Shown one piece after another: positions 1 to 64,000 of a stretch of DNA of 64,000 nt (the stretch's first letter is position 1; the number at the start of each line of letters is the position of its first letter). This stretch comes from Terriglobia bacterium. Its GTDB lineage: Bacteria > Acidobacteriota > Terriglobia > Terriglobales > Acidobacteriaceae. The translations under genes and the position numbers were made by a program. Location: contig JAIQFA010000011.1 in assembly GCA_020073525.1 (NCBI GenBank), positions 1-64,000 on the forward strand, read 5' to 3'. The notes beneath the pieces are model-generated. The model did not search any database and was not told the origin of the DNA. It saw nothing but the letters and a program-made list of their open reading frames with translations.

Positions 1-2
1 GG

Positions 3-164
3 GATTTGGCGCCAAAGAACTTGCCGCGGCTGGAACAGGAGACGGGGGAAAAGTTGGTTGGTCGGGTGGGCGGCGCGGTGACGCTGGCCGTTGGCATGGC
101 GGACATCTTTAGCAGGTTTATGAGAGGGCTGACCGGCTACTGGTACCACTTCCACGCCATATAA
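3..164 (+). pseudogene. cstA: carbon starvation permease CstA, internal fragment
   Basis: The frame opening at base 3 encodes a stretch with the CstA hallmarks [10 protein letters not shown] followed by GYWYHF, which in intact CstA precede the AIMFEALFILT transmembrane segment. Here the frame leaves the family pattern just after YHF and stops at 162-164. CstA is an inner-membrane peptide/pyruvate-type permease of about 500-700 residues, so only one loop and helix boundary survive. The next gene's conserved sequence starts at almost the same point in another frame. The fragment is therefore either a deletion remnant or one side of a chimeric assembly join. The upstream part lies outside the window. 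Family call is confident; status as a true pseudogene is not. Confidence 0.75.
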
Positions 165-1350
165 CCAAAAGCAAATCGCGCAAGCGGATTTGGATCTTGG
201 CTCCTCGGGCCCACTGCTTTTGCCCGATCAACCCGGTCTCTACCCGCACGAACTGGTGGCGGGAGGAAAAGAAGGCACCCTCTACCTGGTCAACCGCGAT
301 AACGAGGGGCAGTTCAACTCCGACACCGACGATGTCATCCAAACCATCCCCCACGCCGTGGCCAGTGAAATCGCCGGTGTTCCTTCCTACTGGAACGGCA
401 GTGTATACATGGGCGGAGACGTGGACTATCTCAAACAGTACTCTTTGGTCAACGGACTTCTCACGCCGGGGCCGGTATCTCAAACCACCGTCCTCTTTGG
501 CGGCGCCGGTCCGGCTTCCACCTCGATTACTGCGAATGGAAACCGCAGTGGCATCCTTTGGGCGATCCGGCACACAACTGCGGCCCTTTTCGCCTTCGAT
601 CCAAACAACCTCGCCACCAAGTTCTACGACAGCACGCAAGCACTGAAGGCCCGCGACAAATTGGTTACGGTGACCCGCTTCGTCACTCCCACCATCTCCA
701 ACGGCAAGGTGTATGTCGGCGGAACGGCCGCCCTGGCGGTGTATGGACTGCTGCCGTCACTCTCGGTGGGGACGGGCAATAATCAGACCGGCGTGGTAAA
801 AACCGTTTTGCCCGTGCCGTTGACTGTGGTGGCCACCGATGCCTATGCTTCTGGGCCGCTCGCGGGCGTGCCGGTAACCTGCAAGGACGGAGGAGTGGGA
901 GGCGTCTTCCTTCCCAGCGCAACCCAGACCACGGACGCGAAGGGAACCGTGACGTATAGCTATCAGCTTCCTTCCAAGCCGCGCGCTCTGGCCATTACCT
1001 GCTCCAGTCTGGGTTATACCAGCGCGTTGTTCAGCGAAACGAGTACAACTGGCCCTCCGGCGCGCATGACCATCACTTCCGGAAACCGTCAAATCGCTCC
1101 GCCCAACACGCCGCTGCCAGCACCCTTGGTGGTAAAAGTGGTGGACTCCAATGGTCTTGGCGTGCCAGGAGTGACCGTGACCTTCTCAGACAACGGCGCC
1201 GGCGGGACGTTGTCTGCGTCTTCGGTAATCACCAGTGCGGTTGGAATTGCCACCACGCAATACACAACCGGCCCCAATACCGGCAAGATCTCCATCACTG
1301 CCTCGACAGCGGGAGTCGCGTCGGTAAACTTTGTTGAGACGGTGCAGTAG
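154..1350 (+). CDS. beta-propeller/Ig-like secreted protein, 5'-truncated
   Basis: The frame stays open from about base 133, but family-like sequence starts near 154 (TPYNQ, then DLDLGSSGP). The first half (to about residue 200) resembles the last blades of a PQQ/BamB-like propeller, with motifs such as [13 protein letters not shown] and NGKVYVGG. The second half holds two Big-1-type Ig-like repeats, each with a pattern like [12 protein letters not shown] or [15 protein letters not shown] followed by a T-rich strand. Such proteins are normally exported and begin with a signal peptide and more blades. These are missing because the gene abuts the CstA fragment out of frame, so there is no credible native start. 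The product, if made, would lack its export signal. Exact function unknown. Confidence 0.6.
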
Positions 1351-1363
1351 CGAGGATTCTCGT

Positions 1364-1386
1364 AGAGACGCGGCTTACCGCGTCTC
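1364..1386. terminator. palindromic hairpin between convergent genes
   Basis: A perfect 9-bp stem (gagacgcgg / ccgcgtctc) with a 4-base loop lies between the convergent genes ending at 1350 and 1419. It belongs to a dispersed hairpin family also seen at 11934, 25308 and 32757. There is no clear T-run, so a bidirectional terminator role is inferred. Confidence 0.5.
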
Positions 1387-1418
1387 CCGACCGTGTAACA
1401 CTGATGAGGCCCGGCCGT

Positions 1419-2351
1419 TCACCTCAACAATATTCTGCGCGCTGACAGGTGGGCTCCCGTCAGCAGCAACATGCCCGACAGGAACGCCCAGAACATCAGG
1501 CTGACCGAGATCGCGAAGGGCCCATAGATTTCCGCAAAATTCAACCGGGGCAGCGCGAAGATATAAACGTACTTCAACCCCTCCGACAACAATCCCATGA
1601 AAACCGCCGCTGGCAGGACGCCTTGGGCAGGAACCTTGCCATTCGGCAACAGCCAGTAGACGAGGAAGAAAATCGCAATGCTGGCGCCGATCGAACAAAC
1701 TTTCATGGTGATGAAATCCACCAGAGACACATACCAGGCGCCATACCCGTGCAACGCGCTTCTCACGATGGCAACATTTCCGGCGGTCAAACCTACCGAG
1801 AGCAGCGCGAGCGATCCGCAGGCAAACACCAGCCCGAGAGAAATGAGCTGATTTCCCAAGTAAGAGCGGTTATTGCGGAATCCCCAGACGCGATTCAGCG
1901 CCACTTCCAGTGGCAGAAAAATTCCCGTGGACGTGATCAGCAGCATGACCAGCGAAAATACTTGCGCCTGATGGTGCGCTCCCACTAAAGCGTTGAGGTT
2001 GCGAATGACGAACTCCTGTCCGGTCGGCAGCGAGTCGCGCAACAGCGCCTCGATCACCCCGTACATCAACTGCGAATGAAAGACGTACCGGGTCAAAGTC
2101 ATCAGTAGCAGGAGGAATGGGAAGAACGACAAAATAGCGTTGGCAGCGACCGAGAAGGCAAATGTATGCACCTCGGTCCGGAGCAGATAACGGGCGGTCG
2201 AGCGCACCAACCCTTCGGTCGGAGACGCGTGAAACTCCCCCCGGCCCTTCTTCTGCGGAAGCTCGATAGGAGTAATGGAAGACACTGGTTTCTCAAATAT
2301 TATCAAATACTTACAGTTTCTTGCCGCAGCCTGCGGGTGCCTGCTTGGCAC
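1419..2351 (-). CDS. YihY/BrkB family integral membrane protein
   Basis: A 310-residue polytopic membrane protein. About six hydrophobic helices run from near residue 65 (FSVAANAILSFFPFLLLL) to the C-terminus. The N-terminal part has the family feature in which a short amphipathic helix is followed by the first membrane segment, and the tail is the typical AISVSLMFWAFLSGMLLLTGAHL with ALPRLNFAEIYGP before it. This family (formerly mis-called ribonuclease BN) has no firm biochemical role; transport or envelope functions are suspected. The annotated GTG start gives an N-terminus of about 45 polar residues; a shorter start is possible. It stands alone, convergent with the propeller gene and divergent from the cold-shock gene. 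Confidence 0.8.
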   Translation of the reverse strand: MPSRHPQAAARNCKYLIIFEKPVSSITPIELPQKKGRGEFHASPTEGLVRSTARYLLRTEVHTFAFSVAANAILSFFPFLLLLMTLTRYVFHSQLMYGVIEALLRDSLPTGQEFVIRNLNALVGAHHQAQVFSLVMLLITSTGIFLPLEVALNRVWGFRNNRSYLGNQLISLGLVFACGSLALLSVGLTAGNVAIVRSALHGYGAWYVSLVDFITMKVCSIGASIAIFFLVYWLLPNGKVPAQGVLPAAVFMGLLSEGLKYVYIFALPRLNFAEIYGPFAISVSLMFWAFLSGMLLLTGAHLSARRILLR

Positions 2352-2732
2352 CCGCGTCTTAAATTGAGCCTTGGAGTCATGTTCGTTTCCCCTCCATTCT
2401 CCGCAACTTCGCTCTTGCTAAGTGCAATCTTCCTGCTATTATCTGGTGCTTCGTCAAGCCGCACTGGTTTGGCGAGAGTGTGGGATTGACGTTTCTGTGT
2501 CAGCAGTGCGATATCGCGCCCTAGTCTTCGCGGCTCCACCGTCTTTCGTCGCGGGCAGCCCTCCGACGAAATACAGGGGAGCCGTTTCTATTGGTGTGGT
2601 AGCGCACGCGCACGGCGACGCCAGTTAATAAATTCTTACCGTTGCTTCGAGGGGGTGTCCTGGAGCGAGTCCCAGGGCAAACAAACAAGCGGCGGAAGAA
2701 TAATTCTTAGCGGAGGCGAAAGGAGTTTCTTT
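2352..2732. other. intergenic region with cold-shock leader
   Basis: This 381-base stretch separates the divergent BrkB-like and cold-shock genes. I see no coding signal in it. It carries a plausible promoter at 2415-2442, which would give the cold-shock mRNA a leader of nearly 290 bases. Long structured leaders are typical of cold-shock transcripts, but no specific RNA fold was worked out. Confidence 0.4.
2415..2442 (+). promoter_or_regulatory. candidate sigma-70 promoter for csp
   Basis: TTGCTA at 2415-2420 and TATTAT at 2437-2442, separated by 16 bases, match the housekeeping consensus at 4/6 and 5/6 positions. Pattern match only. Confidence 0.35.
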
Positions 2733-2939
2733 GTGAGAGAGAAGGGTACTGTGAAGTGGTTCAACGGGGCGAAGGGATACGGATTCATCCAGCGCTCCAC
2801 GGGCGAGGATGTCTTCGTGCATTTCTCAGCCATCCAGGAGAATGGTTACCGCTCGCTGAATGAAGGCGAGACCGTCGAGTTCGATCTGCTCAAAGGCCCC
2901 AAGGGCTTCCAGGCGGGCAACGTCGTGCGCGCGGCATAG
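2733..2939 (+). CDS. csp: cold-shock domain protein
   Basis: A 68-residue single-domain OB-fold nucleic-acid chaperone. It begins [19 protein letters not shown] and contains both RNA-binding motifs: RNP1 (KGYGFIQ) and RNP2 (VFVHFSAI). The frame is open further upstream, but the GTG at 2733 is the right start: it gives the canonical CspA N-terminus and has an aggag ribosome-binding site 7 bases upstream (2721-2725). Cytoplasmic; melts RNA structure in the cold or during growth transitions. A strong intrinsic terminator follows 20 bases after the stop. Function from family knowledge; start from sequence. Confidence 0.93.
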
Positions 2940-2959
2940 AATTCTCCAACCAGTTCGCA

Positions 2960-2989
2960 AACCCTCTCAGCATGTTGAGAGGGTTTTTT
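2960..2989 (+). terminator. intrinsic terminator of csp
   Basis: Perfect 10-bp stem aaccctctca / tgagagggtt (2960-2969 and 2976-2985) with a 6-base loop, running directly into six T residues. Confidence 0.92.
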
Positions 2990-2990
2990 A

Positions 2991-3070
2991 TTGAATCATT
3001 GGGTCATTGAGTGATTGAATCATTGGGACGTGGGTCAATGATTCAATCACTCAATGATTCAATGACTCAA
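2991..3070. repeat. long inverted repeat built of TCAATGATT words
   Basis: Two 35-base arms (2991-3025 and 3036-3070) pair at 32 of 35 positions around a 10-base loop. Each arm is itself a run of variants of a 7-8 base word (tcaatga, tcaatcac, ttcaatga). The right arm covers the stop codon and last codons of the glycosylase gene ending at 3067. Confidence 0.85.
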
Positions 3071-3690
3071 TCACTCATCGTTTTCACGTCCAGGCTCTTC
3101 CACAAATACCAGCACGCAATCGATCGGTACGGAGCCCAAGGTTTTGCGATCTTCTCCATCACGGCGGGCTTAGGCCACTTGCGCTTCTTGTAGTGTTTTT
3201 TGATGGCCGCTTGCACACCATAATCGCCGGTCGGCAGAATGTCTGGTCGGCGCAACGTGAACATCAGGAACATGTGTGCCGTCCACACGCCGATACCCTT
3301 GACTTGGGTCAGATGCGCGATCACCTCCTCTTCAGGCAATTCTGGCAAGCGCTCGAACTCCAGCAAGCCCGCCGCGGTCTTCTCCGATAGGTCACGCAGA
3401 TACGCGGTCTTCTGCCGCGACAGCCCGACGCCGCGCATTTCCGCATCGGTAAGTTTGAGAATTCCTTTCGGCGTCAGTGGGTCGCCCGCAGCCGCGGTAA
3501 AGCGATTGAAGATGGTCACGGCCGCTTTGCCGTTCAGTTGCTGATAGAGGATCGCCTCGGCCAAGGCATGAAACGTAGGCTCGCCAAACTGCATGCGGCA
3601 CGGCCCGATCCGCTCAATAATCGCGCCCAGCACCGGGTCCGCCTTTCTGAGGTGATTGATCGCCTTGCGATGATTGCTCTTCTTCTCCAA
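3067..3690 (-). CDS. DNA-3-methyladenine glycosylase II-like (HhH-GPD)
   Basis: A 207-residue base-excision DNA repair glycosylase. The helix-hairpin-helix is LTQVKGIGVWTA (about residues 127-138) and the catalytic aspartate is D156 in TGDYGV. The upstream helix with FHALAEAILYQQLN (about 40-53) is typical of the AlkA-like branch. There is no C-terminal iron-sulfur cysteine cluster, which argues against EndoIII/MutY. Expected to excise alkylated purines such as 3-methyladenine in the cytoplasm. The last residues (TMSD) are encoded by the inverted repeat at 2991-3070, so the C-terminus has been shaped by that element. Confidence 0.88.
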   Translation of the reverse strand: MEKKSNHRKAINHLRKADPVLGAIIERIGPCRMQFGEPTFHALAEAILYQQLNGKAAVTIFNRFTAAAGDPLTPKGILKLTDAEMRGVGLSRQKTAYLRDLSEKTAAGLLEFERLPELPEEEVIAHLTQVKGIGVWTAHMFLMFTLRRPDILPTGDYGVQAAIKKHYKKRKWPKPAVMEKIAKPWAPYRSIACWYLWKSLDVKTMSD

Positions 3691-3794
3691 TTTTCTCTCC
3701 AGAATCTAGATGGGCCAAAAGTTTACCACAAGGGCGAATACAAAGCGAACAAAAGACTGGGCTGGGGGAGTGGCTAAGAGCTAGAAGTTGTTTC

Positions 3795-4451
3795 TTACGA
3801 TGGAAAGTGAAAATGCACGTCGTGCCGGGAAGCGACCGGCGTGCCATCGAGCGTGGCGGGTTGGTAGTGCCAGCGGCGAAGCGTAGCCTCGATCTTTTCG
3901 TCGATCCCGTGGCCGATCGCCTGCACGATTTTCGTCTCCACCACGTTGCCCTGCGAGTCGATTGTTACCTCAATGACAACATCGCCGACCAAGTCCCGGG
4001 GAAGCTCGCGGCGGTCCACCGGAGGATCTGGATACACCACCGGGTACGCGACGTGAACTTCATGGCCGGTGACCGGCCCGTCAATCATGGTGCCCAGTGG
4101 AGATCCGGCGTGGGAATTGTGATCGCCGGCCTCCGTATCGGCGATGACCGGCTGGGGCTCTGCGGCAGGCTTTGGCGTCTGGGAGAGCAGGCGTGGGCGC
4201 TGCTTGGTCAGGCTCGTCGGGAACAGCAGCTTGGCCGCGTCTGCATGCGTGTCATCATTCCCCGGGGGTGGGTAAATCAGTTGGTAGCTGTGGGCGCCGT
4301 CTCCATAGGCAAGCCAAGCCGGGTTCAACTCGATGATCTTGGGATTATGAAACGCGATCACGGCGAGCAGCACCAGGTGCGCGGCCACCGACACTCCTAC
4401 CGCGCGATACCGCCGCAATCCCGAACTCGTTGCCTGAAGACCCGTAAACAC
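3795..4451 (-). CDS. TonB family protein
   Basis: About 218 residues from the proposed GTG start at 4451, which has gggag a few bases upstream. An open frame continues to 4694 but runs through a repetitive element (4547-4740), so the longer protein is probably not real. A basic N-terminus leads into one membrane helix (VSVAAHLVLLAVIAF), then a proline-containing periplasmic linker, then a C-terminal TonB domain with GDVVIEVTIDSQGNV and the closing WHYQPATLDGTPV. Such proteins pass proton-motive energy from ExbB/ExbD to outer-membrane receptors. No exbBD lies nearby. A TonB-dependent receptor is encoded at 27971. Confidence 0.8.
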   Translation of the reverse strand: MFTGLQATSSGLRRYRAVGVSVAAHLVLLAVIAFHNPKIIELNPAWLAYGDGAHSYQLIYPPPGNDDTHADAAKLLFPTSLTKQRPRLLSQTPKPAAEPQPVIADTEAGDHNSHAGSPLGTMIDGPVTGHEVHVAYPVVYPDPPVDRRELPRDLVGDVVIEVTIDSQGNVVETKIVQAIGHGIDEKIEATLRRWHYQPATLDGTPVASRHDVHFHFPS

Positions 4452-4546
4452 GACACTCCCTAGCTTACTGGATTGACGTGCTGAGAGAGAAAAGGTTTTT
4501 GGGTAGGAGTTCCGGCTAATGAAAGGCGTGAGGTGTGGCTCGCAAA

Positions 4547-4740
4547 CCGTCCTCAGGACTGCGTGGAAGCCCTGAGGACTGCGCCTGCGCTCCCAAGACT
4601 GCGACAGTACCGGGCCCCAGCCGCGAAGCGGCTGAATAGGAAACCCGGGGCGTAAGCCCCGGGTAGTCGAGAGTGGAAAGCCTGAGTCCCGCAAGGGACG
4701 GCACCTAGCCGACGACAGAGACTCGGCAGGGACTGCACTA
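4547..4740. repeat. compound intergenic repeat with several hairpins
   Basis: This stretch between the TonB gene and the zinc-ribbon gene contains a direct repeat of ctgaggactgcg and three clear hairpins: cagccgc/gcggctg, acccgggg/ccccgggt and gtccc/gggac. The region 4452-4761 holds no other gene. A long open frame across it is a by-product of the repeat. Confidence 0.7.
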
Positions 4741-4761
4741 TGTCACGACAAGCGGGCCAGC

Positions 4762-5205
4762 CTACTTGCCAGCCTGTTGCTCGGCCATGTCGCCAATCAC
4801 GGGCAGCTTGAACATCTGTCCCTGATAGGCCTTGAGCACCAGAATCAGCCAGATTACAAAGAATGCCAGGCCCATCAGTGGCCCCAGCAGAAACGCCGCT
4901 GCCCAGCCCAGAAATGGGATGTGGCCGAGGAATGCCAGGGCGATCCAGAGTACGGTCCAGGCGATCGCAAAAAAGATGGACTGAAAGGAATGGAAGCGTA
5001 CGAACCGCTTCTTGTTGAACGGCTCCAACACCAGAAAAATGATCGCCGGAATGATAGTCACGTAAGCCAGTGCTCCAGCCACGTTGTCGGTGAGTCCGGC
5101 GGCCGCAGGTGCGACCGTGCCCGCGCCGGGTGCGACGACGCCAGCACACTTCGGACAGGCAGCTCCCTCTGCGAGCTGCGTTCCACAAGTTGGACAAAAA
5201 GCCAT
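4762..5205 (-). CDS. zinc-ribbon membrane protein (DUF4870-like)
   Basis: 147 residues starting at the ATG at 5205, which has an aaaggagg site 7 bases upstream; the open frame extends beyond but without such support. An N-terminal zinc ribbon uses C4, C7, C17 and C20 (MAFCPTCG ... CPKC). After a Pro/Ala/Gly-rich linker come three or four membrane helices with the NKKRFVRFHSFQSIFF segment between the first two, which is typical of the DUF4870/Tic20-like group. Function is unknown; the zinc ribbon probably faces the cytoplasm. Confidence 0.8.
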   Translation of the reverse strand: MAFCPTCGTQLAEGAACPKCAGVVAPGAGTVAPAAAGLTDNVAGALAYVTIIPAIIFLVLEPFNKKRFVRFHSFQSIFFAIAWTVLWIALAFLGHIPFLGWAAAFLLGPLMGLAFFVIWLILVLKAYQGQMFKLPVIGDMAEQQAGK

Positions 5206-5262
5206 TGAGGCCCTCCTTTGAGAGACGACACGCACGTTATCAGAACACCTGCTGGGGCGCAA

Positions 5263-5296
5263 TGACGGCGTGACGGGCTGTGACGGCGTGACGGGC
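5263..5296. repeat. two tandem copies of tgacggcgtgacgggc
   Basis: Identical 16-base units at 5263-5278 and 5281-5296 with an 18-base period. Confidence 0.9.
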
Positions 5297-5420
5297 ATCG
5301 AGGACTACCCGCCCCTCCGTTTCTTTCCCTGCGCGCAGCTCGAAAGAGGAGGGCGGTTGGCATCATTAGAAATGCTAATCAAATAACAATTAATTATCAC
5401 TTCTGGTTACCAACGCTCTC

Positions 5421-5429
5421 TGCTATATT
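5421..5429 (+). promoter_or_regulatory. possible extended -10 element
   Basis: tgcTATATT fits an extended -10; a weak -35 (ttctgg, 5401-5406) lies 17 bases upstream of the hexamer. It would serve the gene at 5513. Confidence 0.35.
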
Positions 5430-5512
5430 TCCCTGGTTCTGGGCGCGGTTTTGAACCGGATTAACTTGAAAGCTTCGCGCTCGCAGGGTGCAGGGGGAGC
5501 CGCGTCAACTTT

Positions 5513-6262
5513 ATGGGCCGCATCACAGTTCTTTTTCTTCGCCGCTTGTGGCTGCCCGCGCTCGTCTTCAGCGCCTTCTGCCTGCTCTGCGTCGCGGTGT
5601 ACATGAGGCTGGAGGGGCTGCGCGCCATCGACGCGTTCTTCTGGATCTTTCATCCCCATTCGATCGACTACCGCTCGGTCCGTACCGCCACCAAGCTGTT
5701 TTCGATTTTTGTGTACGTGGGAGTGTTCGCCTTTCAGGTGTGGATCGCGGAGCGGGTATTGGTCACAATCTTCAACCGGCAAGGTTTGGAGGCCTGGAAA
5801 TCCATGGTCAACGACGCCAACATCGCGAAACTCAAAGATCATTTCATCATCTGCGGATACGGCCAAGTCGGCCGGACCGTCGTCGATCAACTCACCCGTC
5901 TGGAGATTCCGTTTGTGCTGATCGAGACCAACGAAGGACTATGCCGGGAACTGCTGAATGACCGCGTGCTGGTGATTCAGGGCGATGCCAAGCGCCACGA
6001 CGTGTTACTGCAAGCGGGTATTCAGCGGGCGCGCGGCATTTGCATCGTGATCGACAGCGACGCCGACAATCTCTACATCACCGTCACCGCCCGCTCGCTG
6101 AATGCCAAGGCAAAGATCATCACGCGGGCCGGCCAGCAGCGTTATGCCAATGCGATTCGCAACTCGGGTGCCGATGAAGTCATCATCCCGGAATACGAAG
6201 GTGGCCTGATGACAGGACGAATGATCCAGAAATACTATCCGGCACAGGGAAGTCTGGAATAG
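5513..6262 (+). CDS. ion-channel-like protein with TrkA-N (RCK) domain
   Basis: 249 residues. Two membrane helices (about 9-31 and 62-86) flank a short re-entrant-like segment, followed by an NAD-binding Rossmann RCK domain starting at about 108 (FIICGYGQVGR, acidic residue near 138, then VIQGDA). The layout matches two-helix Kch/MthK potassium channels. However, where TVGYGD should stand between the helices the sequence reads FHPHSIDYRSV, so the potassium selectivity filter is absent. The protein may be a non-canonical channel or a regulatory or sensor subunit. RCK domain assignment is firm; transport function is uncertain. Confidence 0.75.
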   Translation: MGRITVLFLRRLWLPALVFSAFCLLCVAVYMRLEGLRAIDAFFWIFHPHSIDYRSVRTATKLFSIFVYVGVFAFQVWIAERVLVTIFNRQGLEAWKSMVNDANIAKLKDHFIICGYGQVGRTVVDQLTRLEIPFVLIETNEGLCRELLNDRVLVIQGDAKRHDVLLQAGIQRARGICIVIDSDADNLYITVTARSLNAKAKIITRAGQQRYANAIRNSGADEVIIPEYEGGLMTGRMIQKYYPAQGSLE

Positions 6263-6278
6263 AAGGAATTGGCGATCA

Positions 6279-6320
6279 TTGTTTGCCCGCTTGTTGCTTG
6301 GCCGGTATCGGGGCAAACAA
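6279..6320 (+). terminator. hairpin downstream of channel-like gene
   Basis: A perfect 10-bp stem ttgtttgccc / gggcaaacaa (6279-6288, 6311-6320) with a 22-base loop, 16 bases after the stop. Only a short T stretch follows, so terminator function is tentative. Confidence 0.45.
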
Positions 6321-6488
6321 ATTTGGAGCCAGGTTTACGGCAACTGTGTCCGACTGCCCAGGGTGTCGTCCCCCTCAAACAGCAGCGTCCAACCGAAAGC
6401 AATCGGACACTTCGCCGCGCGCGGCGCCATGAACGGAGATGGAAGAAATATGGCGCCGGGCAAACTTTGCTGACCTCGTCGTGCGCGA

Positions 6489-6791
6489 TCAGGAACTCTC
6501 CGCCATTACATCGTGTGCGCTGATCGTCTCCAACACGGCGGCAATCGCGTACCCTGCCTCAGTTGGATCTGCAAATCCGCACGCGAAGATCGCACTGGCG
6601 ACGAGTTCACTGAGTTCGGCTTTCGGTAGATATTCCAGTGCCCCCAGGGATTCGTCGAGCTCGTGCAGCACGATCAACAATTGCGCCACCCGCTTGTCCT
6701 CGATGCGGACCCTCGAGTTCTTGTTGAGCTCTGTGTTGGGCCGCATGGGTCCGGAGGCAAAATCGAGAAACGGGTCACCTGTTTTGTTCAT
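6489..6791 (-). CDS. hypothetical protein
   Basis: 100 residues from the ATG at 6791, which has agaggt just upstream; an earlier in-frame ATG at 6851 lacks comparable support. The protein is soluble and mostly helical in appearance (RVAQLLIVLHELDESLGAL, then AELSELVASAIFACGF), with no motif I recognise. The opposite strand is also open but encodes a Ser-rich sequence typical of an antisense shadow. Isolated gene; no function proposed. Confidence 0.5.
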   Translation of the reverse strand: MNKTGDPFLDFASGPMRPNTELNKNSRVRIEDKRVAQLLIVLHELDESLGALEYLPKAELSELVASAIFACGFADPTEAGYAIAAVLETISAHDVMAESS

Positions 6792-7001
6792 CTTTACCTC
6801 TCTGCTCCGCGCTCGCAGGAATGCGCGGCGCTTGTCTCTGTCAACGTTCATGTCGATCGCCCGCCGGTCAAAATGAATTATTGGGACCCACTCTCCATAG
6901 CCGGTCAGCGTTTGTTCCGCGGCCGCCGTTACGCGATGGACTTCACAAGGTAGTCCCAGCCTATCGGTCAGGCGAAGGTTGTCAGGCAGCAGTGTGGGTT
7001 T

Positions 7002-7310
7002 TCAGATCAGAAACGTGCACAGGAGATTCTGGAGAGAATGCGGATCACGACTCCAAGAGGCTTCCGCCGATTTCTGCTTGGGCGATTGCGAGGTGAGGGC
7101 GCGCGCCGCTTTCCGTGCTTGCTTCGGCAGGATCAGCGCAATGATCGCAGGACGGACGAAACGGAAGCCAGAAACGACCGAAGGCGCTTGATTGATGGGG
7201 GTGTCAACTTCGTTATAGGAAGTCTCGGGTTCATCACTCGACGGAATGGCGGACACGCATAGAACCGCGCTCAGCAAGACCAGAACGAAAGCCCAAATTC
7301 CCAGCCTCAA
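7002..7310 (-). CDS. small exported hypothetical protein
   Basis: 102 residues from a TTG at 7310. This start is chosen because cggaggt lies about 6 bases upstream and because it places a signal peptide or membrane anchor right at the N-terminus (MRLGIWAFVLVLLSAVLCVSA). The mature part carries the pattern ETSYNEVDTPINQAP followed by a basic tail. The SYNE-DTP-NQAP pattern is one I associate with short exported proteins of acidobacteria, from memory only. Function unknown. Confidence 0.55.
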   Translation of the reverse strand: MRLGIWAFVLVLLSAVLCVSAIPSSDEPETSYNEVDTPINQAPSVVSGFRFVRPAIIALILPKQARKAARALTSQSPKQKSAEASWSRDPHSLQNLLCTFLI

Positions 7311-7602
7311 CGCCCACCTCCGTGGATGTAACGATAGCTCATAATTCCGCGTTGTCAATGTACAAAGACGATGATTACGATGACCGGTAGTAGCCGTCTG
7401 GCGGGCCATGCGGAGCAATTGCCGGCAAATCATAGCAGACAATGTCCTGTGTTGCTGGAGACGGAAGAATCCGGTGCAGCTCCGGTTTTTTGCTTGAGCC
7501 TTTGCCCGGCAGCCCCGTTCCCACTATCATTCCAAGTTCGGACTGTAAATCAGACGAAGCAGGGAATTCGCCCCCACTAATTCCCGCTCTTGAAAGGCAC
7601 GG
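7311..7602. other. divergent intergenic region
   Basis: No gene recognised. A short GC-rich stem followed by six T residues lies near 7472-7493 on the plus strand, but no gene precedes it. Confidence 0.3.
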
Positions 7603-8166
7603 ATGATCACCATTGTTTCGGGACTGCCGCGTTCGGGCACATCACTGATGATGCAGATGCTGGATGCGGGCGGGTTTCCGGTTCTCTCCGACGGCGAGCG
7701 CAAAGCCGACACCGACAATCCTAAGGGCTACCTCGAGTGGGAGCGCATCAAGCAGCTTCCGAAAGATCCGAGCCTGATTGCCGAGGCCGAAGGCAAGGTG
7801 GTCAAGGTCATCTCGCAACTGATTCTGTCGCTGCCCATGGACCACGAGTACCGTATCGTTTTCATGCAGCGCCCGCTACCCGAGGTCCTCAAGTCGCAGG
7901 ACGAAATGCTGCGACGCCGCGGCACCACGGACTCAGGCGGCGATACATCGGCGATCGAAGAGGCGTTTCAGCGCCACCTGGTCGAAGTGAGCAGATGGCT
8001 TGCGGGCAAAACGAACGTGAAGGTATTGCGCGTGCATTATCACCGCGTGCTGCGCGAGCCGAAAGCAGTCGCCGAAGAAGTAGCCGCATTCTTGCAGGCG
8101 CCGCTCGACATCGCAGCCATGTCCGGACAAGTGGATGGCACCCTGTATCGCAATCGCATGAAGTAG
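7603..8166 (+). CDS. sulfotransferase family P-loop protein
   Basis: 187 residues. The N-terminal GLPRSGTSLM (about 7-16) is the 5'-phosphosulfate-binding loop of PAPS-dependent sulfotransferases. A later segment with RIVFMQRPLPEVLKSQ (about 84-99) matches the strand/helix carrying the 3'-phosphate contact (usually an R and S pair). It is shorter than typical sulfotransferases (250-300 residues), and the acceptor-binding part is reduced. The likely activity is transfer of sulfuryl groups to an unknown acceptor; a related nucleotide-binding role is possible. A single gene with an acgg-like upstream element. Confidence 0.72.
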   Translation: MITIVSGLPRSGTSLMMQMLDAGGFPVLSDGERKADTDNPKGYLEWERIKQLPKDPSLIAEAEGKVVKVISQLILSLPMDHEYRIVFMQRPLPEVLKSQDEMLRRRGTTDSGGDTSAIEEAFQRHLVEVSRWLAGKTNVKVLRVHYHRVLREPKAVAEEVAAFLQAPLDIAAMSGQVDGTLYRNRMK

Positions 8167-8240
8167 CGCGGAGAGGGCGACCTGTTGTTCGGACCGTCCC
8201 CCTCGGCGTCGGGTCGCAGGGTAAGAGAGCCAGCTGGAAT

Positions 8241-8855
8241 TCACCCTAGAGAATAAGCAGGGGACCTTCCAATGGCGACTACTCCATCTGGGTCATGGGG
8301 AGCACGAAATCCGATCTCGCGTCGGCGACGGGGTGGCGGGTTTATCAGCCTCTTAAGGACATTAATAATTTCCTGGATCGCTCCGTCGTGCGTCTCCAAG
8401 TGCTCTTCCAATTCTGTTAACTTGGCGGCGAGTTCTTTGTTTGCAGCCAGAGCCTCACGCAAATGAACAAAAGCACGTACGACATGAACGCTCATCCTCA
8501 CGGCCTGCTCAGAGTTGAGCACCGTCGCTGCCATGATCACTCCATGTTCGGTAAAGGCATAAGGCAGAAAACGCCGGCCGCCGTGTCCCTTTCTTGAGGT
8601 TGCAAATTGCAACCTCAAGTTGGCAAACTCACGGCGTTTGAGTTGGAACATAAAATCAGGAGGAAACCGCTGCCGGTTGCGGTTCACTTGCTGGTTCAGA
8701 CGCTTCACCGTAACTCCGTAGATCTCAGCGAGAGCGGCGTCGAGGATAATTTTCTGATGGCGCAGAATCGCGATTCGGGATTCGATGGGGACCACGGGAG
8801 CTCTTGGACGGGTTGGTAACGGCACTGTTGTGGGATATCGCCAACGGCCTTTCAT
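8241..8855 (-). CDS. ORF6N domain protein
   Basis: 204 residues. The ORF6N DNA-binding domain spans about 20-115: SRIAILRHQKIILDAALAE, IYGVTVKRLNQQVNRN, RFPPDFMFQL, then FLPYAFTEHGVIMAATVLNS. A coiled-coil segment follows (about 135-170, AANKELAAKLTELEEHLE), then a basic tail. ORF6N proteins are common in phages and mobile DNA and in bacterial chromosomes; most have no defined target. The codons for NLRLQFATSR form a 27-base palindrome (8593-8619), and a decayed relative lies at 8985-9170. The true start may be a little inside the frame. Domain call is firm; role unknown. Confidence 0.82.
   Translation of the reverse strand: MKGRWRYPTTVPLPTRPRAPVVPIESRIAILRHQKIILDAALAEIYGVTVKRLNQQVNRNRQRFPPDFMFQLKRREFANLRLQFATSRKGHGGRRFLPYAFTEHGVIMAATVLNSEQAVRMSVHVVRAFVHLREALAANKELAAKLTELEEHLETHDGAIQEIINVLKRLINPPPRRRREIGFRAPHDPDGVVAIGRSPAYSLG
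8593..8619. repeat. palindrome inside the ORF6N gene
   Basis: 13-base arms cttgaggttgcaa / ttgcaacctcaag around a single central base. A near-identical copy occurs at 9083-9109. Confidence 0.9.
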
Positions 8856-8984
8856 ACTGGCACCTTAATGGTGCGCCGCCTTCCGCGGCTGTGACGAATG
8901 AGCACGCGGAATGTGATGAATCCGGAGCTCGATTGTCCCGTGCCTTGCGTTGACGCAAACCCATCCTTGAGAAACTGCGTGATC

Positions 8985-9170
8985 CTACCTCATGTTGTCC
9001 GGCTCCGAGTTGAGGGCAATCGCTGATCGCACCGGGTGCGGTGACGGCGGAGCCCGCAACCGTCGACCGCGTTCGCTCCATCTTGAGGTTGCAATTTGCA
9101 ACCTCAAGATGGCGAAGTTCCTGACTGCTGGGAACTGGAAAGTCGGAAACACATCTGGATGGAAGCGGAC
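8985..9170 (-). pseudogene. decayed ORF6N domain remnant
   Basis: The minus-strand frame reads FPAVRNFAILRLQIATSR and then SAIALNSEPDNMR. This lines up with the intact ORF6N gene's FQLKRREFANLRLQFATSR and ATVLNSEQAVRM, with the segment between them scrambled. There is no start or complete domain. It sits right after the methylmalonyl-CoA mutase stop, so this 329-base gap (8856-9184) is explained by a degraded ORF6N copy. An independent alignment would be needed to exclude chance beyond the palindrome. Confidence 0.6.
9078..9112. repeat. palindrome in ORF6N remnant
   Basis: 17-base arms ccatcttgaggttgcaa / ttgcaacctcaagatgg around one central T; the core differs from the 8593-8619 copy only at the central base. 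Confidence 0.9.
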
Positions 9171-9184
9171 CAATCCTTCAACAA

Positions 9185-10993
9185 TTACGTGACACTCACT
9201 TCCGTATACGTGCCGTAAACCTGCCGCAACGCTTCGCAAATCTCGCCCACCGTGGCATACGCGCGGACCGCATCGACAATGTACGGCATAGTGTTGACGT
9301 CAGAAATATTGCCATTGATGCCCGCAGTCGGAGCCTTGGCGGCGGCCCGCTTCAGCGCCTCCAGTCGGCGCTGGACTTCTTCATTCGAGCGGCGGGACCT
9401 CAGAGCTTTGAGTTTTTTCTCCTGAGCGCGTGCTACCGATTCGCCGATGTAGAGAATGTGCGGCGACCCTTCTTCGATGACAAAATCATTGACGCCCACG
9501 GTGATCTTTTCGTTCGCCTCAACCGCGCGCTGGTACTGGTAACTGGCCTCGGCAATCTCTTTTTGCGGATAACCGCGTTCGATGGCTTTGACCATGCCGC
9601 CCATCTGGTCAAGTTTCTCGAAGTAATCGAAGGCTCCATTTTCCATGTCGAGGGTCTGCTTCTCCACGAAGTAAGAACCCCCGAGCGGATCGACCGTCTG
9701 GGCTACCCCCGACTCGAAAGCAATGATTTGCTGCGTGCGCAGCGCAATGCGCGCGGCTTCCTCGGTGGGCAAAGCGAGGGCTTCGTCGTAGGCGTCGGTG
9801 TGCAATGACTGCGTGCCCCCAAGCACCGCAGCCAGCGCCTGCAGCGCGACGCGCGCAATGTTGTTCATCGGTTGCTGCGCCGGCAGCGAGACCCCGGCGG
9901 TCTGGGTGTGGAAGCGCATCAGGCGGGTACGGTCGTTCTTGGCGCCGAAGCGGTCCTTCATCAGCCGGTACCAGATCTTGCGGGCAGCGCGGTATTTGGC
10001 GATCTCTTCGAAGAAATCATTGTGCGCGTTGAAGAAGAAGCTGAGACGCGGCCCGAAGTCATCGACATCCAGTCCGCGGCGGCGCGCCCACTCCACGTAT
10101 TCGACGCCGTCATAGATGGTGAACGCCAGTTCCTGCAGCGCCGTCGATCCGGCCTCGCGAATGTGGTAGCCCGAGATGGAAATAGTGTTGAAGCGCGGCG
10201 TAAATTTCGATCCGAATTCGAAGGTGTCAATCACCAGCCGCATCGAGGGCGCGGGCGGATAGATGTACTCCTTCTGCGCGATATATTCCTTGAGAATGTC
10301 GTTCTGGATGGTACCGGAAATCTTCTTCCAGTCGGCGCCCTGCTTTTCCGCCACCACCAAGTACATCGCCCACAGCACCGAGGCCGGTGAATTGATGGTC
10401 ATCGATGTAGTGATTTTGTCGAGAGGGATACCGTCAAACAAAATCTCCATATCTTCCAGCGAGTCGATGGCCACCCCGCACTTGCCGACTTCGCCTTCGC
10501 TTGCCGGATGATCGGAGTCGTACCCCATCAGCGTGGGCAGATCGAAGGCAACCGACAGTCCGCCGCCTCCGTGTTCGAGGAGATATTTGTAGCGCTGGTT
10601 GGTTTCTTCGGGCGAGGCGAAGCCGGAGAACATGCGCATCGTCCAGAGTTTCCCGCGATATCCGGTCGAGTGAATGCCGCGCGTGTAGGGCGGTTGGCCG
10701 GGATAGCCAAGGTACTGATCGTAGTTCCAGTCGGCGGGCAGGTCGGCCTGCGTGTAGAGGCGGCGGATCGGCGCGTTCGAGATCGTGCTGAACCGGGCGT
10801 GTCCGTTCTCGTCGAGGTTCGTGCCGGTGGCAGCGCCAATCGGTTTTTCGGGAGATTTGTCGAGCGTAGGTGCCAGCGTCTTCTCGGCCCATTTCTTTTC
10901 CGACTCCGCCGGATGGCGACCGTCAAAGACGTCGGCAATCGGGCTCTCGGCTACGGATTTGTGCGCATCGGCTTTCGTTTTGTTCTCAGGCAT
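9185..10993 (-). CDS. methylmalonyl-CoA mutase, large catalytic subunit
   Basis: 602 residues. The first 70 or so are a charged extension. From about residue 75 the protein is a complete CoA-mutase TIM barrel: [82 protein letters not shown], and [18 protein letters not shown]. The tyrosine in STGYRG occupies the position used for succinyl-type CoA mutases. No cobalamin-binding domain (DxHxxG) follows, so a separate small B12 subunit must be encoded elsewhere. It interconverts methylmalonyl-CoA and succinyl-CoA in propionate or branched-chain amino-acid metabolism; a related acyl-CoA mutase substrate cannot be excluded. No metallochaperone or epimerase gene is adjacent. Confidence 0.88.
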
Positions 10994-11078
10994 TCAGGTC
11001 CCCACCCTAACGTCATGATAGAGGAGCAATCACCGCCTGCAAAATGGCGCGACCGACCGAGCGGTTGGCGAAGTTGAG

Positions 11079-11125
11079 CCTTTACCCTGTGACCTCTGTG
11101 TCCTCTGTGTGAGGATTTTCTCTCT
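11079..11125. repeat. cctctgtgtcctctgtg-type repeat
   Basis: Intergenic run of tctgtg words (acctctgtgtcctctgtgtg followed by gaggattttc). Related copies at 23319, 40025, 48415 and 55228. Confidence 0.75.
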
Positions 11126-11128
11126 CCC

Positions 11129-11809
11129 TTGACGCCGCTTTTCAAGCCCACCTATGCTTGTTGTTCCCGAGGCGGAGGGACTCTGAAAGCATTCCGGCGG
11201 TTGTTGCAGCGCACCCCGTTCTACGGCGCCTACAAAGCTGTAGGCCACTATCCCGACTACTGGTATTGGATCCTGCGCGGCCGCCCCTCGCGCTCTCCTC
11301 ATCTGCTGAAGCAAAAAGTCGTGCGCGAATACGGTGAGAAATATGGGCTGAAGACCCTGGTCGAGACTGGAACGTACTACGGCGAAATGGTAGCCGCTAT
11401 GAAGAACCGCTTCGACCATATCTATTCCATCGAATACGTCCCAGCGCTGGCCGAGCGGGCGACGCGCAAATTTGCGCGCGACGAGCATGTCCGAATTTTC
11501 TGCGGAGACAGCCGCGTAGTCATGCCCGAGGTGCTCGCACTACTGCAGGGCCCTGCCCTGTTCTGGCTCGACGCCGGTTACTACGGCTGGGTTGGAATTC
11601 GCACCAACGAGCAGCGTCTGTCGTCGGAGTTGGAGATGATTCTGAGCCATCCCTATCCGCACATGATCCTGCTAGACGACGCCCGCGGGCTTACCGGCCA
11701 GGACGGAATCCCCTCGGTCAACGATGTGAAGGCGTATGTGGAGTCGAAGTTTCCGCAGCGCTCCGTAGAAGTAAAGTACGACATCCTGCGCATCACGCTG
11801 CGGGGCTAG
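11129..11809 (+). CDS. class I methyltransferase-like protein
   Basis: Up to 226 residues; the N-terminus is uncertain because starts are TTG/CTG, and one near 11183 has ggaggg upstream. The core has a Rossmann methyltransferase pattern: LKTLVETGTYYGEMV (glycine-poor motif I), then IYSIEYVPALAERA with the acidic end of strand 2, VRIFCGDSRVVMPEV, and LFWLDAGYYGW. The last part (HMILLDDARGLTGQDG) resembles proteins near polysaccharide and glycan loci. The next gene on the other strand is a glycosyltransferase. Substrate unknown. Confidence 0.6.
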   Translation: MTPLFKPTYACCSRGGGTLKAFRRLLQRTPFYGAYKAVGHYPDYWYWILRGRPSRSPHLLKQKVVREYGEKYGLKTLVETGTYYGEMVAAMKNRFDHIYSIEYVPALAERATRKFARDEHVRIFCGDSRVVMPEVLALLQGPALFWLDAGYYGWVGIRTNEQRLSSELEMILSHPYPHMILLDDARGLTGQDGIPSVNDVKAYVESKFPQRSVEVKYDILRITLRG

Positions 11810-11847
11810 CGGCTGAGAGACTCGATGTGGAACTTGATTTTGGGTGG

Positions 11848-11867
11848 CGCAGTGCTTTAGCACTGCG
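11848..11867 (+). terminator. hairpin after methyltransferase-like gene
   Basis: 8-bp stem cgcagtgc / gcactgcg with a ttta loop, 38 bases after the stop; no strong T-run. Confidence 0.45.
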
Positions 11868-11933
11868 GTAATTGCATTGTTTTTGAACCGGCTTCAGTCG
11901 ATGAGACGGGTGTTACGAGTCTGTAGGCAGTGT

Positions 11934-11955
11934 GAGACGCGGCAAGCCGCGTCTC
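11934..11955. repeat. gagacgcgg hairpin at glycosyltransferase 3' end
   Basis: 9-bp arms gagacgcgg / ccgcgtctc around caag. The glycosyltransferase stop codon (11955-11957) overlaps its last base. Confidence 0.8.
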
Positions 11956-12821
11956 TACGATGATTCCATCTTGCGCGCCAGTTCCCATGCCTTCGCATAT
12001 TTCCACGAGACATAGACAGCATGGTAGAGGTGCAGCAGCAGCCCTTCGCGGCCGTCGAGAAATCCGAGACGGAAAAAATAGTTGCAGATAAAAGTGGCAA
12101 GCGGCCGCACCACGATGTTGAAGAGACTGAAGCCCCGTCGGCCTTTTGCCGCCGCCATTTCCGCGCCAAGCGACGAGTAGCGGTTCATGTGGTCGATATA
12201 ATCGGCGAGCGTGGGATAGGAGTGATGGATGAGAGCGCCATGCGGTACGGCGCTGCGGGTGCCCTGGATCTTCACTGTCTCATGGACGGCTTGATCCTGA
12301 AACTTTCCCGCTTCGCGTCGAAAGAAACGCAGCTTTGAATCCGGCCAGAAGCCGCCATGACGAATCCACCGTTCGAGGAAGTAGTTCTTGCGTGGGATGA
12401 AGAAGCCGTTCAGGTCGTCTTCATCGAGTCCGATTTCCAGGCCTCGGTCTCGAAGTTCCTTAGATCGCAGGTCGTTGTCAACCGGCATCCCCTCTTTCTG
12501 CCATGTAGGAATTGCATCTAGAAGCCAGGAAATCTCTTGGACCAATTGCTCATCGGCTTCCTCATCCGCATCCAAACTCAAAATCCAATCGCCCGTCGCC
12601 TTTTCTATCGCCGAGTTCTTCTGCGCCGCATAGCCCTTCCATTCTTCAACGAAGACTTTCGCGCCAAGAGATTTCGCAATCTCGACGGTGCGGTCGGTCG
12701 AGCCCGAGTCGACGACGATGATCTCGCCTTTGCCGTCGGCCACCAGCGGCCGGACACTGGCTAGCGTGCGTCCAATGTTGGCCTCTTCATTGTGGGCGAT
12801 GACTACAACTGAGAGGATCAC
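11955..12821 (-). CDS. glycosyltransferase family 2 (LPS-core type)
   Basis: 288 residues from the GTG at 12821 (gagg just upstream). A longer frame to 13013 crosses repetitive sequence and the tolC-like terminator, so it is rejected. The GT-A fold is clear: LSVVVIAHNEEANIG, IIVVDSGSTDRTVEIA, and the metal-binding LSLDADEEAD. The C-terminal half (FRREAGKFQDQAVHE, HHSYPTLADYIDHMNRYSSL) matches the WaaE/KdtX-type group that adds a sugar to lipopolysaccharide inner core. A C-terminal hydrophobic stretch suggests membrane association. Acceptor inferred, not shown. Confidence 0.85.
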   Translation of the reverse strand: MILSVVVIAHNEEANIGRTLASVRPLVADGKGEIIVVDSGSTDRTVEIAKSLGAKVFVEEWKGYAAQKNSAIEKATGDWILSLDADEEADEQLVQEISWLLDAIPTWQKEGMPVDNDLRSKELRDRGLEIGLDEDDLNGFFIPRKNYFLERWIRHGGFWPDSKLRFFRREAGKFQDQAVHETVKIQGTRSAVPHGALIHHSYPTLADYIDHMNRYSSLGAEMAAAKGRRGFSLFNIVVRPLATFICNYFFRLGFLDGREGLLLHLYHAVYVSWKYAKAWELARKMESS

Positions 12822-12853
12822 GCGGACCTCATTGGCACAGTGGAAGAGAGCCT

Positions 12854-12893
12854 GCGGAGCTTCGCTCCGCTTGGACGGGCGGGGGCGCCCGTC
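12854..12893. repeat. paired GC-rich hairpins
   Basis: Two adjacent stems: gcggagc/gctccgc (12854-12870) and gacgggc/gcccgtc (12874-12893). They resemble the dispersed hairpins at 35238, 44633 and 46013. Confidence 0.7.
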
Positions 12894-12985
12894 CCCACAC
12901 GAGCCTTCTCCACGAAAGCCTTGCTCATCATTGAGAGCGTCACGCAGAGAGGATACGCGAGACTGGACGCTGCGCAAAAGGGAAA

Positions 12986-13007
12986 CGCCGGGCATGGTCG
13001 CCCGGCG
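12986..13007 (-). terminator. terminator of the TolC-like gene
   Basis: 8-bp stem cgccgggc / gcccggcg with a 6-base loop, 21 bases past the stop; on the minus strand it is followed by a pyrimidine run (tttcccttttg). Confidence 0.65.
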
Positions 13008-13028
13008 CTCCATCGATGCAATTACTTC

Positions 13029-15107
13029 CTACTGTTGCGGCTGCGCCGAAGGGTTCGCCGGCATTTGATCGGCTGGCCGCGCCACCACGTGCGGAATATT
13101 CGGTGCGTGCGTGACTTCACCCCGCTCGGCGTCAGCGATCAGTATGCCGGCGTGATCGAGCAAGAGCCCGATGGAGCGATCCAGTTCAACCTCTGCCTTT
13201 TCGTATGCGGCCTTGGCAGAGACGAGCGTGACTTCGGCCTGAGTCATGGCCGCCTGGTTCTGCAGTACCAGGGTTGAGGTGGATGCGCCCAGCGCATACT
13301 TCTTTTGTTCCGCGTCCAGAGATTGGCGCGCCAGATCCACGGCGGCTTGCGCGGAAGCAACGCTGGCGCGATTCTGTTGCACCCCAAACTGCGCGTTGCG
13401 CACTTCGATGCGTACCCTGTTCTCGGTCTGCTGCAACAGCAACTGGGCCTGCCGGTATTCCAATTCTCCGCGCACCTGCACGGATTGTGCCCCACGGTTG
13501 CGAATCGGGATGGTGAGCTGTAGTCCCACGCCTTTGTCAGGAGCGGTTGAGTCGACCAATTGATTGAGAGCACCGGAGTAAGAAGTCGCTGGATTCACCT
13601 GGCCACTACACGAAGTGGGGTCTACTGTGCACTGGTAGCCCGGGTTCAGAGCGCCGCCCAACCCGGTCCCCTGGTAATAGGCGAACAGGTCGAGACTCGG
13701 CTTCAGAGCACTCCGAATAGCTTTGTTGCTAATCGCGGTATTGGAAAGGTTGATCCGTGATTCAGCCAACTCCGGACGATGAGAGAGTGCGTCGTTCACT
13801 AGGTCCTGGATAGGCACGACTGGTTCCTGCGCAGGCAATTCCATAGTTGAAGTAGGAATGACTTCCGCGTCCGCTAGTGCCGGATCGACGAGCGTGCGGC
13901 TGATCGCATTCTTCATGAGCAACTGCTGCAGTTGAAGGTTGGTCAAAGCCACGGTCAGAGTTTGCTGGTTGGTGGCGACTGTGCTCTGCGCGCGCACCAC
14001 CTCGATCGGGGCCAGCGTCCCGATCTGTACCTGCTTCTGAGTGTCGGACAGGGTCTTCTGCGCGAAAGCCAACTGCTCTTGCTGCACCCTGACGTTCTCG
14101 TAGGCAAATACCAGATCCCAGTACATGTTCTCGATCTGGTCAACTGTGGTCGTGATCTGCAGGCGAAAGGCAACGTCAGAAAGTTCGCGATCGTTTTTCG
14201 TGATCTGGATAAAACGGGTGTTCGGAGCGAATCCGAAGCCTTGCAATAAGTGCTGCGTGACTTGAGCGCGAAAGTTCGTGTTGAACTGGGTCTCGAAAGC
14301 TTGAAATTGTGAGAGGGGACTGCCGGTATTCCGAGTGTTGTTGAATCCGACTGAAAGATTTGTCCCCGAGTGAAAGCCCTGCTGATAGCCAAAATTCCAA
14401 GTGGCAGTATGACTATCAACGAAAGGCGGGTTAAATGGACTTATACTTTGAGTACGGTTCTGATCCAGTTGAAACGTTCCCGTGATTACGGGGTCGAAGC
14501 TGGTGATGAGCGGTCCGCTACCCAGACTCGATCCAACCAGGCCAGCCGAGCCAGCGCCCGCGCCACCCGCCGCCACCGAGGTTCCACCCTGGCCTGAGCC
14601 AACCTGTGTGCCGAGTCCGCCCACGCCGCCACCGGGCGTGTTCTGCACGACTCCGCTGTTCACGCCGAGAATGGTGTTGGCGCCCGATTGAGCTCGCCAG
14701 ACGTCGGTATCAGCGATGTTTAAGTTGTAGCGCGCGATCGCGATATCGAGGTTGTTCTCGAGGGCCAATGCGACCGCGTCATTCATCGAAATATAAAGCT
14801 TGCCGTCGTGCATGAGTTGATCGATGCGCGGTGTGTTAGCCAGGTTCGGCGGAGCGATAAATCGAGGCTTATACGGGCCAATTGGGTTGGTAAAGGCCGA
14901 CTTCGGTTTCGAGTACTCCCTCACGTCAAACGGCTGCGATTTCGAAGGCATGGCCTGTTGGCTCTGCATCTGTGCCGACGGCGCGCTGGGCACGGATGAG
15001 GTGTCTTGGGCCCACCCCGCAGGCACGATGCTGGCGGCTAGAAAAAGGGCGGCAGCCCGCTGAAACGCAGTCAATACTCTAGAACGTTGCATTCGCATCA
15101 TCTCCAT
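13029..15107 (-). CDS. TolC-family outer-membrane efflux protein
   Basis: Up to 692 residues; several Met codons cluster at the start and the second or third may be used. A signal peptide (ALFLAASIVPAGWAQ) is followed by a Gln/Ser/Pro-rich region and then two TolC-type coiled repeats (MNDAVALALENNLDIAIARYN; then ALSHRPELAESRINLSNTAI). The C-terminal repeat ends with ALGASTSTLVLQNQAAMTQAEVTL. A Gly-rich insert near residues 155-195 is unusual and makes it longer than typical TolC (about 450-500). It should form a trimeric outer-membrane channel for a tripartite exporter, but no inner-membrane pump or adaptor is adjacent. Confidence 0.85.
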   Translation of the reverse strand: MEMMRMQRSRVLTAFQRAAALFLAASIVPAGWAQDTSSVPSAPSAQMQSQQAMPSKSQPFDVREYSKPKSAFTNPIGPYKPRFIAPPNLANTPRIDQLMHDGKLYISMNDAVALALENNLDIAIARYNLNIADTDVWRAQSGANTILGVNSGVVQNTPGGGVGGLGTQVGSGQGGTSVAAGGAGAGSAGLVGSSLGSGPLITSFDPVITGTFQLDQNRTQSISPFNPPFVDSHTATWNFGYQQGFHSGTNLSVGFNNTRNTGSPLSQFQAFETQFNTNFRAQVTQHLLQGFGFAPNTRFIQITKNDRELSDVAFRLQITTTVDQIENMYWDLVFAYENVRVQQEQLAFAQKTLSDTQKQVQIGTLAPIEVVRAQSTVATNQQTLTVALTNLQLQQLLMKNAISRTLVDPALADAEVIPTSTMELPAQEPVVPIQDLVNDALSHRPELAESRINLSNTAISNKAIRSALKPSLDLFAYYQGTGLGGALNPGYQCTVDPTSCSGQVNPATSYSGALNQLVDSTAPDKGVGLQLTIPIRNRGAQSVQVRGELEYRQAQLLLQQTENRVRIEVRNAQFGVQQNRASVASAQAAVDLARQSLDAEQKKYALGASTSTLVLQNQAAMTQAEVTLVSAKAAYEKAEVELDRSIGLLLDHAGILIADAERGEVTHAPNIPHVVARPADQMPANPSAQPQQ

Positions 15108-15379
15108 CCATCGGACTCAAGCGATCAGTTTCGAGGGAAACGGACGAATCTGTCCGCACTGTTGCTAACCCTTTGTTAATACGTAGAACGACAGGCAAGA
15201 GTTCCTTGCAATCTTTTCGTAACCCTTGGGAAAGGCAATCTTTTTCATCGAACTTAATTGAATGTGAGCTTAAGTGAAATAGTATAGCTGACGCGCCGCC
15301 GCGCCTTCTGTGACGGCTGCCGTAAAACTTTGTAAACACTTACGATGTCTCCGAGGCAACTCCGGACTCGAAAAAGAAC
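15108..15379. other. divergent promoter region
   Basis: AT-richer spacer between the divergent TolC-like and truA genes. It presumably holds both promoters; no clear operator was recognised. Confidence 0.3.
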
Positions 15380-16147
15380 GTGCGCAATCTCAAACTGATC
15401 CTTTCGTATGACGGTTCCGAGTTTGCGGGCTGGCAGGTGCAGCCCGACCGGACCACCGTGCAGGGTGCGCTGGCGTCAGCCATTGGACGCCTGAGCGGCG
15501 AAAAGGTACTGCCGCAGGGGTCGGGTCGCACCGACGCAGGAGTGCATGCCCTGGCACAGGTGGCCAGTTTTGCGACCGCGTCAACTATCCCACCCGAAAA
15601 CTGGATGAAGGCATTGAACGATATTCTGCCGGCGTCGATCCGGGTGGTGGAGGTGGCCGAGGCCACCCCCGATTTCCATGCCCGAAAATCGGCGCGCGCC
15701 AAGACCTATCGCTACCGCACTTACCGCGGTGCGATCTGCCCGCCGTTTCTGGCGCGCTATGTGTGGCACTATCCCTACCCACTGGACGAATCGGCCATGG
15801 TCGCTGCCGCAAGCGTTGTAGTGGGTGAGCACGATTTCACATCATTCGCGGCAGTCGATCCAGAGCGGGTAGAACGCATGGCCGCCGCGGAAAATAGCGG
15901 GACTAATAATATCCGGACCATCTTCTCTTCCGCCTGGACGCGCGAGAGCGAGGAACTGATCTACACCGTGCGCGGCAGCGGATTTCTCCATCACATGGTG
16001 CGCAACCTGGTCGGTACGTTCCTGTTGGTAGGGAAGGGAACTCTAGCCCCGGAAGATGTGCGCCGCATTCTAGAAGCGTGTGAGCGAACAGCGGCCGGCC
16101 CAACCGCGCCCGCCAGCGGCCTGTACCTGGTCGCAGTGGAGTATTGA
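15380..16147 (+). CDS. truA: tRNA pseudouridine(38-40) synthase
   Basis: 255 residues from a GTG start, the usual TruA length. It modifies uridines 38-40 of the tRNA anticodon arm in the cytoplasm. The catalytic aspartate is D52 in GSGRTDAGVHA. Also present are YDGSEFAGWQ at the N-terminus, FHARKSARAKTYRY, and the C-terminal GSGFLHHMVRNLVGTFLLVG. Everything expected for an active enzyme is there. A weak gagg-like element precedes the start. It is followed by a dispersed repeat (16167-16250) before the aldehyde dehydrogenase. Confidence 0.95.
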   Translation: MRNLKLILSYDGSEFAGWQVQPDRTTVQGALASAIGRLSGEKVLPQGSGRTDAGVHALAQVASFATASTIPPENWMKALNDILPASIRVVEVAEATPDFHARKSARAKTYRYRTYRGAICPPFLARYVWHYPYPLDESAMVAAASVVVGEHDFTSFAAVDPERVERMAAAENSGTNNIRTIFSSAWTRESEELIYTVRGSGFLHHMVRNLVGTFLLVGKGTLAPEDVRRILEACERTAAGPTAPASGLYLVAVEY

Positions 16148-16166
16148 AGCGAAGCACCACCCAAGT

Positions 16167-16250
16167 TTTGTCATCCTGAGCGAAGCGAAGGACCAGCTTT
16201 CTTATCAGCGCCCGGGACAGCAGGTCTTTCGCTTTGCTCAAGATGACAAA
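16167..16250. repeat. REP-like palindrome, copy 1
   Basis: Arms tgtcatcctgagcgaagcga... and its complement ending ...gctcaagatgaca enclose a spacer of about 20 bases. It belongs to the family also at 17930, 22324, 41681 (half) and 62929. Confidence 0.9.
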
Positions 16251-16332
16251 TATCGAAAGGTATTTGCCCGATCTGATCTAAATCAAAGAGCCTCTGGCGC
16301 GTCCCTTCCGTCCCGCGTAAACTTCTTCGCAG

Positions 16333-17904
16333 ATGGCCACCAATGTCGAATTCGCCGTCTCCCGCATCGCCTCCGTGAACCCCGCGACGGGTGAAGTTTT
16401 GGGAGAACTGGACAGCGCCGGTCCCACCGAAGTGCGCGCGGCAGTGGCCCGCGCGCGCGCCGCACAACCGGAGTGGAATGCTTGGGGCATCCGCAATCGT
16501 GTCCAGCTTTTGAGCCGCTTCCAGCAGATCCTGCTAGCGCGCAAGACCGACATTGCGCGCCGCATCACCCAGGAAGCAGGGAAGCCGCAAGTCGAAGCGC
16601 TGCTCACCGAAGTTCTGGTCGTGCTCGACGCGGCGCGATTCCTGATCGACAACGCCTACGCGATCCTGCGCGAAGAGAAGCTGCCGCACGGAAATCCCGC
16701 GGTCAAAACCAAGTCAGGGCGCATTCTGCACGAGCCCTATGGCGTAGTCGGAATCATCTCGCCCTGGAATTATCCGTTCTCGATTCCAGCGACTGAGGCG
16801 ATGGCGGCACTGGTTGCGGGCAATGCCGTCGTGCTCAAGCCCTCCGAGTTGACCCCGCTGATTGCGCTCGAACTACAGGCGCTGCTCCGCGACGCCGGAG
16901 TTCCCGCCGACATTTTCCAGGTGCTCCCGGGCGAAGGCGAAACTGGCGCAGCGCTGGTGAAAAGTGAAATCGACAAACTGGTCTTCACGGGCAGCGTTGC
17001 CACAGGCCGTCGCATCGCGCAGATTGCCGCCGAACGCCTGCTTCCGGTCGTGCTCGAACTGGGCGGCAAGGACCCCATGCTCGTGCTCGAAGATGCCGAC
17101 ATCGATGTCGCCTCCAGCGGCGCCGTCTGGGGAGCGTTCGTGAATGCGGGCCAGACCTGCTTGTCGGTCGAACGCTGTTACGTGCATCAGAGCCTGTATC
17201 CCGCCTTCCTCGATGCTTGCCACGAGAAGGCGCGAAAGTTGCGCGTCGGCAATGGCATGGATCCGGCCACCGAAATCGGTCCCATGATTCACGAACGGCA
17301 AGTGCGCGTGGTGGAGTCACAGGTAGAAGACGCGAGGCAGCGTGGCGCCCAAGTGCTGACCGGAGGCACACGCCTGCGCGATCTCGGTCCAACGTTTTTT
17401 GCGCCTACTGTGCTGGCCAAAGTCGATCACACCATGCGCGTGATGCAGGAAGAGACTTTCGGCCCGCTGCTGCCGATTGCGCCTTTCCGAGACAACGCCG
17501 AGGCCGTGCGCCTGGCCAACGATTCCGATTTCGGATTGGCCGCCAGCGTGTGGACGCGCGACCGCGCTCAAGGCGAACGCCTGGCTCGCCAGATCAATGC
17601 CGGCACCGTGATGGTGAACGACACCGTGTCCTGCTTCAGCATCAGTGAAGCTCCCCACGGCGGTGTCAAAGCGAGCGGCATCGGCCGCACCCACGGACGC
17701 TGGGGCCTGGAAGAAATGGTGCGCGTGAAGTACGTCGACAGCGACCTCGTGCCGCGTATGAAGAAGATCTGGTGGTTCGGCTACGGTGGAGGCTTCGCAA
17801 CCGAGATGGAAAATTTCTTAGACCTCCTCTACGCCCGCCCGTTGCGAGAGAAGCTAAGAGCCGGAGTGCGCTCGGCCGGAGCCCTGTGGCGAAGAAAATT
17901 GTAG
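16333..17904 (+). CDS. aldehyde dehydrogenase
   Basis: 523 residues, complete NAD(P)-dependent ALDH superfamily member. Cofactor and active-site landmarks are SPWNYPFSIP (about 143-152), VLKPSELTP (about 167-175), FTGSVATGRRI, E242 in LELGGKDPM, and catalytic C276 in NAGQTCLSVERC. The C-terminus has a short hydrophobic/basic extension (LLYARPLREKLR) that could bind membrane, as in fatty-aldehyde enzymes. Oxidises an aldehyde to the acid; the substrate is not deducible. Stand-alone gene between two copies of the same palindromic repeat. Confidence 0.88.
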   Translation: MATNVEFAVSRIASVNPATGEVLGELDSAGPTEVRAAVARARAAQPEWNAWGIRNRVQLLSRFQQILLARKTDIARRITQEAGKPQVEALLTEVLVVLDAARFLIDNAYAILREEKLPHGNPAVKTKSGRILHEPYGVVGIISPWNYPFSIPATEAMAALVAGNAVVLKPSELTPLIALELQALLRDAGVPADIFQVLPGEGETGAALVKSEIDKLVFTGSVATGRRIAQIAAERLLPVVLELGGKDPMLVLEDADIDVASSGAVWGAFVNAGQTCLSVERCYVHQSLYPAFLDACHEKARKLRVGNGMDPATEIGPMIHERQVRVVESQVEDARQRGAQVLTGGTRLRDLGPTFFAPTVLAKVDHTMRVMQEETFGPLLPIAPFRDNAEAVRLANDSDFGLAASVWTRDRAQGERLARQINAGTVMVNDTVSCFSISEAPHGGVKASGIGRTHGRWGLEEMVRVKYVDSDLVPRMKKIWWFGYGGGFATEMENFLDLLYARPLREKLRAGVRSAGALWRRKL

Positions 17905-17929
17905 AACTGGACGAGACCTTGAAAGAGTT

Positions 17930-18010
17930 TGTCATCCTGAGCGAAGCGAAAGACCTGCTGTCTCGGGCGCTAGCAAGACGGCAGGTCTTTCGCTTCGCTC
18001 AAGATGACAA
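17930..18010. repeat. REP-like palindrome, copy 2
   Basis: Arms tgtcatcctgagcgaagcga and cgcttcgctcaagatgaca with a GC-rich centre (ctgtctcgggcgctagc). Lies between two plus-strand genes. Confidence 0.9.
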
Positions 18011-18033
18011 GCAAGTAAGAAAGTAGCGCAATC

Positions 18034-18507
18034 ATGACCGACGCTCGCCCTTTGCTTCGCCACACTCTCTCCACCCTCGCCTATCGTGGGGCGAAAGCCC
18101 TTCGCGATGCTGGCCCCAAGTTTGCCGACTATGGCGCCCCCGACACTTCGCGCACCCCAGCAAAAATCCTCGCGCACATGGGCGACCTGATGGACTGGGC
18201 TCTTTCGATGGTTGACGGAAGCCGCCAGTGGCATGACTCGACTCCACTCGCCTGGGACAAAGAGTGCGAACGTTTTTTCGCCGCGCTCAAGAAGTTCGAC
18301 GATTACCTGGCGTCGGAAAAGCCGTTGCAGGCCCCCGTCGAAAAATTGTTTCAAGGCCCCATCGCCGACGCGCTTACTCACGTAGGCCAGATCGCAATGC
18401 TGCGGCGGATGGCCGGAGTACCCATGAAAGGCGAAAACTATTTCGTCGCCGAAGTCACGGTCGGCCGCATCGGTCCGGATCAGGCATCCCCGCGCAAGGA
18501 ATTCTGA
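18034..18507 (+). CDS. DinB-like four-helix protein
   Basis: 157 residues. Length, all-helical character and histidines spaced as possible metal ligands (LAHMGDLMDWAL near 48; ALTHVGQIAMLRRMAG near 113) fit the DinB/YfiT superfamily. This is a loose group of divalent-metal-binding four-helix bundles with thiol-transferase or unknown roles. No signal peptide is present, unlike the DinB-like protein at 38156. The C-terminus (IGPDQASPRKEF) is conserved-looking. Function beyond the fold is unknown. Confidence 0.6.
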   Translation: MTDARPLLRHTLSTLAYRGAKALRDAGPKFADYGAPDTSRTPAKILAHMGDLMDWALSMVDGSRQWHDSTPLAWDKECERFFAALKKFDDYLASEKPLQAPVEKLFQGPIADALTHVGQIAMLRRMAGVPMKGENYFVAEVTVGRIGPDQASPRKEF

Positions 18508-18535
18508 CTAGCGCCTCTCTTAACAGATCCCGAGT

Positions 18536-20458
18536 TCACGCCTTCACAATCTCTCGCACGGCGCGATAGCCCTGCTCGATGGCGGTATTGGTGTAGGCAT
18601 GGCCGTCGGCGTCCGAGTTCGCGATCTTGATTCTCCCAAAAGGCTGCCGCCCGATCACACATGGACGTTCGGATTCCGGCCGGTCCAGAGGTTCGAACAA
18701 AGCGTTGTACTCGTAGGCATATCCGTGAGGCCAGCGGTTGACCATAATCGCCTGAATGTCGCGAGCGGGATCGAAACCTCCGACCGATAGCATGCGGCCC
18801 AGTTGCTCTCGCACCTGGCGTTCGAAGGTTTCAAATTTCGTGCTGACCAGTTCCCATCTTCCGGCCCGGTACTGGTCCTTGCAATCCAATCCCGGCTCGC
18901 ACGGCGAGCGCATAAGGTGAAGCAGGCACGATTCCTCTGGCGAACTGGGAAAATGGTAGCCGCCCATGGACACTGGGAAATCCAAGGTGACGTTGCTGAA
19001 ATAGGACCCCGGAGCATAGATCCCGCTGACGCCGAGCTTCTGAAAAGCTTTCCAGTTGCGGATTTGCACGTTGGTATAGACGAAAGGCAACTTCACGCAG
19101 TACGCGAGCGCTTCCCTTTGCTTGTCGGGCATCTCCGGGCACAGAAATGGAATCACCATGTTGTAGCAGGCAAGAATGCAATTCGCGCCGCGGATCCGCC
19201 GCGCCTGTCCGCCACGAACGTAGGTGACTTCGACTTCCTTCGCGTTCGCGGGATCTCCGAGATGCCGAGCCTTCACCACGGTGCTGTTCAGTCGGATGCG
19301 AATCGGAGAGGCGGCATCGTCCAGGCGGGCATAATCCGCACGGGCCATAACGATGTCTTCCATGGTGTGGCCGGGAAGAACTCCGGGCACCAGCGATCGC
19401 ACCAGCATCCTGGCGATGGACGCATTGCCGTCCGGAAAATGAAAGATGTAAGGCTCATCCTGCTCGGGATTCTGCTCATGGCTCTTGGGGAGGTGCATTC
19501 CCTTGAAGCCCGGATATCCTTCGCGGGCGCAGTCGTAGGCCGAAACGGCATCAACGCCGACCGCAAATAAATCATGGGTCGAGCTCTGGAACACTTTGAC
19601 CACATCGGCGTGGACTTTCACGTATTGCAGCAGAAAATCTTTGTAGCTGGTCTTGATCAGCTTCGTTTTCTTCTGCTCCGGCGAAAGCCCAGGCATGTAA
19701 TCGACGCTGGCGTGCTGCAGTCGCAGGAGATCCTTGTGCGCGGCCTCTGCGATTGGAATCTGGGCAACATTCTCCATCGCGAATTCGACGCCGAAGTAGT
19801 GCAGGCCTCTCTGCGGCACCAGGCGGTCGGTGCCAAATGTTTCCTTGTCGAAGAAGACCGCTTCTTTGAGATGCATCGAATCAAACAATTTCTGGTCGTA
19901 GTACTTGTAGAATTTCTGTGTGTCGATGCCCAGTTCTTTCAAAAGTCCAATCGCCACCTTGCTGTAATTGCCCGGCGCTTCAATGGATTGAGTTCCACCG
20001 TATCCGAGCAGCAATCGCTTACCCGCCTGAAATTCATTGCGCTTGGCGTGGCCGCCAAAATCATCATGGTTGTCGAGGATTAGAATCCTGGATTCTTTTC
20101 CCGCAAGCTTGCGGTAGTAGTATGCCGCCGCGAGTCCGCTGATACCGGCGCCGACAACGATCAGGTCATACGACTCGCCATCGTCCGCCGAGTCCGGCCA
20201 CTTCTTGCCATCGCGCAAGTCGTGTGCAATTTCCCAGGAGCCATCGTGGCTCCCGCGCATGCCGGTTTTAGCCGGCGGGTAATAGCCCGGATCCTTCTCC
20301 GGAGCGAACGGGGATCCCGGCACGCCAAACGCTTTCAGCCACGTGGGATTTCCCGCAAGCAGGGAAGTGCCGACGGCGATGCTCACTCCGTTCAAGAAAT
20401 CGCGACGGGTAATCTCGCGCCCCATCCCCAATTCGCGGTCTCGATCCCTGTCGCTCAT
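18536..20458 (-). CDS. Tat-exported FAD-dependent oxidoreductase (spermidine-dehydrogenase-like)
   Basis: 640 residues from the ATG at 20458, which has ggggga about 7 bases upstream. A twin-arginine signal (ITRRDFLNGVSIAVGTSLLAG) sends it folded to the periplasm. The dinucleotide-binding motif is YDLIVVGAGISGLAAAYYY (about residue 100), followed by the acidic LILDNHDDFGGHAKR that binds FAD ribose. The C-terminus has a second FAD-contact region (GRIKIANSDADGHAYTNTAI). The overall layout is that of large flavin amine oxidase/spermidine dehydrogenases. The substrate remains a guess. A compound palindrome separates it from catalase. Confidence 0.78.
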   Translation of the reverse strand: MSDRDRDRELGMGREITRRDFLNGVSIAVGTSLLAGNPTWLKAFGVPGSPFAPEKDPGYYPPAKTGMRGSHDGSWEIAHDLRDGKKWPDSADDGESYDLIVVGAGISGLAAAYYYRKLAGKESRILILDNHDDFGGHAKRNEFQAGKRLLLGYGGTQSIEAPGNYSKVAIGLLKELGIDTQKFYKYYDQKLFDSMHLKEAVFFDKETFGTDRLVPQRGLHYFGVEFAMENVAQIPIAEAAHKDLLRLQHASVDYMPGLSPEQKKTKLIKTSYKDFLLQYVKVHADVVKVFQSSTHDLFAVGVDAVSAYDCAREGYPGFKGMHLPKSHEQNPEQDEPYIFHFPDGNASIARMLVRSLVPGVLPGHTMEDIVMARADYARLDDAASPIRIRLNSTVVKARHLGDPANAKEVEVTYVRGGQARRIRGANCILACYNMVIPFLCPEMPDKQREALAYCVKLPFVYTNVQIRNWKAFQKLGVSGIYAPGSYFSNVTLDFPVSMGGYHFPSSPEESCLLHLMRSPCEPGLDCKDQYRAGRWELVSTKFETFERQVREQLGRMLSVGGFDPARDIQAIMVNRWPHGYAYEYNALFEPLDRPESERPCVIGRQPFGRIKIANSDADGHAYTNTAIEQGYRAVREIVKA

Positions 20459-20608
20459 TCGCATTCCCCCCAATTCACCGGATTCGTAACGCCAGCCATT
20501 GTGCACTCAACCGGTAAGGAGTGTCGACCGCATTGCTCCACGAATGTCGCCACTTATGACGCAAAAAAAAGGCCCCGAAGCTGAGACAGTTCGGGGCAGT
20601 CGAATTGA

Positions 20609-20714
20609 AACTGTAGCGCCGCCGTCCTCGGCGGCTGTCCGGCGGGCGTCCTCGCCCGCCGCGACGAGGGCGAGACGCCCTCGGGACAGCCGGCAAGATG
20701 CCGGCGCTACAGTT
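20609..20714. repeat. nested multi-hairpin palindromic element
   Basis: A perfect 13-bp outer stem (aactgtagcgccg / cggcgctacagtt, 20609-20621 and 20702-20714) encloses four hairpins: 20618-20635, 20641-20660, 20665-20683 and 20689-20705. A further 6-bp stem (ctgtcc/ggacag) encloses the two middle ones. Some pairings are mutually exclusive at their edges. It abuts the catalase stop codon at 20715. Confidence 0.85.
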
Positions 20715-22187
20715 CTAGTCGCTGGCCAAGGCCGGTTCCTCCACACTGAGTCCGAGCCCTTCTGCCACGCCGCGCCCATAAGCCGGGTCCGCTTTCAGGA
20801 AATGCCCGACCTGTTTCTCCTGAATACGCTTAGGCGCGCCGCTCAAGCTCCCGACGATGTTGGCGATCAGCCGCTTCTGCGCATCCGGCTTCATCAGGCG
20901 GAAGAGATTCCCCGGCTGCGTGTAGTCGTCATTGCCGAGGCGATGATTGTGCCGATCGACTGATCCCGTGATCGTGCGCGCTCGCTCCTTATACGCAGGA
21001 TCCTCGGCTGGCCCACCGAAACTGTTCGGCTCGTAGTTGGGCGCCGATCCAAAGTTCCCGTCGAACCGCATTGCCCCGTCGCGGCTGTAGTGCATCACCG
21101 GACACTGCGGTTTGTTGACCGGCAGCGAATCGTAATTCACTCCCAGCCGGTAACGATGCGCATCCGGATACGAGATCAAGCGCGCCTGCAGCATCTTGTC
21201 CGGAGAGTAGCCCATCCCCGGCACAACGTTCTTAGGCTCAAACGCAGCCTGCTCCACCTCCGCAAAATAGTTTTCGGGATTGCGGTCGAGCACCAGTTCC
21301 CCCACCTCGGCCAGCGGATAGTCCTTGTGCGGCCAGACCTTGGTCAAGTCGAACGGATTGATGTGGTACGTCTCCGCCTCTGCTTCCGTCATGATCTGAA
21401 TCGACACCCGCCACTTGGGGAAGTCGCCCTTCGCGATCGCCTCAAAAAGATCGCGCTGCGCATAATCGGGATCGACGCCCCGCATCGCCGCCGCGTCTTC
21501 GCCGTTGAAGTTCTTGATTCCCTGCTTGGTCTTGAAGTGCCACTTCACGTAGAAGAGTTCGTTCTTGGCGTTGATCAAGCTGAAGGTGTGGCTGCTGAAA
21601 CCGTCCATGTGGCGATAGCCGTCGGGAGTGCCGCGGTCGGAGAACAGAATCGTCACTTGATGCAGCGATTCCGGCGAGAGCGACCAGAAATCCCACATCA
21701 TGGTCGGCGACTTGAGATTGGTCTGCGGGTCGCGCTTCTGCGTGTGAATAAAGTCGCCGAACTTCAGCGGGTCGCGAATGAAGAAGACAGGCGTGTTGTT
21801 TCCCGTCATGTCCCAGTTGCCTTCTTCGGTATAGAACTTGAGGGCGAACCCGCGCGGATCACGCTCGGTGTCAGCCGAACCCTTTTCGCCGCCGACCGTC
21901 GAGAAGCGAATGAATGTCGGTGTTTTCTTTCCAACTTTGTTGAACAGCTTGGCGGTTGTGTACTTCGCCATGTCTTTGTTGGTACAGGTGAAATGCCCAT
22001 AGGCGCCCGATCCTTTCGCGTGCACAATTCGTTCCGGAATACGCTCGCGATTGAACGCGGCCATTTTTTCAAAAAGCAAAAAGTCTTCAAATACGACCGG
22101 GCCACGCGGCCCCACGGTCAGCGAATTCTGGTTGTCTCCCACCGGACGTCCGGCAGCGGTCGTGAGCTGTTTCTTTTCCTCTGGCAT
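20715..22187 (-). CDS. monofunctional heme catalase
   Basis: 490 residues, a small-subunit (clade 3-type) catalase that converts hydrogen peroxide to water and oxygen. The distal histidine is H56 in [12 protein letters not shown], the distal asparagine is in GNNTPVFF (about 130), and the proximal heme tyrosine is in [31 protein letters not shown] near 405 is typical of the wrapping loop. The ATG is preceded by aaggag. It is divergent from an OxyR-type regulator, and the shared upstream region carries an OxyR-like dyad, so peroxide induction is likely. Confidence 0.95.
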
Positions 22188-22285
22188 GGTTCACGCTCCT
22201 TCAAATTGACGGTTGAACTTTGAGGTTGGTCTTGACTCTATTCCGTTTCATTCATAGGTGATAGATGGCATAATGAATCCGTGAT

Positions 22286-22300
22286 ATAGGAAAAACCTAT
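22286..22300. promoter_or_regulatory. candidate OxyR binding dyad
   Basis: ATAG-N7-CTAT (atagg aaaaa cctat) is a perfect 5-bp dyad that fits the known OxyR half-site frame. Further ATAG/CTAT words occur at 22238-22241, 22254-22257 and 22261-22264, one of them exactly 32 bases away. It lies between catalase and oxyR. Confidence 0.55.
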
Positions 22301-22323
22301 GGACGCAGAACCAAGCTTGCGAG

Positions 22324-22404
22324 TTGTCATCCTTCGCGAAGCGAAGGACCTGCTGTTTCGTGCAGTGGCAACAAGCAGGTCCTTCGCTTCGCTCAGGATG
22401 ACAA
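22324..22404. repeat. REP-like palindrome, copy 3
   Basis: Arms ttgtcatccttcgcgaagcg and cgcttcgctcaggatgacaa. It sits between the putative OxyR site and the oxyR start codon, inside the probable oxyR leader. Confidence 0.9.
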
Positions 22405-22423
22405 AAGTGGAGGGCGGTTAACC

Positions 22424-23299
22424 ATGGAACTTCATCAGCTCCGCTATTTTTGCGCGATTGTGCGCGCCGGCAACTTCACTCGTGCGGCTGAGCAACTCGG
22501 CATCGCCCAGCCCTCCCTTTCGCAGCAGATCAAGCGGCTCGAAAAAGATCTTGGCAGTCCGCTCTTTGAGCGCCTGGGCCGTTCCGTGCGCCTGACCGCT
22601 GCCGGCGAAGGACTCCACACGATGGCGGTTGGCATCCTGCAACAGGTGGCAGAAGCCGAGAGCCGCATCGCCGCGCTGAATGAGGGATACGCCACGCTAC
22701 GGATCGGTGTCATTCCGACCATCATGCCGTACTTCATTGCGCGCACCATCGGCGACTTCACGCGTCGCTTCCCGAGAATCAACCTGCAATTCCGCGAAGA
22801 AACCACATCGCAACTGATTGAGGCGCTGCAAGCCGGAGAAATCGACCTGGCGGTGGTGCGCTTGCCTGTGCCGAAAGCCGACATCGTGTGCAGCGAACTG
22901 TTTCGTGAGCAACTGCTAGTGGCGCTGCCGCCGAAACATCCATTGAGTGGGCATTCCACCGTCGATCTGGGAGAAGTGCGCCACGAACGGCTTTTGTTGC
23001 TCAAGGAAGGAAATTGCCTGCGCGACGACGTGATGACCACCTGCGCTCGCGCCAAGGCGGAATTGCACTCCGTTTTTGAGACCAACCAGCTGGAAAGTAT
23101 TTTCGAACTGGTGCGATCAGGGTTCGGGCTGAGCGTGGTACCGGAGATGGCAGCCTCGAATGCCGCCGGTTGTACCCTGGTTCATCTACAGATCAAGAGC
23201 TATCGCCGGATCGGCTACATAAGGGCGAGGCGCCATCTAGTCAGCCGCCCGATGCGGGAGTTCACCTCGTGGCTGCGCTCGATCGCGAAGCAACAATAG
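22424..23299 (+). CDS. oxyR: LysR-family peroxide regulator OxyR
   Basis: 291 residues. The N-terminal winged helix has the standard form (ELHQLRYFCAIVRAGNFTRAAEQL, then QPSLSQQIKRLE). The effector domain holds the decisive feature: cysteines C198 and C207 in GNCLRDDVMTTC, separated by eight residues, exactly as in the redox pair C199/C208 of E. coli OxyR. A disulfide formed on peroxide exposure would switch the tetramer to activation. The gene is divergent from catalase, its most likely target. The start is supported by the LysR N-terminus; gaggg lies upstream. Confidence 0.9.
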   Translation: MELHQLRYFCAIVRAGNFTRAAEQLGIAQPSLSQQIKRLEKDLGSPLFERLGRSVRLTAAGEGLHTMAVGILQQVAEAESRIAALNEGYATLRIGVIPTIMPYFIARTIGDFTRRFPRINLQFREETTSQLIEALQAGEIDLAVVRLPVPKADIVCSELFREQLLVALPPKHPLSGHSTVDLGEVRHERLLLLKEGNCLRDDVMTTCARAKAELHSVFETNQLESIFELVRSGFGLSVVPEMAASNAAGCTLVHLQIKSYRRIGYIRARRHLVSRPMREFTSWLRSIAKQQ

Positions 23300-23318
23300 C
23301 AAGCCATGTCCCAGATTC

Positions 23319-23402
23319 ATTGACCACCAAGGCCACGAAGGAGCGCGAAGGGCAACCTTGCAATTTGGAATCTTCGTGGACCTTCGTGTCCTTTGTGGTT
23401 AA
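23319..23402. repeat. inverted ccttcgtg/ctttgtggtt repeat
   Basis: Left arm ttgaccaccaaggccacgaa and right arm ttcgtgtcctttgtggttaa are imperfect inverted copies. The right arm belongs to the ctctgtggtt word family (11079, 40025, 48415, 55228). Confidence 0.75.
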
Positions 23403-23503
23403 CGAACCTACCGTGCCACCCCCAACCGGGCGGCCTTGGTCAGAAGGCAATGGCTGAGTAAAATAACAGAACGCGGCCTTGGCGAAGGCGCGCAGGAGAA
23501 AGA

Positions 23504-23854
23504 ATGGCTTCCAGCGAAACGGCAACCGCAGTCCCCGGCACGGCCCCGCAGCTTCCCAACCACAAAGTCAAAATCAAGAAGACCGGCCAGCGTGCCTGCA
23601 ACGAGAAAAACGACAAGGGCAAGTTCTGCGGCGGACACCTGAAGCGCTGGTTCTACGCCGCCGACGTGCTAGAGCAGGAATGCGGCTGCGTGGAGAAAGC
23701 CTGGGGAGCGGACGCCGAAGTCTATCGCTGCGAATTTTGCCAGACGCTCTACTTGCCGAGTCCCGAAGATCCAAGAGGAATGAACGTCGCCGGACGAGGG
23801 CAGCTTTCGGTATTCGGCCTAACCGTTCCTCCCAAGGAAGAGAAGAAGTCGTAG
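23504..23854 (+). CDS. small cysteine-rich hypothetical protein
   Basis: 116 residues with aggag 7 bases before the ATG. Cysteines C32, C42, C60, C62, C76 and C79, plus H45 (patterns CGGHLKRW, ECGC, CEFCQTLY), suggest one or two structural zinc sites. It is soluble, with no signal peptide. I do not recognise a named family. The gene is monocistronic; a dispersed repeat follows it. Confidence 0.65.
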   Translation: MASSETATAVPGTAPQLPNHKVKIKKTGQRACNEKNDKGKFCGGHLKRWFYAADVLEQECGCVEKAWGADAEVYRCEFCQTLYLPSPEDPRGMNVAGRGQLSVFGLTVPPKEEKKS

Positions 23855-23875
23855 CAGCCCGTGGTGCAAGTGAGA

Positions 23876-23956
23876 TTCGTATCAGGGCATGCCTTCAGCT
23901 GTTCAGGCATGCCGCAAGTATGGCATTGTGAATGCGCCTTTAGGCGCTGAAGTGGG
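23876..23956. repeat. tcagggcat ... gcgcctttaggcgctga repeat, copy 1
   Basis: Shares ttcgtatcagggcat, a cttcagc core and gcgcctttaggcgctga with 61435-61506. The last segment is a hairpin. Confidence 0.75.
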
Positions 23957-24008
23957 GGATCAAGGCGATTTGTGGGTTGCATTTGCAGTGGGGGCCGCAT
24001 GTGTTTCC

Positions 24009-24042
24009 TGAGAGCTGAGAACTGAGAGCTGACAGCTGGCAG
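24009..24042. repeat. gagagctgagaactga word repeat
   Basis: Run of agctgaga/actgaga/agctgaca words directly before the next gene's start, comparable in style to the word repeats at 2991 and 41760. Confidence 0.7.
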
Positions 24043-24043
24043 T

Positions 24044-25288
24044 TTGCCTGTGAACATTTCTGAACTCATCTACGATTGGAATCTTCTCTACCCAAAGTCC
24101 CTGCATCCGCCCGGCCCAGTGCGCCTGACCGATGAAACGCTGCGCGACGGCCTGCAGTCGCCCTCCGTCCGCGATCCTTCCATCGAACAGAAAATCGAAA
24201 TCCTCCACCTGATGGAGGCGCTAGGCATCAACACACTCGATCTCGGCCTCCCCGGAGCGGGCCCCCGCGCGATCGAGCACGTCACGGCGCTGGCGCATGA
24301 AATCGTCACGCACAAAATGAAGATCACGGCCTACTGCGCCGCCCGCACCCACGAAAACGACATTCGCCCCATCGCCGAAATCGTCCAGAAGACCGGCCTC
24401 CCCATCGAGGTTGCTGCGTTTCTGGGAACCAGCCCTATCCGTCGCTACACCGAAGGCTGGAACGGCGACTTCCTGCTTCAAACCACCGAAAAGGCCGTCA
24501 AATATGCGATCTCCCTCGGTCTGGACGTAATGTACGTCACCGAAGACACGACCCGCTGCGATCCGGAAACTGTGAAGCAGCTCAATTCGGTGGCCATTAA
24601 CTGTGGAGCCCGCGCCCTGGTGCTCTGCGACACTGCCGGACACGCCACGCCCATGGGCACTCTCGCGCTGGTCAAGTTTGTGCTTGAACAAGTGGTCAAG
24701 CCCTCCGGCGAAAAGATTCGCGTCGACTGGCACGGCCACTGCGACCGCGGCTTGGCCATCGCGAACTCGATGGCGGCATTAGTAGCAGGAGCGGACTGCA
24801 TTCACGCGACGGCCCTAGGCATAGGAGAGCGTGTAGGCAACACGCAGATGGATCAGATGCTAGTTAACTTGAAGCTCATGGGCATCGCGCCCTGGGACAA
24901 GCAGGACTTGACTAAGCTTAAGGAATATTGCGAAAAGGTCTCTGCCGCCACCGGCGTTCCGATTCCCGCGAATTATCCGGTGGTGGGTGAGGACGCGTTT
25001 CGCACCGCGACCGGCGTTCACGCGGCCGCAGTCATCAAAGCGTATAAGAAAAAAGATATTGAGCTAGCGAACACGGTGTATTCCGGGGTCCCCTCACACT
25101 ACTTCGGCCTCGAACAGATCATCGACATCGGCCCAATGAGTGGAAAATCAAACGTCCTTTTCTGGCTGGAGCACCGGGGCCTTCCGGCAAACGATGAGGT
25201 AGTCGAGCGCATCTACAAGTGCGCCAAGTCCAGCGACCACACTCTAAGCGAAGCCGAAATTCTGGAGTGCGTGCAAGCCGCGCATTGA
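24044..25288 (+). CDS. LeuA/HMGL-type acyltransferase or lyase (DRE-TIM family)
   Basis: About 414 residues from TTG (24044) or two fewer from GTG (24050). The DRE-TIM signature is present: RLTDETLRDGLQSPS supplies the catalytic Arg and a metal-binding Asp, and VDWHGHCDRGLAIANS supplies the HxH metal ligands. GIGERVGNTQMDQML follows, as in isopropylmalate and homocitrate synthases. It lacks the roughly 120-residue LeuA regulatory domain, so it resembles homocitrate-synthase or HMG-CoA-lyase-like members. The reaction should join or cleave an acyl-CoA and a 2-oxo acid. Substrate not determinable here; no leucine genes adjoin. Confidence 0.75.
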   Translation: MPVNISELIYDWNLLYPKSLHPPGPVRLTDETLRDGLQSPSVRDPSIEQKIEILHLMEALGINTLDLGLPGAGPRAIEHVTALAHEIVTHKMKITAYCAARTHENDIRPIAEIVQKTGLPIEVAAFLGTSPIRRYTEGWNGDFLLQTTEKAVKYAISLGLDVMYVTEDTTRCDPETVKQLNSVAINCGARALVLCDTAGHATPMGTLALVKFVLEQVVKPSGEKIRVDWHGHCDRGLAIANSMAALVAGADCIHATALGIGERVGNTQMDQMLVNLKLMGIAPWDKQDLTKLKEYCEKVSAATGVPIPANYPVVGEDAFRTATGVHAAAVIKAYKKKDIELANTVYSGVPSHYFGLEQIIDIGPMSGKSNVLFWLEHRGLPANDEVVERIYKCAKSSDHTLSEAEILECVQAAH

Positions 25289-25307
25289 CCTACGATTATT
25301 CCGCTGT

Positions 25308-25330
25308 AGAGACGGGGCTTGCCCCGTCTC
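25308..25330. terminator. agagacggggc hairpin between convergent genes
   Basis: Stem gagacggggc / gccccgtctc with a 2-base loop between stops at 25288 and 25334; same family as 1364 and 32757. Confidence 0.6.
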
Positions 25331-25333
25331 GCT

Positions 25334-26566
25334 CTACTCCGGCTCCCGCGCCAGTTCCGGACTCGGCACCGTCTCTCCCTCCAGTTCCTTATGCCGCGCC
25401 GCCCGCTGCTCGTTGAGCATCTTGGTAGCCGACGCCAACTCCTCGCGCCCTTCCTTCTCGCGACCCATGCGCACCAGCACCTGCCCGCGCAGATAACGCG
25501 CGCTGGCATTACCGCTGTCGAGCCCGATGACCTTATCCAGTTCCGAGAGCGCGGTCGCATAGTGCCGCTGGTGTTCTTCAACCTTTGCCAGCCCCATGAG
25601 CGAACTGATCATCTGTGGATCGATCTTCAGCGCGCTGCGATAGTTTTTCGCCGCCTCATCCTCGTTCCCGGCAGTGGCCTCGAGGCCTCCCAACTTGTCG
25701 TAGCTGAACGGCACATCCGGCTCCAGCGCGATATCCTTGTGAAACTCGTCGCGCGCCCGCTCATCGTCCTGCTTCTGGGTGTAGGCCAGTCCCAGATTGA
25801 AATGTACAAAGGGCAGCTTGGGATCAGCCTGCACGGCCGTCTCCAGTTCCTTCACCGCGTCGTCGTACTCTCCGCGATTCAAATGCGCCTTGCCCATCAG
25901 CAGATGAAACTCCGGAGACCCCTCGCCGACCTCAACCAGCCGCGCCGCCGCTTTCTCCTCGAGCGCCGAGTTCTTGGCCTTGTCCGCCGCATGCTCCAGC
26001 ACATAGAGATAGTTCAGTTGTCCCGACGCCTGTCCCCACAATGGCTCCAGCATGTCGATCGCATCCGTCCAACGATCGTTGAAGAAGTAGCAGAGCCCCA
26101 GCAGGTAACGAGCCTGGTACGAATCGGGTGCCTGCTTCACCACCGACTCAAACGGCGGGATTGCCCGCAAGAAATCGTTCTGCCGGAAATAAGCGAGCCC
26201 GATGTTCAGCCGGATCCCCGCTACGTCCGGAGCAAGTTTTTCGGCCTTGCGCAGCGCCGCCAGAGCAAGAGCCCACTGCTTGCGACGCATATGAATCACG
26301 CCAAGATTCGCATAAGCCCCCGCTACGCCAGGGTTGATGGCTAACACTTGCCGGAAGTCGCGCTCGGCTTCATCGAGCTTGCCCGCACGCAGTGCGGCTT
26401 CCCCGGCCACAAACAGCTTCTGCGGATCACCCGCCACCTGCGCCGCTCCGGTCCCGGCCTTAGTCCGCGCCCTGCTCTGTGCGCTGACCTCCATGGATAG
26501 CCCGCCAGACAGAAAGACCAGCAGCAGAACCACGGCGCGCACGCGAATGCTTGACACTCGATTCAT
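25334..26566 (-). CDS. exported TPR-repeat protein
   Basis: 410 residues from the ATG at 26566. The open frame runs on to 26893 but overlaps the divergent LacI gene, so the long form is rejected. A signal peptide (VVLLLVFLSGGLSMEVSAQ) is followed by about ten tetratricopeptide repeats, for example AEAALRAGKLDEAERDFRQ, AYANLGVIHMRRKQWALAL and VHFNLGLAYTQKQDDERAR. Probably a periplasmic scaffold. It is divergent from a LacI-type regulator, with only 45 bases between start codons. Confidence 0.8.
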   Translation of the reverse strand: MNRVSSIRVRAVVLLLVFLSGGLSMEVSAQSRARTKAGTGAAQVAGDPQKLFVAGEAALRAGKLDEAERDFRQVLAINPGVAGAYANLGVIHMRRKQWALALAALRKAEKLAPDVAGIRLNIGLAYFRQNDFLRAIPPFESVVKQAPDSYQARYLLGLCYFFNDRWTDAIDMLEPLWGQASGQLNYLYVLEHAADKAKNSALEEKAAARLVEVGEGSPEFHLLMGKAHLNRGEYDDAVKELETAVQADPKLPFVHFNLGLAYTQKQDDERARDEFHKDIALEPDVPFSYDKLGGLEATAGNEDEAAKNYRSALKIDPQMISSLMGLAKVEEHQRHYATALSELDKVIGLDSGNASARYLRGQVLVRMGREKEGREELASATKMLNEQRAARHKELEGETVPSPELAREPE

Positions 26567-26611
26567 CGTCCTGTAGTGTCCGCCAGCAAGAGGCTGAAAT
26601 TCAAGGAGTCC

Positions 26612-27751
26612 ATGGAATCTTCCGATTCGAAGCCTACGCGAAACCCCTCGCCGGCGAAATCCCGCGGCAAATCCGAGCCCGCCCGCAAACGCTCCAAGTC
26701 CACCGCAGTCACCATCCGCGACGTCGCCGAGCGCAGCGGATTTTCTTCCGCCACCGTCTCCATCGTCCTGAACAACGCGCCGCTGGCCCGCTACATTCCC
26801 GACACCACGAAGACACGCATCCAGCGCGCCGCCCAGCAGCTTGGTTACCGTCCCAACCTGTTTGCCCGCTCGCTGCGAGGCCGCCGCAGCCACACCGTCG
26901 GCGTCATGGTCTTCGACATGACCGACCCTTACTGCACGCTCGTGCTGCGCGGCATCGAGAACACGCTCTACCAGTCGTCATTCCTCCCCATCCTCACCGA
27001 CGTGCACAACGAGCGCAGCCGCTTCGAACGGTATTTAGAGATGCTGCTCGACCGCCGCATCGAAGGCCTGGTCGTCCTCGCCAACTGGCTGTTTGTGGAC
27101 ATCAACGTCTTAGCCGATCTGGAGAAGAACAACATTCCGACCGCGACCGTAGGCCGTGAACTCACGAACGACAAGATCAGTTCGGTCATTGTGGACAACG
27201 CGGTCGGTGCCCGCGCCGCGCTCGAACATCTCTATTCGCTGGGCCATCGCAAGATCGCCTTCATTCGCGGCCCTCACCAGTTGTCCGACACCGAACCGCG
27301 TTGGCGAGGAGTTCGGACGCTAGCCCGCGAACGCGACCTCGAACTCGATCCGAGGCTGATCGTCGATCTACCAGAATCGGGAGATCCGTTTTCAAGTTTT
27401 GAACAGGGATACAAATTAACGGAGGAATTGCTGCACCGGCACCGTCCTTTTACCGCGCTGATGGCCTTCGACGATATGACGGCCTTCGGCGCGATCCGAG
27501 CGCTTGGCAAAGCCGGCGTTCGCGTCCCCGATCAATGCTCGGTGATTGGCTTTGACGACGTATCGCCCTCCGCCATCTATTCTCCAGCCCTCACGACGGT
27601 ACGCCAGCCCATGGAAATCATGGGAACCGCTGCCGCCACCATCGTGCTCGAAGCCATCAACGCCGGCCTAGAAAAGAAACCGATCCGAACCATTCACCGC
27701 AGAATCGTTCCCGAGCTGATCGTGCGCGAGTCCACCCGCAGCCTAAAGTAG
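26612..27751 (+). CDS. LacI-family transcriptional regulator
   Basis: 379 residues from the ATG at 26612 (aaggag just upstream). A basic N-terminal extension (about 30 residues) precedes the helix-turn-helix VTIRDVAERSGFSSATVSIVLNN and the hinge helix with YRPNLFARSLR. The periplasmic-binding-like effector domain follows (HTVGVMVFDMTDPYC ... FIRGP ... FTALMAFDDMTAFGAIRAL ... SVIGFDDVSPS). Such proteins respond to sugars. The next gene is an Oar-type receptor whose upstream region has a LacI-like dyad (27810-27825), so local control is plausible. The ligand is unknown. Confidence 0.88.
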   Translation: MESSDSKPTRNPSPAKSRGKSEPARKRSKSTAVTIRDVAERSGFSSATVSIVLNNAPLARYIPDTTKTRIQRAAQQLGYRPNLFARSLRGRRSHTVGVMVFDMTDPYCTLVLRGIENTLYQSSFLPILTDVHNERSRFERYLEMLLDRRIEGLVVLANWLFVDINVLADLEKNNIPTATVGRELTNDKISSVIVDNAVGARAALEHLYSLGHRKIAFIRGPHQLSDTEPRWRGVRTLARERDLELDPRLIVDLPESGDPFSSFEQGYKLTEELLHRHRPFTALMAFDDMTAFGAIRALGKAGVRVPDQCSVIGFDDVSPSAIYSPALTTVRQPMEIMGTAAATIVLEAINAGLEKKPIRTIHRRIVPELIVRESTRSLK

Positions 27752-27782
27752 CTTTCCCGGCTCCCAATCAGTGCATTTTCTC

Positions 27783-27825
27783 TTGACAGAGCGAGACACC
27801 TGACGCAGTATTGATACGTTTTAAT
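27783..27825 (+). promoter_or_regulatory. candidate promoter with LacI-type operator
   Basis: A perfect -35 TTGACA (27783-27788) is followed at promoter distance by attgatac/gttttaat (27810-27825). This is an imperfect dyad (6 of 8 bp) with the central CG usual for LacI-family operators; it would overlap the -10 region. It lies between the LacI gene and the receptor gene. Confidence 0.45.
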
Positions 27826-27970
27826 AAAGGCATTTGACTGCTTTTGGGCGGAACGCCGGGAGCGCCGGGAGCGCTGGGAGAATGGATCGCAGAAAATCTG
27901 GCAGGGGCTGCGTTCCGGGGGAAGAGCGTCAGGCATTTGTTCTGCGTCGAATCGGCGAAGGAGTCAGACT

Positions 27971-30900
27971 ATGAGAGTTCGGCTGCTATGTGGAATCGCG
28001 GTAGGAGTGTTGATGCTTTCGGCGGCGTTGGTGCATGCCCAGGATACAGCCTCTTTGACAGGGACGGTCCGCGACTCCACCGGCGCGAGCGTTGCCAACG
28101 CAGAGATCGCGGTGACCAATACAGAGCGAGGTATTAATCGTACCACTGCTTCAAATTCCGACGGCGAGTATTCAGTACCCGCCCTCCCCGCTCCTGCTTC
28201 CTACAACCTCACGGTAAACGCGCCGGGCTTCAAGAAATATCAGGCAACCGGTGTGATTCTGCAGGTTGCGCAAAAGGCCCGCGTGGACGTCTCGCTTCAG
28301 GTTGGCGCCGCCAGCACAGAGGTGACAGTCATGGGCGCCAACGTGGCACAGGTCGAGACCCAATCCTCAGACCTAGCTGGCACGGTTACAGGTAAAGAGA
28401 TTACCCAGCTCCAGTTGAACGGCCGCAACTTCACCCAACTAGTCACATTGGTTCCGGGCGTTACTAATCAGACGGGTCAGGACGAAGGCCAGGTCGGCAT
28501 TGCGGGCAGCGTGCAATACAGCATCAATGGCGGTCGCGTCGAATACAACAACTGGGAACTCGACGGCGGCGACAACATGGACAACGGCAGCAACACCTCC
28601 TTGAACGTCTATCCCAGCCTGGAAGCAATTGCCGAGTTCAAAGTACTGACCTCGAATTACGGCGCGCAGTACGGACGCAGCGGATCCGGAACCGTCGAAG
28701 TCGAGACCAAGTCCGGCACCAGCAGTTTTCACGGGAATGCCTACGAGTTTGTGCGCAACGACACCTTCAATGCCAGGAACTACTTCTTGCCCAATGTCCC
28801 ACCCTACAAGAAGAATGACTTTGGCTACACGATCGGCGGACCGGTATTTATCCCTGGACTTTATAACAACGGCAAGCAGAAGACGTTCTTCTTCTGGTCG
28901 CAGGAATGGCGGCGCGACCGCGTGCCGGCAACTTTCAATTCGCCAGTTCCAACGCTGGCAGAGCGCGCGGGCGACTTCAGCGCAGACTGTCCGGCGCCTG
29001 ATACTCCAGGATGCCCCAATGTCGGCGCGGACCTGACTGGCCTGCAGGCTTTTCAAGACAGTCAACCCGTTGCGCAAGCCTTGCTGGCAACCATCCCATT
29101 ACCCAACAGCCCCGACGGCACTTCGTTCGTAGGAGTCGCGCCCGAACCAGTTGACTGGCGCGAGGAACTCCTCCGCATCGATCACAACATCAACGACAAG
29201 AACAGGTTAACTTTCCGGTATATCCACGATTCGTGGGTCAAGCAGAACTCTGTCCCGCTTTGGACCAACGTTGGAACCTTCCCAACAATCGGCACAAATT
29301 TCAAAGGGCCCGGCGTGAGTCTTGTCACTCGCCTGAGTACCACATTCTCGCCGACGCTGCTTAATGAATTTGTGTTCAGTTATACGACCGATCACATTGT
29401 TCTCACTGACACGGGTGCTTGGCAGCGGCCGCAGGGCTTACCCATCGGCGATCTTTTTGGCGGTAATGGTGGCGGCATCATCCCTGGATTCAACTTGGTT
29501 ACCAACCTCTATGGCAATGGCTTCGGAATGGACGCCGGCTACATCCCTAACGGGCCCTATAACGCCAATCCGACCTACACATATCGTGACAATGTCAGCA
29601 AGAGCATTGGCAAACACAACCTCCAATTCGGTGCTTACGTTGTCACTGCCCAGAAGAACGAGTTGGGTGGAGAACTTGGCGCCGGATCGATCCCGGGATA
29701 TCTAACGTTCGACGATTCGAACGCCTCCAGCAGCGGGAATGCTTTTGCAGATCTGTTGCTGGGATACATTTCGAGTTTCGGTCAGCAAGACCACCACGTT
29801 AAGTACTACAACCGCTACAAGATTGTCGAACCCTACTTCCAGGACGACTTCCGAGTCACGAACCGATTAACTCTGAATCTTGGGTTGCGCCTGAGTCTTT
29901 TCGGAACATACCGTGAGCGCTATCATCAGGCCTTCAACTTCGATCCAAATAAGTACCAGCCCGGCGTAACGACCATCGATCCGACCACTGGGATCGTGTC
30001 CAATCTCTTCATCAACGGGCTGCCCAACGGAATTGTGCAGTGCGGCGTGACCCCTGGTGTCCCGGACAGTTGCATGAAGGGCCACCTCTTTAACCCCGCT
30101 CCACGAATCGGGTTTGCTTGGGATCCGCAAGGCAACGGCAAAACCGCAATTCGCGGCGGCTATGGCATCTTCTTTGAACACGCCAATGGCAACGAAGGTA
30201 ACACCGAGTCGCTGGAGAACTCGCCTCCACTTGCCACTACGGTCCAGCAGAACAACATCGGAGGTGGTGGAGCCTCAGGCTATTCATTGATCGGCAGCGG
30301 TTTGGTCGCGCCTCAATTCCCGCTCAGTGTCGTCGCTATTCCAACTAAGGCTACATGGCCGTATATGCAGCAGTGGCACCTCGATGTCCAGCGGGAGTTC
30401 TTAAGAAATACCGTGGCCACGATTTCATACGTGGGAAGCAAGGGGACCCATCTCAATCGGCAGACGAACCTTAATCAACTTCACCCCGTGCCCCTGTCGC
30501 AGAACCCATACGCTCCTGGCGAATTCATGGATACTGACCCCACTTCACCGACATTCAATACGGACTGCAGCACCTTGTCCGTGAATGGGACCGCGGTCAC
30601 AGGGCAGGTTGCGACTAACCTTTCAGTGGCCTGCGGCAACAACCCTGATCCCTTCCGCCAATACATCGGCTACGGCGATATCACCCACCTGCAATTTGCG
30701 GCTTCCTCCACCTACCATGCCCTACAAACCTCGGTTCGTCACACCATCGGCGGCCTGCAGCTGAATTTCTCTTACACCTACAGCCATGCCATCGACGACT
30801 CGTCCGACCGTTACGATTCCGCTTTCAACGATTCGTTCAACCCATCCGCCAACCGGGCCAGCTCAGCTTTCGATCAGCGTCATGTCCTCAACCTAAGCTA

Positions 30901-31462
30901 TGTTTGGGATCTTCCGATCTTCAAACAGCCTGGGCTCACGCATAAGATTTTGGGGGGCTGGCAATTCTCCGGCATTACGAGCTTCCAAACGGGCACACCG
31001 TATGGAGTGGCCTTCGCCGCGGATAACGCCGGTGTTGCCAACGGAGTTGGTGCTGCTTCGCGGCCCGATCTGGTCGGTAACCCCAATGCCATTCAGCAAA
31101 GTCCTCTGGACGGCTACAGTCCGCTTTTTGCGAATCCGAACGCTTTTGTTGCTCCGCGCGGATTGACCTTCGGCAACTCCGGCAGAAACTTGCTGCGCAA
31201 CCCGCGTCGCACCAATTTCGACATGTCCCTGTTCAAGCACTTCGCGATCAAGGAGCAGGCCGCTTTCGAATTCCGGGCGGAGGCATACAACATCTTTAAT
31301 CACACCCAATGGCTCCCGGTGGCGGGCGATTCGGGCTCGGGTGCGAGCAACAATGCGTCGGGCGATAACACCTTTAGCAGCGATCCCGGTTCTGGATTCC
31401 TGCGTACTCAGGGAGCGCACAACGCCCGCATCCTGCAACTTGGCTTGAAGTTCATGTTCTAG
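27971..31462 (+). CDS. Oar-like TonB-dependent outer-membrane receptor
   Basis: 1163 residues, preceded by gaaggag. Signal peptide 1-24 (ending VHAQ), a carboxypeptidase-regulatory-like domain (about 27-110, TASLTGTVRDSTGASVANAEI), a plug domain (about 130-240, including GRNFTQLVTLVPGVTNQTGQ), then a long beta-barrel ending in phenylalanine (LQLGLKFMF), as expected for BAM-dependent insertion. This architecture is strongly expanded in acidobacteria and is linked to uptake of glycans or large substrates, or to protease export (Oar). The LacI regulator just upstream suggests a carbohydrate link. Energy would come from a TonB protein such as that at 3795. Confidence 0.92.
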   Translation: MRVRLLCGIAVGVLMLSAALVHAQDTASLTGTVRDSTGASVANAEIAVTNTERGINRTTASNSDGEYSVPALPAPASYNLTVNAPGFKKYQATGVILQVAQKARVDVSLQVGAASTEVTVMGANVAQVETQSSDLAGTVTGKEITQLQLNGRNFTQLVTLVPGVTNQTGQDEGQVGIAGSVQYSINGGRVEYNNWELDGGDNMDNGSNTSLNVYPSLEAIAEFKVLTSNYGAQYGRSGSGTVEVETKSGTSSFHGNAYEFVRNDTFNARNYFLPNVPPYKKNDFGYTIGGPVFIPGLYNNGKQKTFFFWSQEWRRDRVPATFNSPVPTLAERAGDFSADCPAPDTPGCPNVGADLTGLQAFQDSQPVAQALLATIPLPNSPDGTSFVGVAPEPVDWREELLRIDHNINDKNRLTFRYIHDSWVKQNSVPLWTNVGTFPTIGTNFKGPGVSLVTRLSTTFSPTLLNEFVFSYTTDHIVLTDTGAWQRPQGLPIGDLFGGNGGGIIPGFNLVTNLYGNGFGMDAGYIPNGPYNANPTYTYRDNVSKSIGKHNLQFGAYVVTAQKNELGGELGAGSIPGYLTFDDSNASSSGNAFADLLLGYISSFGQQDHHVKYYNRYKIVEPYFQDDFRVTNRLTLNLGLRLSLFGTYRERYHQAFNFDPNKYQPGVTTIDPTTGIVSNLFINGLPNGIVQCGVTPGVPDSCMKGHLFNPAPRIGFAWDPQGNGKTAIRGGYGIFFEHANGNEGNTESLENSPPLATTVQQNNIGGGGASGYSLIGSGLVAPQFPLSVVAIPTKATWPYMQQWHLDVQREFLRNTVATISYVGSKGTHLNRQTNLNQLHPVPLSQNPYAPGEFMDTDPTSPTFNTDCSTLSVNGTAVTGQVATNLSVACGNNPDPFRQYIGYGDITHLQFAASSTYHALQTSVRHTIGGLQLNFSYTYSHAIDDSSDRYDSAFNDSFNPSANRASSAFDQRHVLNLSYVWDLPIFKQPGLTHKILGGWQFSGITSFQTGTPYGVAFAADNAGVANGVGAASRPDLVGNPNAIQQSPLDGYSPLFANPNAFVAPRGLTFGNSGRNLLRNPRRTNFDMSLFKHFAIKEQAAFEFRAEAYNIFNHTQWLPVAGDSGSGASNNASGDNTFSSDPGSGFLRTQGAHNARILQLGLKFMF

Positions 31463-31535
31463 CGGAAACCAAGGCGCCCCACACGTCGCGCCTGTTGTGA
31501 TGAGTGGGATTCGCTGCTGTACACTGACTAACCCG

Positions 31536-32741
31536 TTAGTCCGCCGCGCCCACGCGCACGCGCTCCCGGCTGAGCACGCTCAGCCCTTTCTCCAGGTCGG
31601 ACATCAGATCCTCGACGTGTTCAACGCCGACCGACAGCCGGATCATCTGCTCCGTCACGCCCATTTTTTGCAGCACCGCCGGATCGATCAGGTAATGCGA
31701 GGTCAGCACCGGGATGGTCACCAGCGAGTCCACTCCGCCCAGACTGGGTGCTAGGGTAAACAGATTCAGCGCCTCGGCCACGCGGCAAGCGTCGGCGCCG
31801 CTGCCCTCTACCTCGAAGCTCAGAACGCCGCCCGCGCCTGCCATCTGTTTCTTCGCGATCGCGTAGTCGGGATGTTCCTTCAGCATGGGATAGTGCACCC
31901 GCGTCACCTTGGGATGCCGGCTTAGGAACTCGGCAAGCCGCAAGGCGTTTTCGTTCTGCCGCTGCACCCGGACGGCCAGCGTCTTGATCCCGCGCAGCAG
32001 CAGAAACGCCGCATGCGGATCCATGCAGCCGCCAAGCGTGGTGCGCGAGTGATGGATCTGCTCAATCAAATCGCGTCGCCCCGCTGCAATGCCACACATA
32101 ATGTCAGAATGTCCGCCAAAATACTTCGTCCCGGAATGCAGCACCAGGTCGATGCCCCACTCCGCGGGACGGCAATTGATTGGCGTGGCAAAAGTCGAAT
32201 CAATGGTCGTGATCAGTTCGTGCTTGCGCGCCAGGGCCGCGATCTTTTCGAGATCGACGACCCGCACCGTCGGATTCGTAGGCGACTCGATGTGCAGGAG
32301 CTTCGTATTGGGCCGTATCGCTCTCTCGTGCTGCTCGATGTCGTTGGTGTCGACGAACGTGGTTTCGACTCCCAGCTTCGGCAGCCACTGCGACAGGAAC
32401 TTGATTACCCCGCCATAAATATCGCGCTGCGCCACGATATGGTCGCCTGCCTTGACCAGCGCCAGAATCGACGTCGTGATCGCGGCCATTCCCGAAGAGA
32501 ACAACAACGCCGCGTCCGCGCCCTCCAATTCGGCGATGGCATTCTCCGGGACCGTATTTGTGGCATTGCCGTAGCGCGTGTAGTAGCGGTCCGTAGGAGT
32601 GGCGCGCACCTGCTCCTGCATGTCCGTGACCTCGAAAGTCGAAGTCTGATAGATCGGCGTGGAGAGCGGCCCGTTCTTCTTGACCAGGCTCGTGCCGCCG
32701 CGTACCGCTTCCGTTTCCTGGCGGAACTCGTGTTTCTTCAT
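31536..32741 (-). CDS. trans-sulfuration PLP enzyme (cystathionine gamma-synthase/lyase family)
   Basis: 401 residues from the ATG at 32741, which has taggag 7 bases upstream; an open frame extends to 33017 through repeats and the IlvE 3' end and is rejected. The PLP lysine is K206 in LVLHSGTKYFGGHSD. Other family marks are YQTSTFEV (about 31), RYTRYGNAT-like at 52-61, SSGMAAITTSILALVKAGDH (82-101) and ESPTNPTVRVVDL (152-164). It acts in cysteine/methionine metabolism on cystathionine or O-acylhomoserine. Synthase, lyase and methionine gamma-lyase cannot be told apart by eye. Lies near IlvE and the threonine genes. Confidence 0.87.
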   Translation of the reverse strand: MKKHEFRQETEAVRGGTSLVKKNGPLSTPIYQTSTFEVTDMQEQVRATPTDRYYTRYGNATNTVPENAIAELEGADAALLFSSGMAAITTSILALVKAGDHIVAQRDIYGGVIKFLSQWLPKLGVETTFVDTNDIEQHERAIRPNTKLLHIESPTNPTVRVVDLEKIAALARKHELITTIDSTFATPINCRPAEWGIDLVLHSGTKYFGGHSDIMCGIAAGRRDLIEQIHHSRTTLGGCMDPHAAFLLLRGIKTLAVRVQRQNENALRLAEFLSRHPKVTRVHYPMLKEHPDYAIAKKQMAGAGGVLSFEVEGSGADACRVAEALNLFTLAPSLGGVDSLVTIPVLTSHYLIDPAVLQKMGVTEQMIRLSVGVEHVEDLMSDLEKGLSVLSRERVRVGAAD

Positions 32742-32756
32742 CTCGAATCTCCTATA

Positions 32757-32814
32757 GAGACGCGGCTTGCCGCGTCTCCCGCCGCGGACAGACAAGACGG
32801 GGCAAGCCCCGTCT
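32757..32814. repeat. two adjacent gagacgcgg/agacgggg hairpins
   Basis: Stems gagacgcgg/ccgcgtctc (32757-32778) and agacgggg/ccccgtct (32795-32814) fill the gap between two minus-strand genes. Confidence 0.8.
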
Positions 32815-32827
32815 CTACACGAAAGTG

Positions 32828-33769
32828 CTAGCTTCGCACTGCCGCAGCATTTAGTGCTGGCACCGGCGCCAGCCACTCCGCCGACCTCGCATGCTTTCCA
32901 CTCACCAGCTTGTCGAACTCGTGCTGCAAAGCGCGTGTAACAGGGCCAGCTTTGCCATCGCCGATGACGCGGAAATCGATTTCGCGCAGCGCCACAACCT
33001 CCGCCGCCGTGCCGCACACAAAAACTTCGTCGGCAATATAGAGCTGGTCGCGCGAGATGGGTTCCTCGACCACGGAGTAGCCGAGATCCCGAGCCAGTGT
33101 GATCAAACTGTCACGAGTGATCCCCTCCAGAATGCCCGCCCGCGGCGTGGTGTAGATGATTTTGTTGCGCACGGTAAAGAGATTTTCTCCGGTGCACTCC
33201 GCCACATATCCATCCGGCCCCAGCATGATTGCCTCATCGAAACCGGCGCGCTGCGACTCAGTCTTTGCCAGAATCGAGCTCACATAATTTCCCGAGACCT
33301 TGGCTTTTGTCATCATGATGTTCGGGTGCAGCCGCGTGAACGACGCAATATTGGCGCGGATGCCGCGCTCCTTCGCCTCGGCGCCAAGAAAATTCTTCCA
33401 CTCCCATACGGCCACTACGAAGCGCGGCCGCCCGGCCTCGACGGTCATTGACATCGCGCCGTCCAGGTAAATCATGGGACGAATGTAGCACGCGGAAAAT
33501 TCGTTCGCGGTAATCGTCTGATTAATAGCCATCCTCACTTGCTCGGCAGTAACAGGCAGGTCGCGAAAGCCAACGATATGGGCTGAATCAAGCAACCGGT
33601 CCACGTGTTCGTTCATGCGAAACACGGCCGGACCTTTGTCGGTCGAGTAGCAGCGGATGCCTTCGAACACGCTGAAGCCGAATTGCATTCCGGCACTCAG
33701 AAACGGGACCATGCCTTCACTGGCGGGTCTCAAAGAATCGTCGATCCAAATGTAACGGGCGGCTGACAT
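32828..33769 (-). CDS. ilvE: branched-chain amino-acid aminotransferase
   Basis: 313 residues, class IV (D-amino-acid-aminotransferase fold) PLP enzyme that performs the last step of Leu/Ile/Val synthesis. The PLP lysine is K157 in TKAKVSGNY. Also visible are YIWIDDSLRPASEGMVPF at the N-terminus, GFSVFEGIRCY (31-41), EAIMLGPDGYVAECTGENLF, and GILEGITRDSLI with the phosphate-binding TxxT-type loop after VFVCGTAAEV. Length and motifs match IlvE rather than D-Ala transaminase or ADC lyase. Promoter region 33770-33956 is shared with the divergent SDR gene. Confidence 0.93.
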   Translation of the reverse strand: MSAARYIWIDDSLRPASEGMVPFLSAGMQFGFSVFEGIRCYSTDKGPAVFRMNEHVDRLLDSAHIVGFRDLPVTAEQVRMAINQTITANEFSACYIRPMIYLDGAMSMTVEAGRPRFVVAVWEWKNFLGAEAKERGIRANIASFTRLHPNIMMTKAKVSGNYVSSILAKTESQRAGFDEAIMLGPDGYVAECTGENLFTVRNKIIYTTPRAGILEGITRDSLITLARDLGYSVVEEPISRDQLYIADEVFVCGTAAEVVALREIDFRVIGDGKAGPVTRALQHEFDKLVSGKHARSAEWLAPVPALNAAAVRS

Positions 33770-33956
33770 ATTGTCCTTGGTCTAGCTGGGATGGTCGAAC
33801 TGGTTAACTTAAGATTACCTGCCCTGCCAAGTCGCGGCAAGGCACAACTTCGCGCGATTTGAGCGAACTCTACGCTGAACACGTGTCCATAAGACACGTC
33901 AGTCAAGGCATCTCGCGCGAGACACAGCCGCTCGCAGACTTTATAATGGCGCGCTT

Positions 33957-34745
33957 ATGGAAACCGGACTTAAGAATCGTGTTGCTATCGTTGCCGCATC
34001 CAGCCAGGGACTTGGGCGTGCCACTGCCGAGGCCTTCGCCGCCGAAGGTTGCCGCTTGGCTATCTGTGCGCGCAACCGGGAGACGATCAACGTAGTCGCC
34101 GAAAAGGTTCGCCGAGAGCACAAAGTGGAGGTTCTTGCCGAGCCGTTCGATGTCACCGACGCGGCCGCTGTCCGCGACTTCGTGAATGCCGTAGTTCAGA
34201 AATTTGGCAGCGCCGATATCTGTGTGACCAACGCCGGAGGCCCTCCCGCCAAAGGTTTTCTCGCAACCACGATCGACGAGTGGAAACGTGCTGTCGATGT
34301 GAACTTCATGAGCGCCGTCTATTTCGCGCACCAGGTCATCCCGCACATGCAGAAGAAAAAATGGGGACGAATTATCACCATCACATCCATCACCACCAAG
34401 CAGCCGGTGGCCGACCTCGTCTATTCCAATGCGGTGCGGGCTGCGGTGGTCGGATTGGTCAAGAGCCTCGCCAATGAGTTCGGCAAAGACGGCATCCTCG
34501 TCAACAATGTCGGCCCGGGCTTCACCGCCACCGACCGCCTGAAGGAACTCGCGCATGTGCGTTCCGCCACACTTGGCAAAAGCGAGAAAGAAATATTCGA
34601 AGGCTGGGCGGCCGACACTGCCCTGAAGCGTCTGGGCGAACCGCGCGAGCTTGCCGATACCATTGTCTGGCTCGCCAGCGAGCGCGCCTCCTATATTACT
34701 GGCCAGACCATCCTTGTCGACGGCGGTCTGTATAAAGGGTTGTAG
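33957..34745 (+). CDS. short-chain dehydrogenase/reductase, atypical active site
   Basis: 262 residues. The SDR fold is clear: AASSQGLGRATAEAF (cofactor loop, about 13-27), CARNRETI, FDVTDAAAV, TNAGGPPAKGF (NAGG, 92-95), TSITTKQPVADLVYSNAV and the C-terminal YITGQTILVDGGLYKG. Ser144 and Tyr156 are present, but the lysine expected four positions after the tyrosine is V160, followed by R161. Enzymes of this subgroup are annotated as 3-oxoacyl-ACP reductase-like. The altered YxxxK makes the catalytic mechanism uncertain. It is followed 20 bases later by a cupin gene and probably co-transcribed. Confidence 0.8.
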   Translation: METGLKNRVAIVAASSQGLGRATAEAFAAEGCRLAICARNRETINVVAEKVRREHKVEVLAEPFDVTDAAAVRDFVNAVVQKFGSADICVTNAGGPPAKGFLATTIDEWKRAVDVNFMSAVYFAHQVIPHMQKKKWGRIITITSITTKQPVADLVYSNAVRAAVVGLVKSLANEFGKDGILVNNVGPGFTATDRLKELAHVRSATLGKSEKEIFEGWAADTALKRLGEPRELADTIVWLASERASYITGQTILVDGGLYKGL

Positions 34746-34764
34746 TATTGTTCATTGAGACACC

Positions 34765-35226
34765 ATGAAAAAGAAAAAATCGAAAGCACAAGAAAAGAGT
34801 GCGGCCGGCAAGAAGACGCGGCCCGCCAGTAAAGTTGCTCTTAGAGACACAGTCGCAAAAGGCAAGCCTCGGCCAGCCCAGTTGCGCCATGTGGCTTGGA
34901 AGTCAATTGACGTCGAACCCTTAAATCCTCTCCTTGGGCTGCACTTCGTGGTTGGGCAAAACATCATGCTAGCCCGCGTCCTTTTGAAAAAAGGATGTAT
35001 CGTGCCCGAACACAGCCATCCCAATGAGCAAGTCACGTTCATTGCGGAAGGAGCGCTGAAGTTCTGGATCGACGGCAAGGAGATTGTGGTGAATTCGGGA
35101 GAAGTGCTGACGATCCCGCCGAACATGCCGCACAAGGCCGAGGCCCTCGAAGACACGGTGGATTTCGACGTCTTCAACCCGCCCCGCGCCGACTGGATGA
35201 ATAAGACGAACTCGTACCTGCGGTAA
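34765..35226 (+). CDS. cupin domain protein with Lys-rich tail
   Basis: 153 residues. The first 40 are very basic (MKKKKSKAQEKSAAGKK) and probably disordered. A single conserved beta-barrel follows: motif 1 EHSHPNEQVTFIAEGALKFWI (H, H and E as metal ligands, about residues 90-97) and motif 2 VLTIPPNMPHKAEAL (H about 123). The C-terminus (FDVFNPPRADWM) resembles cupins related to quercetinase/KdgF-type enzymes. It may act on the same substrate as the SDR just upstream. Enzymatic activity not assignable. Confidence 0.75.
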   Translation: MKKKKSKAQEKSAAGKKTRPASKVALRDTVAKGKPRPAQLRHVAWKSIDVEPLNPLLGLHFVVGQNIMLARVLLKKGCIVPEHSHPNEQVTFIAEGALKFWIDGKEIVVNSGEVLTIPPNMPHKAEALEDTVDFDVFNPPRADWMNKTNSYLR

Positions 35227-35237
35227 AGCAAGTGTGG

Positions 35238-35257
35238 CGCGGGCGCCCCCGCCCGCG
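35238..35257. repeat. cgcgggc hairpin
   Basis: 8-base arms cgcgggcg-type (gcgcgggcgcccccgcccgc core), shortly after the cupin stop; family with 44633 and 46013. Confidence 0.6.
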
Positions 35258-35368
35258 TAGCAGCGTCCGAGAATTCAGGTGCTAATCCAAGCCGCGCCAG
35301 CACAGCCGTGCCGTATCATGTCAATGGACGAGCGAGTGTAGTCGCTGCCATCACCGGATCATAAACCC

Positions 35369-36730
35369 TTGTCGACGACTCAAACCGCCGAAACCGTTTC
35401 CCGCTTGCGTTGTATCGCATGCGCCGCCACTCCAGATTCCGCCGCTCAAGATTTTCGCTGCACGTTGTGTGGCGACCTGCTGGAATTCTTTTTCCCGGGA
35501 TGGACCTCCACCCCGCCAGCCGCCGATCCCGCAGCGCTGAAGTCCCTATGGTTAAGCCGCTGCACCTCCCGCGACGCCCTTGATCAGAGCGGAGTCTGGC
35601 GCTTTCGCGAATTTCTGCCGCACATTCCCGCCGAACATGCCATTACTTTGCGCGAAGGAAACACGCCGCTCTACCGCCTGCCGCGCTGTGCGCGTGCGAC
35701 CGGAATCGAGAATCTCCAGGCCAAGCACCAGGGTATGAACCCGACTGCATCGTTCAAAGACACGGGCATGACCTTCGCCGCTTCGTCCGCGCACCAGGGG
35801 AAATTCAAGTGGGTAGCCTGCGCCTCCACCGGCAACACTTCGGCTTCCATGGCCGCTTATGCCGCGCGCGGCAATATGCATAGCCTGGTGCTGATCCCTG
35901 AGGGCAAGATTTCCTGGGGCAAGCTCTCGCAATCACTCGACTACGGAGCTCTCACCTGCCAACTGCGAACCGATTTTGACGGATGCGTCCGCATCCTCAA
36001 TGAACTCGTTCGCCAGAAGCCGGTCTACCTCCTGAATTCGGTGAATCCCTATCGCATCGAAGGCCAGAAGACGGCCGCCATCGAACTGCTCGAACAACTC
36101 GCATGGGAGCCGCCGGACCACATCATTGTCCCCGGAGGCAATCTGGGCAACAGTTCCGCCATCGGCAAGGCGCTTCTCGAAATGCGTGACCTCAAACTGA
36201 TCTGGCGCCTGCCGAAGCTTTCCATTATCCAGGCGCAAGGCGCGAATCCCTTCTACCGCAGCGTGCGCGAGTTCGGCGGAAAGAAGCTCGAGGCGATGAC
36301 CGCCGATACAATGGCAACGGCCATCCGCATCGGCAACCCGGCATCGTGGAAGAAAGCCTTGCGTGTCCTTCAGGCCACCGGAGGTGAGGTCGAACAAGTC
36401 ACAGAAGTCGAAATTGCCGCAGCCAAAGCCGAAATCGGCGCCGACGGCATCGGTTGCGAACCCGCCTCCGCCGTCACTCTGGCCGGACTGAAGAAGCTGC
36501 GACGGAGTGGATTCGTCAAACTCGGCGAGTCCGTCGTCCTGATTCTGACCGGCCATCTGCTCAAGGATCCCGATTTCACCATCAAGTTCCATCGCGGCGA
36601 TTTGTTTACCGGGACGCCCCAGGAAACCGAGGCCGCCCAGACAAAACCCCTCCAGCGTGCCCCGGTTGTGCTCGATGCGAATTTGGGCGCCGTCATTGCC
36701 GCCCTCGACGCGGCCGAGAGAAATTCGTAA
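35369..36730 (+). CDS. thrC: threonine synthase
   Basis: 453 residues from TTG. An N-terminal zinc ribbon (C15/C18 and C31/C34) precedes the fold-type II PLP core. The PLP lysine is K130 in NPTASFKDTGMTFA, with VACASTGNTSASMAAYAAR and the phosphate-binding loop GGNLGNSSAIGKAL further on. It converts O-phosphohomoserine to threonine. Homoserine kinase, which makes that substrate, lies 450 bases downstream on the same strand with one tiny gene between. The last 30 residues are a non-conserved extension. Confidence 0.92.
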   Translation: MSTTQTAETVSRLRCIACAATPDSAAQDFRCTLCGDLLEFFFPGWTSTPPAADPAALKSLWLSRCTSRDALDQSGVWRFREFLPHIPAEHAITLREGNTPLYRLPRCARATGIENLQAKHQGMNPTASFKDTGMTFAASSAHQGKFKWVACASTGNTSASMAAYAARGNMHSLVLIPEGKISWGKLSQSLDYGALTCQLRTDFDGCVRILNELVRQKPVYLLNSVNPYRIEGQKTAAIELLEQLAWEPPDHIIVPGGNLGNSSAIGKALLEMRDLKLIWRLPKLSIIQAQGANPFYRSVREFGGKKLEAMTADTMATAIRIGNPASWKKALRVLQATGGEVEQVTEVEIAAAKAEIGADGIGCEPASAVTLAGLKKLRRSGFVKLGESVVLILTGHLLKDPDFTIKFHRGDLFTGTPQETEAAQTKPLQRAPVVLDANLGAVIAALDAAERNS

Positions 36731-36795
36731 CAAGGTGCGTGACAAAGTACGATTGCCGAACTAGAGTACTGTCGTCATATTTTCGGAGGTAGTAA

Positions 36796-36981
36796 ATGGC
36801 CAAAACCAAGAACACTGATGTCTATAAGGGCATATGGCTTCTGACCCCTCCAAGCGGCAAGGAACCCTACAAAGCCCGCTTACAGTGGAAGCGGTTTTAC
36901 GGACCGAATGATGAGAGATTCGGCCTTTTCAAGATCCTCCCCATCCGCAGGGCGAAAAGAGCGAAGAAGTCCGTCGCCTGA
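36796..36981 (+). CDS. small basic hypothetical protein
   Basis: 61 residues with a textbook cggaggt site before the ATG. Sequence MAKTKNTDVYKGIWLL, then KARLQWKRFYGPNDERF and a Lys/Arg-rich tail. It has no membrane helix. I do not recognise it. It lies between thrC and thrB, in the same orientation, so it may be co-transcribed. Confidence 0.6.
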   Translation: MAKTKNTDVYKGIWLLTPPSGKEPYKARLQWKRFYGPNDERFGLFKILPIRRAKRAKKSVA

Positions 36982-37184
36982 TTTCTGTCCGGCCTTTGCT
37001 GTGGCTCCTGCCGCTGTCGCCTCTGCAGAAATTCGTAGCAGTTCGCCGCGAACTCGTGTATAAAACACAGTTCCACTGTGCGCGCCGACGGTTCGGGATT
37101 TCGGTTCGGCCATATCTGGCTAAAGCCTTTCATTTCTATTGTTTCGGGCCAATTTCAGCGGCCGGGGAGCTTGCTTCTTAAACT

Positions 37185-38150
37185 ATGCCTTCACGTCCCA
37201 CATCGTTAGATCGCTCGCTGCGCCTGGCGCTGCCGGCAACCTCCGCTAACCTAGGTCCAGCGTTTGACGCTGCTGCCCTCGCTTTGGATTTTCACCTCCG
37301 CCTGCGCGCCGAACGCGCGCCTGACTTCTTTGTGACCGCCGAGGGCCGCGACGCGCAGATCTGCGGTCGCATGGAGAACCACCTGATCGTCACCACCTAT
37401 TGCGAGGTGCTCGAATCGGAGAACCGCAAGATCGCGCCCCTGCGCATCCACATCGAAAACGAAATTCCGATAGGCCGGGGTTGCGGATCATCCGCCGCCG
37501 CCCGCCTGGCTGGCATCGCGCTGGCGGTACATTTCGGACATCTGCGCTGGAAGAACGACCGCATCGTCGGCGAAGCTTCCATGCGCGAGCACCATCCCGA
37601 CAACGCGTCCGCCTGTTGGATGGGCGCGCTCACCGTGGCTCGCATGGCCAACCAGGTTCAGGCGCAGGTAGTCGAAGTGAAGCCGAAAGGGAAGTGGCCG
37701 CTCCTCCTGGCGGTCCCGGATGCCGTGCTCTCAACCGAGCAAGCCCGCCGCGTGCTGCCCTTCCAGTACTCGCGCGCGGATGCCGTCACCAACATCCAAA
37801 ACTCGATGCTGCTCCTGGCGGCCTTCACGCAAGACCGTCCCGACTTGCTCTCCTCGGCTCTCGAAGACCGCATCCATCAGCCCTATCGGGCGCCGCTCTC
37901 TCCCCTACTTCCCGCGCTCAAGGAACTCACTGGAGAACCCGGCGTCCTCGGCGCCGCCCTCAGTGGAGCGGGCCCGTCCGTGCTGGTGTTCCTCGACCCG
38001 AAGGTTCCGCCGAAGAAAACGAAGCAGAGAATCGCGGCCCACCTCACCAAGCGCCGGCTCAGCGCCGAACTCATCCTCACGCAGATCGCCCAACATGGTG
38101 GTCGCGACGGAACCGACTGGAAAAAGCATCATCCCCCCGCCAAGAAGTAG
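37185..38150 (+). CDS. thrB: homoserine kinase
   Basis: 321 residues, GHMP kinase fold. The N-terminal LALPATSANLGPAFDAAALAL matches the ThrB start; the ATP loop is PIGRGCGSSAAARLAGIAL (about 93-111); HHPDNASACWMGAL follows, and motif 3 is LGAALSGAGPSVLVF (about 263-277). It phosphorylates homoserine for threonine synthase. The C-terminus carries a Lys-rich tail (KKHHPPAKK). The upstream AT-rich region may hold its own promoter. Convergent with the DinB-like gene, with only 5 bases between stops. Confidence 0.92.
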   Translation: MPSRPTSLDRSLRLALPATSANLGPAFDAAALALDFHLRLRAERAPDFFVTAEGRDAQICGRMENHLIVTTYCEVLESENRKIAPLRIHIENEIPIGRGCGSSAAARLAGIALAVHFGHLRWKNDRIVGEASMREHHPDNASACWMGALTVARMANQVQAQVVEVKPKGKWPLLLAVPDAVLSTEQARRVLPFQYSRADAVTNIQNSMLLLAAFTQDRPDLLSSALEDRIHQPYRAPLSPLLPALKELTGEPGVLGAALSGAGPSVLVFLDPKVPPKKTKQRIAAHLTKRRLSAELILTQIAQHGGRDGTDWKKHHPPAKK

Positions 38151-38155
38151 CTTCT

Positions 38156-38713
38156 CTACCCGCGGCTGGCCGGCGGCACAATTCCATTCATGCGCAGATA
38201 CTCCACCATCTGTCCGTAATGATCGAAGCCGTGCCAGGCGAAAACTTCAGCCAAGCCAACTCGCGTAGCTTTTGTTTTACCGAAAGGCGAGGGTATGGGT
38301 TCAAGGGCATTGGCATCAGTGATACTTGCCACCGCCTTGTGCGCGTAGGCGAAGGAATCTTTCAGGAACTTGACCACGTCGGCCTTCGACTTCAAACTCT
38401 CTGGACCCTTTTCCTCGTTGGTGTCGACGGGCGGTTTTTCGCCGAGAATGGCGGCCCCGACGAGGTAGTTGACCGCGGCCACGTGCTTAATCTGTTGAGC
38501 AAAGGTGCGAACGCCCTTAAATTCGCCGCTGGTGGGCGCGAATCCGTACTTCTCTTCCGGCATGGCTTCAGCTGCGGGAACGAACTCGCCTTCGATAATC
38601 TTGATCCCACCGTCGAGCACCTGACTCATGGTCTTCTTTTCTTCCGGCGCCTGCGCCAGGACGAAACTGCATAGGGCCAACAGCGTTAGCAAGACTACAG
38701 TGATCGATTTCAT
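38156..38713 (-). CDS. exported DinB-like protein
   Basis: 185 residues from the ATG at 38713 (tggagg 4 bases upstream). The start 33 bases further upstream would merge with the preceding gene's end and lacks a site. A signal peptide (MKSITVVLLTLLALCSFVLAQ) is followed by a DinB-type helical bundle with histidine positions AQQIKHVAAVNYLVGAA, and DHYGQMVEYLRMNGIVPPAS near the end. Secreted or periplasmic DinB proteins are frequent in acidobacteria; their role is unknown. It follows the MFS gene closely and may be co-transcribed. Confidence 0.75.
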   Translation of the reverse strand: MKSITVVLLTLLALCSFVLAQAPEEKKTMSQVLDGGIKIIEGEFVPAAEAMPEEKYGFAPTSGEFKGVRTFAQQIKHVAAVNYLVGAAILGEKPPVDTNEEKGPESLKSKADVVKFLKDSFAYAHKAVASITDANALEPIPSPFGKTKATRVGLAEVFAWHGFDHYGQMVEYLRMNGIVPPASRG

Positions 38714-38742
38714 GGTGCCTCCAGGTAAAGTGAACCGCCGTA

Positions 38743-40014
38743 TCAATCTCTTACGACCACGGGCGTCAGTTCCAGTTCACTTGCCGTGATGCGATGCCCG
38801 CGCAGCGCGAATACTCCCAGCGCCAGCACTACCGCTGCCACGCCGAGCGCATCCGGAACCCCAATTCTTTTCGCCAAGGCGCCCCACAGAGTGGCTCCGA
38901 TAGCCATGCCTCCCTGCAAAACCAGCAAGTAAAATGACAGCGCCCGAGCGCGCACATATGCCGGACACATGGTTTGCGCCGCCACGTTCAAGCAAGCCAG
39001 AATCCCGATCCAAGCCCCACCCGCCACCAGCATGACCGCACACAATAGCCCAAAGATCTCCGCCCGTCCCGCTGCAAAAGTCATGGCGGCAAAAATCAGG
39101 ATGGCAGCACCTACCACGCCGTCCACGGACAACCTTTCGCGCAACCGTGGCAGCGCCACTGCTCCGAGCAGCGCGCCCAGTCCGAAACACCCGAGCAGCA
39201 CGCCATATCCTCTCGCCCCATACGGACGAGCAATAATCGGCAGCAGCGCAAGCATGGCTACGGCCGCCACACTGAATGTTCCTGTCCGCAGCAGTACCGA
39301 CTTCGCCAGCCCGCTCTCGCGCACATAGGAGAACCCGTCGCCAATTGCCGACCACACGCGCTGAGTCTTCGGCCGAGTTCCTATCGGCCTCTTCCAGCGG
39401 TAGAGAAATAGGATCACGCCCAGGAACGAAAATGCATTCAGCAGGAAGGTTGTGCCGCATCCAACCGCCGCCACGATCAAGCCGCCCAGAGCCGGACCCA
39501 CTGCCCGCGCCACGTTGAAGCCTGCCGAATTCAGGGCGACTGCCGAAGCATGCTGCTCCGCCGGGACCAGTTCCGGCGTAATCGCCTGCCATGCCGGGTC
39601 ATTCATGACCGCTCCCAGCCCCAACAGGAAAGTAAACAGCAGCAATACCCACGGCCCCACGCAACTGGTCAGCGTCATGATGCCGAGCGTCCCCGAAGCG
39701 AGCACCATCCATCCTTGAGTAAGCAGGAGAAAACGACGCCGGTCCACCATGTCCGCCAGCGCGCCTGCCGGCAGGATCACCAGGAACACAGGCAGCGCCG
39801 CAGCCGCCTGTACCAATCCAACCATCAGCGGATTCATGGTCATCTGCGTCATCAACCACCCCGCGCCCACGTTCTGCATCCAAGTGCCGGTATAAGAAAT
39901 GACCGAAGCAATCCAAAGCGACCGGAACAGCGGCTCCCCCAGCGGTGCCCATGGCGAAACCCCGCGCCTTCCCGCCATCGGCACCACCACCGGCATTTTG
40001 ATCATTTCCGCCAC
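38743..40014 (-). CDS. MFS transporter (EntS-like exporter)
   Basis: 423 residues with about 12 helices. The first loop-helix pair FRSLWIASVISYTGTWMQNVGAGWLM and the A-like motif GALADMVDRRRFLLLTQ (about 83-99) place it in the enterobactin-exporter-like drug/siderophore group of the MFS. NDPAWQAITPELVP (about 140) is characteristic. The C-terminal half repeats the pattern. The exported compound is unknown. It is followed by the DinB-like gene 29 bases downstream. Ends with a short hydrophilic tail (ASELELTPVVVRD). Confidence 0.85.
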   Translation of the reverse strand: MAEMIKMPVVVPMAGRRGVSPWAPLGEPLFRSLWIASVISYTGTWMQNVGAGWLMTQMTMNPLMVGLVQAAAALPVFLVILPAGALADMVDRRRFLLLTQGWMVLASGTLGIMTLTSCVGPWVLLLFTFLLGLGAVMNDPAWQAITPELVPAEQHASAVALNSAGFNVARAVGPALGGLIVAAVGCGTTFLLNAFSFLGVILFLYRWKRPIGTRPKTQRVWSAIGDGFSYVRESGLAKSVLLRTGTFSVAAVAMLALLPIIARPYGARGYGVLLGCFGLGALLGAVALPRLRERLSVDGVVGAAILIFAAMTFAAGRAEIFGLLCAVMLVAGGAWIGILACLNVAAQTMCPAYVRARALSFYLLVLQGGMAIGATLWGALAKRIGVPDALGVAAVVLALGVFALRGHRITASELELTPVVVRD

Positions 40015-40024
40015 GTAGATGTCT

Positions 40025-40066
40025 TTCCCCTGTGTTCCTCTGTGCCCTCTGTGGTCAAGATTTTCC
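40025..40066. repeat. ctgtgttcctctgtgccctctgtggt repeat, gene-end copy
   Basis: Run of cctctgtg words ending tggtcaagatttt, immediately upstream (on the minus strand) of the MFS start. Confidence 0.75.
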
Positions 40067-40110
40067 CGCCATGGCAGGAAAAAGAAACTTCACAGCCGCA
40101 CGAGCGCCGC

Positions 40111-40142
40111 GAACGACTAACGACGAGCGACCACCAACCGCT
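40111..40142. repeat. gaacgactaacgacgagcgacc word repeat, copy 1
   Basis: Ten-base words of the cgactaacga type. Overlaps the last codons and stop of the APC permease gene (stop at 40117-40119). Confidence 0.75.
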
Positions 40143-41595
40143 CTCCAAAAGGCCACTCCCCCCGCCGCCAAGCCCGCGCGCAATAAACCGCAATTCCCAC
40201 GACGAGAATCACCGCCGCATATCGGATCTCCCGCAAAAACCCCTTGCGCGAAACCAGAATAAAAACAAAACTCCCCGCCGCCACCAGCGCCGGCACCGGA
40301 TAGAGCCACATCCGAAACGGACGCGGCATCTCCGGACGCCGTATCCGCAACACAATCACGCCGATGCTCTGCACGAGAAACTGCAGAATGATCCGGATCA
40401 CCACCAGCGCCGCAATCAAATCCGCCAGCCGCAGAAAACAAAACAGCGCCGCCACGCCCGCCAGCGCCAGCAAAGAAACATAAGGAAACTGATGTACGGG
40501 GTGCACCCGCGCAAACGCCCGAAAATAATTTCCATCAACAGCAGCCGCATACGGCACCCGCGAATAGCCCAGCATCAGCGAGAACACCGAAGCGAACGCC
40601 GTCCACATCACCAGCGCCGATACGATCGAGCCTGCCCTATGCCCGTACGCTCTCTGCATAAACGTGGAAACCACGTACAGCTTGCTGTTCGACGCCCCCG
40701 ACTGCGCCAGTTCCCGCCACGGCACCACGCCGAGAATGCTGACGTTCATTACTACATATAGACACGCCACCGCCAGAATGGATAGCAACAACGCCCGCGG
40801 AATGTTTTTCCCCGGATTCTTAACTTCGTCCCCGAGGAAACACACGTTGTAATACCCCCAGTAGTCATAGGCGGCGATTAACATCACTCCGCCCAGCCCG
40901 CGAAAGAAGTCACGGGAAAGAGAAAACGCACCCGGAGGGAAATCAAATGCCTGCCGCGCGTTGAAATGAGTCAGACCGGCAAAGATGATCCACCCGATCG
41001 TCCCCATCACCCCCACCCAAAGCAGGGTCGAAAGCCGCGAGATCGCCGTGATCCGCCGATAAAGAAGAAAAGCCGTGAACAGGCAGACTCCGATGGCCAG
41101 CAGAGTCGCGGGCATTGCCACCCATGTCACCTGCAGTGGACCCAGCAGCGGCACATTCAGGCTCAACGTGCGCGCCGCCCAAACTCGCTCCAGTCCCGGC
41201 CAGAAGAAAGCCGCATACTGGGAGAGCCCCACCGCTCCCGATGCAATCGAAAGTGGAGCGCTGAATGAAAGTTGCCAGATAAAGAGGAAGGAAACCGCTC
41301 GCCCCAATTTCTGTGGCCCGTAAATTTCTTTCAAATATCGATAGGATCCGCCCGACCCCGGCATAGCAGCACCCAGCTCCGCCCACACCAGGCCATCGCA
41401 GACCGCCAGCGCCGCGCCCAGCACCCACCCCAGCATCGCCTGCGGACCGCCCATCGCGGTAACGATCAGCGGGATCGTAATAAACGGTCCCACGCCGATC
41501 ATGTCGATCATGTTCAGCGCAGTAGCGGAGCCAAGGCCAATCCCGCGGACAAGTTGCGGCGCGGTGCCGGATTCGCCTTCGCGGGAAATTGTCAT
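40117..41595 (-). CDS. APC-family amino-acid permease
   Basis: 492 residues with about 12 transmembrane helices. The first helix carries the family signature GVGPFITIPLIVTAMGG (unwound helix 1), followed by LGWVLGAALAVCDGLVWAELGAAMPGSGGSYRYLKEIYG, typical of the APC superfamily. Later segments include YDYWGYYNVCFLGDEVKNPGKNIPRALLLS. It imports or exchanges amino acids or amines, specificity unknown. The C-terminal residues (ERLVVARR) and the stop are encoded by a dispersed word repeat. Both flanks of the gene carry the same repeat in opposite orientation. Confidence 0.88.
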   Translation of the reverse strand: MTISREGESGTAPQLVRGIGLGSATALNMIDMIGVGPFITIPLIVTAMGGPQAMLGWVLGAALAVCDGLVWAELGAAMPGSGGSYRYLKEIYGPQKLGRAVSFLFIWQLSFSAPLSIASGAVGLSQYAAFFWPGLERVWAARTLSLNVPLLGPLQVTWVAMPATLLAIGVCLFTAFLLYRRITAISRLSTLLWVGVMGTIGWIIFAGLTHFNARQAFDFPPGAFSLSRDFFRGLGGVMLIAAYDYWGYYNVCFLGDEVKNPGKNIPRALLLSILAVACLYVVMNVSILGVVPWRELAQSGASNSKLYVVSTFMQRAYGHRAGSIVSALVMWTAFASVFSLMLGYSRVPYAAAVDGNYFRAFARVHPVHQFPYVSLLALAGVAALFCFLRLADLIAALVVIRIILQFLVQSIGVIVLRIRRPEMPRPFRMWLYPVPALVAAGSFVFILVSRKGFLREIRYAAVILVVGIAVYCARAWRRGEWPFGERLVVARR

Positions 41596-41606
41596 GAAAT
41601 AAGCCG

Positions 41607-41640
41607 CTGGTCGGTAGTCGTTAGTCGTTGGCGATCGTCA
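41607..41640. repeat. ggtagtcgttagtcgttgg word repeat, copy 2
   Basis: Complement of the copy at 40111, directly upstream of the APC start codon; with copy 1 it flanks the gene as an inverted pair. Confidence 0.75.
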
Positions 41641-41680
41641 TCAGCATCATTTGTTTGTAACTTGTCAACCTAAATTAAAT

Positions 41681-41711
41681 TTGTCATCCTGATCGAAGCG
41701 AAGAACCTGCT
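41681..41711. repeat. REP-like element, single half
   Basis: Only the left arm (ttgtcatcctgatcgaagcg...) is present; no inverted partner is seen. Confidence 0.75.
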
Positions 41712-41759
41712 TCTTGCCAGCGCAAACACTACCGCGTGCGTGCGGTCCTGAAACTCCCC

Positions 41760-41797
41760 GAACGACTAACGACCAGCGACTAGCGACCGCTGACCAA
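41760..41797. repeat. gaacgactaacgaccagcgact word repeat, copy 3
   Basis: Contains the stop codon and last codons of the PIG-L gene ending at 41780. Confidence 0.75.
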
Positions 41798-44581
41798 ATT
41801 CACAAACAACCGCAGCGCCCCCGGAACGCCCGCCGGCAGTTGCCGGAAGAAGGCATATCCCGTGTAGATATACGTTCCCTTCCCATAGTGCGCCACCAGC
41901 AGTCCGCCCTTCTGCTCGCCTTCGCCCGGATCATGCGATTCGAGCAACGGGGTAAAGTTCGAGTCCCACTGCGACATGAAGTACAGCCCGCGCTCCTGCA
42001 CCCATCCCGCGAAATCCTTCTGAGTAATTTCGTTCGGAGAATGGAAGATCGCGTTTGCTGGATCGAGAATCACAACCGGCGCATCTTCCACCGAAACCCG
42101 CGCCCGGCTCAGAGTAGCCGGAAACGGCGTGAACTTCCCGGAATTGAAGTCTCCCGCTGCGGCGTTGTATCCCACGGTGTTGTACTGCACCACCAGGCGC
42201 CCGCCTGCCTGCACAAAATCGAGCAGCCTCTTGTTATTGGCGATCACATCTTTTTGCGTGTCGTAAGCCCGAATCCCCAGCACGATCGTCCGATACCGGC
42301 TCAAATCTTCTGCACCAAGCTTCTCAGCCGGAATCAAAGTCACGTCCATACCGATCTGCTGCAGCACGGCAGGAATCTCATCCCCCGCGCCCATAATGTA
42401 CCCGACCTTCAGATCCTTCGGGACCTTTACATCCACGACGCTGACCCGCTGCACCGCCGGCTGGTAGTAATAAAACGTTCCCAGATCTTCGCGCGTGACG
42501 ACCGAATAGCCTTCTTCGTAATTACGATGTCCGCTCTTCAGCGAGGCCCGAATTTCCCGTCGTCCTTCCGTCCGATTCCCTGGATGCACGGTGAAATCCG
42601 CACTCTGCCTCTCGCCGCGCTCATGAAACTCCAGTTGCTTTTCCGCTGGTTCGGCGCGCCAAGTCTCGGGCACCTCGACTCGCAGCGCTCCTTCATCCTT
42701 CTCTGGATCTCCCGCCCAGTGTGTCGCCTGCAGTGTCTTCGAATCCAGATTGCCGGACACATCGATCTTGACATTCGACTGGGGGCCGTCCTCTGTTGGG
42801 ATCACCTGCTCACCCGGGTCCAGCATGACGGAAAAAGCTGGCGCCACCGCCAAGGGACGCTCAGCAATCGCGCCGGAAGCGTCTTTGTATCTCACCATGC
42901 ACACGGCGGTAGTCGCACCCGCTCCGGCCTTGCCGATCATGCCCAGCGCCTTCACCGGAGGCGGCGGAAAGGGAAGCCCTTGATACTGCAGGTCGTCAAC
43001 TGTGTTGAGCGCTTCGGTTTCAGGATCGTTCCGGTGCCAGTATGGCCTCGTGGGCTGGGCTGTCGGAGGAACAAAAACCAGGAATCGCGTGGTGACGGCG
43101 TTCTTCCCCTCTGTCATTCTCCCCAGAACCTTGGAATTCCATCCTTGCGGGAGCAACAAATCGATGCCGGCGCTTGTGGTTGAGGGGTCTCCTGCAGAGA
43201 GCGTGGCGGTGACTGGAAACGTCCGCCCCCGCACCGCCATGAAGGCGTCTTCCGGACTCGTTCCCACCGGCGCGTCGACCACAACGTGCAGAGTCACGCC
43301 CCTCGCGAGTCCAAGCGCCTTCGCGATCTCGCTCGCCTTCGCCTGCAGTGAAGGCAGGATGCTATTTTTTCCCTGAGTCGAGAGCTCCGATTCCTCGATC
43401 TGCTTGCTAACCTTCTGAATCAGGAAACTGCTGACGGCTAGAGGATCCGCCGCCGCTACCGGATCGCTCTCCGCGGCAACCGTAGCCCCATCGATCTTTG
43501 TCTTAATCTCAACTAACTCACCCCGCAGCCACGGTACCTTCTTTTCTTCCTCCCCGAGTCGCGATGCCAGCCCGGGCAGCGTCGTATCGATCCCGTCAAA
43601 GAAATCCAACTCGTGCCCATCCTTATCTTTATCTTTCGTAGACTGCACCACGGAATCCACGAGTTTGTAATGGGTGAAGCGGTCGCCCGGCTCGACCGTC
43701 CAGTTCGCCGCTCCTTGTGAAAGTTGGTGGCGCAGTCCCTTCATCGCAAACTGAATGTAGGACGTGCCCAGCACCGCGTCATTCGCCCCAGTGTTCAGCC
43801 GCACCGTATAGTTCGCCGCGTCACAAGTGTTCGAGAAGAACCCGCACACATTCCCGATGTACAACTTCTTCGGCTGCCAAGGCTCCAGTCCTTCTTTCAG
43901 TTGCTCAGGAAATCGCTTCGGATCGCCCGCCGCCCGAAATGCCTCTTTCGTCAATATCGCCGACGCCTGGTGATGCCCGTGCCCGTCGCGATCCGTACCC
44001 GAAAATCGTGCAATCAGCACATCCGGACGAAAGGTCCGAATCACCCGCACCATATCGGCGAGCGCGATATCGTGCCCTTGCCACTTCTGAAATGTTTCTT
44101 CGGGAGTTTTCGAATATCCAAAATCGGCCACGCGCGAAAACCGCTGCTCGACACCGTAATACCGATCCGAGGCCAGCAATTCCAAAGTCCGCAGCACGCC
44201 CAGCGCGTCGAACAGATTGCTGCCCAGTTTGTTCTGTCCGCCCTCGCCGCGCGTCAGCGTCATCAGCAACGTCGAGACGCCTTTCCCGCGCGACTCCAGC
44301 GTCAACATGCCGCCATCCTCATCATCCGGATGCGCCGTGACCTGCATCAGCCGTCCGGTTGTCTGCAGCTTTCGCAGCACGAGCTTCAACCCCGCCGCAC
44401 CAGTTTCCTGAGGGAGCGGTTCATAATAATGATCGACGACATGATCGACCTTGGCCGCCTCGACATGTTGTGCCCCGGCAGAGATCGCGGTTGACGCCAA
44501 CAAGATCAGCACCATTGCTGCCGCGAACCGGTCGCGCACAAATCCAGACCCGTACTGCCTCAACATTTCAAACATCTCCAT
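41780..44581 (-). CDS. large exported PIG-L/LmbE-family deacetylase
   Basis: About 933 residues; start chosen among several Met codons (44581, or later). A signal peptide (AAMVLILLASTAISAGAQ) precedes a PIG-L (N-acetylglucosaminyl deacetylase) domain with the zinc motif TAHPDDEDGG (H84, D86, D87) and HGHHQAS near 180. The long remainder includes Ig-like beta regions and, near the end, a class I glutamine-amidotransferase-like module (VGYIMGAGDEIPAVLQQIG ... YRTIVLGIRAYD). Likely a periplasmic or secreted deacetylase of amino sugars or thiol conjugates. Size and extra domains are far beyond bare LmbE (about 230). Confidence 0.8.
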   Translation of the reverse strand: MEMFEMLRQYGSGFVRDRFAAAMVLILLASTAISAGAQHVEAAKVDHVVDHYYEPLPQETGAAGLKLVLRKLQTTGRLMQVTAHPDDEDGGMLTLESRGKGVSTLLMTLTRGEGGQNKLGSNLFDALGVLRTLELLASDRYYGVEQRFSRVADFGYSKTPEETFQKWQGHDIALADMVRVIRTFRPDVLIARFSGTDRDGHGHHQASAILTKEAFRAAGDPKRFPEQLKEGLEPWQPKKLYIGNVCGFFSNTCDAANYTVRLNTGANDAVLGTSYIQFAMKGLRHQLSQGAANWTVEPGDRFTHYKLVDSVVQSTKDKDKDGHELDFFDGIDTTLPGLASRLGEEEKKVPWLRGELVEIKTKIDGATVAAESDPVAAADPLAVSSFLIQKVSKQIEESELSTQGKNSILPSLQAKASEIAKALGLARGVTLHVVVDAPVGTSPEDAFMAVRGRTFPVTATLSAGDPSTTSAGIDLLLPQGWNSKVLGRMTEGKNAVTTRFLVFVPPTAQPTRPYWHRNDPETEALNTVDDLQYQGLPFPPPPVKALGMIGKAGAGATTAVCMVRYKDASGAIAERPLAVAPAFSVMLDPGEQVIPTEDGPQSNVKIDVSGNLDSKTLQATHWAGDPEKDEGALRVEVPETWRAEPAEKQLEFHERGERQSADFTVHPGNRTEGRREIRASLKSGHRNYEEGYSVVTREDLGTFYYYQPAVQRVSVVDVKVPKDLKVGYIMGAGDEIPAVLQQIGMDVTLIPAEKLGAEDLSRYRTIVLGIRAYDTQKDVIANNKRLLDFVQAGGRLVVQYNTVGYNAAAGDFNSGKFTPFPATLSRARVSVEDAPVVILDPANAIFHSPNEITQKDFAGWVQERGLYFMSQWDSNFTPLLESHDPGEGEQKGGLLVAHYGKGTYIYTGYAFFRQLPAGVPGALRLFVNLVSGR

Positions 44582-44632
44582 CTGATGGATTTTCCCCAAA
44601 GAAAGGAGCAAATATATTCCTTGTGAGTGTAG

Positions 44633-44652
44633 CGCGGGCGCCCTCGCCCGCG
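44633..44652. repeat. cgcgggc hairpin
   Basis: Arms cgcgggc-type / gcccgcg around gccct, in the gap upstream of the PIG-L gene. Confidence 0.6.
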
Positions 44653-44798
44653 AAGGCGTAATGGTAGGCGGTCATTGCGGTCGGGTCAACCAAGTTTGGC
44701 AGGTCAAATATGCAGGCGAGATGGAGAAAGCGAAAACAGAAGGGTGCTCCATGCATTCGTGTTCTGTGCAAATGAGTGGGAGGCGGCAATCATGATCA

Positions 44799-45983
44799 CT
44801 AACGAACCAGCGCCGCCGACGATCCGACCCATTTCAGATTCTTGTTCTGATCCACACCCATCATCAGCCCGCGGCCCATGCGCACGATCGTCAGCACCGG
44901 GACTAACTCATCGAGCCACACATACATAATCCGCAGTTCGACTTTGGTCGCGCCGTGCGGCGTTTCCACGATCGGAGTGAAACTCAGCCGCTCCTGCAAA
45001 ATAAATTCGCCGCGTTGTGCCGCGGGAATCGCGTCAATGTCGGCGCGCGAAGGCGCAATCACCACGCCCAACCCGGCAAACGAATACAACGGCTTGAGCA
45101 CAAAATTCTCCAGATCCGACGGCACTTCCGGCAGTTGATCCAAAAACCACGTCCGTGGTACCGACGGATGCTTCAAGTAAGGAATCGAATATTTGCTGAT
45201 CCGGAAATACCAGTTCGGATGTCCCGCCCACTCCACATCCAGTTCATCGCGAAAATCAAACGGCAAAGCCACGCCCTTGCGTTCCAGTTCATCCACGATA
45301 GTGCGGTTATAAATCCGCTCAATCGGAACTCGCTTGCCCGCCTCTTCGTAAAAGAGCCGCTGCCCATCTTTGTGGATATTGGTGATGCAAACGGTGCGAA
45401 TGCCAAGCAACTTCTCCGTCAGCAGAAAATCCGGACGCGTCTTCTGCTCCTCGGGATGCACCTCCATCAGCACTACATGAACCGGATCATGCCCCGCAAC
45501 AATCGCGTCCTGCAAAAGCCGTTTGTAGGAAGGCGACTCGAGCCCGCTCAAGAAGTAGCGAAGGGAAGGATCGAGCCCGAATGCATCGATGTAAGCCTGC
45601 GCCAGCACCGCCTGATAAGCATAAAGAGAAGGGAAGGCCTGCAACTCGACCAACTTCGGTTGTAACTCGCCCACCGCATCCCGCACCAACCCAAAGTCCA
45701 CCTGAATAAACATCGGATGCGCCGCTTCATTCGGAACCCGAAACTCCGCCGGAATCGAGGCCTCCGAGCGCGCCCGATATTCGGGATTGTCCACCAGTTG
45801 CCGGATCAGCGCCTTCCCATCCTCCCCCATGCGCTTAACCAGCGCATCCGGAAAGAAGCAAGGCGTCTCGCAAAGCGCGAACGGCACGTCCATCCCGCAG
45901 CGCGAAGTCATCTCGCGGCGCAATAGCTCATATTTTTCAGAAGTGAATCGCGAGTTGAAGTCTTGCCGGTAGGAAGGCATCAT
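44799..45983 (-). CDS. ATP-grasp-like protein of the ligase cluster
   Basis: 394 residues, no signal peptide. The C-terminal half has ATP-grasp-like features: LENFVLKPLYSFAGLGVVIAP (nucleotide-contact Lys and glycine loop, about 285-305), LQERLSFTPIVETPHG (about 325-340) and VELRIMYVWLDEL (metal-side acidic/Arg strand). The N-terminal half (MFIQVDFGLVRDAVG, LVELQAFPSLYAYQA) resembles the pre-ATP-grasp part of glutathionylspermidine-synthase-like proteins. Expected to form an amide between a carboxylate and an amine using ATP, but this is inference; a catalytically weakened member is possible. It is the last of a run of five minus-strand genes with amide-bond chemistry. Confidence 0.6.
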   Translation of the reverse strand: MMPSYRQDFNSRFTSEKYELLRREMTSRCGMDVPFALCETPCFFPDALVKRMGEDGKALIRQLVDNPEYRARSEASIPAEFRVPNEAAHPMFIQVDFGLVRDAVGELQPKLVELQAFPSLYAYQAVLAQAYIDAFGLDPSLRYFLSGLESPSYKRLLQDAIVAGHDPVHVVLMEVHPEEQKTRPDFLLTEKLLGIRTVCITNIHKDGQRLFYEEAGKRVPIERIYNRTIVDELERKGVALPFDFRDELDVEWAGHPNWYFRISKYSIPYLKHPSVPRTWFLDQLPEVPSDLENFVLKPLYSFAGLGVVIAPSRADIDAIPAAQRGEFILQERLSFTPIVETPHGATKVELRIMYVWLDELVPVLTIVRMGRGLMMGVDQNKNLKWVGSSAALVR

Positions 45984-46012
45984 AGAAGTCGTGGATGTTG
46001 ATGGGAGTGTGG

Positions 46013-46033
46013 GGACGGGCGCCTCGCCCGTCC
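46013..46033. repeat. ggacgggc hairpin
   Basis: 8-bp arms ggacgggc / gcccgtcc with a 5-base loop between two cluster genes; may affect transcript levels. Confidence 0.6.
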
Positions 46034-46091
46034 ACGCAGAGCGAAGCTCGGCTACTCCTCGGCGCTCTCCGCGTCGAGGCGGTGAAAAGCC

Positions 46092-47144
46092 CTAAGCCTC
46101 AATCAAAAACTGCCCGCCCCGCATAATCTGCTCGCCGTCCACCCAGATATCGAAATTCCGCCCCACCACGTCAATGTGCGTCGACGAATACCACTCCGCT
46201 CCCGTGTGCGCCCCATAGGGATTCCCGAATGCAATGTGGATCCCAGGGTATTTCTCGTCCTGCAGAATCTCGCCGATCACGTCTTTCAATTCAATGTTCG
46301 TGCCAATGGCGAACTCGCCCACCCGGTTACTGTTCTCATCGGTATGTGTGTAGGCCCAGAAATCGTCTTTCAATTCCTTGTTCGCCGAGTGCGCCTCGAT
46401 CAGACGATTCTCCTTCACCTGGATGGTCAGCGGGTTCGCCTTCAAATCGCCAAACTTCGCGCACAAATAATCGCCCACTACGCCGTCAATCACGAAGGTC
46501 CCGTTTACCTCACCGGGACTAGTGAATACTTCGCCGCCCGGAAGGTTCCCCCACTTTTCCGTGCTGATAATTCCGCTCGTCTTCACCCACCTGTAATTCG
46601 GATTCAAATCCACCACCAGGTCCGTACCCGCGGCTGTCTTGGCGCGAATTTGTTTCGCCTTGGTGACTATCTCCAGTACTTTCAGGCTCAGCCGGTCCAC
46701 CTTCAAGAAGTCGGCACGCATGCCTTCGAGCATGATGCGCTTGTTGATGTTGACCATGTGGGCGTGCCGGATCCTTCTTCGGTTCACTACATCCGTCATC
46801 TGCATGCGCGACTTCAGTTCATTAGTCTGCGCCTGCACCGCGAAAATGCTGACCTGGCTGGTCTCCAGATCCTCCGTGATCGCCAGCGGCAAATCCGTCA
46901 GCGGACGCGTCGCCACGTCCTCCAGCACCCACGTCTGGTACCGGCAGCCGACTTCTTCTAGTTCGCGCACGATGGCGGCGGCGATCTCCAGGCTCACTTC
47001 GTCGGTAATGACCGTGACTTTTTCCGAAGGCTGCACCCGCAGGCACACGCGTACCGCATTCCGCGCCCCCTGCGAGAGTTGCGGATCGAAAGTCATCTGA
47101 TTCAGTTGTCGATTGGATGGTTCTGCAGTTTTCATCAAACTCAT
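46092..47144 (-). CDS. M29-like metallo-aminopeptidase
   Basis: 350 residues. The pattern fits the M29 (AmpS/AmpT) dinuclear-zinc aminopeptidases: E205 in LPGGEVFTSP, E277 in RVGEFAIGTN, H303 in GIHIAFGNPYGAH and H323/D325 in STHIDVV are candidate metal ligands with the right order and similar spacing. M29 enzymes remove N-terminal residues from short peptides. Its ATG shares one base with the TGA of the upstream GCS2-type ligase (TGATG), so the two are translationally coupled. That links peptide trimming to amide synthesis in the same pathway, by inference. Slightly shorter than typical M29 (about 400). Confidence 0.75.
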   Translation of the reverse strand: MSLMKTAEPSNRQLNQMTFDPQLSQGARNAVRVCLRVQPSEKVTVITDEVSLEIAAAIVRELEEVGCRYQTWVLEDVATRPLTDLPLAITEDLETSQVSIFAVQAQTNELKSRMQMTDVVNRRRIRHAHMVNINKRIMLEGMRADFLKVDRLSLKVLEIVTKAKQIRAKTAAGTDLVVDLNPNYRWVKTSGIISTEKWGNLPGGEVFTSPGEVNGTFVIDGVVGDYLCAKFGDLKANPLTIQVKENRLIEAHSANKELKDDFWAYTHTDENSNRVGEFAIGTNIELKDVIGEILQDEKYPGIHIAFGNPYGAHTGAEWYSSTHIDVVGRNFDIWVDGEQIMRGGQFLIEA

Positions 47145-48283
47145 CAGACGGCTCGGGCGGTGGGCGCGCTATCTGCCTCATCCACGCCCACCTCAGTCTC
47201 CTCAATGATGTAATCCATTACCGCTTTCATGTCGCCGGTTTCGTGGAACACCTGCAACTGCCGGTCTGCACCCGTGCCCATCTTCATGATTTCGCGGATG
47301 TACTCTACTTCTTCTCGGCAATTCAGTTCGTCCAGCACGTCATCCACAAATTCCAGATACTCTTCGATCAGATCGCGTTCCGGAACCTCCATCTGCTTGC
47401 CGAAGTCGATCAGTTTCCCATTAATTCCATAGCGCGCCGCTCGCCACTTGTTTTCCATCAGCAGCGACTTCCGGTACAGCCGGAATCCCTGGTTCTGCGA
47501 GTACAACTTGTAGAGCTTTGCCACCGTCGCCTGGATCAGCGCCGCCAAGGCAATGGTTTCGTCCACCCGCATCGGCAGATCACACACCCGGAATTCCAGC
47601 GTGTCGAAGAATGGATGCGGCCGGATGTCCCACCAGATCTTCTTCGCGTTATCGATCGAATTCGTCTTCACCAGCAGCTTGACGTAATTTTCGTACTCGC
47701 CCCAACTCGGAAAATAATCCGGCAGGTTCGTGCGTGGAAACTTGTCGAACACCTTGCAGCGGTACGATTTCAGTCCCGTATCCATTCCCAGCCAGAATGG
47801 GGAATTTGTCGAAAGCGCCAGCAGGTGCGGCACAAAATACCGCGCATGATTCATCAGGTGGATCAGCGTCTCCCGATCCTCGATTCCGACGTGAACGTGC
47901 AGACCGAAAATCAGGTTCGCTCGCGCCACCAGCTGCATATCCTGAACAATATTCTTGTAGCGCTCGCCCGGTGTAACTTCCTGCATACGCCAATCCGCGA
48001 ATGGGTGCGTGGCCGCCGCCGCCAGTCGCAGCCCGTTCTCCCGCGACAATCGGATCATGTGCCGCCGCAAACTCTTCAGTTCTTCCCGCGCTTCCTTAAT
48101 ATTGGCGCAAACCGACGTGCCCACTTCCACCACCGATTGGTGCATCTCGGTCTTGACCCGTTCCTGCAGGACCAATTTGCCTTTCTCGATAATCTCGGCG
48201 TGGATGTGCGACCGAAGATCCCGGCTCTCCGGATCGACTGTCTGATATTCCTCTTCGATTCCCAGCGTGAATGTAGGTTTCAT
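47144..48283 (-). CDS. carboxylate-amine ligase, GCS2 (YbdK) family
   Basis: 379 residues from the ATG at 48283 (MKPTFTLGIEEEYQ is the classic GCS2 start); the frame upstream of it is unsupported. GCS2 is the plant/bacterial-type glutamate-cysteine-ligase-like fold: TLGIEEEYQTVDPES binds metal/ATP, HQSVVEVGTSVC and FGLHVHVGIEDRETLIHLMNHAR follow, and RPHPFFDTLEFRVCDLPMRVDETI is the C-terminal signature. It should join a carboxyl group (glutamate-like) to an amine. The real substrate could differ from gamma-glutamylcysteine, as YbdK-type members are only weakly GCL-active. Coupled to the aminopeptidase downstream. Confidence 0.85.
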   Translation of the reverse strand: MKPTFTLGIEEEYQTVDPESRDLRSHIHAEIIEKGKLVLQERVKTEMHQSVVEVGTSVCANIKEAREELKSLRRHMIRLSRENGLRLAAAATHPFADWRMQEVTPGERYKNIVQDMQLVARANLIFGLHVHVGIEDRETLIHLMNHARYFVPHLLALSTNSPFWLGMDTGLKSYRCKVFDKFPRTNLPDYFPSWGEYENYVKLLVKTNSIDNAKKIWWDIRPHPFFDTLEFRVCDLPMRVDETIALAALIQATVAKLYKLYSQNQGFRLYRKSLLMENKWRAARYGINGKLIDFGKQMEVPERDLIEEYLEFVDDVLDELNCREEVEYIREIMKMGTGADRQLQVFHETGDMKAVMDYIIEETEVGVDEADSAPTARAV

Positions 48284-48414
48284 CGCGGCATCCCAAGCTG
48301 CCAGGCAGGGAGGGCTTCTGGCAGAAAGTCCACTTAGTATACCCAATGACCAGCTTGCGTAGGGACAGCCGCCCTGGCCTCTCCATCCTGGCTTACCGAA
48401 TATCTGGGTTAGCT

Positions 48415-48462
48415 TCGGTGTTCCTCCGTGTCCCTCTGTGTACCCAGTGGTTCAAGGTTTTT
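48415..48462. repeat. ttcctccgtgtccctctgtg repeat
   Basis: Further copy of the ctctgtg word family ending ggttcaaggttttt, just before (downstream of) the ATP-grasp stop codon. Confidence 0.75.
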
Positions 48463-48485
48463 GTGGGCGTCTGATCAGAACTCAC

Positions 48486-49475
48486 TTAGGTTGAAGCTTT
48501 CTTTCGCGTCTTGGGTGTCCGAATCTCCACCCACTTCGGCCCATTCAAAAACGCCGCCCAGCGCAACTCCGACACCGGATTCTCTCCGCCGAGCGCCTTC
48601 TTCACGGCCATCTCCGCCACCGCATCCACCACCCACTCAAAATTCTCCTGCCCCACCGACGTGACCTCTGCATCCGGTGCCGGATTCATGAAGTCAATCG
48701 CGTATGGAACGCCACCTTCCACTGCAAACTCCACCGTATTCAGGTCGTAGCCGAGCGCGCGGCACAAAGCCAGCGCATCTTTCTCGATGCGTTGCTTCAA
48801 CGCAGTCCCCGGCTGCGGGTTTCCCTTCACATAGCGCTCCTGGTGCGGAGCCCTGGGATCGTACTTCATGATATGCACTTTCTCCTGGCCTACAACGTAG
48901 CAGCGGTAATAGTCCTCAAACTCCACCCCGTGCTGCAGCGTCATGCAGAGATCGCCCGTCTGGTTGTAGTTATGGAAGAATTCCTCCGGAGAATGCACCT
49001 TGTACACGTGCTTCCAGCCGCCGCCCGCGTAAGGTTTCAAAAACGCCGGAAACCCGACATAGGAAAATACTTCTTCCCAATTCAGCGGATACATCAAGTT
49101 GCGCATCGACTTATCGGTAGTATCCGGCGGATGCTCGTGATGTGGCAAAATCACCGTAGGCGGAATCGCCACCCCCATCTTGTGTGCCAGCGCATAATTA
49201 AAAAACTTGTCATCCGCTGTCCACCAGAACGGATTGTTGATCACAATCGTCCCCTGCAGCATCGCGTTCTTCAAATACGCCCGGTAGAAGGGAATGTCCT
49301 GCGAAATCCGGTCGATGATTACGTCGTACTTCTTCGGCTCATCCATGCGGATGCCGCCAATCTTTACAAATTCAGCCGTTATCCCCTCAACCTTCATCCC
49401 GTTGATCTTCTCGACCAAAGCCGGCGGAAACGTATTCTCCATCCCAAAAATAATTCCGATTTTCTTGTTTGCCAT
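48486..49475 (-). CDS. ATP-grasp ligase
   Basis: 329 residues. N-terminal MANKKIGIIFGMENTFPPAL and YDVIIDRISQDIPFYRAYLK form a pre-ATP-grasp domain of the RimK/LysX style. The ATP-grasp core follows: FPAFLKPYAGGGWKHVYKV (Lys and flexible glycine loop, about 140-158), LCMTLQHGVEFEDYYRCYVVGQEKVHIMKYD (175-205), and the metal site NTVEFAVEGGVPYAIDFMNPAPDAE (about 262-286, with E and N ligands). It should activate a carboxylate as acyl phosphate for ligation to an amine. The second ligase beside GCS2 in this run. Confidence 0.82.
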   Translation of the reverse strand: MANKKIGIIFGMENTFPPALVEKINGMKVEGITAEFVKIGGIRMDEPKKYDVIIDRISQDIPFYRAYLKNAMLQGTIVINNPFWWTADDKFFNYALAHKMGVAIPPTVILPHHEHPPDTTDKSMRNLMYPLNWEEVFSYVGFPAFLKPYAGGGWKHVYKVHSPEEFFHNYNQTGDLCMTLQHGVEFEDYYRCYVVGQEKVHIMKYDPRAPHQERYVKGNPQPGTALKQRIEKDALALCRALGYDLNTVEFAVEGGVPYAIDFMNPAPDAEVTSVGQENFEWVVDAVAEMAVKKALGGENPVSELRWAAFLNGPKWVEIRTPKTRKKAST

Positions 49476-49529
49476 AAAATCAATATCCCTCTTTCAGCAA
49501 TAATCTAAATCTCTCCGAGAATCACGTAG

Positions 49530-49604
49530 GGACAGCCGCCTCGGCTGTCCGCCGGGCGGAGCCCGGCTAGATCTAGCGACGAACGACCAGTGACCAACGA
49601 CCGC
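49530..49604. repeat. hairpins plus cgaacgaccagtgaccaacg word repeat
   Basis: Two hairpins (gacagccg/cggctgtc 49530-49549; gccgggc/gcccggc 49551-49567) are followed by a further ten-base-word repeat (49574-49604) that ends at the esterase stop codon (49607-49609). Confidence 0.75.
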
Positions 49605-49606
49605 CT

Positions 49607-50317
49607 CTAAAAATACTTCCCTGCCATCCGCTGCCACAACGGCCAATCATGCTTGCTGTTGTCCCCGTAAATATCCAGCCAATGCGGAATCCCCTTACCG
49701 TCCAGAATCGCAGCCATCTTCACATTCGCGTCCAGGCACATATCCCAGTCCGACGATCCCAGCACGATCTTCATTTGCCGGTATCGGCTCAGAAACCACT
49801 CATCGCCGGTCCGCGGTAAATAATCCGGAGGATTGTTGAAGTAGACATTGTCGTCATAATAGCCGTCGAGGAAGCTCTTGATGTCGAACGATCCGCTCAT
49901 GGTCACGCAAGCCGAGACCAGATCGGGATGGCGCACGGCAAGATTCAGCGCGTGGTAGCCGCCAAAGCTGCAGCCCGTCACCGCGATCTGCGGGGCCCAG
50001 TTCTTCCACTTTAAATGGGGCAGAAATTCGTTGATCACGTAGCGCTCGTACTGAACATGTCGCCAGATCCGCGCTCCTGGATGCACGCTCTTGTTGTACC
50101 AACTCTCGCCATCGACGCTGTCCACGCAGAATACCTGGATCTCCCCCGCGTCCAGCTTCCCGGCCAGCGTGCGGATCATCCCTGCATCTTCGTACTCAAA
50201 AAAACGTCCCTGCGAGGACGGGAAAACGAGGATCGGCTGCCCGCCGTGCCCAAACACGAGCGACTCCATGTCGCGTCCCAATTCGTGGCTGTATTGTTTG
50301 TGATATTCGCGGTTCAT
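49607..50317 (-). CDS. alpha/beta-hydrolase esterase of the ligase cluster
   Basis: 236 residues, no signal peptide. Esterase-D/Fes-like fold: nucleophile Ser in VTGCSFGGYHAL (about 115-124), an aspartate candidate near SSDWDMCLD, and the histidine in GDNSKHDWPLWQ (C-terminal). The N-terminus (YHKQYSHELGRDMESLVFGHGGQPILVFPSSQ) is typical of bacterial putative esterases. In a cluster with ligases it could transfer or release an acyl group or hydrolyse an ester or thioester intermediate. Its place at the upstream end suggests it is the first gene of the transcription unit. Confidence 0.75.
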   Translation of the reverse strand: MNREYHKQYSHELGRDMESLVFGHGGQPILVFPSSQGRFFEYEDAGMIRTLAGKLDAGEIQVFCVDSVDGESWYNKSVHPGARIWRHVQYERYVINEFLPHLKWKNWAPQIAVTGCSFGGYHALNLAVRHPDLVSACVTMSGSFDIKSFLDGYYDDNVYFNNPPDYLPRTGDEWFLSRYRQMKIVLGSSDWDMCLDANVKMAAILDGKGIPHWLDIYGDNSKHDWPLWQRMAGKYF

Positions 50318-50480
50318 GCGCGCGAGGATTGTAACCGAACTGCGTGATCTTCGGCACCCGCCGGAGGCTCATTTGTAGTCCAGCTTCATAAGCCAACAAG
50401 GACATGAAGTCGCAAAACCTGCGGACAGCTTCGTGACCTTGGGGCTCTTGGTAGTGAGTGAATTTGGGCTTGCGTTGTCT

Positions 50481-53400
50481 CTACTGCGTCTCGGATCGTG
50501 GATTGATTCCCAAGTGCTTCAGCTTCGATTGCAGCGTGGTCCGCTTCAATCCCAACCGCATGGCTGCCCCGCGTAGCCCGCCAATCTGCCCGCGGCTCTC
50601 GCGCAAAGCCCGCAGAATGTGCTCGCGTTCGGCCGCTTCTAGACTTTCATCCGCGGCTTCCTCCTCCATGGTTGTGCTGATCGCCCGCAGTTCGCTTAAC
50701 GGCGACACCAGCACCGAACCTTGTGTCAGAATCACGGAACGCTCGATGAAGTTTTCCAGCTCCCGCACATTCCCCGGCCACTCCCACCCCTTGAGTTCGT
50801 CGATGGTCCTCTTCGGGATGCTGGTGATCGTCTTTTTCATTCGCTTGGCAAACTTCTGCACAAAATGTTCGACCAGCAACTGGATGTCTTCCCGCCGTTC
50901 CCGTAACGGGGGCACGCGGATCGGAAACACGTTCAGACGGTAATATAAGTCGCTCCGGAACTCGTTCTCGCGTACGCTATCCGCCAAGTCGCGGTTGGTG
51001 GCTGCTATCAAACGAAAGTCCATCTTCAAAGTATGAGTTCCGCCCAGCCGTTCGAACTCATGATCCTGCAAGACTCGTAGCAGTTTCGGTTGCAGGGCCA
51101 AAGAAATCTCCCCGATCTCGTCCAGAAACAGCGTGCCCTTGTCCGCCAGTTCGAGTCGTCCAATTTTCTTGTTGACCGCTCCGGTGAAAGCGCCCTTCTC
51201 ATTGCCGAACAACTCGCTCTCCAGCAGTCCCGACGGAATCGCCGCGCAATTCATTTTGATGAAGCTGCTGTTCGCGCGATGACTCAAGCGATGGATCGCC
51301 CGCGCCACCAGCTCCTTGCCTGTCCCCGTCTCGCCCAGCAATAGCGCCGTAGCATCGCTGGCGGCCACTTTTCCCACGTTTTCCATGACGGTTTGCAAGG
51401 CCTTGCTTTGCCCGATGATTTCCCCGAACCCCAGGGTGGTGTCGATTTCCTGTTCGAGATAGAGCTTTTCCTCCGTGAGCCTTCTCTTGGCTTCGCGTAA
51501 AGCTTCGCTTGCCTCCCGGAGATCGGTGACATCCATACTGGCGCCGGTGAGTCCAATGACTGCGCCCGTTGCGTCCAAAACCGGTTCAATCGTTGTATCA
51601 AGGTAGTACTTCTTGCCGCGGTCTGTGATCTGTAGCTCATGACGCGCTCCCACCCCGGTTTCCAGCACCCGCCTCCGGACTTCCGTGGTGCGCTCAACCT
51701 CCTCAGGGTCGAAGATGTCGTTCGTCGTTTTTCCCAGCAGTTCGCTCACCGGCCTGGAAAGCTGCGGATTGTATATCGAGGTGTAGCGCAAGTCCCGGTC
51801 TTGGCTGAACATGGCAATCGGAGAATTCTTCAGCGCCACCCGGAACCGTTCCTCGCTTTGCCGAAGTGCCTCCTCCGCCCGCTTGCGAGCAGTGATGTCG
51901 ATGGCCGCTGCGACAACCCCCCTCACCTTCCCATCTTCGCCCAGCAGCGGCACAACATTGGTCAGCTCCCGCCGTTCCGTTCCGTCTTCGAATACCATCG
52001 TCATGGGTATGTCGTACTCCGAACGTCCTGTTGCGGCAGCTCGTTGCATCGGCAACTCTTCCACCGGAAGCTCGATTCCGTCCCGCAGAAACCGCACTCG
52101 GGGCTTCTCGCCCGCGAGGGCGCTCAACGATGCGTTGGCACCAGGTTCCAGGCGCAGATGCTCGCGTCCCATCCGATTTGTTGTCACGTGTCGGCACTCC
52201 GCGTCATGGGCAATCATCACCGGAATCGGGAGCACATCCAGTACCGTTTCCAGTTCCTTCGCTCTTGCCCGCTCGCGGGCTTCACTTTCCCGCAACGCCT
52301 CCTCTGCCAGCTTCTGCTCTGTGATGTCGCGCAAAACACACGCCACGCGATCGATTCCTGTCGGACCCTCCACCGGTAGGTATGTGATCGATACCTCCCT
52401 CTCCCCCATCCCCGGATAATTGTTCTTTAGTTCGTATCTGACGACCTTCCCTCGGAAACACTCATCCAGTCTTTCCTTGATTACCGTTTCAAACACTTTC
52501 GGATTCATTACCTCCGCGACCACGTGCCCGACGACCTGTTCTTCCGTCATGCCCCAGTAGCGCAAGAACGCCCGATTCACGATCACATACCGGTAGTCCC
52601 GGTTCACCACCAGGATCATATCCTCCAGGTTCTCCACGACTCGCTCGTACTGTCGCAGTCTCACTTCCGCCCGCTTTCGCGCCGTGATATCGCGCGAAAC
52701 AGCTATGCAATACTTCCGGTCCAGTTGCACCTGGCGCAGATTTACCTCGACCGGGAATGTTGTTCCATCTTTCCGCTGGTGCACTCTCTCGAAGGTTGCA
52801 CATCCCGACTTCCGCAGTTGATCATCCACTTGCGCGCACGAGGTCGCGTCAACGCTTGGATCGATATCCAAGGAAGTCATCGACAACAATTCTTCCCGGC
52901 TGTAGCCAAGCTCCAGGCACGCCTTCTCGTTCACATCAAGGAATCGTCGAGTCTCAGGATCGATGACTTCGATCGCATCGTTCGAGTGCTCCAGTAGGGT
53001 CCGGAATAGCGTCAGGCCCTGGAGCATTCGTTCCTGTTCCCGCGAGGTCTTCAGCAGCTCTTCGTTGCTGGCGCGCAACGCTTTCTCGGCCCGCACGCGG
53101 TCCGTGACGTCGTGCGCAATTCCCCGTACGAGCGGTGCCTCCACTCCCTCGGTGCGAAGCGTGTTGTGGTACTCCCAGATCCGCTGCTCTCCCGATCGCG
53201 TCATCACGGCGATCAGCCCGCGAGACTCTCCTGTGTGCTGGATCTCATCCAGATAGGCATCGAATTGTTCGCGGAATTGCGGATCGAGGAAATCGCGCAT
53301 CGGTGTGCGCATCATTTCTTCTACGCTGTAACCAAGGACACGCACGGCTCCGCGATTGACCGACAGGAGTCGACCCTCAAGGTCGTGGATACACAGGAGG

Positions 53401-53528
53401 TCGTGGCTGTGCTCGGCTAGATCGCGATACCAGTCTTCGTTTTGCTCCCAGACCCGTCGGATTGGGTTCCACGCAACTGGCGAATCCGCCGGAGTGGCGA
53501 ACTTCGGTACTTCAGGGTGCGATGCCAT
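50481..53528 (-). CDS. PAS-rich sigma-54-dependent transcriptional activator
   Basis: 1015 residues with five PAS-like segments (about 30-145, 170-290, 297-410, 425-550 and 555-675), a coiled-coil linker, an AAA+ domain (about 700-940) and a Fis-type helix-turn-helix (966-1012). The ATPase has Walker A GETGTGKE (732-739), the sigma-54 contact loop GAFTGA (779-784) and Walker B TLFLDEIGE (799-807). It should sense a small-molecule, redox or light cue through PAS and open sigma-54 promoters. No receiver or kinase domain is present. It lies 163 bases upstream of the esterase, same strand, suggesting control of the ligase cluster; no convincing -24/-12 element was seen. Confidence 0.9.
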   Translation of the reverse strand: MASHPEVPKFATPADSPVAWNPIRRVWEQNEDWYRDLAEHSHDLLCIHDLEGRLLSVNRGAVRVLGYSVEEMMRTPMRDFLDPQFREQFDAYLDEIQHTGESRGLIAVMTRSGEQRIWEYHNTLRTEGVEAPLVRGIAHDVTDRVRAEKALRASNEELLKTSREQERMLQGLTLFRTLLEHSNDAIEVIDPETRRFLDVNEKACLELGYSREELLSMTSLDIDPSVDATSCAQVDDQLRKSGCATFERVHQRKDGTTFPVEVNLRQVQLDRKYCIAVSRDITARKRAEVRLRQYERVVENLEDMILVVNRDYRYVIVNRAFLRYWGMTEEQVVGHVVAEVMNPKVFETVIKERLDECFRGKVVRYELKNNYPGMGEREVSITYLPVEGPTGIDRVACVLRDITEQKLAEEALRESEARERARAKELETVLDVLPIPVMIAHDAECRHVTTNRMGREHLRLEPGANASLSALAGEKPRVRFLRDGIELPVEELPMQRAAATGRSEYDIPMTMVFEDGTERRELTNVVPLLGEDGKVRGVVAAAIDITARKRAEEALRQSEERFRVALKNSPIAMFSQDRDLRYTSIYNPQLSRPVSELLGKTTNDIFDPEEVERTTEVRRRVLETGVGARHELQITDRGKKYYLDTTIEPVLDATGAVIGLTGASMDVTDLREASEALREAKRRLTEEKLYLEQEIDTTLGFGEIIGQSKALQTVMENVGKVAASDATALLLGETGTGKELVARAIHRLSHRANSSFIKMNCAAIPSGLLESELFGNEKGAFTGAVNKKIGRLELADKGTLFLDEIGEISLALQPKLLRVLQDHEFERLGGTHTLKMDFRLIAATNRDLADSVRENEFRSDLYYRLNVFPIRVPPLRERREDIQLLVEHFVQKFAKRMKKTITSIPKRTIDELKGWEWPGNVRELENFIERSVILTQGSVLVSPLSELRAISTTMEEEAADESLEAAEREHILRALRESRGQIGGLRGAAMRLGLKRTTLQSKLKHLGINPRSETQ

Positions 53529-53802
53529 GGCTCACCCGTAGCTAGCCACCTGGAATCGTTATTGATCGGCCAGATCAATTCCAGCGGCCGCCCTTAATTT
53601 TTCTTAGAGGCCTCGAAGAATTCCTCTAAGTCAATTATCTAAATCGGTCCGAGTTAATAACTTGGCCTCGGCGCTGGTGCAAAGTCTAGCAGAATAACGT
53701 TGTTGTCACGTTAACTACTTTCCACCGCCCCTGGACCCAAAGCCCGTTCTGCTAAACTTTCCAGTTTCCTGTTTTGCTTAGGCGAGCTTCGGAGAGGCAA
53801 TT
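53529..53802. other. divergent intergenic region
   Basis: No coding signal in 274 bases. It includes an 8-bp dyad (53603-53630) and A/T-rich tracts that could hold both promoters. Confidence 0.3.
53603..53630. promoter_or_regulatory. dyad upstream of the sigma-54 activator
   Basis: Perfect 8-bp arms CTTAGAGG / CCTCTAAG spaced by 12 bases, 75 bases before the regulator's start. Possible operator or autoregulatory site. Confidence 0.35.
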
Positions 53803-54651
53803 ATGGCGATTCAGCTTGTGGGAGTGATTGGTGCGGGTACGATGGGCAACGGGATCGCGCACGTGTTGGCGCGCTGCGGCTTCAACGTGGTGCTGTGCGA
53901 TGTGGAGCAGCGGTTTCTCGATCGAGGGCTGGCCACGATTGCCAAGAACCTCGATCGCGAGGTTGCCAAGAACAAGATAACCGAGGGCGACAAAGCCTCT
54001 ACGCTGGGGCGTATTACGCCGGTGATGGACCGGGCAAAGCTCGCGGACTGCGATCTGGTCATCGAAGCAGCGACAGAAAAATTCGAGATCAAAGCTGAGA
54101 TTTTCCGCGAACTCGATCGCATAATGAAGCCGGGCGTTATTCTGGCTTCGAATACGTCTTCGATTTCCATCACCAGGATTGGTGCCCTGACCGGGCGTGC
54201 CGATAAGGTGATTGGAATGCACTTCTTTAATCCTGTCCCAATAATGAAGCTGGTCGAAGTGATTCGGGGTCTCGCGACTTCACAGGCCACGTTCGAGACG
54301 GTGCGCGATCTGGCGGTAAGACTGGAAAAGACGCCCGTGGAGGTCAATGACGCTCCCGGATTTGTCTCGAACCGGGTGCTGATGCCGCTATTAAATGAGG
54401 CGATGTACGCGGTGATGGAGGGCGTGGCCACGGCCGAGGCGGTGGATGAAGTGTTCAAGCTGGGCATGGCGCATCCGATGGGGCCGCTGACCCTCGCCGA
54501 CTTTATCGGCCTCGACGTGTGCCTTGACATCATGCGGGTGCTACAGGATGGGCTAGGCGATCCGAAGTACCGCCCTTGTCCGCTGCTCATCAAGATGGTG
54601 GATGCGGGTTGGCTGGGCCGCAAGAGCGGTCGCGGCTTTTACACATACTAG
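53803..54651 (+). CDS. 3-hydroxybutyryl-CoA dehydrogenase family
   Basis: 282 residues, the usual length of the stand-alone enzyme. The NAD motif is [18 protein letters not shown] (6-23), and the catalytic histidine stands in [17 protein letters not shown] (about 139-155), with [19 protein letters not shown] and [16 protein letters not shown] in the C-terminal domain. It oxidises 3-hydroxyacyl-CoA in fatty-acid or butanoate metabolism. Tightly packed gcgagcttcggagaggc precedes the ATG. No acyl-CoA partner genes lie next to it. Confidence 0.92.
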
Positions 54652-54842
54652 AACTGCTTAATAAATGGCCTTGGGAAGGCCACAGGTTCACACGCTGCGG
54701 AAAAACTTATCTCCACAGCCGGAAGGGGCACGGCTTCCGTCGTGCCGCCCAGAGCCAATAAAAGCACGGGCTTCAGCCCCTGAGAGCCCGGCAGCATACA
54801 CCTTTCGGTTCATGACGAAATAACTTCTCGTAAGATGAAAAT
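54652..54842. other. intergenic region with short hairpins
   Basis: Contains hairpins such as ggcctt/aaggcc and ggcacgg/ccgtgcc-type pairs and a cttcagcccc word. No gene recognised. Confidence 0.3.
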
Positions 54843-55220
54843 ATGACGACATCCTGGGGCGGAATTCTTCCTGAAAGAAACTCTGGCGGCGATGGTCTGT
54901 ACTATCTGATGGCGGCCATGTCGGGAGCCCTGGCGGGTTGGTTGGACATCAAGGTCGGCGACTTGCTGCTGACCGCGATGGTGGTGCTGGCGGCGAACAT
55001 GCTACTCGGATTTCTGAGCCCGCGAAAGCCGTGGCGCTGGGTGGTTCTGATCGGAGTGTTCGTGCCCGCCGTGGAGTGGCTGGCGTACTTCTTTCTCACC
55101 CAGAAGCCGGAGCGGGCGCAGATCTACGAATCCTTTCTCGCCTTCATGCCGGGCATTGCGGGCGCGTTCGGCGGATCGATCGGGCGAGGCGTGGTCGACA
55201 ACCTCTTCGCGAAGAAATGA
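54843..55220 (+). CDS. small membrane protein of unknown function
   Basis: 125 residues with about three hydrophobic segments (LYYLMAAMSGALAGWL, LLLTAMVVLAANMLLGFL, VVLIGVFVPAVEWLAYFFL) and a small C-terminal Gly-rich segment (GIAGAFGGSIGRGVVDNL). No motif recognised. It could be a small integral membrane protein; the Gly zipper may support helix packing. Confidence 0.6.
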   Translation: MTTSWGGILPERNSGGDGLYYLMAAMSGALAGWLDIKVGDLLLTAMVVLAANMLLGFLSPRKPWRWVVLIGVFVPAVEWLAYFFLTQKPERAQIYESFLAFMPGIAGAFGGSIGRGVVDNLFAKK

Positions 55221-55227
55221 TATCGCC

Positions 55228-55290
55228 GAACCACAGAAGGCATACGGTTTCCCCTGTGTCCCCCTGTGTCCTCTGTGGTTCAAGCTTTTA
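55228..55290. repeat. ctctgtggtt repeat with inverted partner
   Basis: gaaccacagaagg at 55229-55241 is complementary to cctctgtggttc at 55269-55281; ctgtgtc words lie between. Confidence 0.75.
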
Positions 55291-55373
55291 GCCTGCCAAG
55301 ACAGTCCCATCAAAGGTACCGACCGCAGAAAAACTCTTCCCGTTTCCACAGCCGCTGGGGGTAAGCTACGCCT

Positions 55374-56177
55374 ATGGGAGTGTCGGTGTCGGTGCTCGCC
55401 AGCGGCAGTCGTGGAAACTGCGCGCTCGTGGCGACGAGTTCAACGCGCATTCTGGTGGATGCCGGTCTTTCGGGCCGCGAGACTTTCAAGCGCCTGCGCG
55501 CCCTCGGCGAGCGCACCGAGGAAATCTCCGCGATCCTGATCACCCACGAACATTCCGACCATGTCGCTGGCCTGCAGCGGCTGGCAACCAAGTTGAACGT
55601 GCCCGTCTTCCTGACCGCGCCGACCCATCATGCCTGGAACCGGACGGTGCGCGATCAGGATGGCACGATTCCCGAACTGCCAAAATCCGAACATTTTGCC
55701 GCCGGCCGAGGCTTTTGCGTGGGCGACATTGAGGTCATGCCCTTCACCATTCCGCACGACGCCGCTGATCCCGTGGGCTTCACTTTTCGCGCCGAAGGCG
55801 TCAAGATTGGTTTTGCTACCGACCTGGGGTACATGCCGGTCAGCGTACGGAACCATTTGCGCGGCTGCAGCGTACTGGTGATGGAGTCGAATCACGATGT
55901 GGAGATGCTCCGCTCCGGGCCGTATCCGTGGTCGGTGAAGCAGCGGGTGATGAGCCGGGTCGGGCATCTGTCGAATGATGCGCTCGCGGAATTCTTCTCC
56001 AGCGACTATGATGGAGGAGCTGAATACTTGATTTTGGCCCATTTGTCTGAAAAAAATAACCATCCCGAAATCGCACGAGCCGCGGCAGAACAGGCGCTCG
56101 GCGGGCGTCAGGGGCTGTGGCACAATCGTGTGCTGCTGGCAACCCAGACCCAGGTTCTCGAATCCATCCGGTTATAG
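55374..56177 (+). CDS. MBL-fold hydrolase, WalJ/YycJ type
   Basis: 267 residues. The metallo-beta-lactamase metal site is LITHEHSDHVAG (about 61-72), with a short strand VSVLASGSRGNCALV at the N-terminus, which is the SGSSGN-type motif of the WalJ/YycJ family. FATDLGYMPVSV and VMESNHDVEML hold the later ligands. YycJ-type proteins are 5'-exonuclease-like and have been linked to mismatch repair and cell-wall processes. Followed 6 bases later by a small membrane-protein gene, so they form an operon. Confidence 0.88.
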   Translation: MGVSVSVLASGSRGNCALVATSSTRILVDAGLSGRETFKRLRALGERTEEISAILITHEHSDHVAGLQRLATKLNVPVFLTAPTHHAWNRTVRDQDGTIPELPKSEHFAAGRGFCVGDIEVMPFTIPHDAADPVGFTFRAEGVKIGFATDLGYMPVSVRNHLRGCSVLVMESNHDVEMLRSGPYPWSVKQRVMSRVGHLSNDALAEFFSSDYDGGAEYLILAHLSEKNNHPEIARAAAEQALGGRQGLWHNRVLLATQTQVLESIRL

Positions 56178-56183
56178 TATTTT

Positions 56184-56624
56184 ATGAGCCAGTGTGTGGA
56201 ACCGATCGTGGGGAAAATCCTTGCGGGATGGCGCTACGACATTTCCGGACTGGCTCCGGAGATGCGCGGGGACTACGAACTGCATTTCGCCACCTGCGAG
56301 CACTGCCGCAGCCGCCAGAAACTGCACCGCATCATCGATATTTCTCTGATTGTATTGGCCTCTGCGTCAGCCGCGGTGTTTCTGCTGGCCTTTGTCGTCA
56401 TCCGGCATTTTGGACTGCGCCATGCCTTCTGGCTCGAGGTAGGCGCGCTGGCGGGCTTTGCGCTGTCCGCGCTGATTTGGCTGATCGTAGCGGTAGCGAC
56501 TCCCGCGCCCATGGCGGTAGTAGATGTGGCGAAGATCGGCGCACGACACGTCCACGACCGTTTGCCCGCGGAGATTCGCGAACGCTTGCCCGAAGAAATA
56601 CGAGTGAAGATTACCGGGTCATAA
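56184..56624 (+). CDS. zinc-finger membrane protein
   Basis: 146 residues. The N-terminal part has a HFATCEHCRSRQKLH motif (about 34-48) like the anti-sigma zf-HC2 zinc finger. Two transmembrane helices follow (IIDISLIVLASASAAVFLLAFVVI and FWLEVGALAGFALSALIWLIVAV), with a charged tail (RLPAEIRERLPEEIRV). It may be a membrane-bound regulator such as an anti-sigma-like factor. No sigma factor is adjacent, so this is a suggestion only. Confidence 0.65.
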   Translation: MSQCVEPIVGKILAGWRYDISGLAPEMRGDYELHFATCEHCRSRQKLHRIIDISLIVLASASAAVFLLAFVVIRHFGLRHAFWLEVGALAGFALSALIWLIVAVATPAPMAVVDVAKIGARHVHDRLPAEIRERLPEEIRVKITGS

Positions 56625-56751
56625 GGAGTTTTCGGGCAGCCCAGTTACAACTCGATGTCGAGGATTAGTCCTGGAGAGACGACCGAGCTCTCACGAACAC
56701 TCGCGACGAGTTCCTGGTGACGTTTCGGTTCAAAACCCGGTTCGAAGAAAA

Positions 56752-57141
56752 ATGAAGTTCGTGTCAAAACTTTCGAGACTTCTGCTGGTCGTAGCGCTCG
56801 CCATCACGACGCAATCGACGGGAGCTTTTGCGGACTCTGGCCATGCTTCCGCGCCGCTGGCCCCGCCCGCTGAGAGTGCAGCGGCCTGCCACGCCCACGC
56901 TGGCACGATGCTTCCTCATTCATCTCTGCCGCATTCCCCGCGGCCCATAAGCTACCGGTGTTGCCTGACCGGTCATGACGCGGCGGTGGTACCGGCTGCT
57001 CACTTCCCGCAGCCTTCAGTTCATGTCTCACGCATAATGCTGCCAGTCGAGACCGCACCAACGCTCTGCGCCTTGAGCAATTTGGAAGTTTCGATGGTTC
57101 TTTCCACGGATCCGCCCGGTCCAACTCCGCTTCGCATCTAA
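56752..57141 (+). CDS. histidine/cysteine-rich exported protein
   Basis: 129 residues with a signal peptide (LSRLLLVVALAITTQSTGAFA). The mature part is rich in His, Cys and Pro: CHAHAGTMLPHSSLPHS, YRCCLTGHDAAVV, AHFPQPSVH. This composition suggests binding of copper or another soft metal in the periplasm, or a degenerate linker. The following gene is Met/His-rich as well. I do not recognise a named family; metal binding is inferred. Confidence 0.5.
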   Translation: MKFVSKLSRLLLVVALAITTQSTGAFADSGHASAPLAPPAESAAACHAHAGTMLPHSSLPHSPRPISYRCCLTGHDAAVVPAAHFPQPSVHVSRIMLPVETAPTLCALSNLEVSMVLSTDPPGPTPLRI

Positions 57142-57218
57142 CCTTCGTCCTCGTCTTCAGCGATTTTCCATTCGACTTCAATGAAAGAGATCAGGGATTT
57201 TGCTTTGAGGAGTGTCAC

Positions 57219-58565
57219 GTGCGCACGCTGATGTTCACTATTTTCCTGCTCCAATTGTGCGTCTCTTGCGCCAGCGCGCAGGTTGCCTTGGAAGCTCATG
57301 CGAGTGATCCGCAAGGGCAGACGCAACAAAATCAAGATCAGGCAGAGCAGAAGCATGACATGCCGGGCATGGACATGCCAGCCATGGATATGTCGCAGTC
57401 CGCGCCAAACTGGATGCCGTCGCCCCACGTTAGTTCGGGCACGGGATGGCAGCCGGCCGCGACGTCCAGCCACATGTGGATGAAGTCGGCCGGGGCCTGG
57501 GATCTAATGGCGCACGGTGTTGTTTTTGCCGATTACAACCAGCAAAGCGGCCCGCGCGGCGCGGGCAAGGCCGAGTCGGTGAACTGGCTGATGCTGATGG
57601 AGCAGCACAAACTCGGCGGAGGCAGCCTCCTATTTCGCGAAATGTTTTCTGCCGAGTCATTGACCGCGCCTCATCCGGGATTTCCTGAACTTTTCCAGAC
57701 GGGCGAAACCTATCACGGTCAGCCGCTGGTCGACCACCAGCACCCGCACAATGTATTTTCCGAACTCGCGCTCGAATACACGCGCCCCATTGGGGGAAGA
57801 ATTTCCTGGCTGTTCTATGGTGCGGCCGCGGGCGATCCGGCGCTTGGGCCCGTGGCCTTCATGCATCGCGTTTCCGCCTCGGAGTTGCCCATGGCGCCGC
57901 TGTCGCATCATCTGCAGGATTCCACTCACACTAGCTTCGGAGTCATCACCACGGGATTGGTCGTTGCCCGGTTCAAAGTGGAAGGCTCGGTCTTCAACGG
58001 CCGCGAGCCAGACGAGAAGCGTTACGGCATCCAGTTCGCCGTGCTCGATTCCTGGTCGGCGCGCTTGAGCGTCGCCCCGTCGCGCAACTGGACGGCGCAG
58101 TACAGTTACGGCCGCCTGGAGCATCCCGAGGCGCTGGAACCCGGCAGCCAGCACCGGCAGACGGCTTCGGTCGAATATGTACGCCCGTTCGCGAACGGCT
58201 CGTGGGCGACGTCGCTGGTCTGGGGACGAGTGCACAAGGTCCTTGAGAACCACAACCTGAACGGCTATCTGCTGGAAACGACGGCGAACTTCAAGTCGCG
58301 CAATTACGCATTCTCGCGCCTGGAACTGGTCGACAAGGACGAGTTGTTTCCCGGCAATCCGTCGCTTCCGACCTTCCGTATCGAGGCGTACACGTTTGGG
58401 GGGGCGCGCGATCTCGTCCAGACCCGGCTCTGGCAATTGGCGCTGGGCGCGGACGTTACCTTCTACTCGAAGCCGTCAGTCTTGGATTTCTCCTATGGCA
58501 ACAACCCCGTCTCGTTCCAGGTTTTTTTGAGGGTTCGCCCGGGATTGAACCATCACGACCATTAA
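57219..58565 (+). CDS. outer-membrane-like protein with Met/His metal motif
   Basis: 448 residues from GTG with gaggag 6 bases upstream. A signal peptide (MFTIFLLQLCVSCASA) is followed by a methionine/histidine-rich segment, KHDMPGMDMPAMDM (about 45-58), similar to copper-site motifs of PcoA/CusF/CopB-type proteins. The rest is a beta-rich body with alternating amphipathic strands (SVEYVRPFANGSWATSLVWG, YAFSRLELVDKDELF), ending in a barrel-like strand. It could be an outer-membrane barrel or periplasmic sandwich. Together with the His-rich gene upstream it suggests a copper-handling pair, but no P-type ATPase or CusABC gene is in the window. Confidence 0.6.
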   Translation: MRTLMFTIFLLQLCVSCASAQVALEAHASDPQGQTQQNQDQAEQKHDMPGMDMPAMDMSQSAPNWMPSPHVSSGTGWQPAATSSHMWMKSAGAWDLMAHGVVFADYNQQSGPRGAGKAESVNWLMLMEQHKLGGGSLLFREMFSAESLTAPHPGFPELFQTGETYHGQPLVDHQHPHNVFSELALEYTRPIGGRISWLFYGAAAGDPALGPVAFMHRVSASELPMAPLSHHLQDSTHTSFGVITTGLVVARFKVEGSVFNGREPDEKRYGIQFAVLDSWSARLSVAPSRNWTAQYSYGRLEHPEALEPGSQHRQTASVEYVRPFANGSWATSLVWGRVHKVLENHNLNGYLLETTANFKSRNYAFSRLELVDKDELFPGNPSLPTFRIEAYTFGGARDLVQTRLWQLALGADVTFYSKPSVLDFSYGNNPVSFQVFLRVRPGLNHHDH

Positions 58566-58646
58566 CTCCGCAGGGGCGGCTTATGGCTCTACCGTTACCA
58601 AAAGATGTTCTTAGCGAAGAAACGGCATGACGAGTCTCAACTTTAA

Positions 58647-59081
58647 GTGCAAAATTTGGATATGGGACCCGCATTACGGGTGGTGCGACAGATTCAGATC
58701 TCCATGCTGGTCAGCATCGCGCTCTACGCGCTGGCGGGAGAAATGCTTTCCCGGACCATGAATCGCATTCCGGGGAACACCTTGTTTCACGCCTTCTCCC
58801 TGATTTCGATCAGCCTCGTGGGTGCGACGGTGGTGGTGCGCCGGACGCTGGTTTTGCCGTCCGAAGCAGCCCTGAAAAAAAATTCTGAGGACGACCTGGC
58901 GGTGGCGCGCTGGAGAACGGGCCACATCGTTTTATTTGCAATGTCCGAGGTGCTGGGTTTGTTCGGCCTCATTTTGAGGATGGCTGGTTTTACCTTGGCC
59001 AACGTCTGCGGTTTCTACCTGGGCGCCTTCCTTCTGCTCTTGCTGTATTCGCCGCGAGCCCCGCGCGCGGAACTTAGATGA
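58647..59081 (+). CDS. four-helix membrane hypothetical protein
   Basis: 144 residues from GTG (an ATG six codons later is equally possible). Hydrophobic segments SMLVSIALYALAGEML, ISLVGATVVVRRTLVL, IVLFAMSEVLGLFGLIL and FYLGAFLLLLLY suggest four membrane helices. A short charged loop (KKNSEDDLAVARWRT) lies in the middle. No family recognised; stands between the barrel-like gene and an interrupted exported protein. Confidence 0.6.
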   Translation: MQNLDMGPALRVVRQIQISMLVSIALYALAGEMLSRTMNRIPGNTLFHAFSLISISLVGATVVVRRTLVLPSEAALKKNSEDDLAVARWRTGHIVLFAMSEVLGLFGLILRMAGFTLANVCGFYLGAFLLLLLYSPRAPRAELR

Positions 59082-59094
59082 GCTTTGGGCAGTT

Positions 59095-59595
59095 CTATTT
59101 GTTCGCAGCACCGCCCGCGGCCACAGGTAGTTTTGTCAGCTTTTTCACATCGTCCACAAGGTAGACCATCGCTTGATCGAAGTTTTTGCGCGCGTTCCCT
59201 TCCATGATTGCCCCTTCCACTTCCTCGGCGAACGACCACAGCACAACATGTGTATTCGGATCAAGGATCAGCAAATGAAGTTGAAGTACTTCCGGATTGC
59301 TTTCTTCGCGTCCCCCAAAACCGTGTTTTCCAGTAAAAGCGACAAAACGGACTTCGAAAACTAAGTCGGCATCAGCGGGAGTCGGCACCAGTTCATACTT
59401 TCCCTAACGTCTTATGAGCGCATAGAATTCGTTGTAAGTCAGGTTAGGAACTGCCGTTTCTGCATTGCTTTCCCCATTGGAGATAAACACTTTTTCCCCC
59501 GTAAGGATTTGTACAGGTATCGGACCTGGGGCCGGTTCTGTCGCGGGCTTCGCCCCCGCCATTGGGACGGTTAGCAGCGCAATCGCGATAACCAT
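59095..59595 (-). pseudogene. exported protein gene split by a single in-frame TAG
   Basis: One reading frame runs from 59595 to 59095, broken only by an amber codon at 59404-59406. The first part has a short signal peptide (MVIAIALLTVPMAGA), then IPVQILTGEKVFISNG and LTYNEFYALIRR. The second begins GKYELVPTPADADLVFEVRF and ends NFDQAMVYLVDDVKKL. From memory, related exported acidobacterial proteins read ..WGKYELV.. at this point, so TGG to TAG would explain the break. Either a sequencing error, a recent nonsense mutation or stop read-through. The family has no known function. Confidence 0.65.
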
Positions 59596-59695
59596 AGAAG
59601 CTCATCTCGTCGTGCGAGACGTCTAGCAAATCCAACACTAAATCAACCCGCATGTTGTAGAGTGTCTCCCATCCACGTGTAAAGGTTTGTGAAGA

Positions 59696-60067
59696 TTGTC
59701 GCTTTATTTGTCACAACTTAGGAAAGATCCGCAGGGAATCGTTGTCCTCGAGATCGTATCGTTCGATTGCCCCGAGGATGGCGCAAAGGTCCTCACCGTC
59801 CTCCAGCCCAGACTCCGGGTCGAGCGAAGGCTTTTGATTCGCATCGAACCGGAATACCCCGAGCCCCTCAAGTTAGGCCAAATTGCTGGAACGGTGCGCC
59901 TCGCGCTGACTATCTCCCCGAAGGGAAGTGTGGACAACGTCCAAGTAATCGGGGGGAATCCGATCCTCGCAGAGGCAGCCATCAAGGCCGTGCAGCAGTG
60001 GGTCTACGCCGCGGCCCCGTCGCGCACCACAATGGAGGTCAGTATCTCGTTCGATCCCCACCACTGA
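59696..60067 (+). CDS. TonB C-terminal domain protein without anchor
   Basis: 123 residues from TTG. The second half is a TonB-C-type domain: VERRLLIRIEPEYPEPLK, then AGTVRLALTISPKGSVDNVQVIGGNPILAEAAIKAVQQWVYAAAP. The usual N-terminal membrane helix and Pro-rich linker are missing. The first 40 residues are unlike TonB. It may be a truncated energy transducer or a separate periplasmic-type domain whose export signal is not visible. The true start may lie elsewhere in the frame. Confidence 0.6.
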   Translation: MSLYLSQLRKDPQGIVVLEIVSFDCPEDGAKVLTVLQPRLRVERRLLIRIEPEYPEPLKLGQIAGTVRLALTISPKGSVDNVQVIGGNPILAEAAIKAVQQWVYAAAPSRTTMEVSISFDPHH

Positions 60068-60133
60068 AGCCGGAGTGCTTCGGAAAAAGCACCACATCCG
60101 CGAATCAGCCGCTTACTGGAACCTAACCCAGAA

Positions 60134-60544
60134 TTACTTCTGACCAGCCGGCGCCGCCACCCACACATACTCGAGCGGCTCCGGCCCCGTGTTCGTCATG
60201 TTGTGTCTCGTGCCCGGTGAAATATACGCCAGCATTTTTTCGTACACCGGCACATCCGCATGCCCTTCGATATTCGCCTTTCCATTTCCGTGCAGGATGA
60301 CCAGAGCTTCTTCCTGCTCTCCTGTGGAATGCCATCCCACACTCTCTCCCGGCCTCAACCTGACTGATCCGCTCCGCATTCCGCTGGTTTGTGGCGCGCC
60401 TTTCAGCAGTGGGCAGTCGCCACCGGCACACTCCAACGGGAACGTCAGGAAATCCCGCTTTGCCTGTTTTTCCTGAGCCCAGAAGATGGTGACGGCAATC
60501 AAGAATGAAACTCCGAGGAAACCGAGCATCTTTGCGTGTTTCAT
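60134..60544 (-). CDS. exported cupin protein
   Basis: 136 residues. A signal/anchor (LGFLGVSFLIAVTIFWAQ) precedes a cupin barrel: VGWHSTGEQEEALVILHG (motif 1, H and E ligands, about 70-87) and ISPGTRHNMTNTGPEPLEYVWVAAP (motif 2, H about 113). The segment CAGGDCPLL (two cysteines, about 39-44) may form a disulfide. Function unknown. Confidence 0.72.
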   Translation of the reverse strand: MKHAKMLGFLGVSFLIAVTIFWAQEKQAKRDFLTFPLECAGGDCPLLKGAPQTSGMRSGSVRLRPGESVGWHSTGEQEEALVILHGNGKANIEGHADVPVYEKMLAYISPGTRHNMTNTGPEPLEYVWVAAPAGQK

Positions 60545-60655
60545 GACCTGTCCTTCACTGGAACATCCAGCAATTCATTCGTCTTTGGGATAAAGTATGG
60601 CCTTTGATTCTAACAACCATTCAGTCTCTAGATGGAAGCCGTTAGGGGGCTAGAC

Positions 60656-61399
60656 TTGAGCATTCAGGATGAGCAAGAACTACTGTCCCTAAAAGCCGCT
60701 GGCCACGTCGTCCGCATGGTGCTCGATGCGATGAAGGTTGAAGTGCGGCCGGGCGTTACGACCCGCTATCTGGATGAAGTTGGCGCCCGTGTCATGCAAG
60801 AGAACGGAGCCCGTTCCGCTCCGTCGATCGTCTACCAGTTTCCCGGAGCAAATTGCATCAGCCTGAATGACGAGGCAGTCCATGGAATTCCAGGCGATCG
60901 CAAGCTTAAGGAAGGCGACCTGGTGAAACTTGACGTGACAGTGGAAAAGGACGGCTACATGGCCGACGCTGCCATCACCGTCCCGGTCGGCCGCGTCAGT
61001 CCGCAGGCGGAGCAGTTGATCGCCTGTGCAGAGCGCGCCTTTCACCAGGCGATGCTGGTAGCCCGTGCCGGATTCCGCGTGTTTGAAATTGGCAAGGCCG
61101 TGGAACGCGAGGTGCGCAAGTCCGGTTTCTCGGTCATCCGCGAGTTAGGCGGTCACGGCATCGGGCGCACCATCCACGAGGCGCCGCACGTCCCCAACTA
61201 CCCCGACCCGCAGGCCCGCCAGGTCATGAACGATGGCCTCGTCATCACCGTGGAACCGATCATTTCCGGCGGCTCCGGACAGGTTTTCACCGACAAGGAT
61301 GGATGGACGGTGCGGACCGGCGATCACGCTTTATCGGCTCATTTTGAGCATACTTTGGTGGTTACTTCCGGCTCGCCCATCCTGCTGACCGCCGGCTAG
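60656..61399 (+). CDS. map: methionine aminopeptidase, type I
   Basis: 247 residues from TTG at 60656, which has aggggg 6 bases upstream; an ATG eight codons earlier lacks a site. The pita-bread fold metal ligands are present: D in VKLDVTVEKDGYMADAA (two Asp), H in GGHGIGRTIHEAP, E in ITVEPII and E in AHFEHTLVV. It removes the initiator Met from nascent proteins. The sequence VHGIP near the start and the absence of a zinc-finger extension fit type Ia. Monocistronic here. Confidence 0.92.
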   Translation: MSIQDEQELLSLKAAGHVVRMVLDAMKVEVRPGVTTRYLDEVGARVMQENGARSAPSIVYQFPGANCISLNDEAVHGIPGDRKLKEGDLVKLDVTVEKDGYMADAAITVPVGRVSPQAEQLIACAERAFHQAMLVARAGFRVFEIGKAVEREVRKSGFSVIRELGGHGIGRTIHEAPHVPNYPDPQARQVMNDGLVITVEPIISGGSGQVFTDKDGWTVRTGDHALSAHFEHTLVVTSGSPILLTAG

Positions 61400-61434
61400 A
61401 CCACGCACAAAGGCAGAGCGGGTTTGCGGGATGG

Positions 61435-61506
61435 TTCGTATCAGGGCATCGCTTCAGCGATACCGTAAGTCGGCGTCATGGAAGCGCCTTTAGGCGCTGA
61501 GGCGGT
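61435..61506. repeat. tcagggcat ... gcgcctttaggcgctga repeat, copy 2
   Basis: Same layout as 23876-23956, ending in the gcgcctttaggcgc hairpin. Confidence 0.75.
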
Positions 61507-61628
61507 GGCTGCGGACCTCGCCACGGGCTACTAGGGCCGAAATGGTTGACCGGCGACTGGCTTCGGGATAAAGTTCAAATGCCAGGGTTGCGTTTCGCCC
61601 CCCGCCTTGGTTTGCCCCACCGGTGTAC

Positions 61629-62900
61629 ATGCGTTCCGCTTGGTCCAAACTCGTTGTCCTGCTGTTTGCGCTGGCCAGCCTGGCCTGGGCGGCATCCCCG
61701 CAATTCTCCGGGCAGAAGCGCGTTGGTCTGACCACCGGCGACCAGTGGGAACCTGCGGTCGCGGCGGATGGTTCGGGACGGATCTACGTTCTTTATCCAC
61801 ACTATGGGCGCGTGCCCGATTGCAAGACCTGCCGGGTTCCCACCATGTTGCTGGTGGCGAGCAACGACAACGGCAAGACTTGGCTAGCTCCTCACGTGAT
61901 GCTCGACTCGGGTTCGGGCCAATTCGATGCCCAGATCGCAGTCGATCCCGCTGACCGCCGCACCGTGTACGCTGCGTGGTTGCAGAATGGCAAACGCGCG
62001 GTGATGCTGGCCAAGTCGGTGGACTTCGGCGTGACTTGGAATTTCACGATTGCGGTTCGTAGCGAGGCAGAACTCGACAAGCCCGCGCTCGCGGTGCGCG
62101 GCCAGAATGTCTATGTGGCATTCAATCACCAAGAAGAGGTTTGGGTGGCCGCCTCCCAGGATGGCGGGCGCAGCTTCACCCCGACGCGTGTGAATGCTGA
62201 AAGCCGTCCGGGATGGTCTCTGTTGGGTGCGGCCACGGTCGATCCCGCAGGCAACGCATATCTGGCGTGGTCTTCTTACTCAAAAGCCGGAGGCGCCCGA
62301 GGTTCGGTCCACCTCTATGTTGCGAAGTCGCCGGATGCTGGCAAGTCGTGGAGCACGAGTCAACTCGACGTTTCTGCGGCGGCGCCCGGCTGCAAGGAAG
62401 AAGAATGTGGTGAGGGCTATCTGGGCGCACAGGTCGCCTTGACGTCCGACTCGGACGGAACCCTTTACGCCCTCTGGAGCGCAGGCACGGCATCCCTGGC
62501 TCCACAGCGCATCTACTTCTCGTCGTCCACCAATGGTGGTGAAAACTGGTTGCCGCGCATCAGTGTTTCCTACGCCGAGCCCGGCGTGGAGCACGCGTTC
62601 CCGGCGATCGTGGCCGGAAACAGCGGCGACGTTCGCATCGCGTGGATGGATAAGCGCAAGTCTCCGTACTGGAACACGTATTATCGGAGTTCGAGCAACG
62701 GCGGCGCGACCTGGGGAGAAGAGATCCGGATCTCACACTACGTCCCCGGCTATCGCTACATTGGTAAAGAAGGTTTCCGTTTCCCCTTCGGCGATTATTT
62801 CGGGATGACCATCGATAACCACGGCGACACCCACGTAGTCTGGGGTGAAGGCCTGAACTACCAGTCCCCAGGCTCAATCTGGCACGCCACCGGCCGCTAG
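61629..62900 (+). CDS. exported sialidase-like BNR-repeat protein
   Basis: 423 residues. A signal peptide (SKLVVLLFALASLAWAA) is followed by a six-blade-type propeller with several Asp-box-like motifs: SNDNGKTW (about 82-89), SVDFGVTWN, SQDGGRSF, SPDAGKSW, STNGGENW and SSNGGATW. Asp-boxes are structural. The catalytic Arg triad and Asp/Tyr/Glu of true sialidases could not be placed by eye, so this may be a non-catalytic propeller or an exo-glycosidase. Likely periplasmic or secreted. Confidence 0.75.
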   Translation: MRSAWSKLVVLLFALASLAWAASPQFSGQKRVGLTTGDQWEPAVAADGSGRIYVLYPHYGRVPDCKTCRVPTMLLVASNDNGKTWLAPHVMLDSGSGQFDAQIAVDPADRRTVYAAWLQNGKRAVMLAKSVDFGVTWNFTIAVRSEAELDKPALAVRGQNVYVAFNHQEEVWVAASQDGGRSFTPTRVNAESRPGWSLLGAATVDPAGNAYLAWSSYSKAGGARGSVHLYVAKSPDAGKSWSTSQLDVSAAAPGCKEEECGEGYLGAQVALTSDSDGTLYALWSAGTASLAPQRIYFSSSTNGGENWLPRISVSYAEPGVEHAFPAIVAGNSGDVRIAWMDKRKSPYWNTYYRSSSNGGATWGEEIRISHYVPGYRYIGKEGFRFPFGDYFGMTIDNHGDTHVVWGEGLNYQSPGSIWHATGR

Positions 62901-62928
62901 AAGCAGACTTCCGAAATCCTAATAAATA

Positions 62929-63010
62929 TTGTCATCCTGAGCGAAGCGAAGGACCTGCTGTCTCGTGCGGTGAAAAGAAAGCAGATCCTTCGCTTCGCTC
63001 AGGATGACAA
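62929..63010. repeat. REP-like palindrome, copy 4
   Basis: Arms tgtcatcctgagcgaagcga and cgcttcgctcaggatgaca between the convergent sialidase-like and pyrD genes; may act as a bidirectional terminator. Confidence 0.9.
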
Positions 63011-63029
63011 GCAACGAGGTTGCGATTTA

Positions 63030-63962
63030 TCAATCCGTCAGCAGCCCTCCCGTCAAGTCGCTAAGCCGTTCAATCCGGTGTTCGCGGCAATAGTTCGTCA
63101 GTTCTTCCACCAGCGTCTCCGTCGCCACCGGATCGAAGTAACTCGCCGTTCCGACCTGCACCGCGCTAGCTCCTGCCAGCATGAATTCCACCACGTCCGC
63201 CGGGGTCGTGATTCCACCCATGCCGATCACCGGAATCTTCACCGCATGCGCTGCGTCATAAACCATGCGCAGCGCAATCGGCTTGATCGCCGGCCCAGAC
63301 AAGCCCGCGGTTACGTTGGCAATTCGGGGGCGGCGCGTCTCCGGATCAATCGCCATGGCCAGAAAAGTATTGACCAGCGAGATAGCATCGGCACCCGCCT
63401 CCTGGGCAACGTACGCCATCTGCGCGATCGAAGTGACGTTGGGAGAAAGTTTGACAATGATGGGCCGAGCCGCCATCCGCTTCGCCGTGCGCACCACTTC
63501 ATCGAGCAAGTGCGGATCGCTGCCGAACTGAATTCCGCCATGTGCCGTGTTCGGGCACGACACGTTGATTTCGTACGCCGCAATCCCTTCGCCCTGATTG
63601 AGGATCTCAATCGTCTGCTCGTAATCCGCGCGGGTGTACCCGAAGACGTTGGCGAACACGACTACGTTCTTCTTCTCCCGCAAGGCCGGAAGCTTTTCCG
63701 TGAGGAACGCAGGCGCACCGATATTCTGCAGCCCGATGGAATTCAGCATCCCCGCAGCGGTCTCAAACAGGCGCGGCGGCGGGTTTCCGGTCATCGGTTC
63801 TTTGGAGAGGCCTTTGACGACCAATCCGCCAAGCCGGTCGAGATGCACAATGTCTTCGAATTCGACGCCATAGCCGAACGTCCCCGAAGCGGCAATGATC
63901 GGATTCTTCAGTTCGATGCCCGCGAAGCTGACGCTCAGGTCCGGATGGGCGATTGGCGTCAT
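63030..63962 (-). CDS. pyrD: dihydroorotate dehydrogenase, class 1B catalytic subunit
   Basis: 310 residues, FMN-binding TIM barrel of pyrimidine synthesis. The catalytic base is Cys136 in INVSCPNTAHGG, which marks class 1 (PyrD) enzymes. KNPIIAASGTFGYG (about 19-32), LSPNVTSIAQMA and GMGGITTPADVVEFMLAGASAVQVG complete the FMN site. The four-base ATGA overlap with the upstream gene's stop suggests translational coupling to its electron-transfer partner PyrK, so class 1B. Cytoplasmic; oxidises dihydroorotate to orotate. Confidence 0.93.
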   Translation of the reverse strand: MTPIAHPDLSVSFAGIELKNPIIAASGTFGYGVEFEDIVHLDRLGGLVVKGLSKEPMTGNPPPRLFETAAGMLNSIGLQNIGAPAFLTEKLPALREKKNVVVFANVFGYTRADYEQTIEILNQGEGIAAYEINVSCPNTAHGGIQFGSDPHLLDEVVRTAKRMAARPIIVKLSPNVTSIAQMAYVAQEAGADAISLVNTFLAMAIDPETRRPRIANVTAGLSGPAIKPIALRMVYDAAHAVKIPVIGMGGITTPADVVEFMLAGASAVQVGTASYFDPVATETLVEELTNYCREHRIERLSDLTGGLLTD

Positions 63963-64000
63963 TGCGTCCCCCCGGCGGGCGGAGTGGCGGGCGCTAAGGA
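63959..64000 (-). CDS. 3' end of an upstream gene, probably pyrK
   Basis: The last 13 codons (ending PPAGGTQ) and the TGA lie in the window; the stop overlaps the pyrD ATG. Identity as the dihydroorotate dehydrogenase electron-transfer subunit is inferred from the usual pyrK-pyrD order. The visible residues themselves are not diagnostic. Confidence 0.5.
   Translation of the reverse strand, partial: SLAPATPPAGGTQ

Follow-up and report, generated by a model that had tools for sequence, protein, structure and literature searches.

In E-64 biosynthesis, amide bonds are formed stepwise by an ATP-grasp ligase, Cp1B, independently of nonribosomal peptide synthetases (NRPSs), and dapdiamide represents a further stand-alone amide-ligase pathway (PMC12568646). 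The same source describes a fold group, including Cp1B and YgiC/YjfC, that couples small acids, peptides and amines; YgiC and YjfC are peptide-polyamine ligases, and the metal site of Cp1B includes E163 and N165. Glutathione and glutathionylspermidine synthesis involves GCS2-type GshA, eukaryotic-type glutathione synthetase (GSS), GspS and YgiC/YjfC. In the Alpha-E/ATP-grasp/transglutaminase/Anbu operon, an ATP-grasp protein is encoded with a peptidase-type gene (PMC5666114).

We compared these systems with five consecutive genes in a 64,000-nucleotide stretch of an Acidobacteriota contig (the window). All five reading frames were found at 44799-50317 on the minus strand, without interruption and as given in the preliminary description (Table 1). 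The gene families named there were also recovered: GCS2, M29 and EST score above curated cut-offs, and AG2 and AG1 were assigned by fold model.

Table 1. The five genes of the locus, listed from the most upstream gene.
Gene	Coordinates	Strand	Length (aa)	Description
EST	49607..50317	-	236	alpha/beta hydrolase of the PF00756 esterase superfamily; lies upstream of the other four
AG2	48486..49475	-	329	ATP-grasp protein, RimK/LysX/ArgX/Ddl-like fold; without Pfam family
GCS2	47144..48283	-		carboxylate-amine ligase, NF010039 (PRK13515), YbdK type; ATG at 48283
M29	46092..47144	-	350	M29-family metallopeptidase
AG1	44799..45983	-	394	circularly permuted ATP-grasp, glutathione-synthetase/GspS/YgiC/Cp1B-like fold

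The GCS2 reading frame as listed starts at a TTG codon (48346), and its start was corrected to the downstream ATG, where the part matching NF010039 begins. A single base, at 47144, is common to the GCS2 stop and the M29 start, and the remaining spacers are 202, 131 and 108 bp; in a compact homologous locus (L105), the gaps between the aligned genes are 23, 61, 20 and -5 bp. A promoter scan found sigma-70-like sites at chance level (3 found, 3.3 expected). Terminator-like sites exceeded chance (17 against 5.5 expected), 15 of the 17 lying within genes, and no structured RNA reached its gathering score in 44600-50700. An adjacent sigma-54 activator (50481-53528) was considered as a regulator and rejected: 50300-50500 contains no site that departs from the scanned consensus by two mismatches or fewer, and consensus matches over the whole window were at chance (31 found, 28.9 expected).

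The preliminary description had named a lack of conserved gene order in related genomes as a refutation of its proposal. Among the best 80 of at least 575 homologous loci, a selection in which close relatives are over-represented, all five genes are collinear on the same strand in 25, and two to four of them are collinear in 40 more. The order EST-AG2-GCS2-AG1 was also found in two Ignavibacteriota contigs, and all five genes are collinear in Bryocella elongata DSM 22489. With this order found again in other species, the arrangement is not due to chance. AG1 is truncated by a contig end in three of the 25 full loci (L079, L090 and L095), in one of which (L095) 6.5 kb separates AG2 and GCS2. 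Within the best 80, AG2 stands without the other four genes in 13 loci and the M29 gene is present in 47. Beyond the five, no neighbour family occurs in more than 17 of the 80 loci, so nothing constant hints at a substrate; an aldo/keto-reductase family adjoins M29 in nine loci. Two further families were rejected as core members: PIG-L, matched in 8/80 loci and downstream of AG1 in only four (L076, L078, L080 and L081), and NtrC, matched in 4/80 loci and upstream of EST in only two (L077 and L078).

Co-occurrence was counted over 119 related Acidobacteriota genomes without phylogenetic correction, using cut-offs that differed by search (E<1e-120 for GCS2 and for CPG, another permuted ATP-grasp protein; 1e-10 for AG2, AG1 and BshC; 1e-25 for EST; 1e-40 for M29). 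AG2 is present in 35 genomes, which include four with only a distant relative (G008, G015, G033 and G059; 27-29%), and absent from 84. EST was found in 31/35 AG2-positive and 1/84 AG2-negative genomes, AG1 or CPG in 28/35 and 0/84, GCS2 in 25/35 and 7/84, and M29 in 7/35 and 0/84, respectively. The pairing of EST with AG2 extends across contigs, EST being on a contig other than that of AG2 in 15 of the 31 genomes with both. Within one family (f1), EST is present in all seven AG2-positive members and absent from all four AG2-negative ones, and one genus (g4) has both states. One of the four AG2-positive genomes lacking EST (G052) holds a 34% EST match truncated at a contig end (L066). AG2, GCS2 and a permuted ligase occur together in 24 of the 35 AG2-positive genomes. 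AG1 and CPG share a genome in only 2 of 28 cases, as would be the case if the two were alternatives at a single step, although this exclusivity may merely reflect lineages. The GCS2 cut-off dropped six genomes with weaker matches, all AG2-negative, and the CPG cut-off dropped nine, one AG2-positive and eight AG2-negative; looser thresholds gave 18/35 versus 8/84 for CPG and 25/35 versus 13/84 for GCS2. The cluster proposed as a unit thus keeps its conserved order, but its members are unequally constant: AG2 and EST form a near-constant pair, the permuted ATP-grasp protein and GCS2 are frequent, and M29 is restricted.

GCS2 matched PF04107 with 225.8 bits (cut-off 21) and belongs to NF010039 (560.8 bits; NCBIfam equivalog cut-off 371). 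It falls outside the cyanobacterial glutamate-cysteine ligases of TIGR02048 (72.5 bits; cut-off 249.05). Many polar residues, for example E11, E13, H94 and H130, are conserved in 56 of 56 sequences.

AG2 gave no Pfam match at E 0.1 and lies outside the RimK family TIGR00768 (26.5 bits; cut-off 143.4). Its predicted model (pLDDT 87.9) has an ATP-grasp fold and matched solved ATP-grasp enzymes in Foldseek at E values of about 1e-13, with TM scores by query length of 0.53-0.66; Ddl, ArgX/LysX and RimK are among the matches listed, and identity is 11-18% among the 50 listed. In an alignment with 28 relatives from 37 fetched loci, R191, D206, N246, D261 and N264 are conserved in 29/29 sequences, and K147 and E249 in 28/29. 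The modelled fold, together with the conserved lysine and the acidic and asparagine residues, places AG2 in the ATP-grasp superfamily; the acidic and asparagine positions may include metal-binding residues.

The only sequence-family match of AG1 was a sub-cut-off ATP-grasp hit (17.6 bits; cut-off 31.4), and a sequence search of the PDB gave no credible relative. All 18 PDB chains matched at E<=0.001 by its predicted model (pLDDT 92.4; TM by query length 0.47-0.65) are GSS, GSS-like, GspS, YgiC/YjfC or Cp1B proteins; the match to the Cp1B structure 9cjn has an E value of 1.5e-10, and the glutathione synthetase matched is of the eukaryotic type. Profile comparison related AG1 to CPG (hhalign probability 83, E 8.7e-6, 209 columns) and found no relation to AG2 (probability 0.3). 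By overall fold, the model identifies AG1 as a circularly permuted ATP-grasp protein of the GSS/GspS type. The idea of two ATP-grasp proteins holds by fold with one amendment: AG1 is of this permuted type, and the module consequently holds three ligases of three architectures. D96, E113, Q115, K297 and E349 of AG1 are conserved in 30/30 sequences (29 of 34 relatives were aligned). AG1 has E113-x-Q115 in all 30 in place of the E-x-N of the Cp1B-like metal site, and CPG has N130 in 11/11 sequences (10 of 12 members plus L153). Judged from these alignments, the metal site of AG1 may differ, with Q115 where Cp1B and CPG have asparagine.

Both hydrolases were assigned by Pfam. EST (PF00756, 34.9 bits, cut-off 22) carries the motif GCSFGG, and the conservation of S117 (47/48 sequences aligned), D192 (46/48) and H223 (47/48) suggests that these residues form its catalytic triad. 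The M29 protein exceeded the cut-off of PF02073 (69.1 bits against 27; best stretch residues 162-328). Its residues E205, E277, H303, H323 and D325 are invariant in the sequences aligned there (46-48 of 48), and we take the metal ligands to be E, E, H, H and D; an alignment with AmpS spans only the first three of these five. The M29 protein also matches the dioxygenase 7cn3 (E 0.00095), and its aminopeptidase activity is putative.

We lean towards the reading that the five genes form one module for a small peptide-like metabolite of non-ribosomal origin, in which a gamma-glutamyl linkage is most likely. The conserved order, the co-occurrence and the conserved polar residues are the observed basis of the module; the models support the ATP-grasp folds of AG1 and AG2, and with them the earlier suggestion of ATP-driven amide-bond formation. 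GCS2 would couple an amine or amino acid with glutamate, or a similar acid, by way of an acyl-phosphate, after which AG1 (glutathione-synthetase/glutathionylspermidine-synthetase type) and AG2 (RimK/Ddl type) would each add one residue. EST would be a hydrolase dedicated to AG2 that strips an ester or acyl group from the substrate or the product, or disposes of mis-ligated molecules, and M29, in lineages that carry it, would recycle the product from its N-terminus. We infer the small-molecule substrates, the order of the reactions, the gamma-glutamyl bond and the functions of both hydrolases.

The same families could instead tag proteins or peptides, which we consider unlikely: AG2 would add residues to a protein terminus in the manner of RimK, GCS2 and AG1 would extend or branch the tag, and M29 would remove it. 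RimK and LysX/ArgX, which act on proteins or carrier proteins, are among the closest folds listed for AG2, and the presence of M29 in more than half of the best 80 loci (of at least 575) fits such a role. M29 is nevertheless absent from 28 of the 35 AG2-positive genomes at E<=1e-40, proteins with folds close to that of AG1 take small peptides, amines and small acids as substrates, and the neighbourhoods contain no conserved carrier-protein family, proteins below 50 aa being covered in the spacers and near flanks only. There is a slim chance that the pathway yields a low-molecular-weight thiol or its conjugates, with GCS2 making gamma-glutamylcysteine, AG1 acting as glutathione synthetase, and EST and a DinB_2 protein working on conjugates. 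The kinship of GCS2 and AG1 with glutathione ligases in family or fold is consistent with this, as is a DinB_2 family upstream of AG2 in eight loci, the one member scanned giving a sub-cut-off mycothiol-S-transferase match. EST weakly matches a solved S-formylglutathione hydrolase (E 0.0026), but this likeness is at the superfamily level, and GCS2 scores far under the TIGR02048 cut-off. Moreover, the bacillithiol enzyme family BshC is present in 31/35 AG2-positive genomes, including that of the window, and in 32/84 AG2-negative ones, which leaves no need for a replacement thiol and weakens the thiol reading. We hold a route for using or detoxifying amines or amino acids, in which the ligases gamma-glutamylate incoming amines and the hydrolases free the products, to be similarly improbable. 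AG1 shares its fold with the peptide-polyamine ligases YgiC/YjfC (PMC12568646), M29-like proteins include the dioxygenase noted above, and catabolic-looking neighbours occur in a few loci (an aromatic amino acid lyase in one, L154, and an RraA-like family in three); yet simple glutamylation needs no two further ligases, and none of the non-core neighbours is widespread.

Maturation of a graspetide, a RiPP, by an ATP-grasp ligase is very unlikely. The Foldseek matches listed for AG2 include two macrocyclases, MdnC and AMdnB, and one ligase of this kind, PsnB, but Ddl, ArgX and RimK score equally well or better there. The comparison of 798 small ORFs, drawn in the 25 full loci from the spacers and from flanks of 600 bp, revealed no family inside the operon common to more than two loci, and no precursor gene beside an ATP-grasp gene in the spacers and near flanks, in agreement with the preliminary description. 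The largest small-ORF cluster, upstream of EST in six loci, is probably an antisense frame of the divergent F5 esterase gene found there in all six; the next, downstream of AG1 in four loci, coincides in all four with gene family F9. A precursor peptide may be encoded, unlinked, elsewhere in the genome. We give almost no credence to unrelated household genes adjoining by accident: the spacers in the window and the lack of promoter-like signals above chance would suit it, but the order is conserved in the 25 loci and the genes co-occur even across contigs.

The metabolite module that we favour shares with E-64 biosynthesis the stepwise, NRPS-free amide formation and the match of AG1 to 9cjn. 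It differs from the E-64 and dapdiamide pathways in having GCS2 and a RimK/Ddl-like ligase, in lacking an oxygenase among the five and in the organisms. As in glutathione synthesis, a GCS2-family ligase lies near a GSS/GspS-fold ligase; unlike it, the module adds a third ligase and two hydrolases. AG2 resembles RimK, LysX, ArgX and Ddl in fold and conserved ATP-grasp residues and differs in its low identity and family score. The cluster does not look like a graspetide cluster or the Alpha-E/Anbu system: no Alpha-E, transglutaminase or Anbu protein is among the window and neighbour proteins scanned, and the Alpha-E gene of the genome is on another contig (C157, not C89). A literature search on the system and its enzymes returned no title describing the five-gene neighbourhood among the matches listed; an earlier description, for example in Iyer et al. 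2009, is possible.

Soil commonly harbours Acidobacteriota, whose chemistry is little known. The presence of AG2 in 19 family-level groups, and of three ligase kinds in 24 of its 35 carriers, suggests that the metabolite is useful to its producers. In three of five plasmid loci examined, the gene immediately upstream of an EST homologue is of ATP-grasp type, as judged from annotation and Pfam in Peptoclostridium and Pararhizobium and from ORF reading only in Sinorhizobium. A search of plasmids with AG2 itself gave no match. Tentatively, and with some doubt, we propose that the three-ligase module makes an undescribed gamma-glutamyl pseudo-peptide family, that the alpha/beta hydrolase is a near-obligate partner of the ATP-grasp protein, and that such a unit, in which a ligase is paired with a hydrolase of its own, is general and appears again in other phyla with another ATP-grasp family. 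The AG2-EST pairing offers a clear prediction for an orphan hydrolase family, and Bryocella elongata DSM 22489, a named strain, makes the question directly testable. Should the product prove to be a new cofactor-like peptide, its pathway would escape genome mining that looks for NRPS or RiPP genes.

The five minus-strand genes that the preliminary description had grouped into one cluster encode an alpha/beta hydrolase (EST), a RimK/Ddl-like ATP-grasp protein (AG2), a GCS2 carboxylate-amine ligase (GCS2), an M29-family metallopeptidase (M29) and a circularly permuted glutathione-synthetase-type ATP-grasp protein (AG1), and this gene order recurs in other genomes. The source genome is a 6.0-Mb draft in 210 contigs, with the window on contig C89. 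Curated cut-offs were exceeded by GCS2 (Pfam and NCBIfam) and by M29 and EST (Pfam); Pfam and NCBIfam scans found no family match above cut-off for AG2 or AG1. The stop codon of GCS2 overlaps the start codon of M29 by one base, and the remaining spacers measure 131, 202 and 108 bp. Between M29 and AG1 (46007-46053) lies a repeat of about 46 bp that is dispersed through the genome; it contains a GGACGGGCG...CGCCCGTCC palindrome and has at least 41 further matches elsewhere in the genome (84-96% identity), a count that is probably a lower bound, since scoring covered 40 of 244 candidates. The AG2-GCS2 (48358-48378) and EST-AG2 (49525-49545) spacers share a 21-bp repeat (90% identical), which is possibly part of another dispersed element.

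Genes of the five-gene locus and its flanks in the window
Gene	Position	Strand	Remark
Sigma-54 activator	50481-53528	same as EST	1015 aa; multiple PAS domains; upstream of EST
EST	49607-50317	-	5'-most of the five
AG2	48486-49475	-	second
GCS2	47144-48283	-	third
M29	46092-47144	-	fourth
AG1	44799-45983	-	fifth, 3'-most
PIG-L-domain protein	41780-44611		943 aa; NEW3-type domain; downstream of AG1

An alignment of 29 AG2 sequences was scanned against GTDB genome contigs; at least 592 stretches match the pattern and at least 575 encode an AG2 relative, of which the best 80, skewed to close relatives, were fetched. The closest named relatives are from Acidobacteriaceae MAGs (89-94% protein identity; L076-L080). 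By tblastn, the window proteins detected GCS2 in 57 of the 80 loci, EST in 48, M29 in 47 and AG1 in 36. All five genes share order and strand in 25 loci, two to four are present in 42 more (40 collinear, 2 not), and AG2 is the sole member in 13. These counts are lower bounds because contig ends cut many loci; in L079, L090 and L095 the AG1 match extends to the contig end. The order EST-AG2-GCS2-AG1 was also found in Ignavibacteriota (L146, L148) and AG2-GCS2-AG1 in Chlorobiota (L152), and M29 was not found in these three short stretches (4.4-6.1 kb). A tree of 88 AG2 proteins placed 63 Acidobacteriota-labelled rows on one side of a branch (96/83) and 9 more outside this group: 7 form one clade (99/99), with Ignavibacteriota and Chlorobiota rows between it and the 63, and 2 join the tree at its root by a long branch. 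Because these nine same-phylum rows sit outside, the AG2 family would be either old or transferred, and the tree does not choose between the two.

Beyond the five, no neighbour family occurs in more than 17 of the 80 loci. A second PF00756 esterase family (F5; scanned in L087:7156-8028) reaches 17 of the loci L076-L155, mostly divergent from EST. An aldo/keto reductase (F6; PF00248 in the one member scanned, from L130) lies beside M29 in nine loci (L098, L103, L110, L113, L117, L121, L123, L125 and L130, the last with one small opposite ORF between them) and near AG2 in L136. F11, assigned to DinB_2 from one scanned member (L136), lies upstream of AG2 or between EST and AG2 in eight (L125, L128, L129, L130, L132, L136, L141, L143). 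Sigma-54 activator genes similar to that in the window precede EST in L077 and L078. A PIG-L-domain gene also follows AG1 in L076, L078, L080 and L081; in these four loci the two are separated by a gene of a family for which a scan of the L084 member showed a kinase domain.

Each protein was then counted in the same 119 Acidobacteriota genomes. AG2 is present in 35, from 19 family-level groups. EST occurs in 31/35 AG2-positive vs 1/84 AG2-negative genomes, M29 in 7/35 vs 0/84 and AG1 in 13/35 vs 0/84. For CPG, another permuted ATP-grasp family, the counts are 17/35 vs 0/84, and for GCS2 of the window's subfamily 25/35 vs 7/84, both at E<1e-120 only (18/35 vs 8/84 and 25/35 vs 13/84 at looser thresholds). 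AG1 or CPG is found in 28/35 vs 0/84; AG2, GCS2 and either of these coexist in 24 of the 35, and GCS2 with either in none of the 84. Because relatedness among the 119 genomes inflates Fisher tests, p-values were not taken as proof, and the bacillithiol enzyme BshC associates with AG2 too (31/35 vs 32/84), though without an evident link. Within family f1, EST occurs in 7/7 AG2-positive and 0/4 AG2-negative genomes, and the AG2-EST pairing holds in genus g4, where both states are present. In 15 of 31 genomes, many of them draft assemblies, the best match to AG2 and the best match to EST fall on separate contigs; G096, with two contigs in total, has one gene on each. A separate CPG-like branch (E 1e-66 to 1e-71) was seen in seven AG2-free genomes of family f3 (G002, G018, G032, G058, G100, G109, G118).

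AG1 and CPG are both present in only 2 of 28 genomes, and AG2-CPG-GCS2 is the order in four Acidobacteriota loci (L052, L055, L061, L066) and in L153. The AG1 and CPG profiles align over 209 columns (probability 83, E 8.7e-6). At E<=0.001 the AG1 model (pLDDT 92.4) matches glutathione synthetases, GSS-like nematode proteins, GspS, YgiC/YjfC and Cp1B and no others, with moderate TM-scores (0.47-0.65). Of two CPG members scanned, one exceeded the PF04174 cut-off and both fell just below that of PF14403. AG1 and CPG are therefore probably alternatives for one ligation step, although lineage separation alone could also explain why so few genomes have both. Cp1B and CPG carry E-x-N, whereas AG1 has an invariant E-x-Q at the corresponding site. 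In L153, a PspA/IM30 gene (12572-13231) follows AG2-CPG-GCS2; E. coli yjfC likewise lies near a PspA-like gene.

For the AG2 model (pLDDT 87.9), the best 50 of 545 structural matches (E<=0.001) include Ddl, ArgX/LysX, RimK and graspetide ligases, with identities of 11-18%; with so many different ligases, the fold alone gives no substrate. Four loci of distant AG2 relatives (L072-L075) all encode family F15, with AWSAGAM in three and AWSGGAM in one, a motif resembling that of S51 peptidases; the one member scanned gave no Pfam match. Three of the four also encode an esterase-like protein. Nearly all of 48 aligned EST sequences keep S117, D192 and H223. Homologues of EST (38-43% identity) are encoded in 14 plasmid records. 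Of five plasmid loci examined, three have an ATP-grasp-type gene immediately upstream of the homologue (Peptoclostridium, Pararhizobium and Sinorhizobium, the last recognised by reading the ORF without a domain scan), and none was seen in Thiodictyon or Rhizobium jaguaris.

Clusters of amidoligase genes belong to a kind already known, which Iyer et al. reportedly surveyed in 2009. Among the literature matches listed, no title named the five-gene module, the AG1/CPG exchange or the AG2-EST pairing. An Alpha-E/Anbu system is probably not encoded here, since the Alpha-E gene of the genome (G000:C157:6643-7569; PF04168, E 1.1e-86) sits on another contig. Replacement of bacillithiol is likewise improbable, with BshC in the same genome and in most AG2 carriers. 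The spacer ORF test revealed no conserved peptide gene, which argues against a graspetide locus that contains its own precursor gene; graspetide maturation as such we consider very improbable, and amine use unlikely.

Because three ligases of three architectures stand beside two hydrolases, the neighbouring enzymes vary and no peptide gene is conserved, the locus fits a small-molecule pathway best, a reading we favour with modest confidence. GCS2 enzymes usually act by activating the side chain of glutamate, and proteins with the AG2 fold attach amino acids. According to PMC12568646, AG1-fold enzymes join amino acids or amines to short peptides or acids. From these usual activities, the product may be a gamma-glutamyl pseudo-tri- or tetrapeptide, the gamma-glutamyl detail being held less firmly than the small-molecule pathway, in which EST and M29 would also have putative roles.
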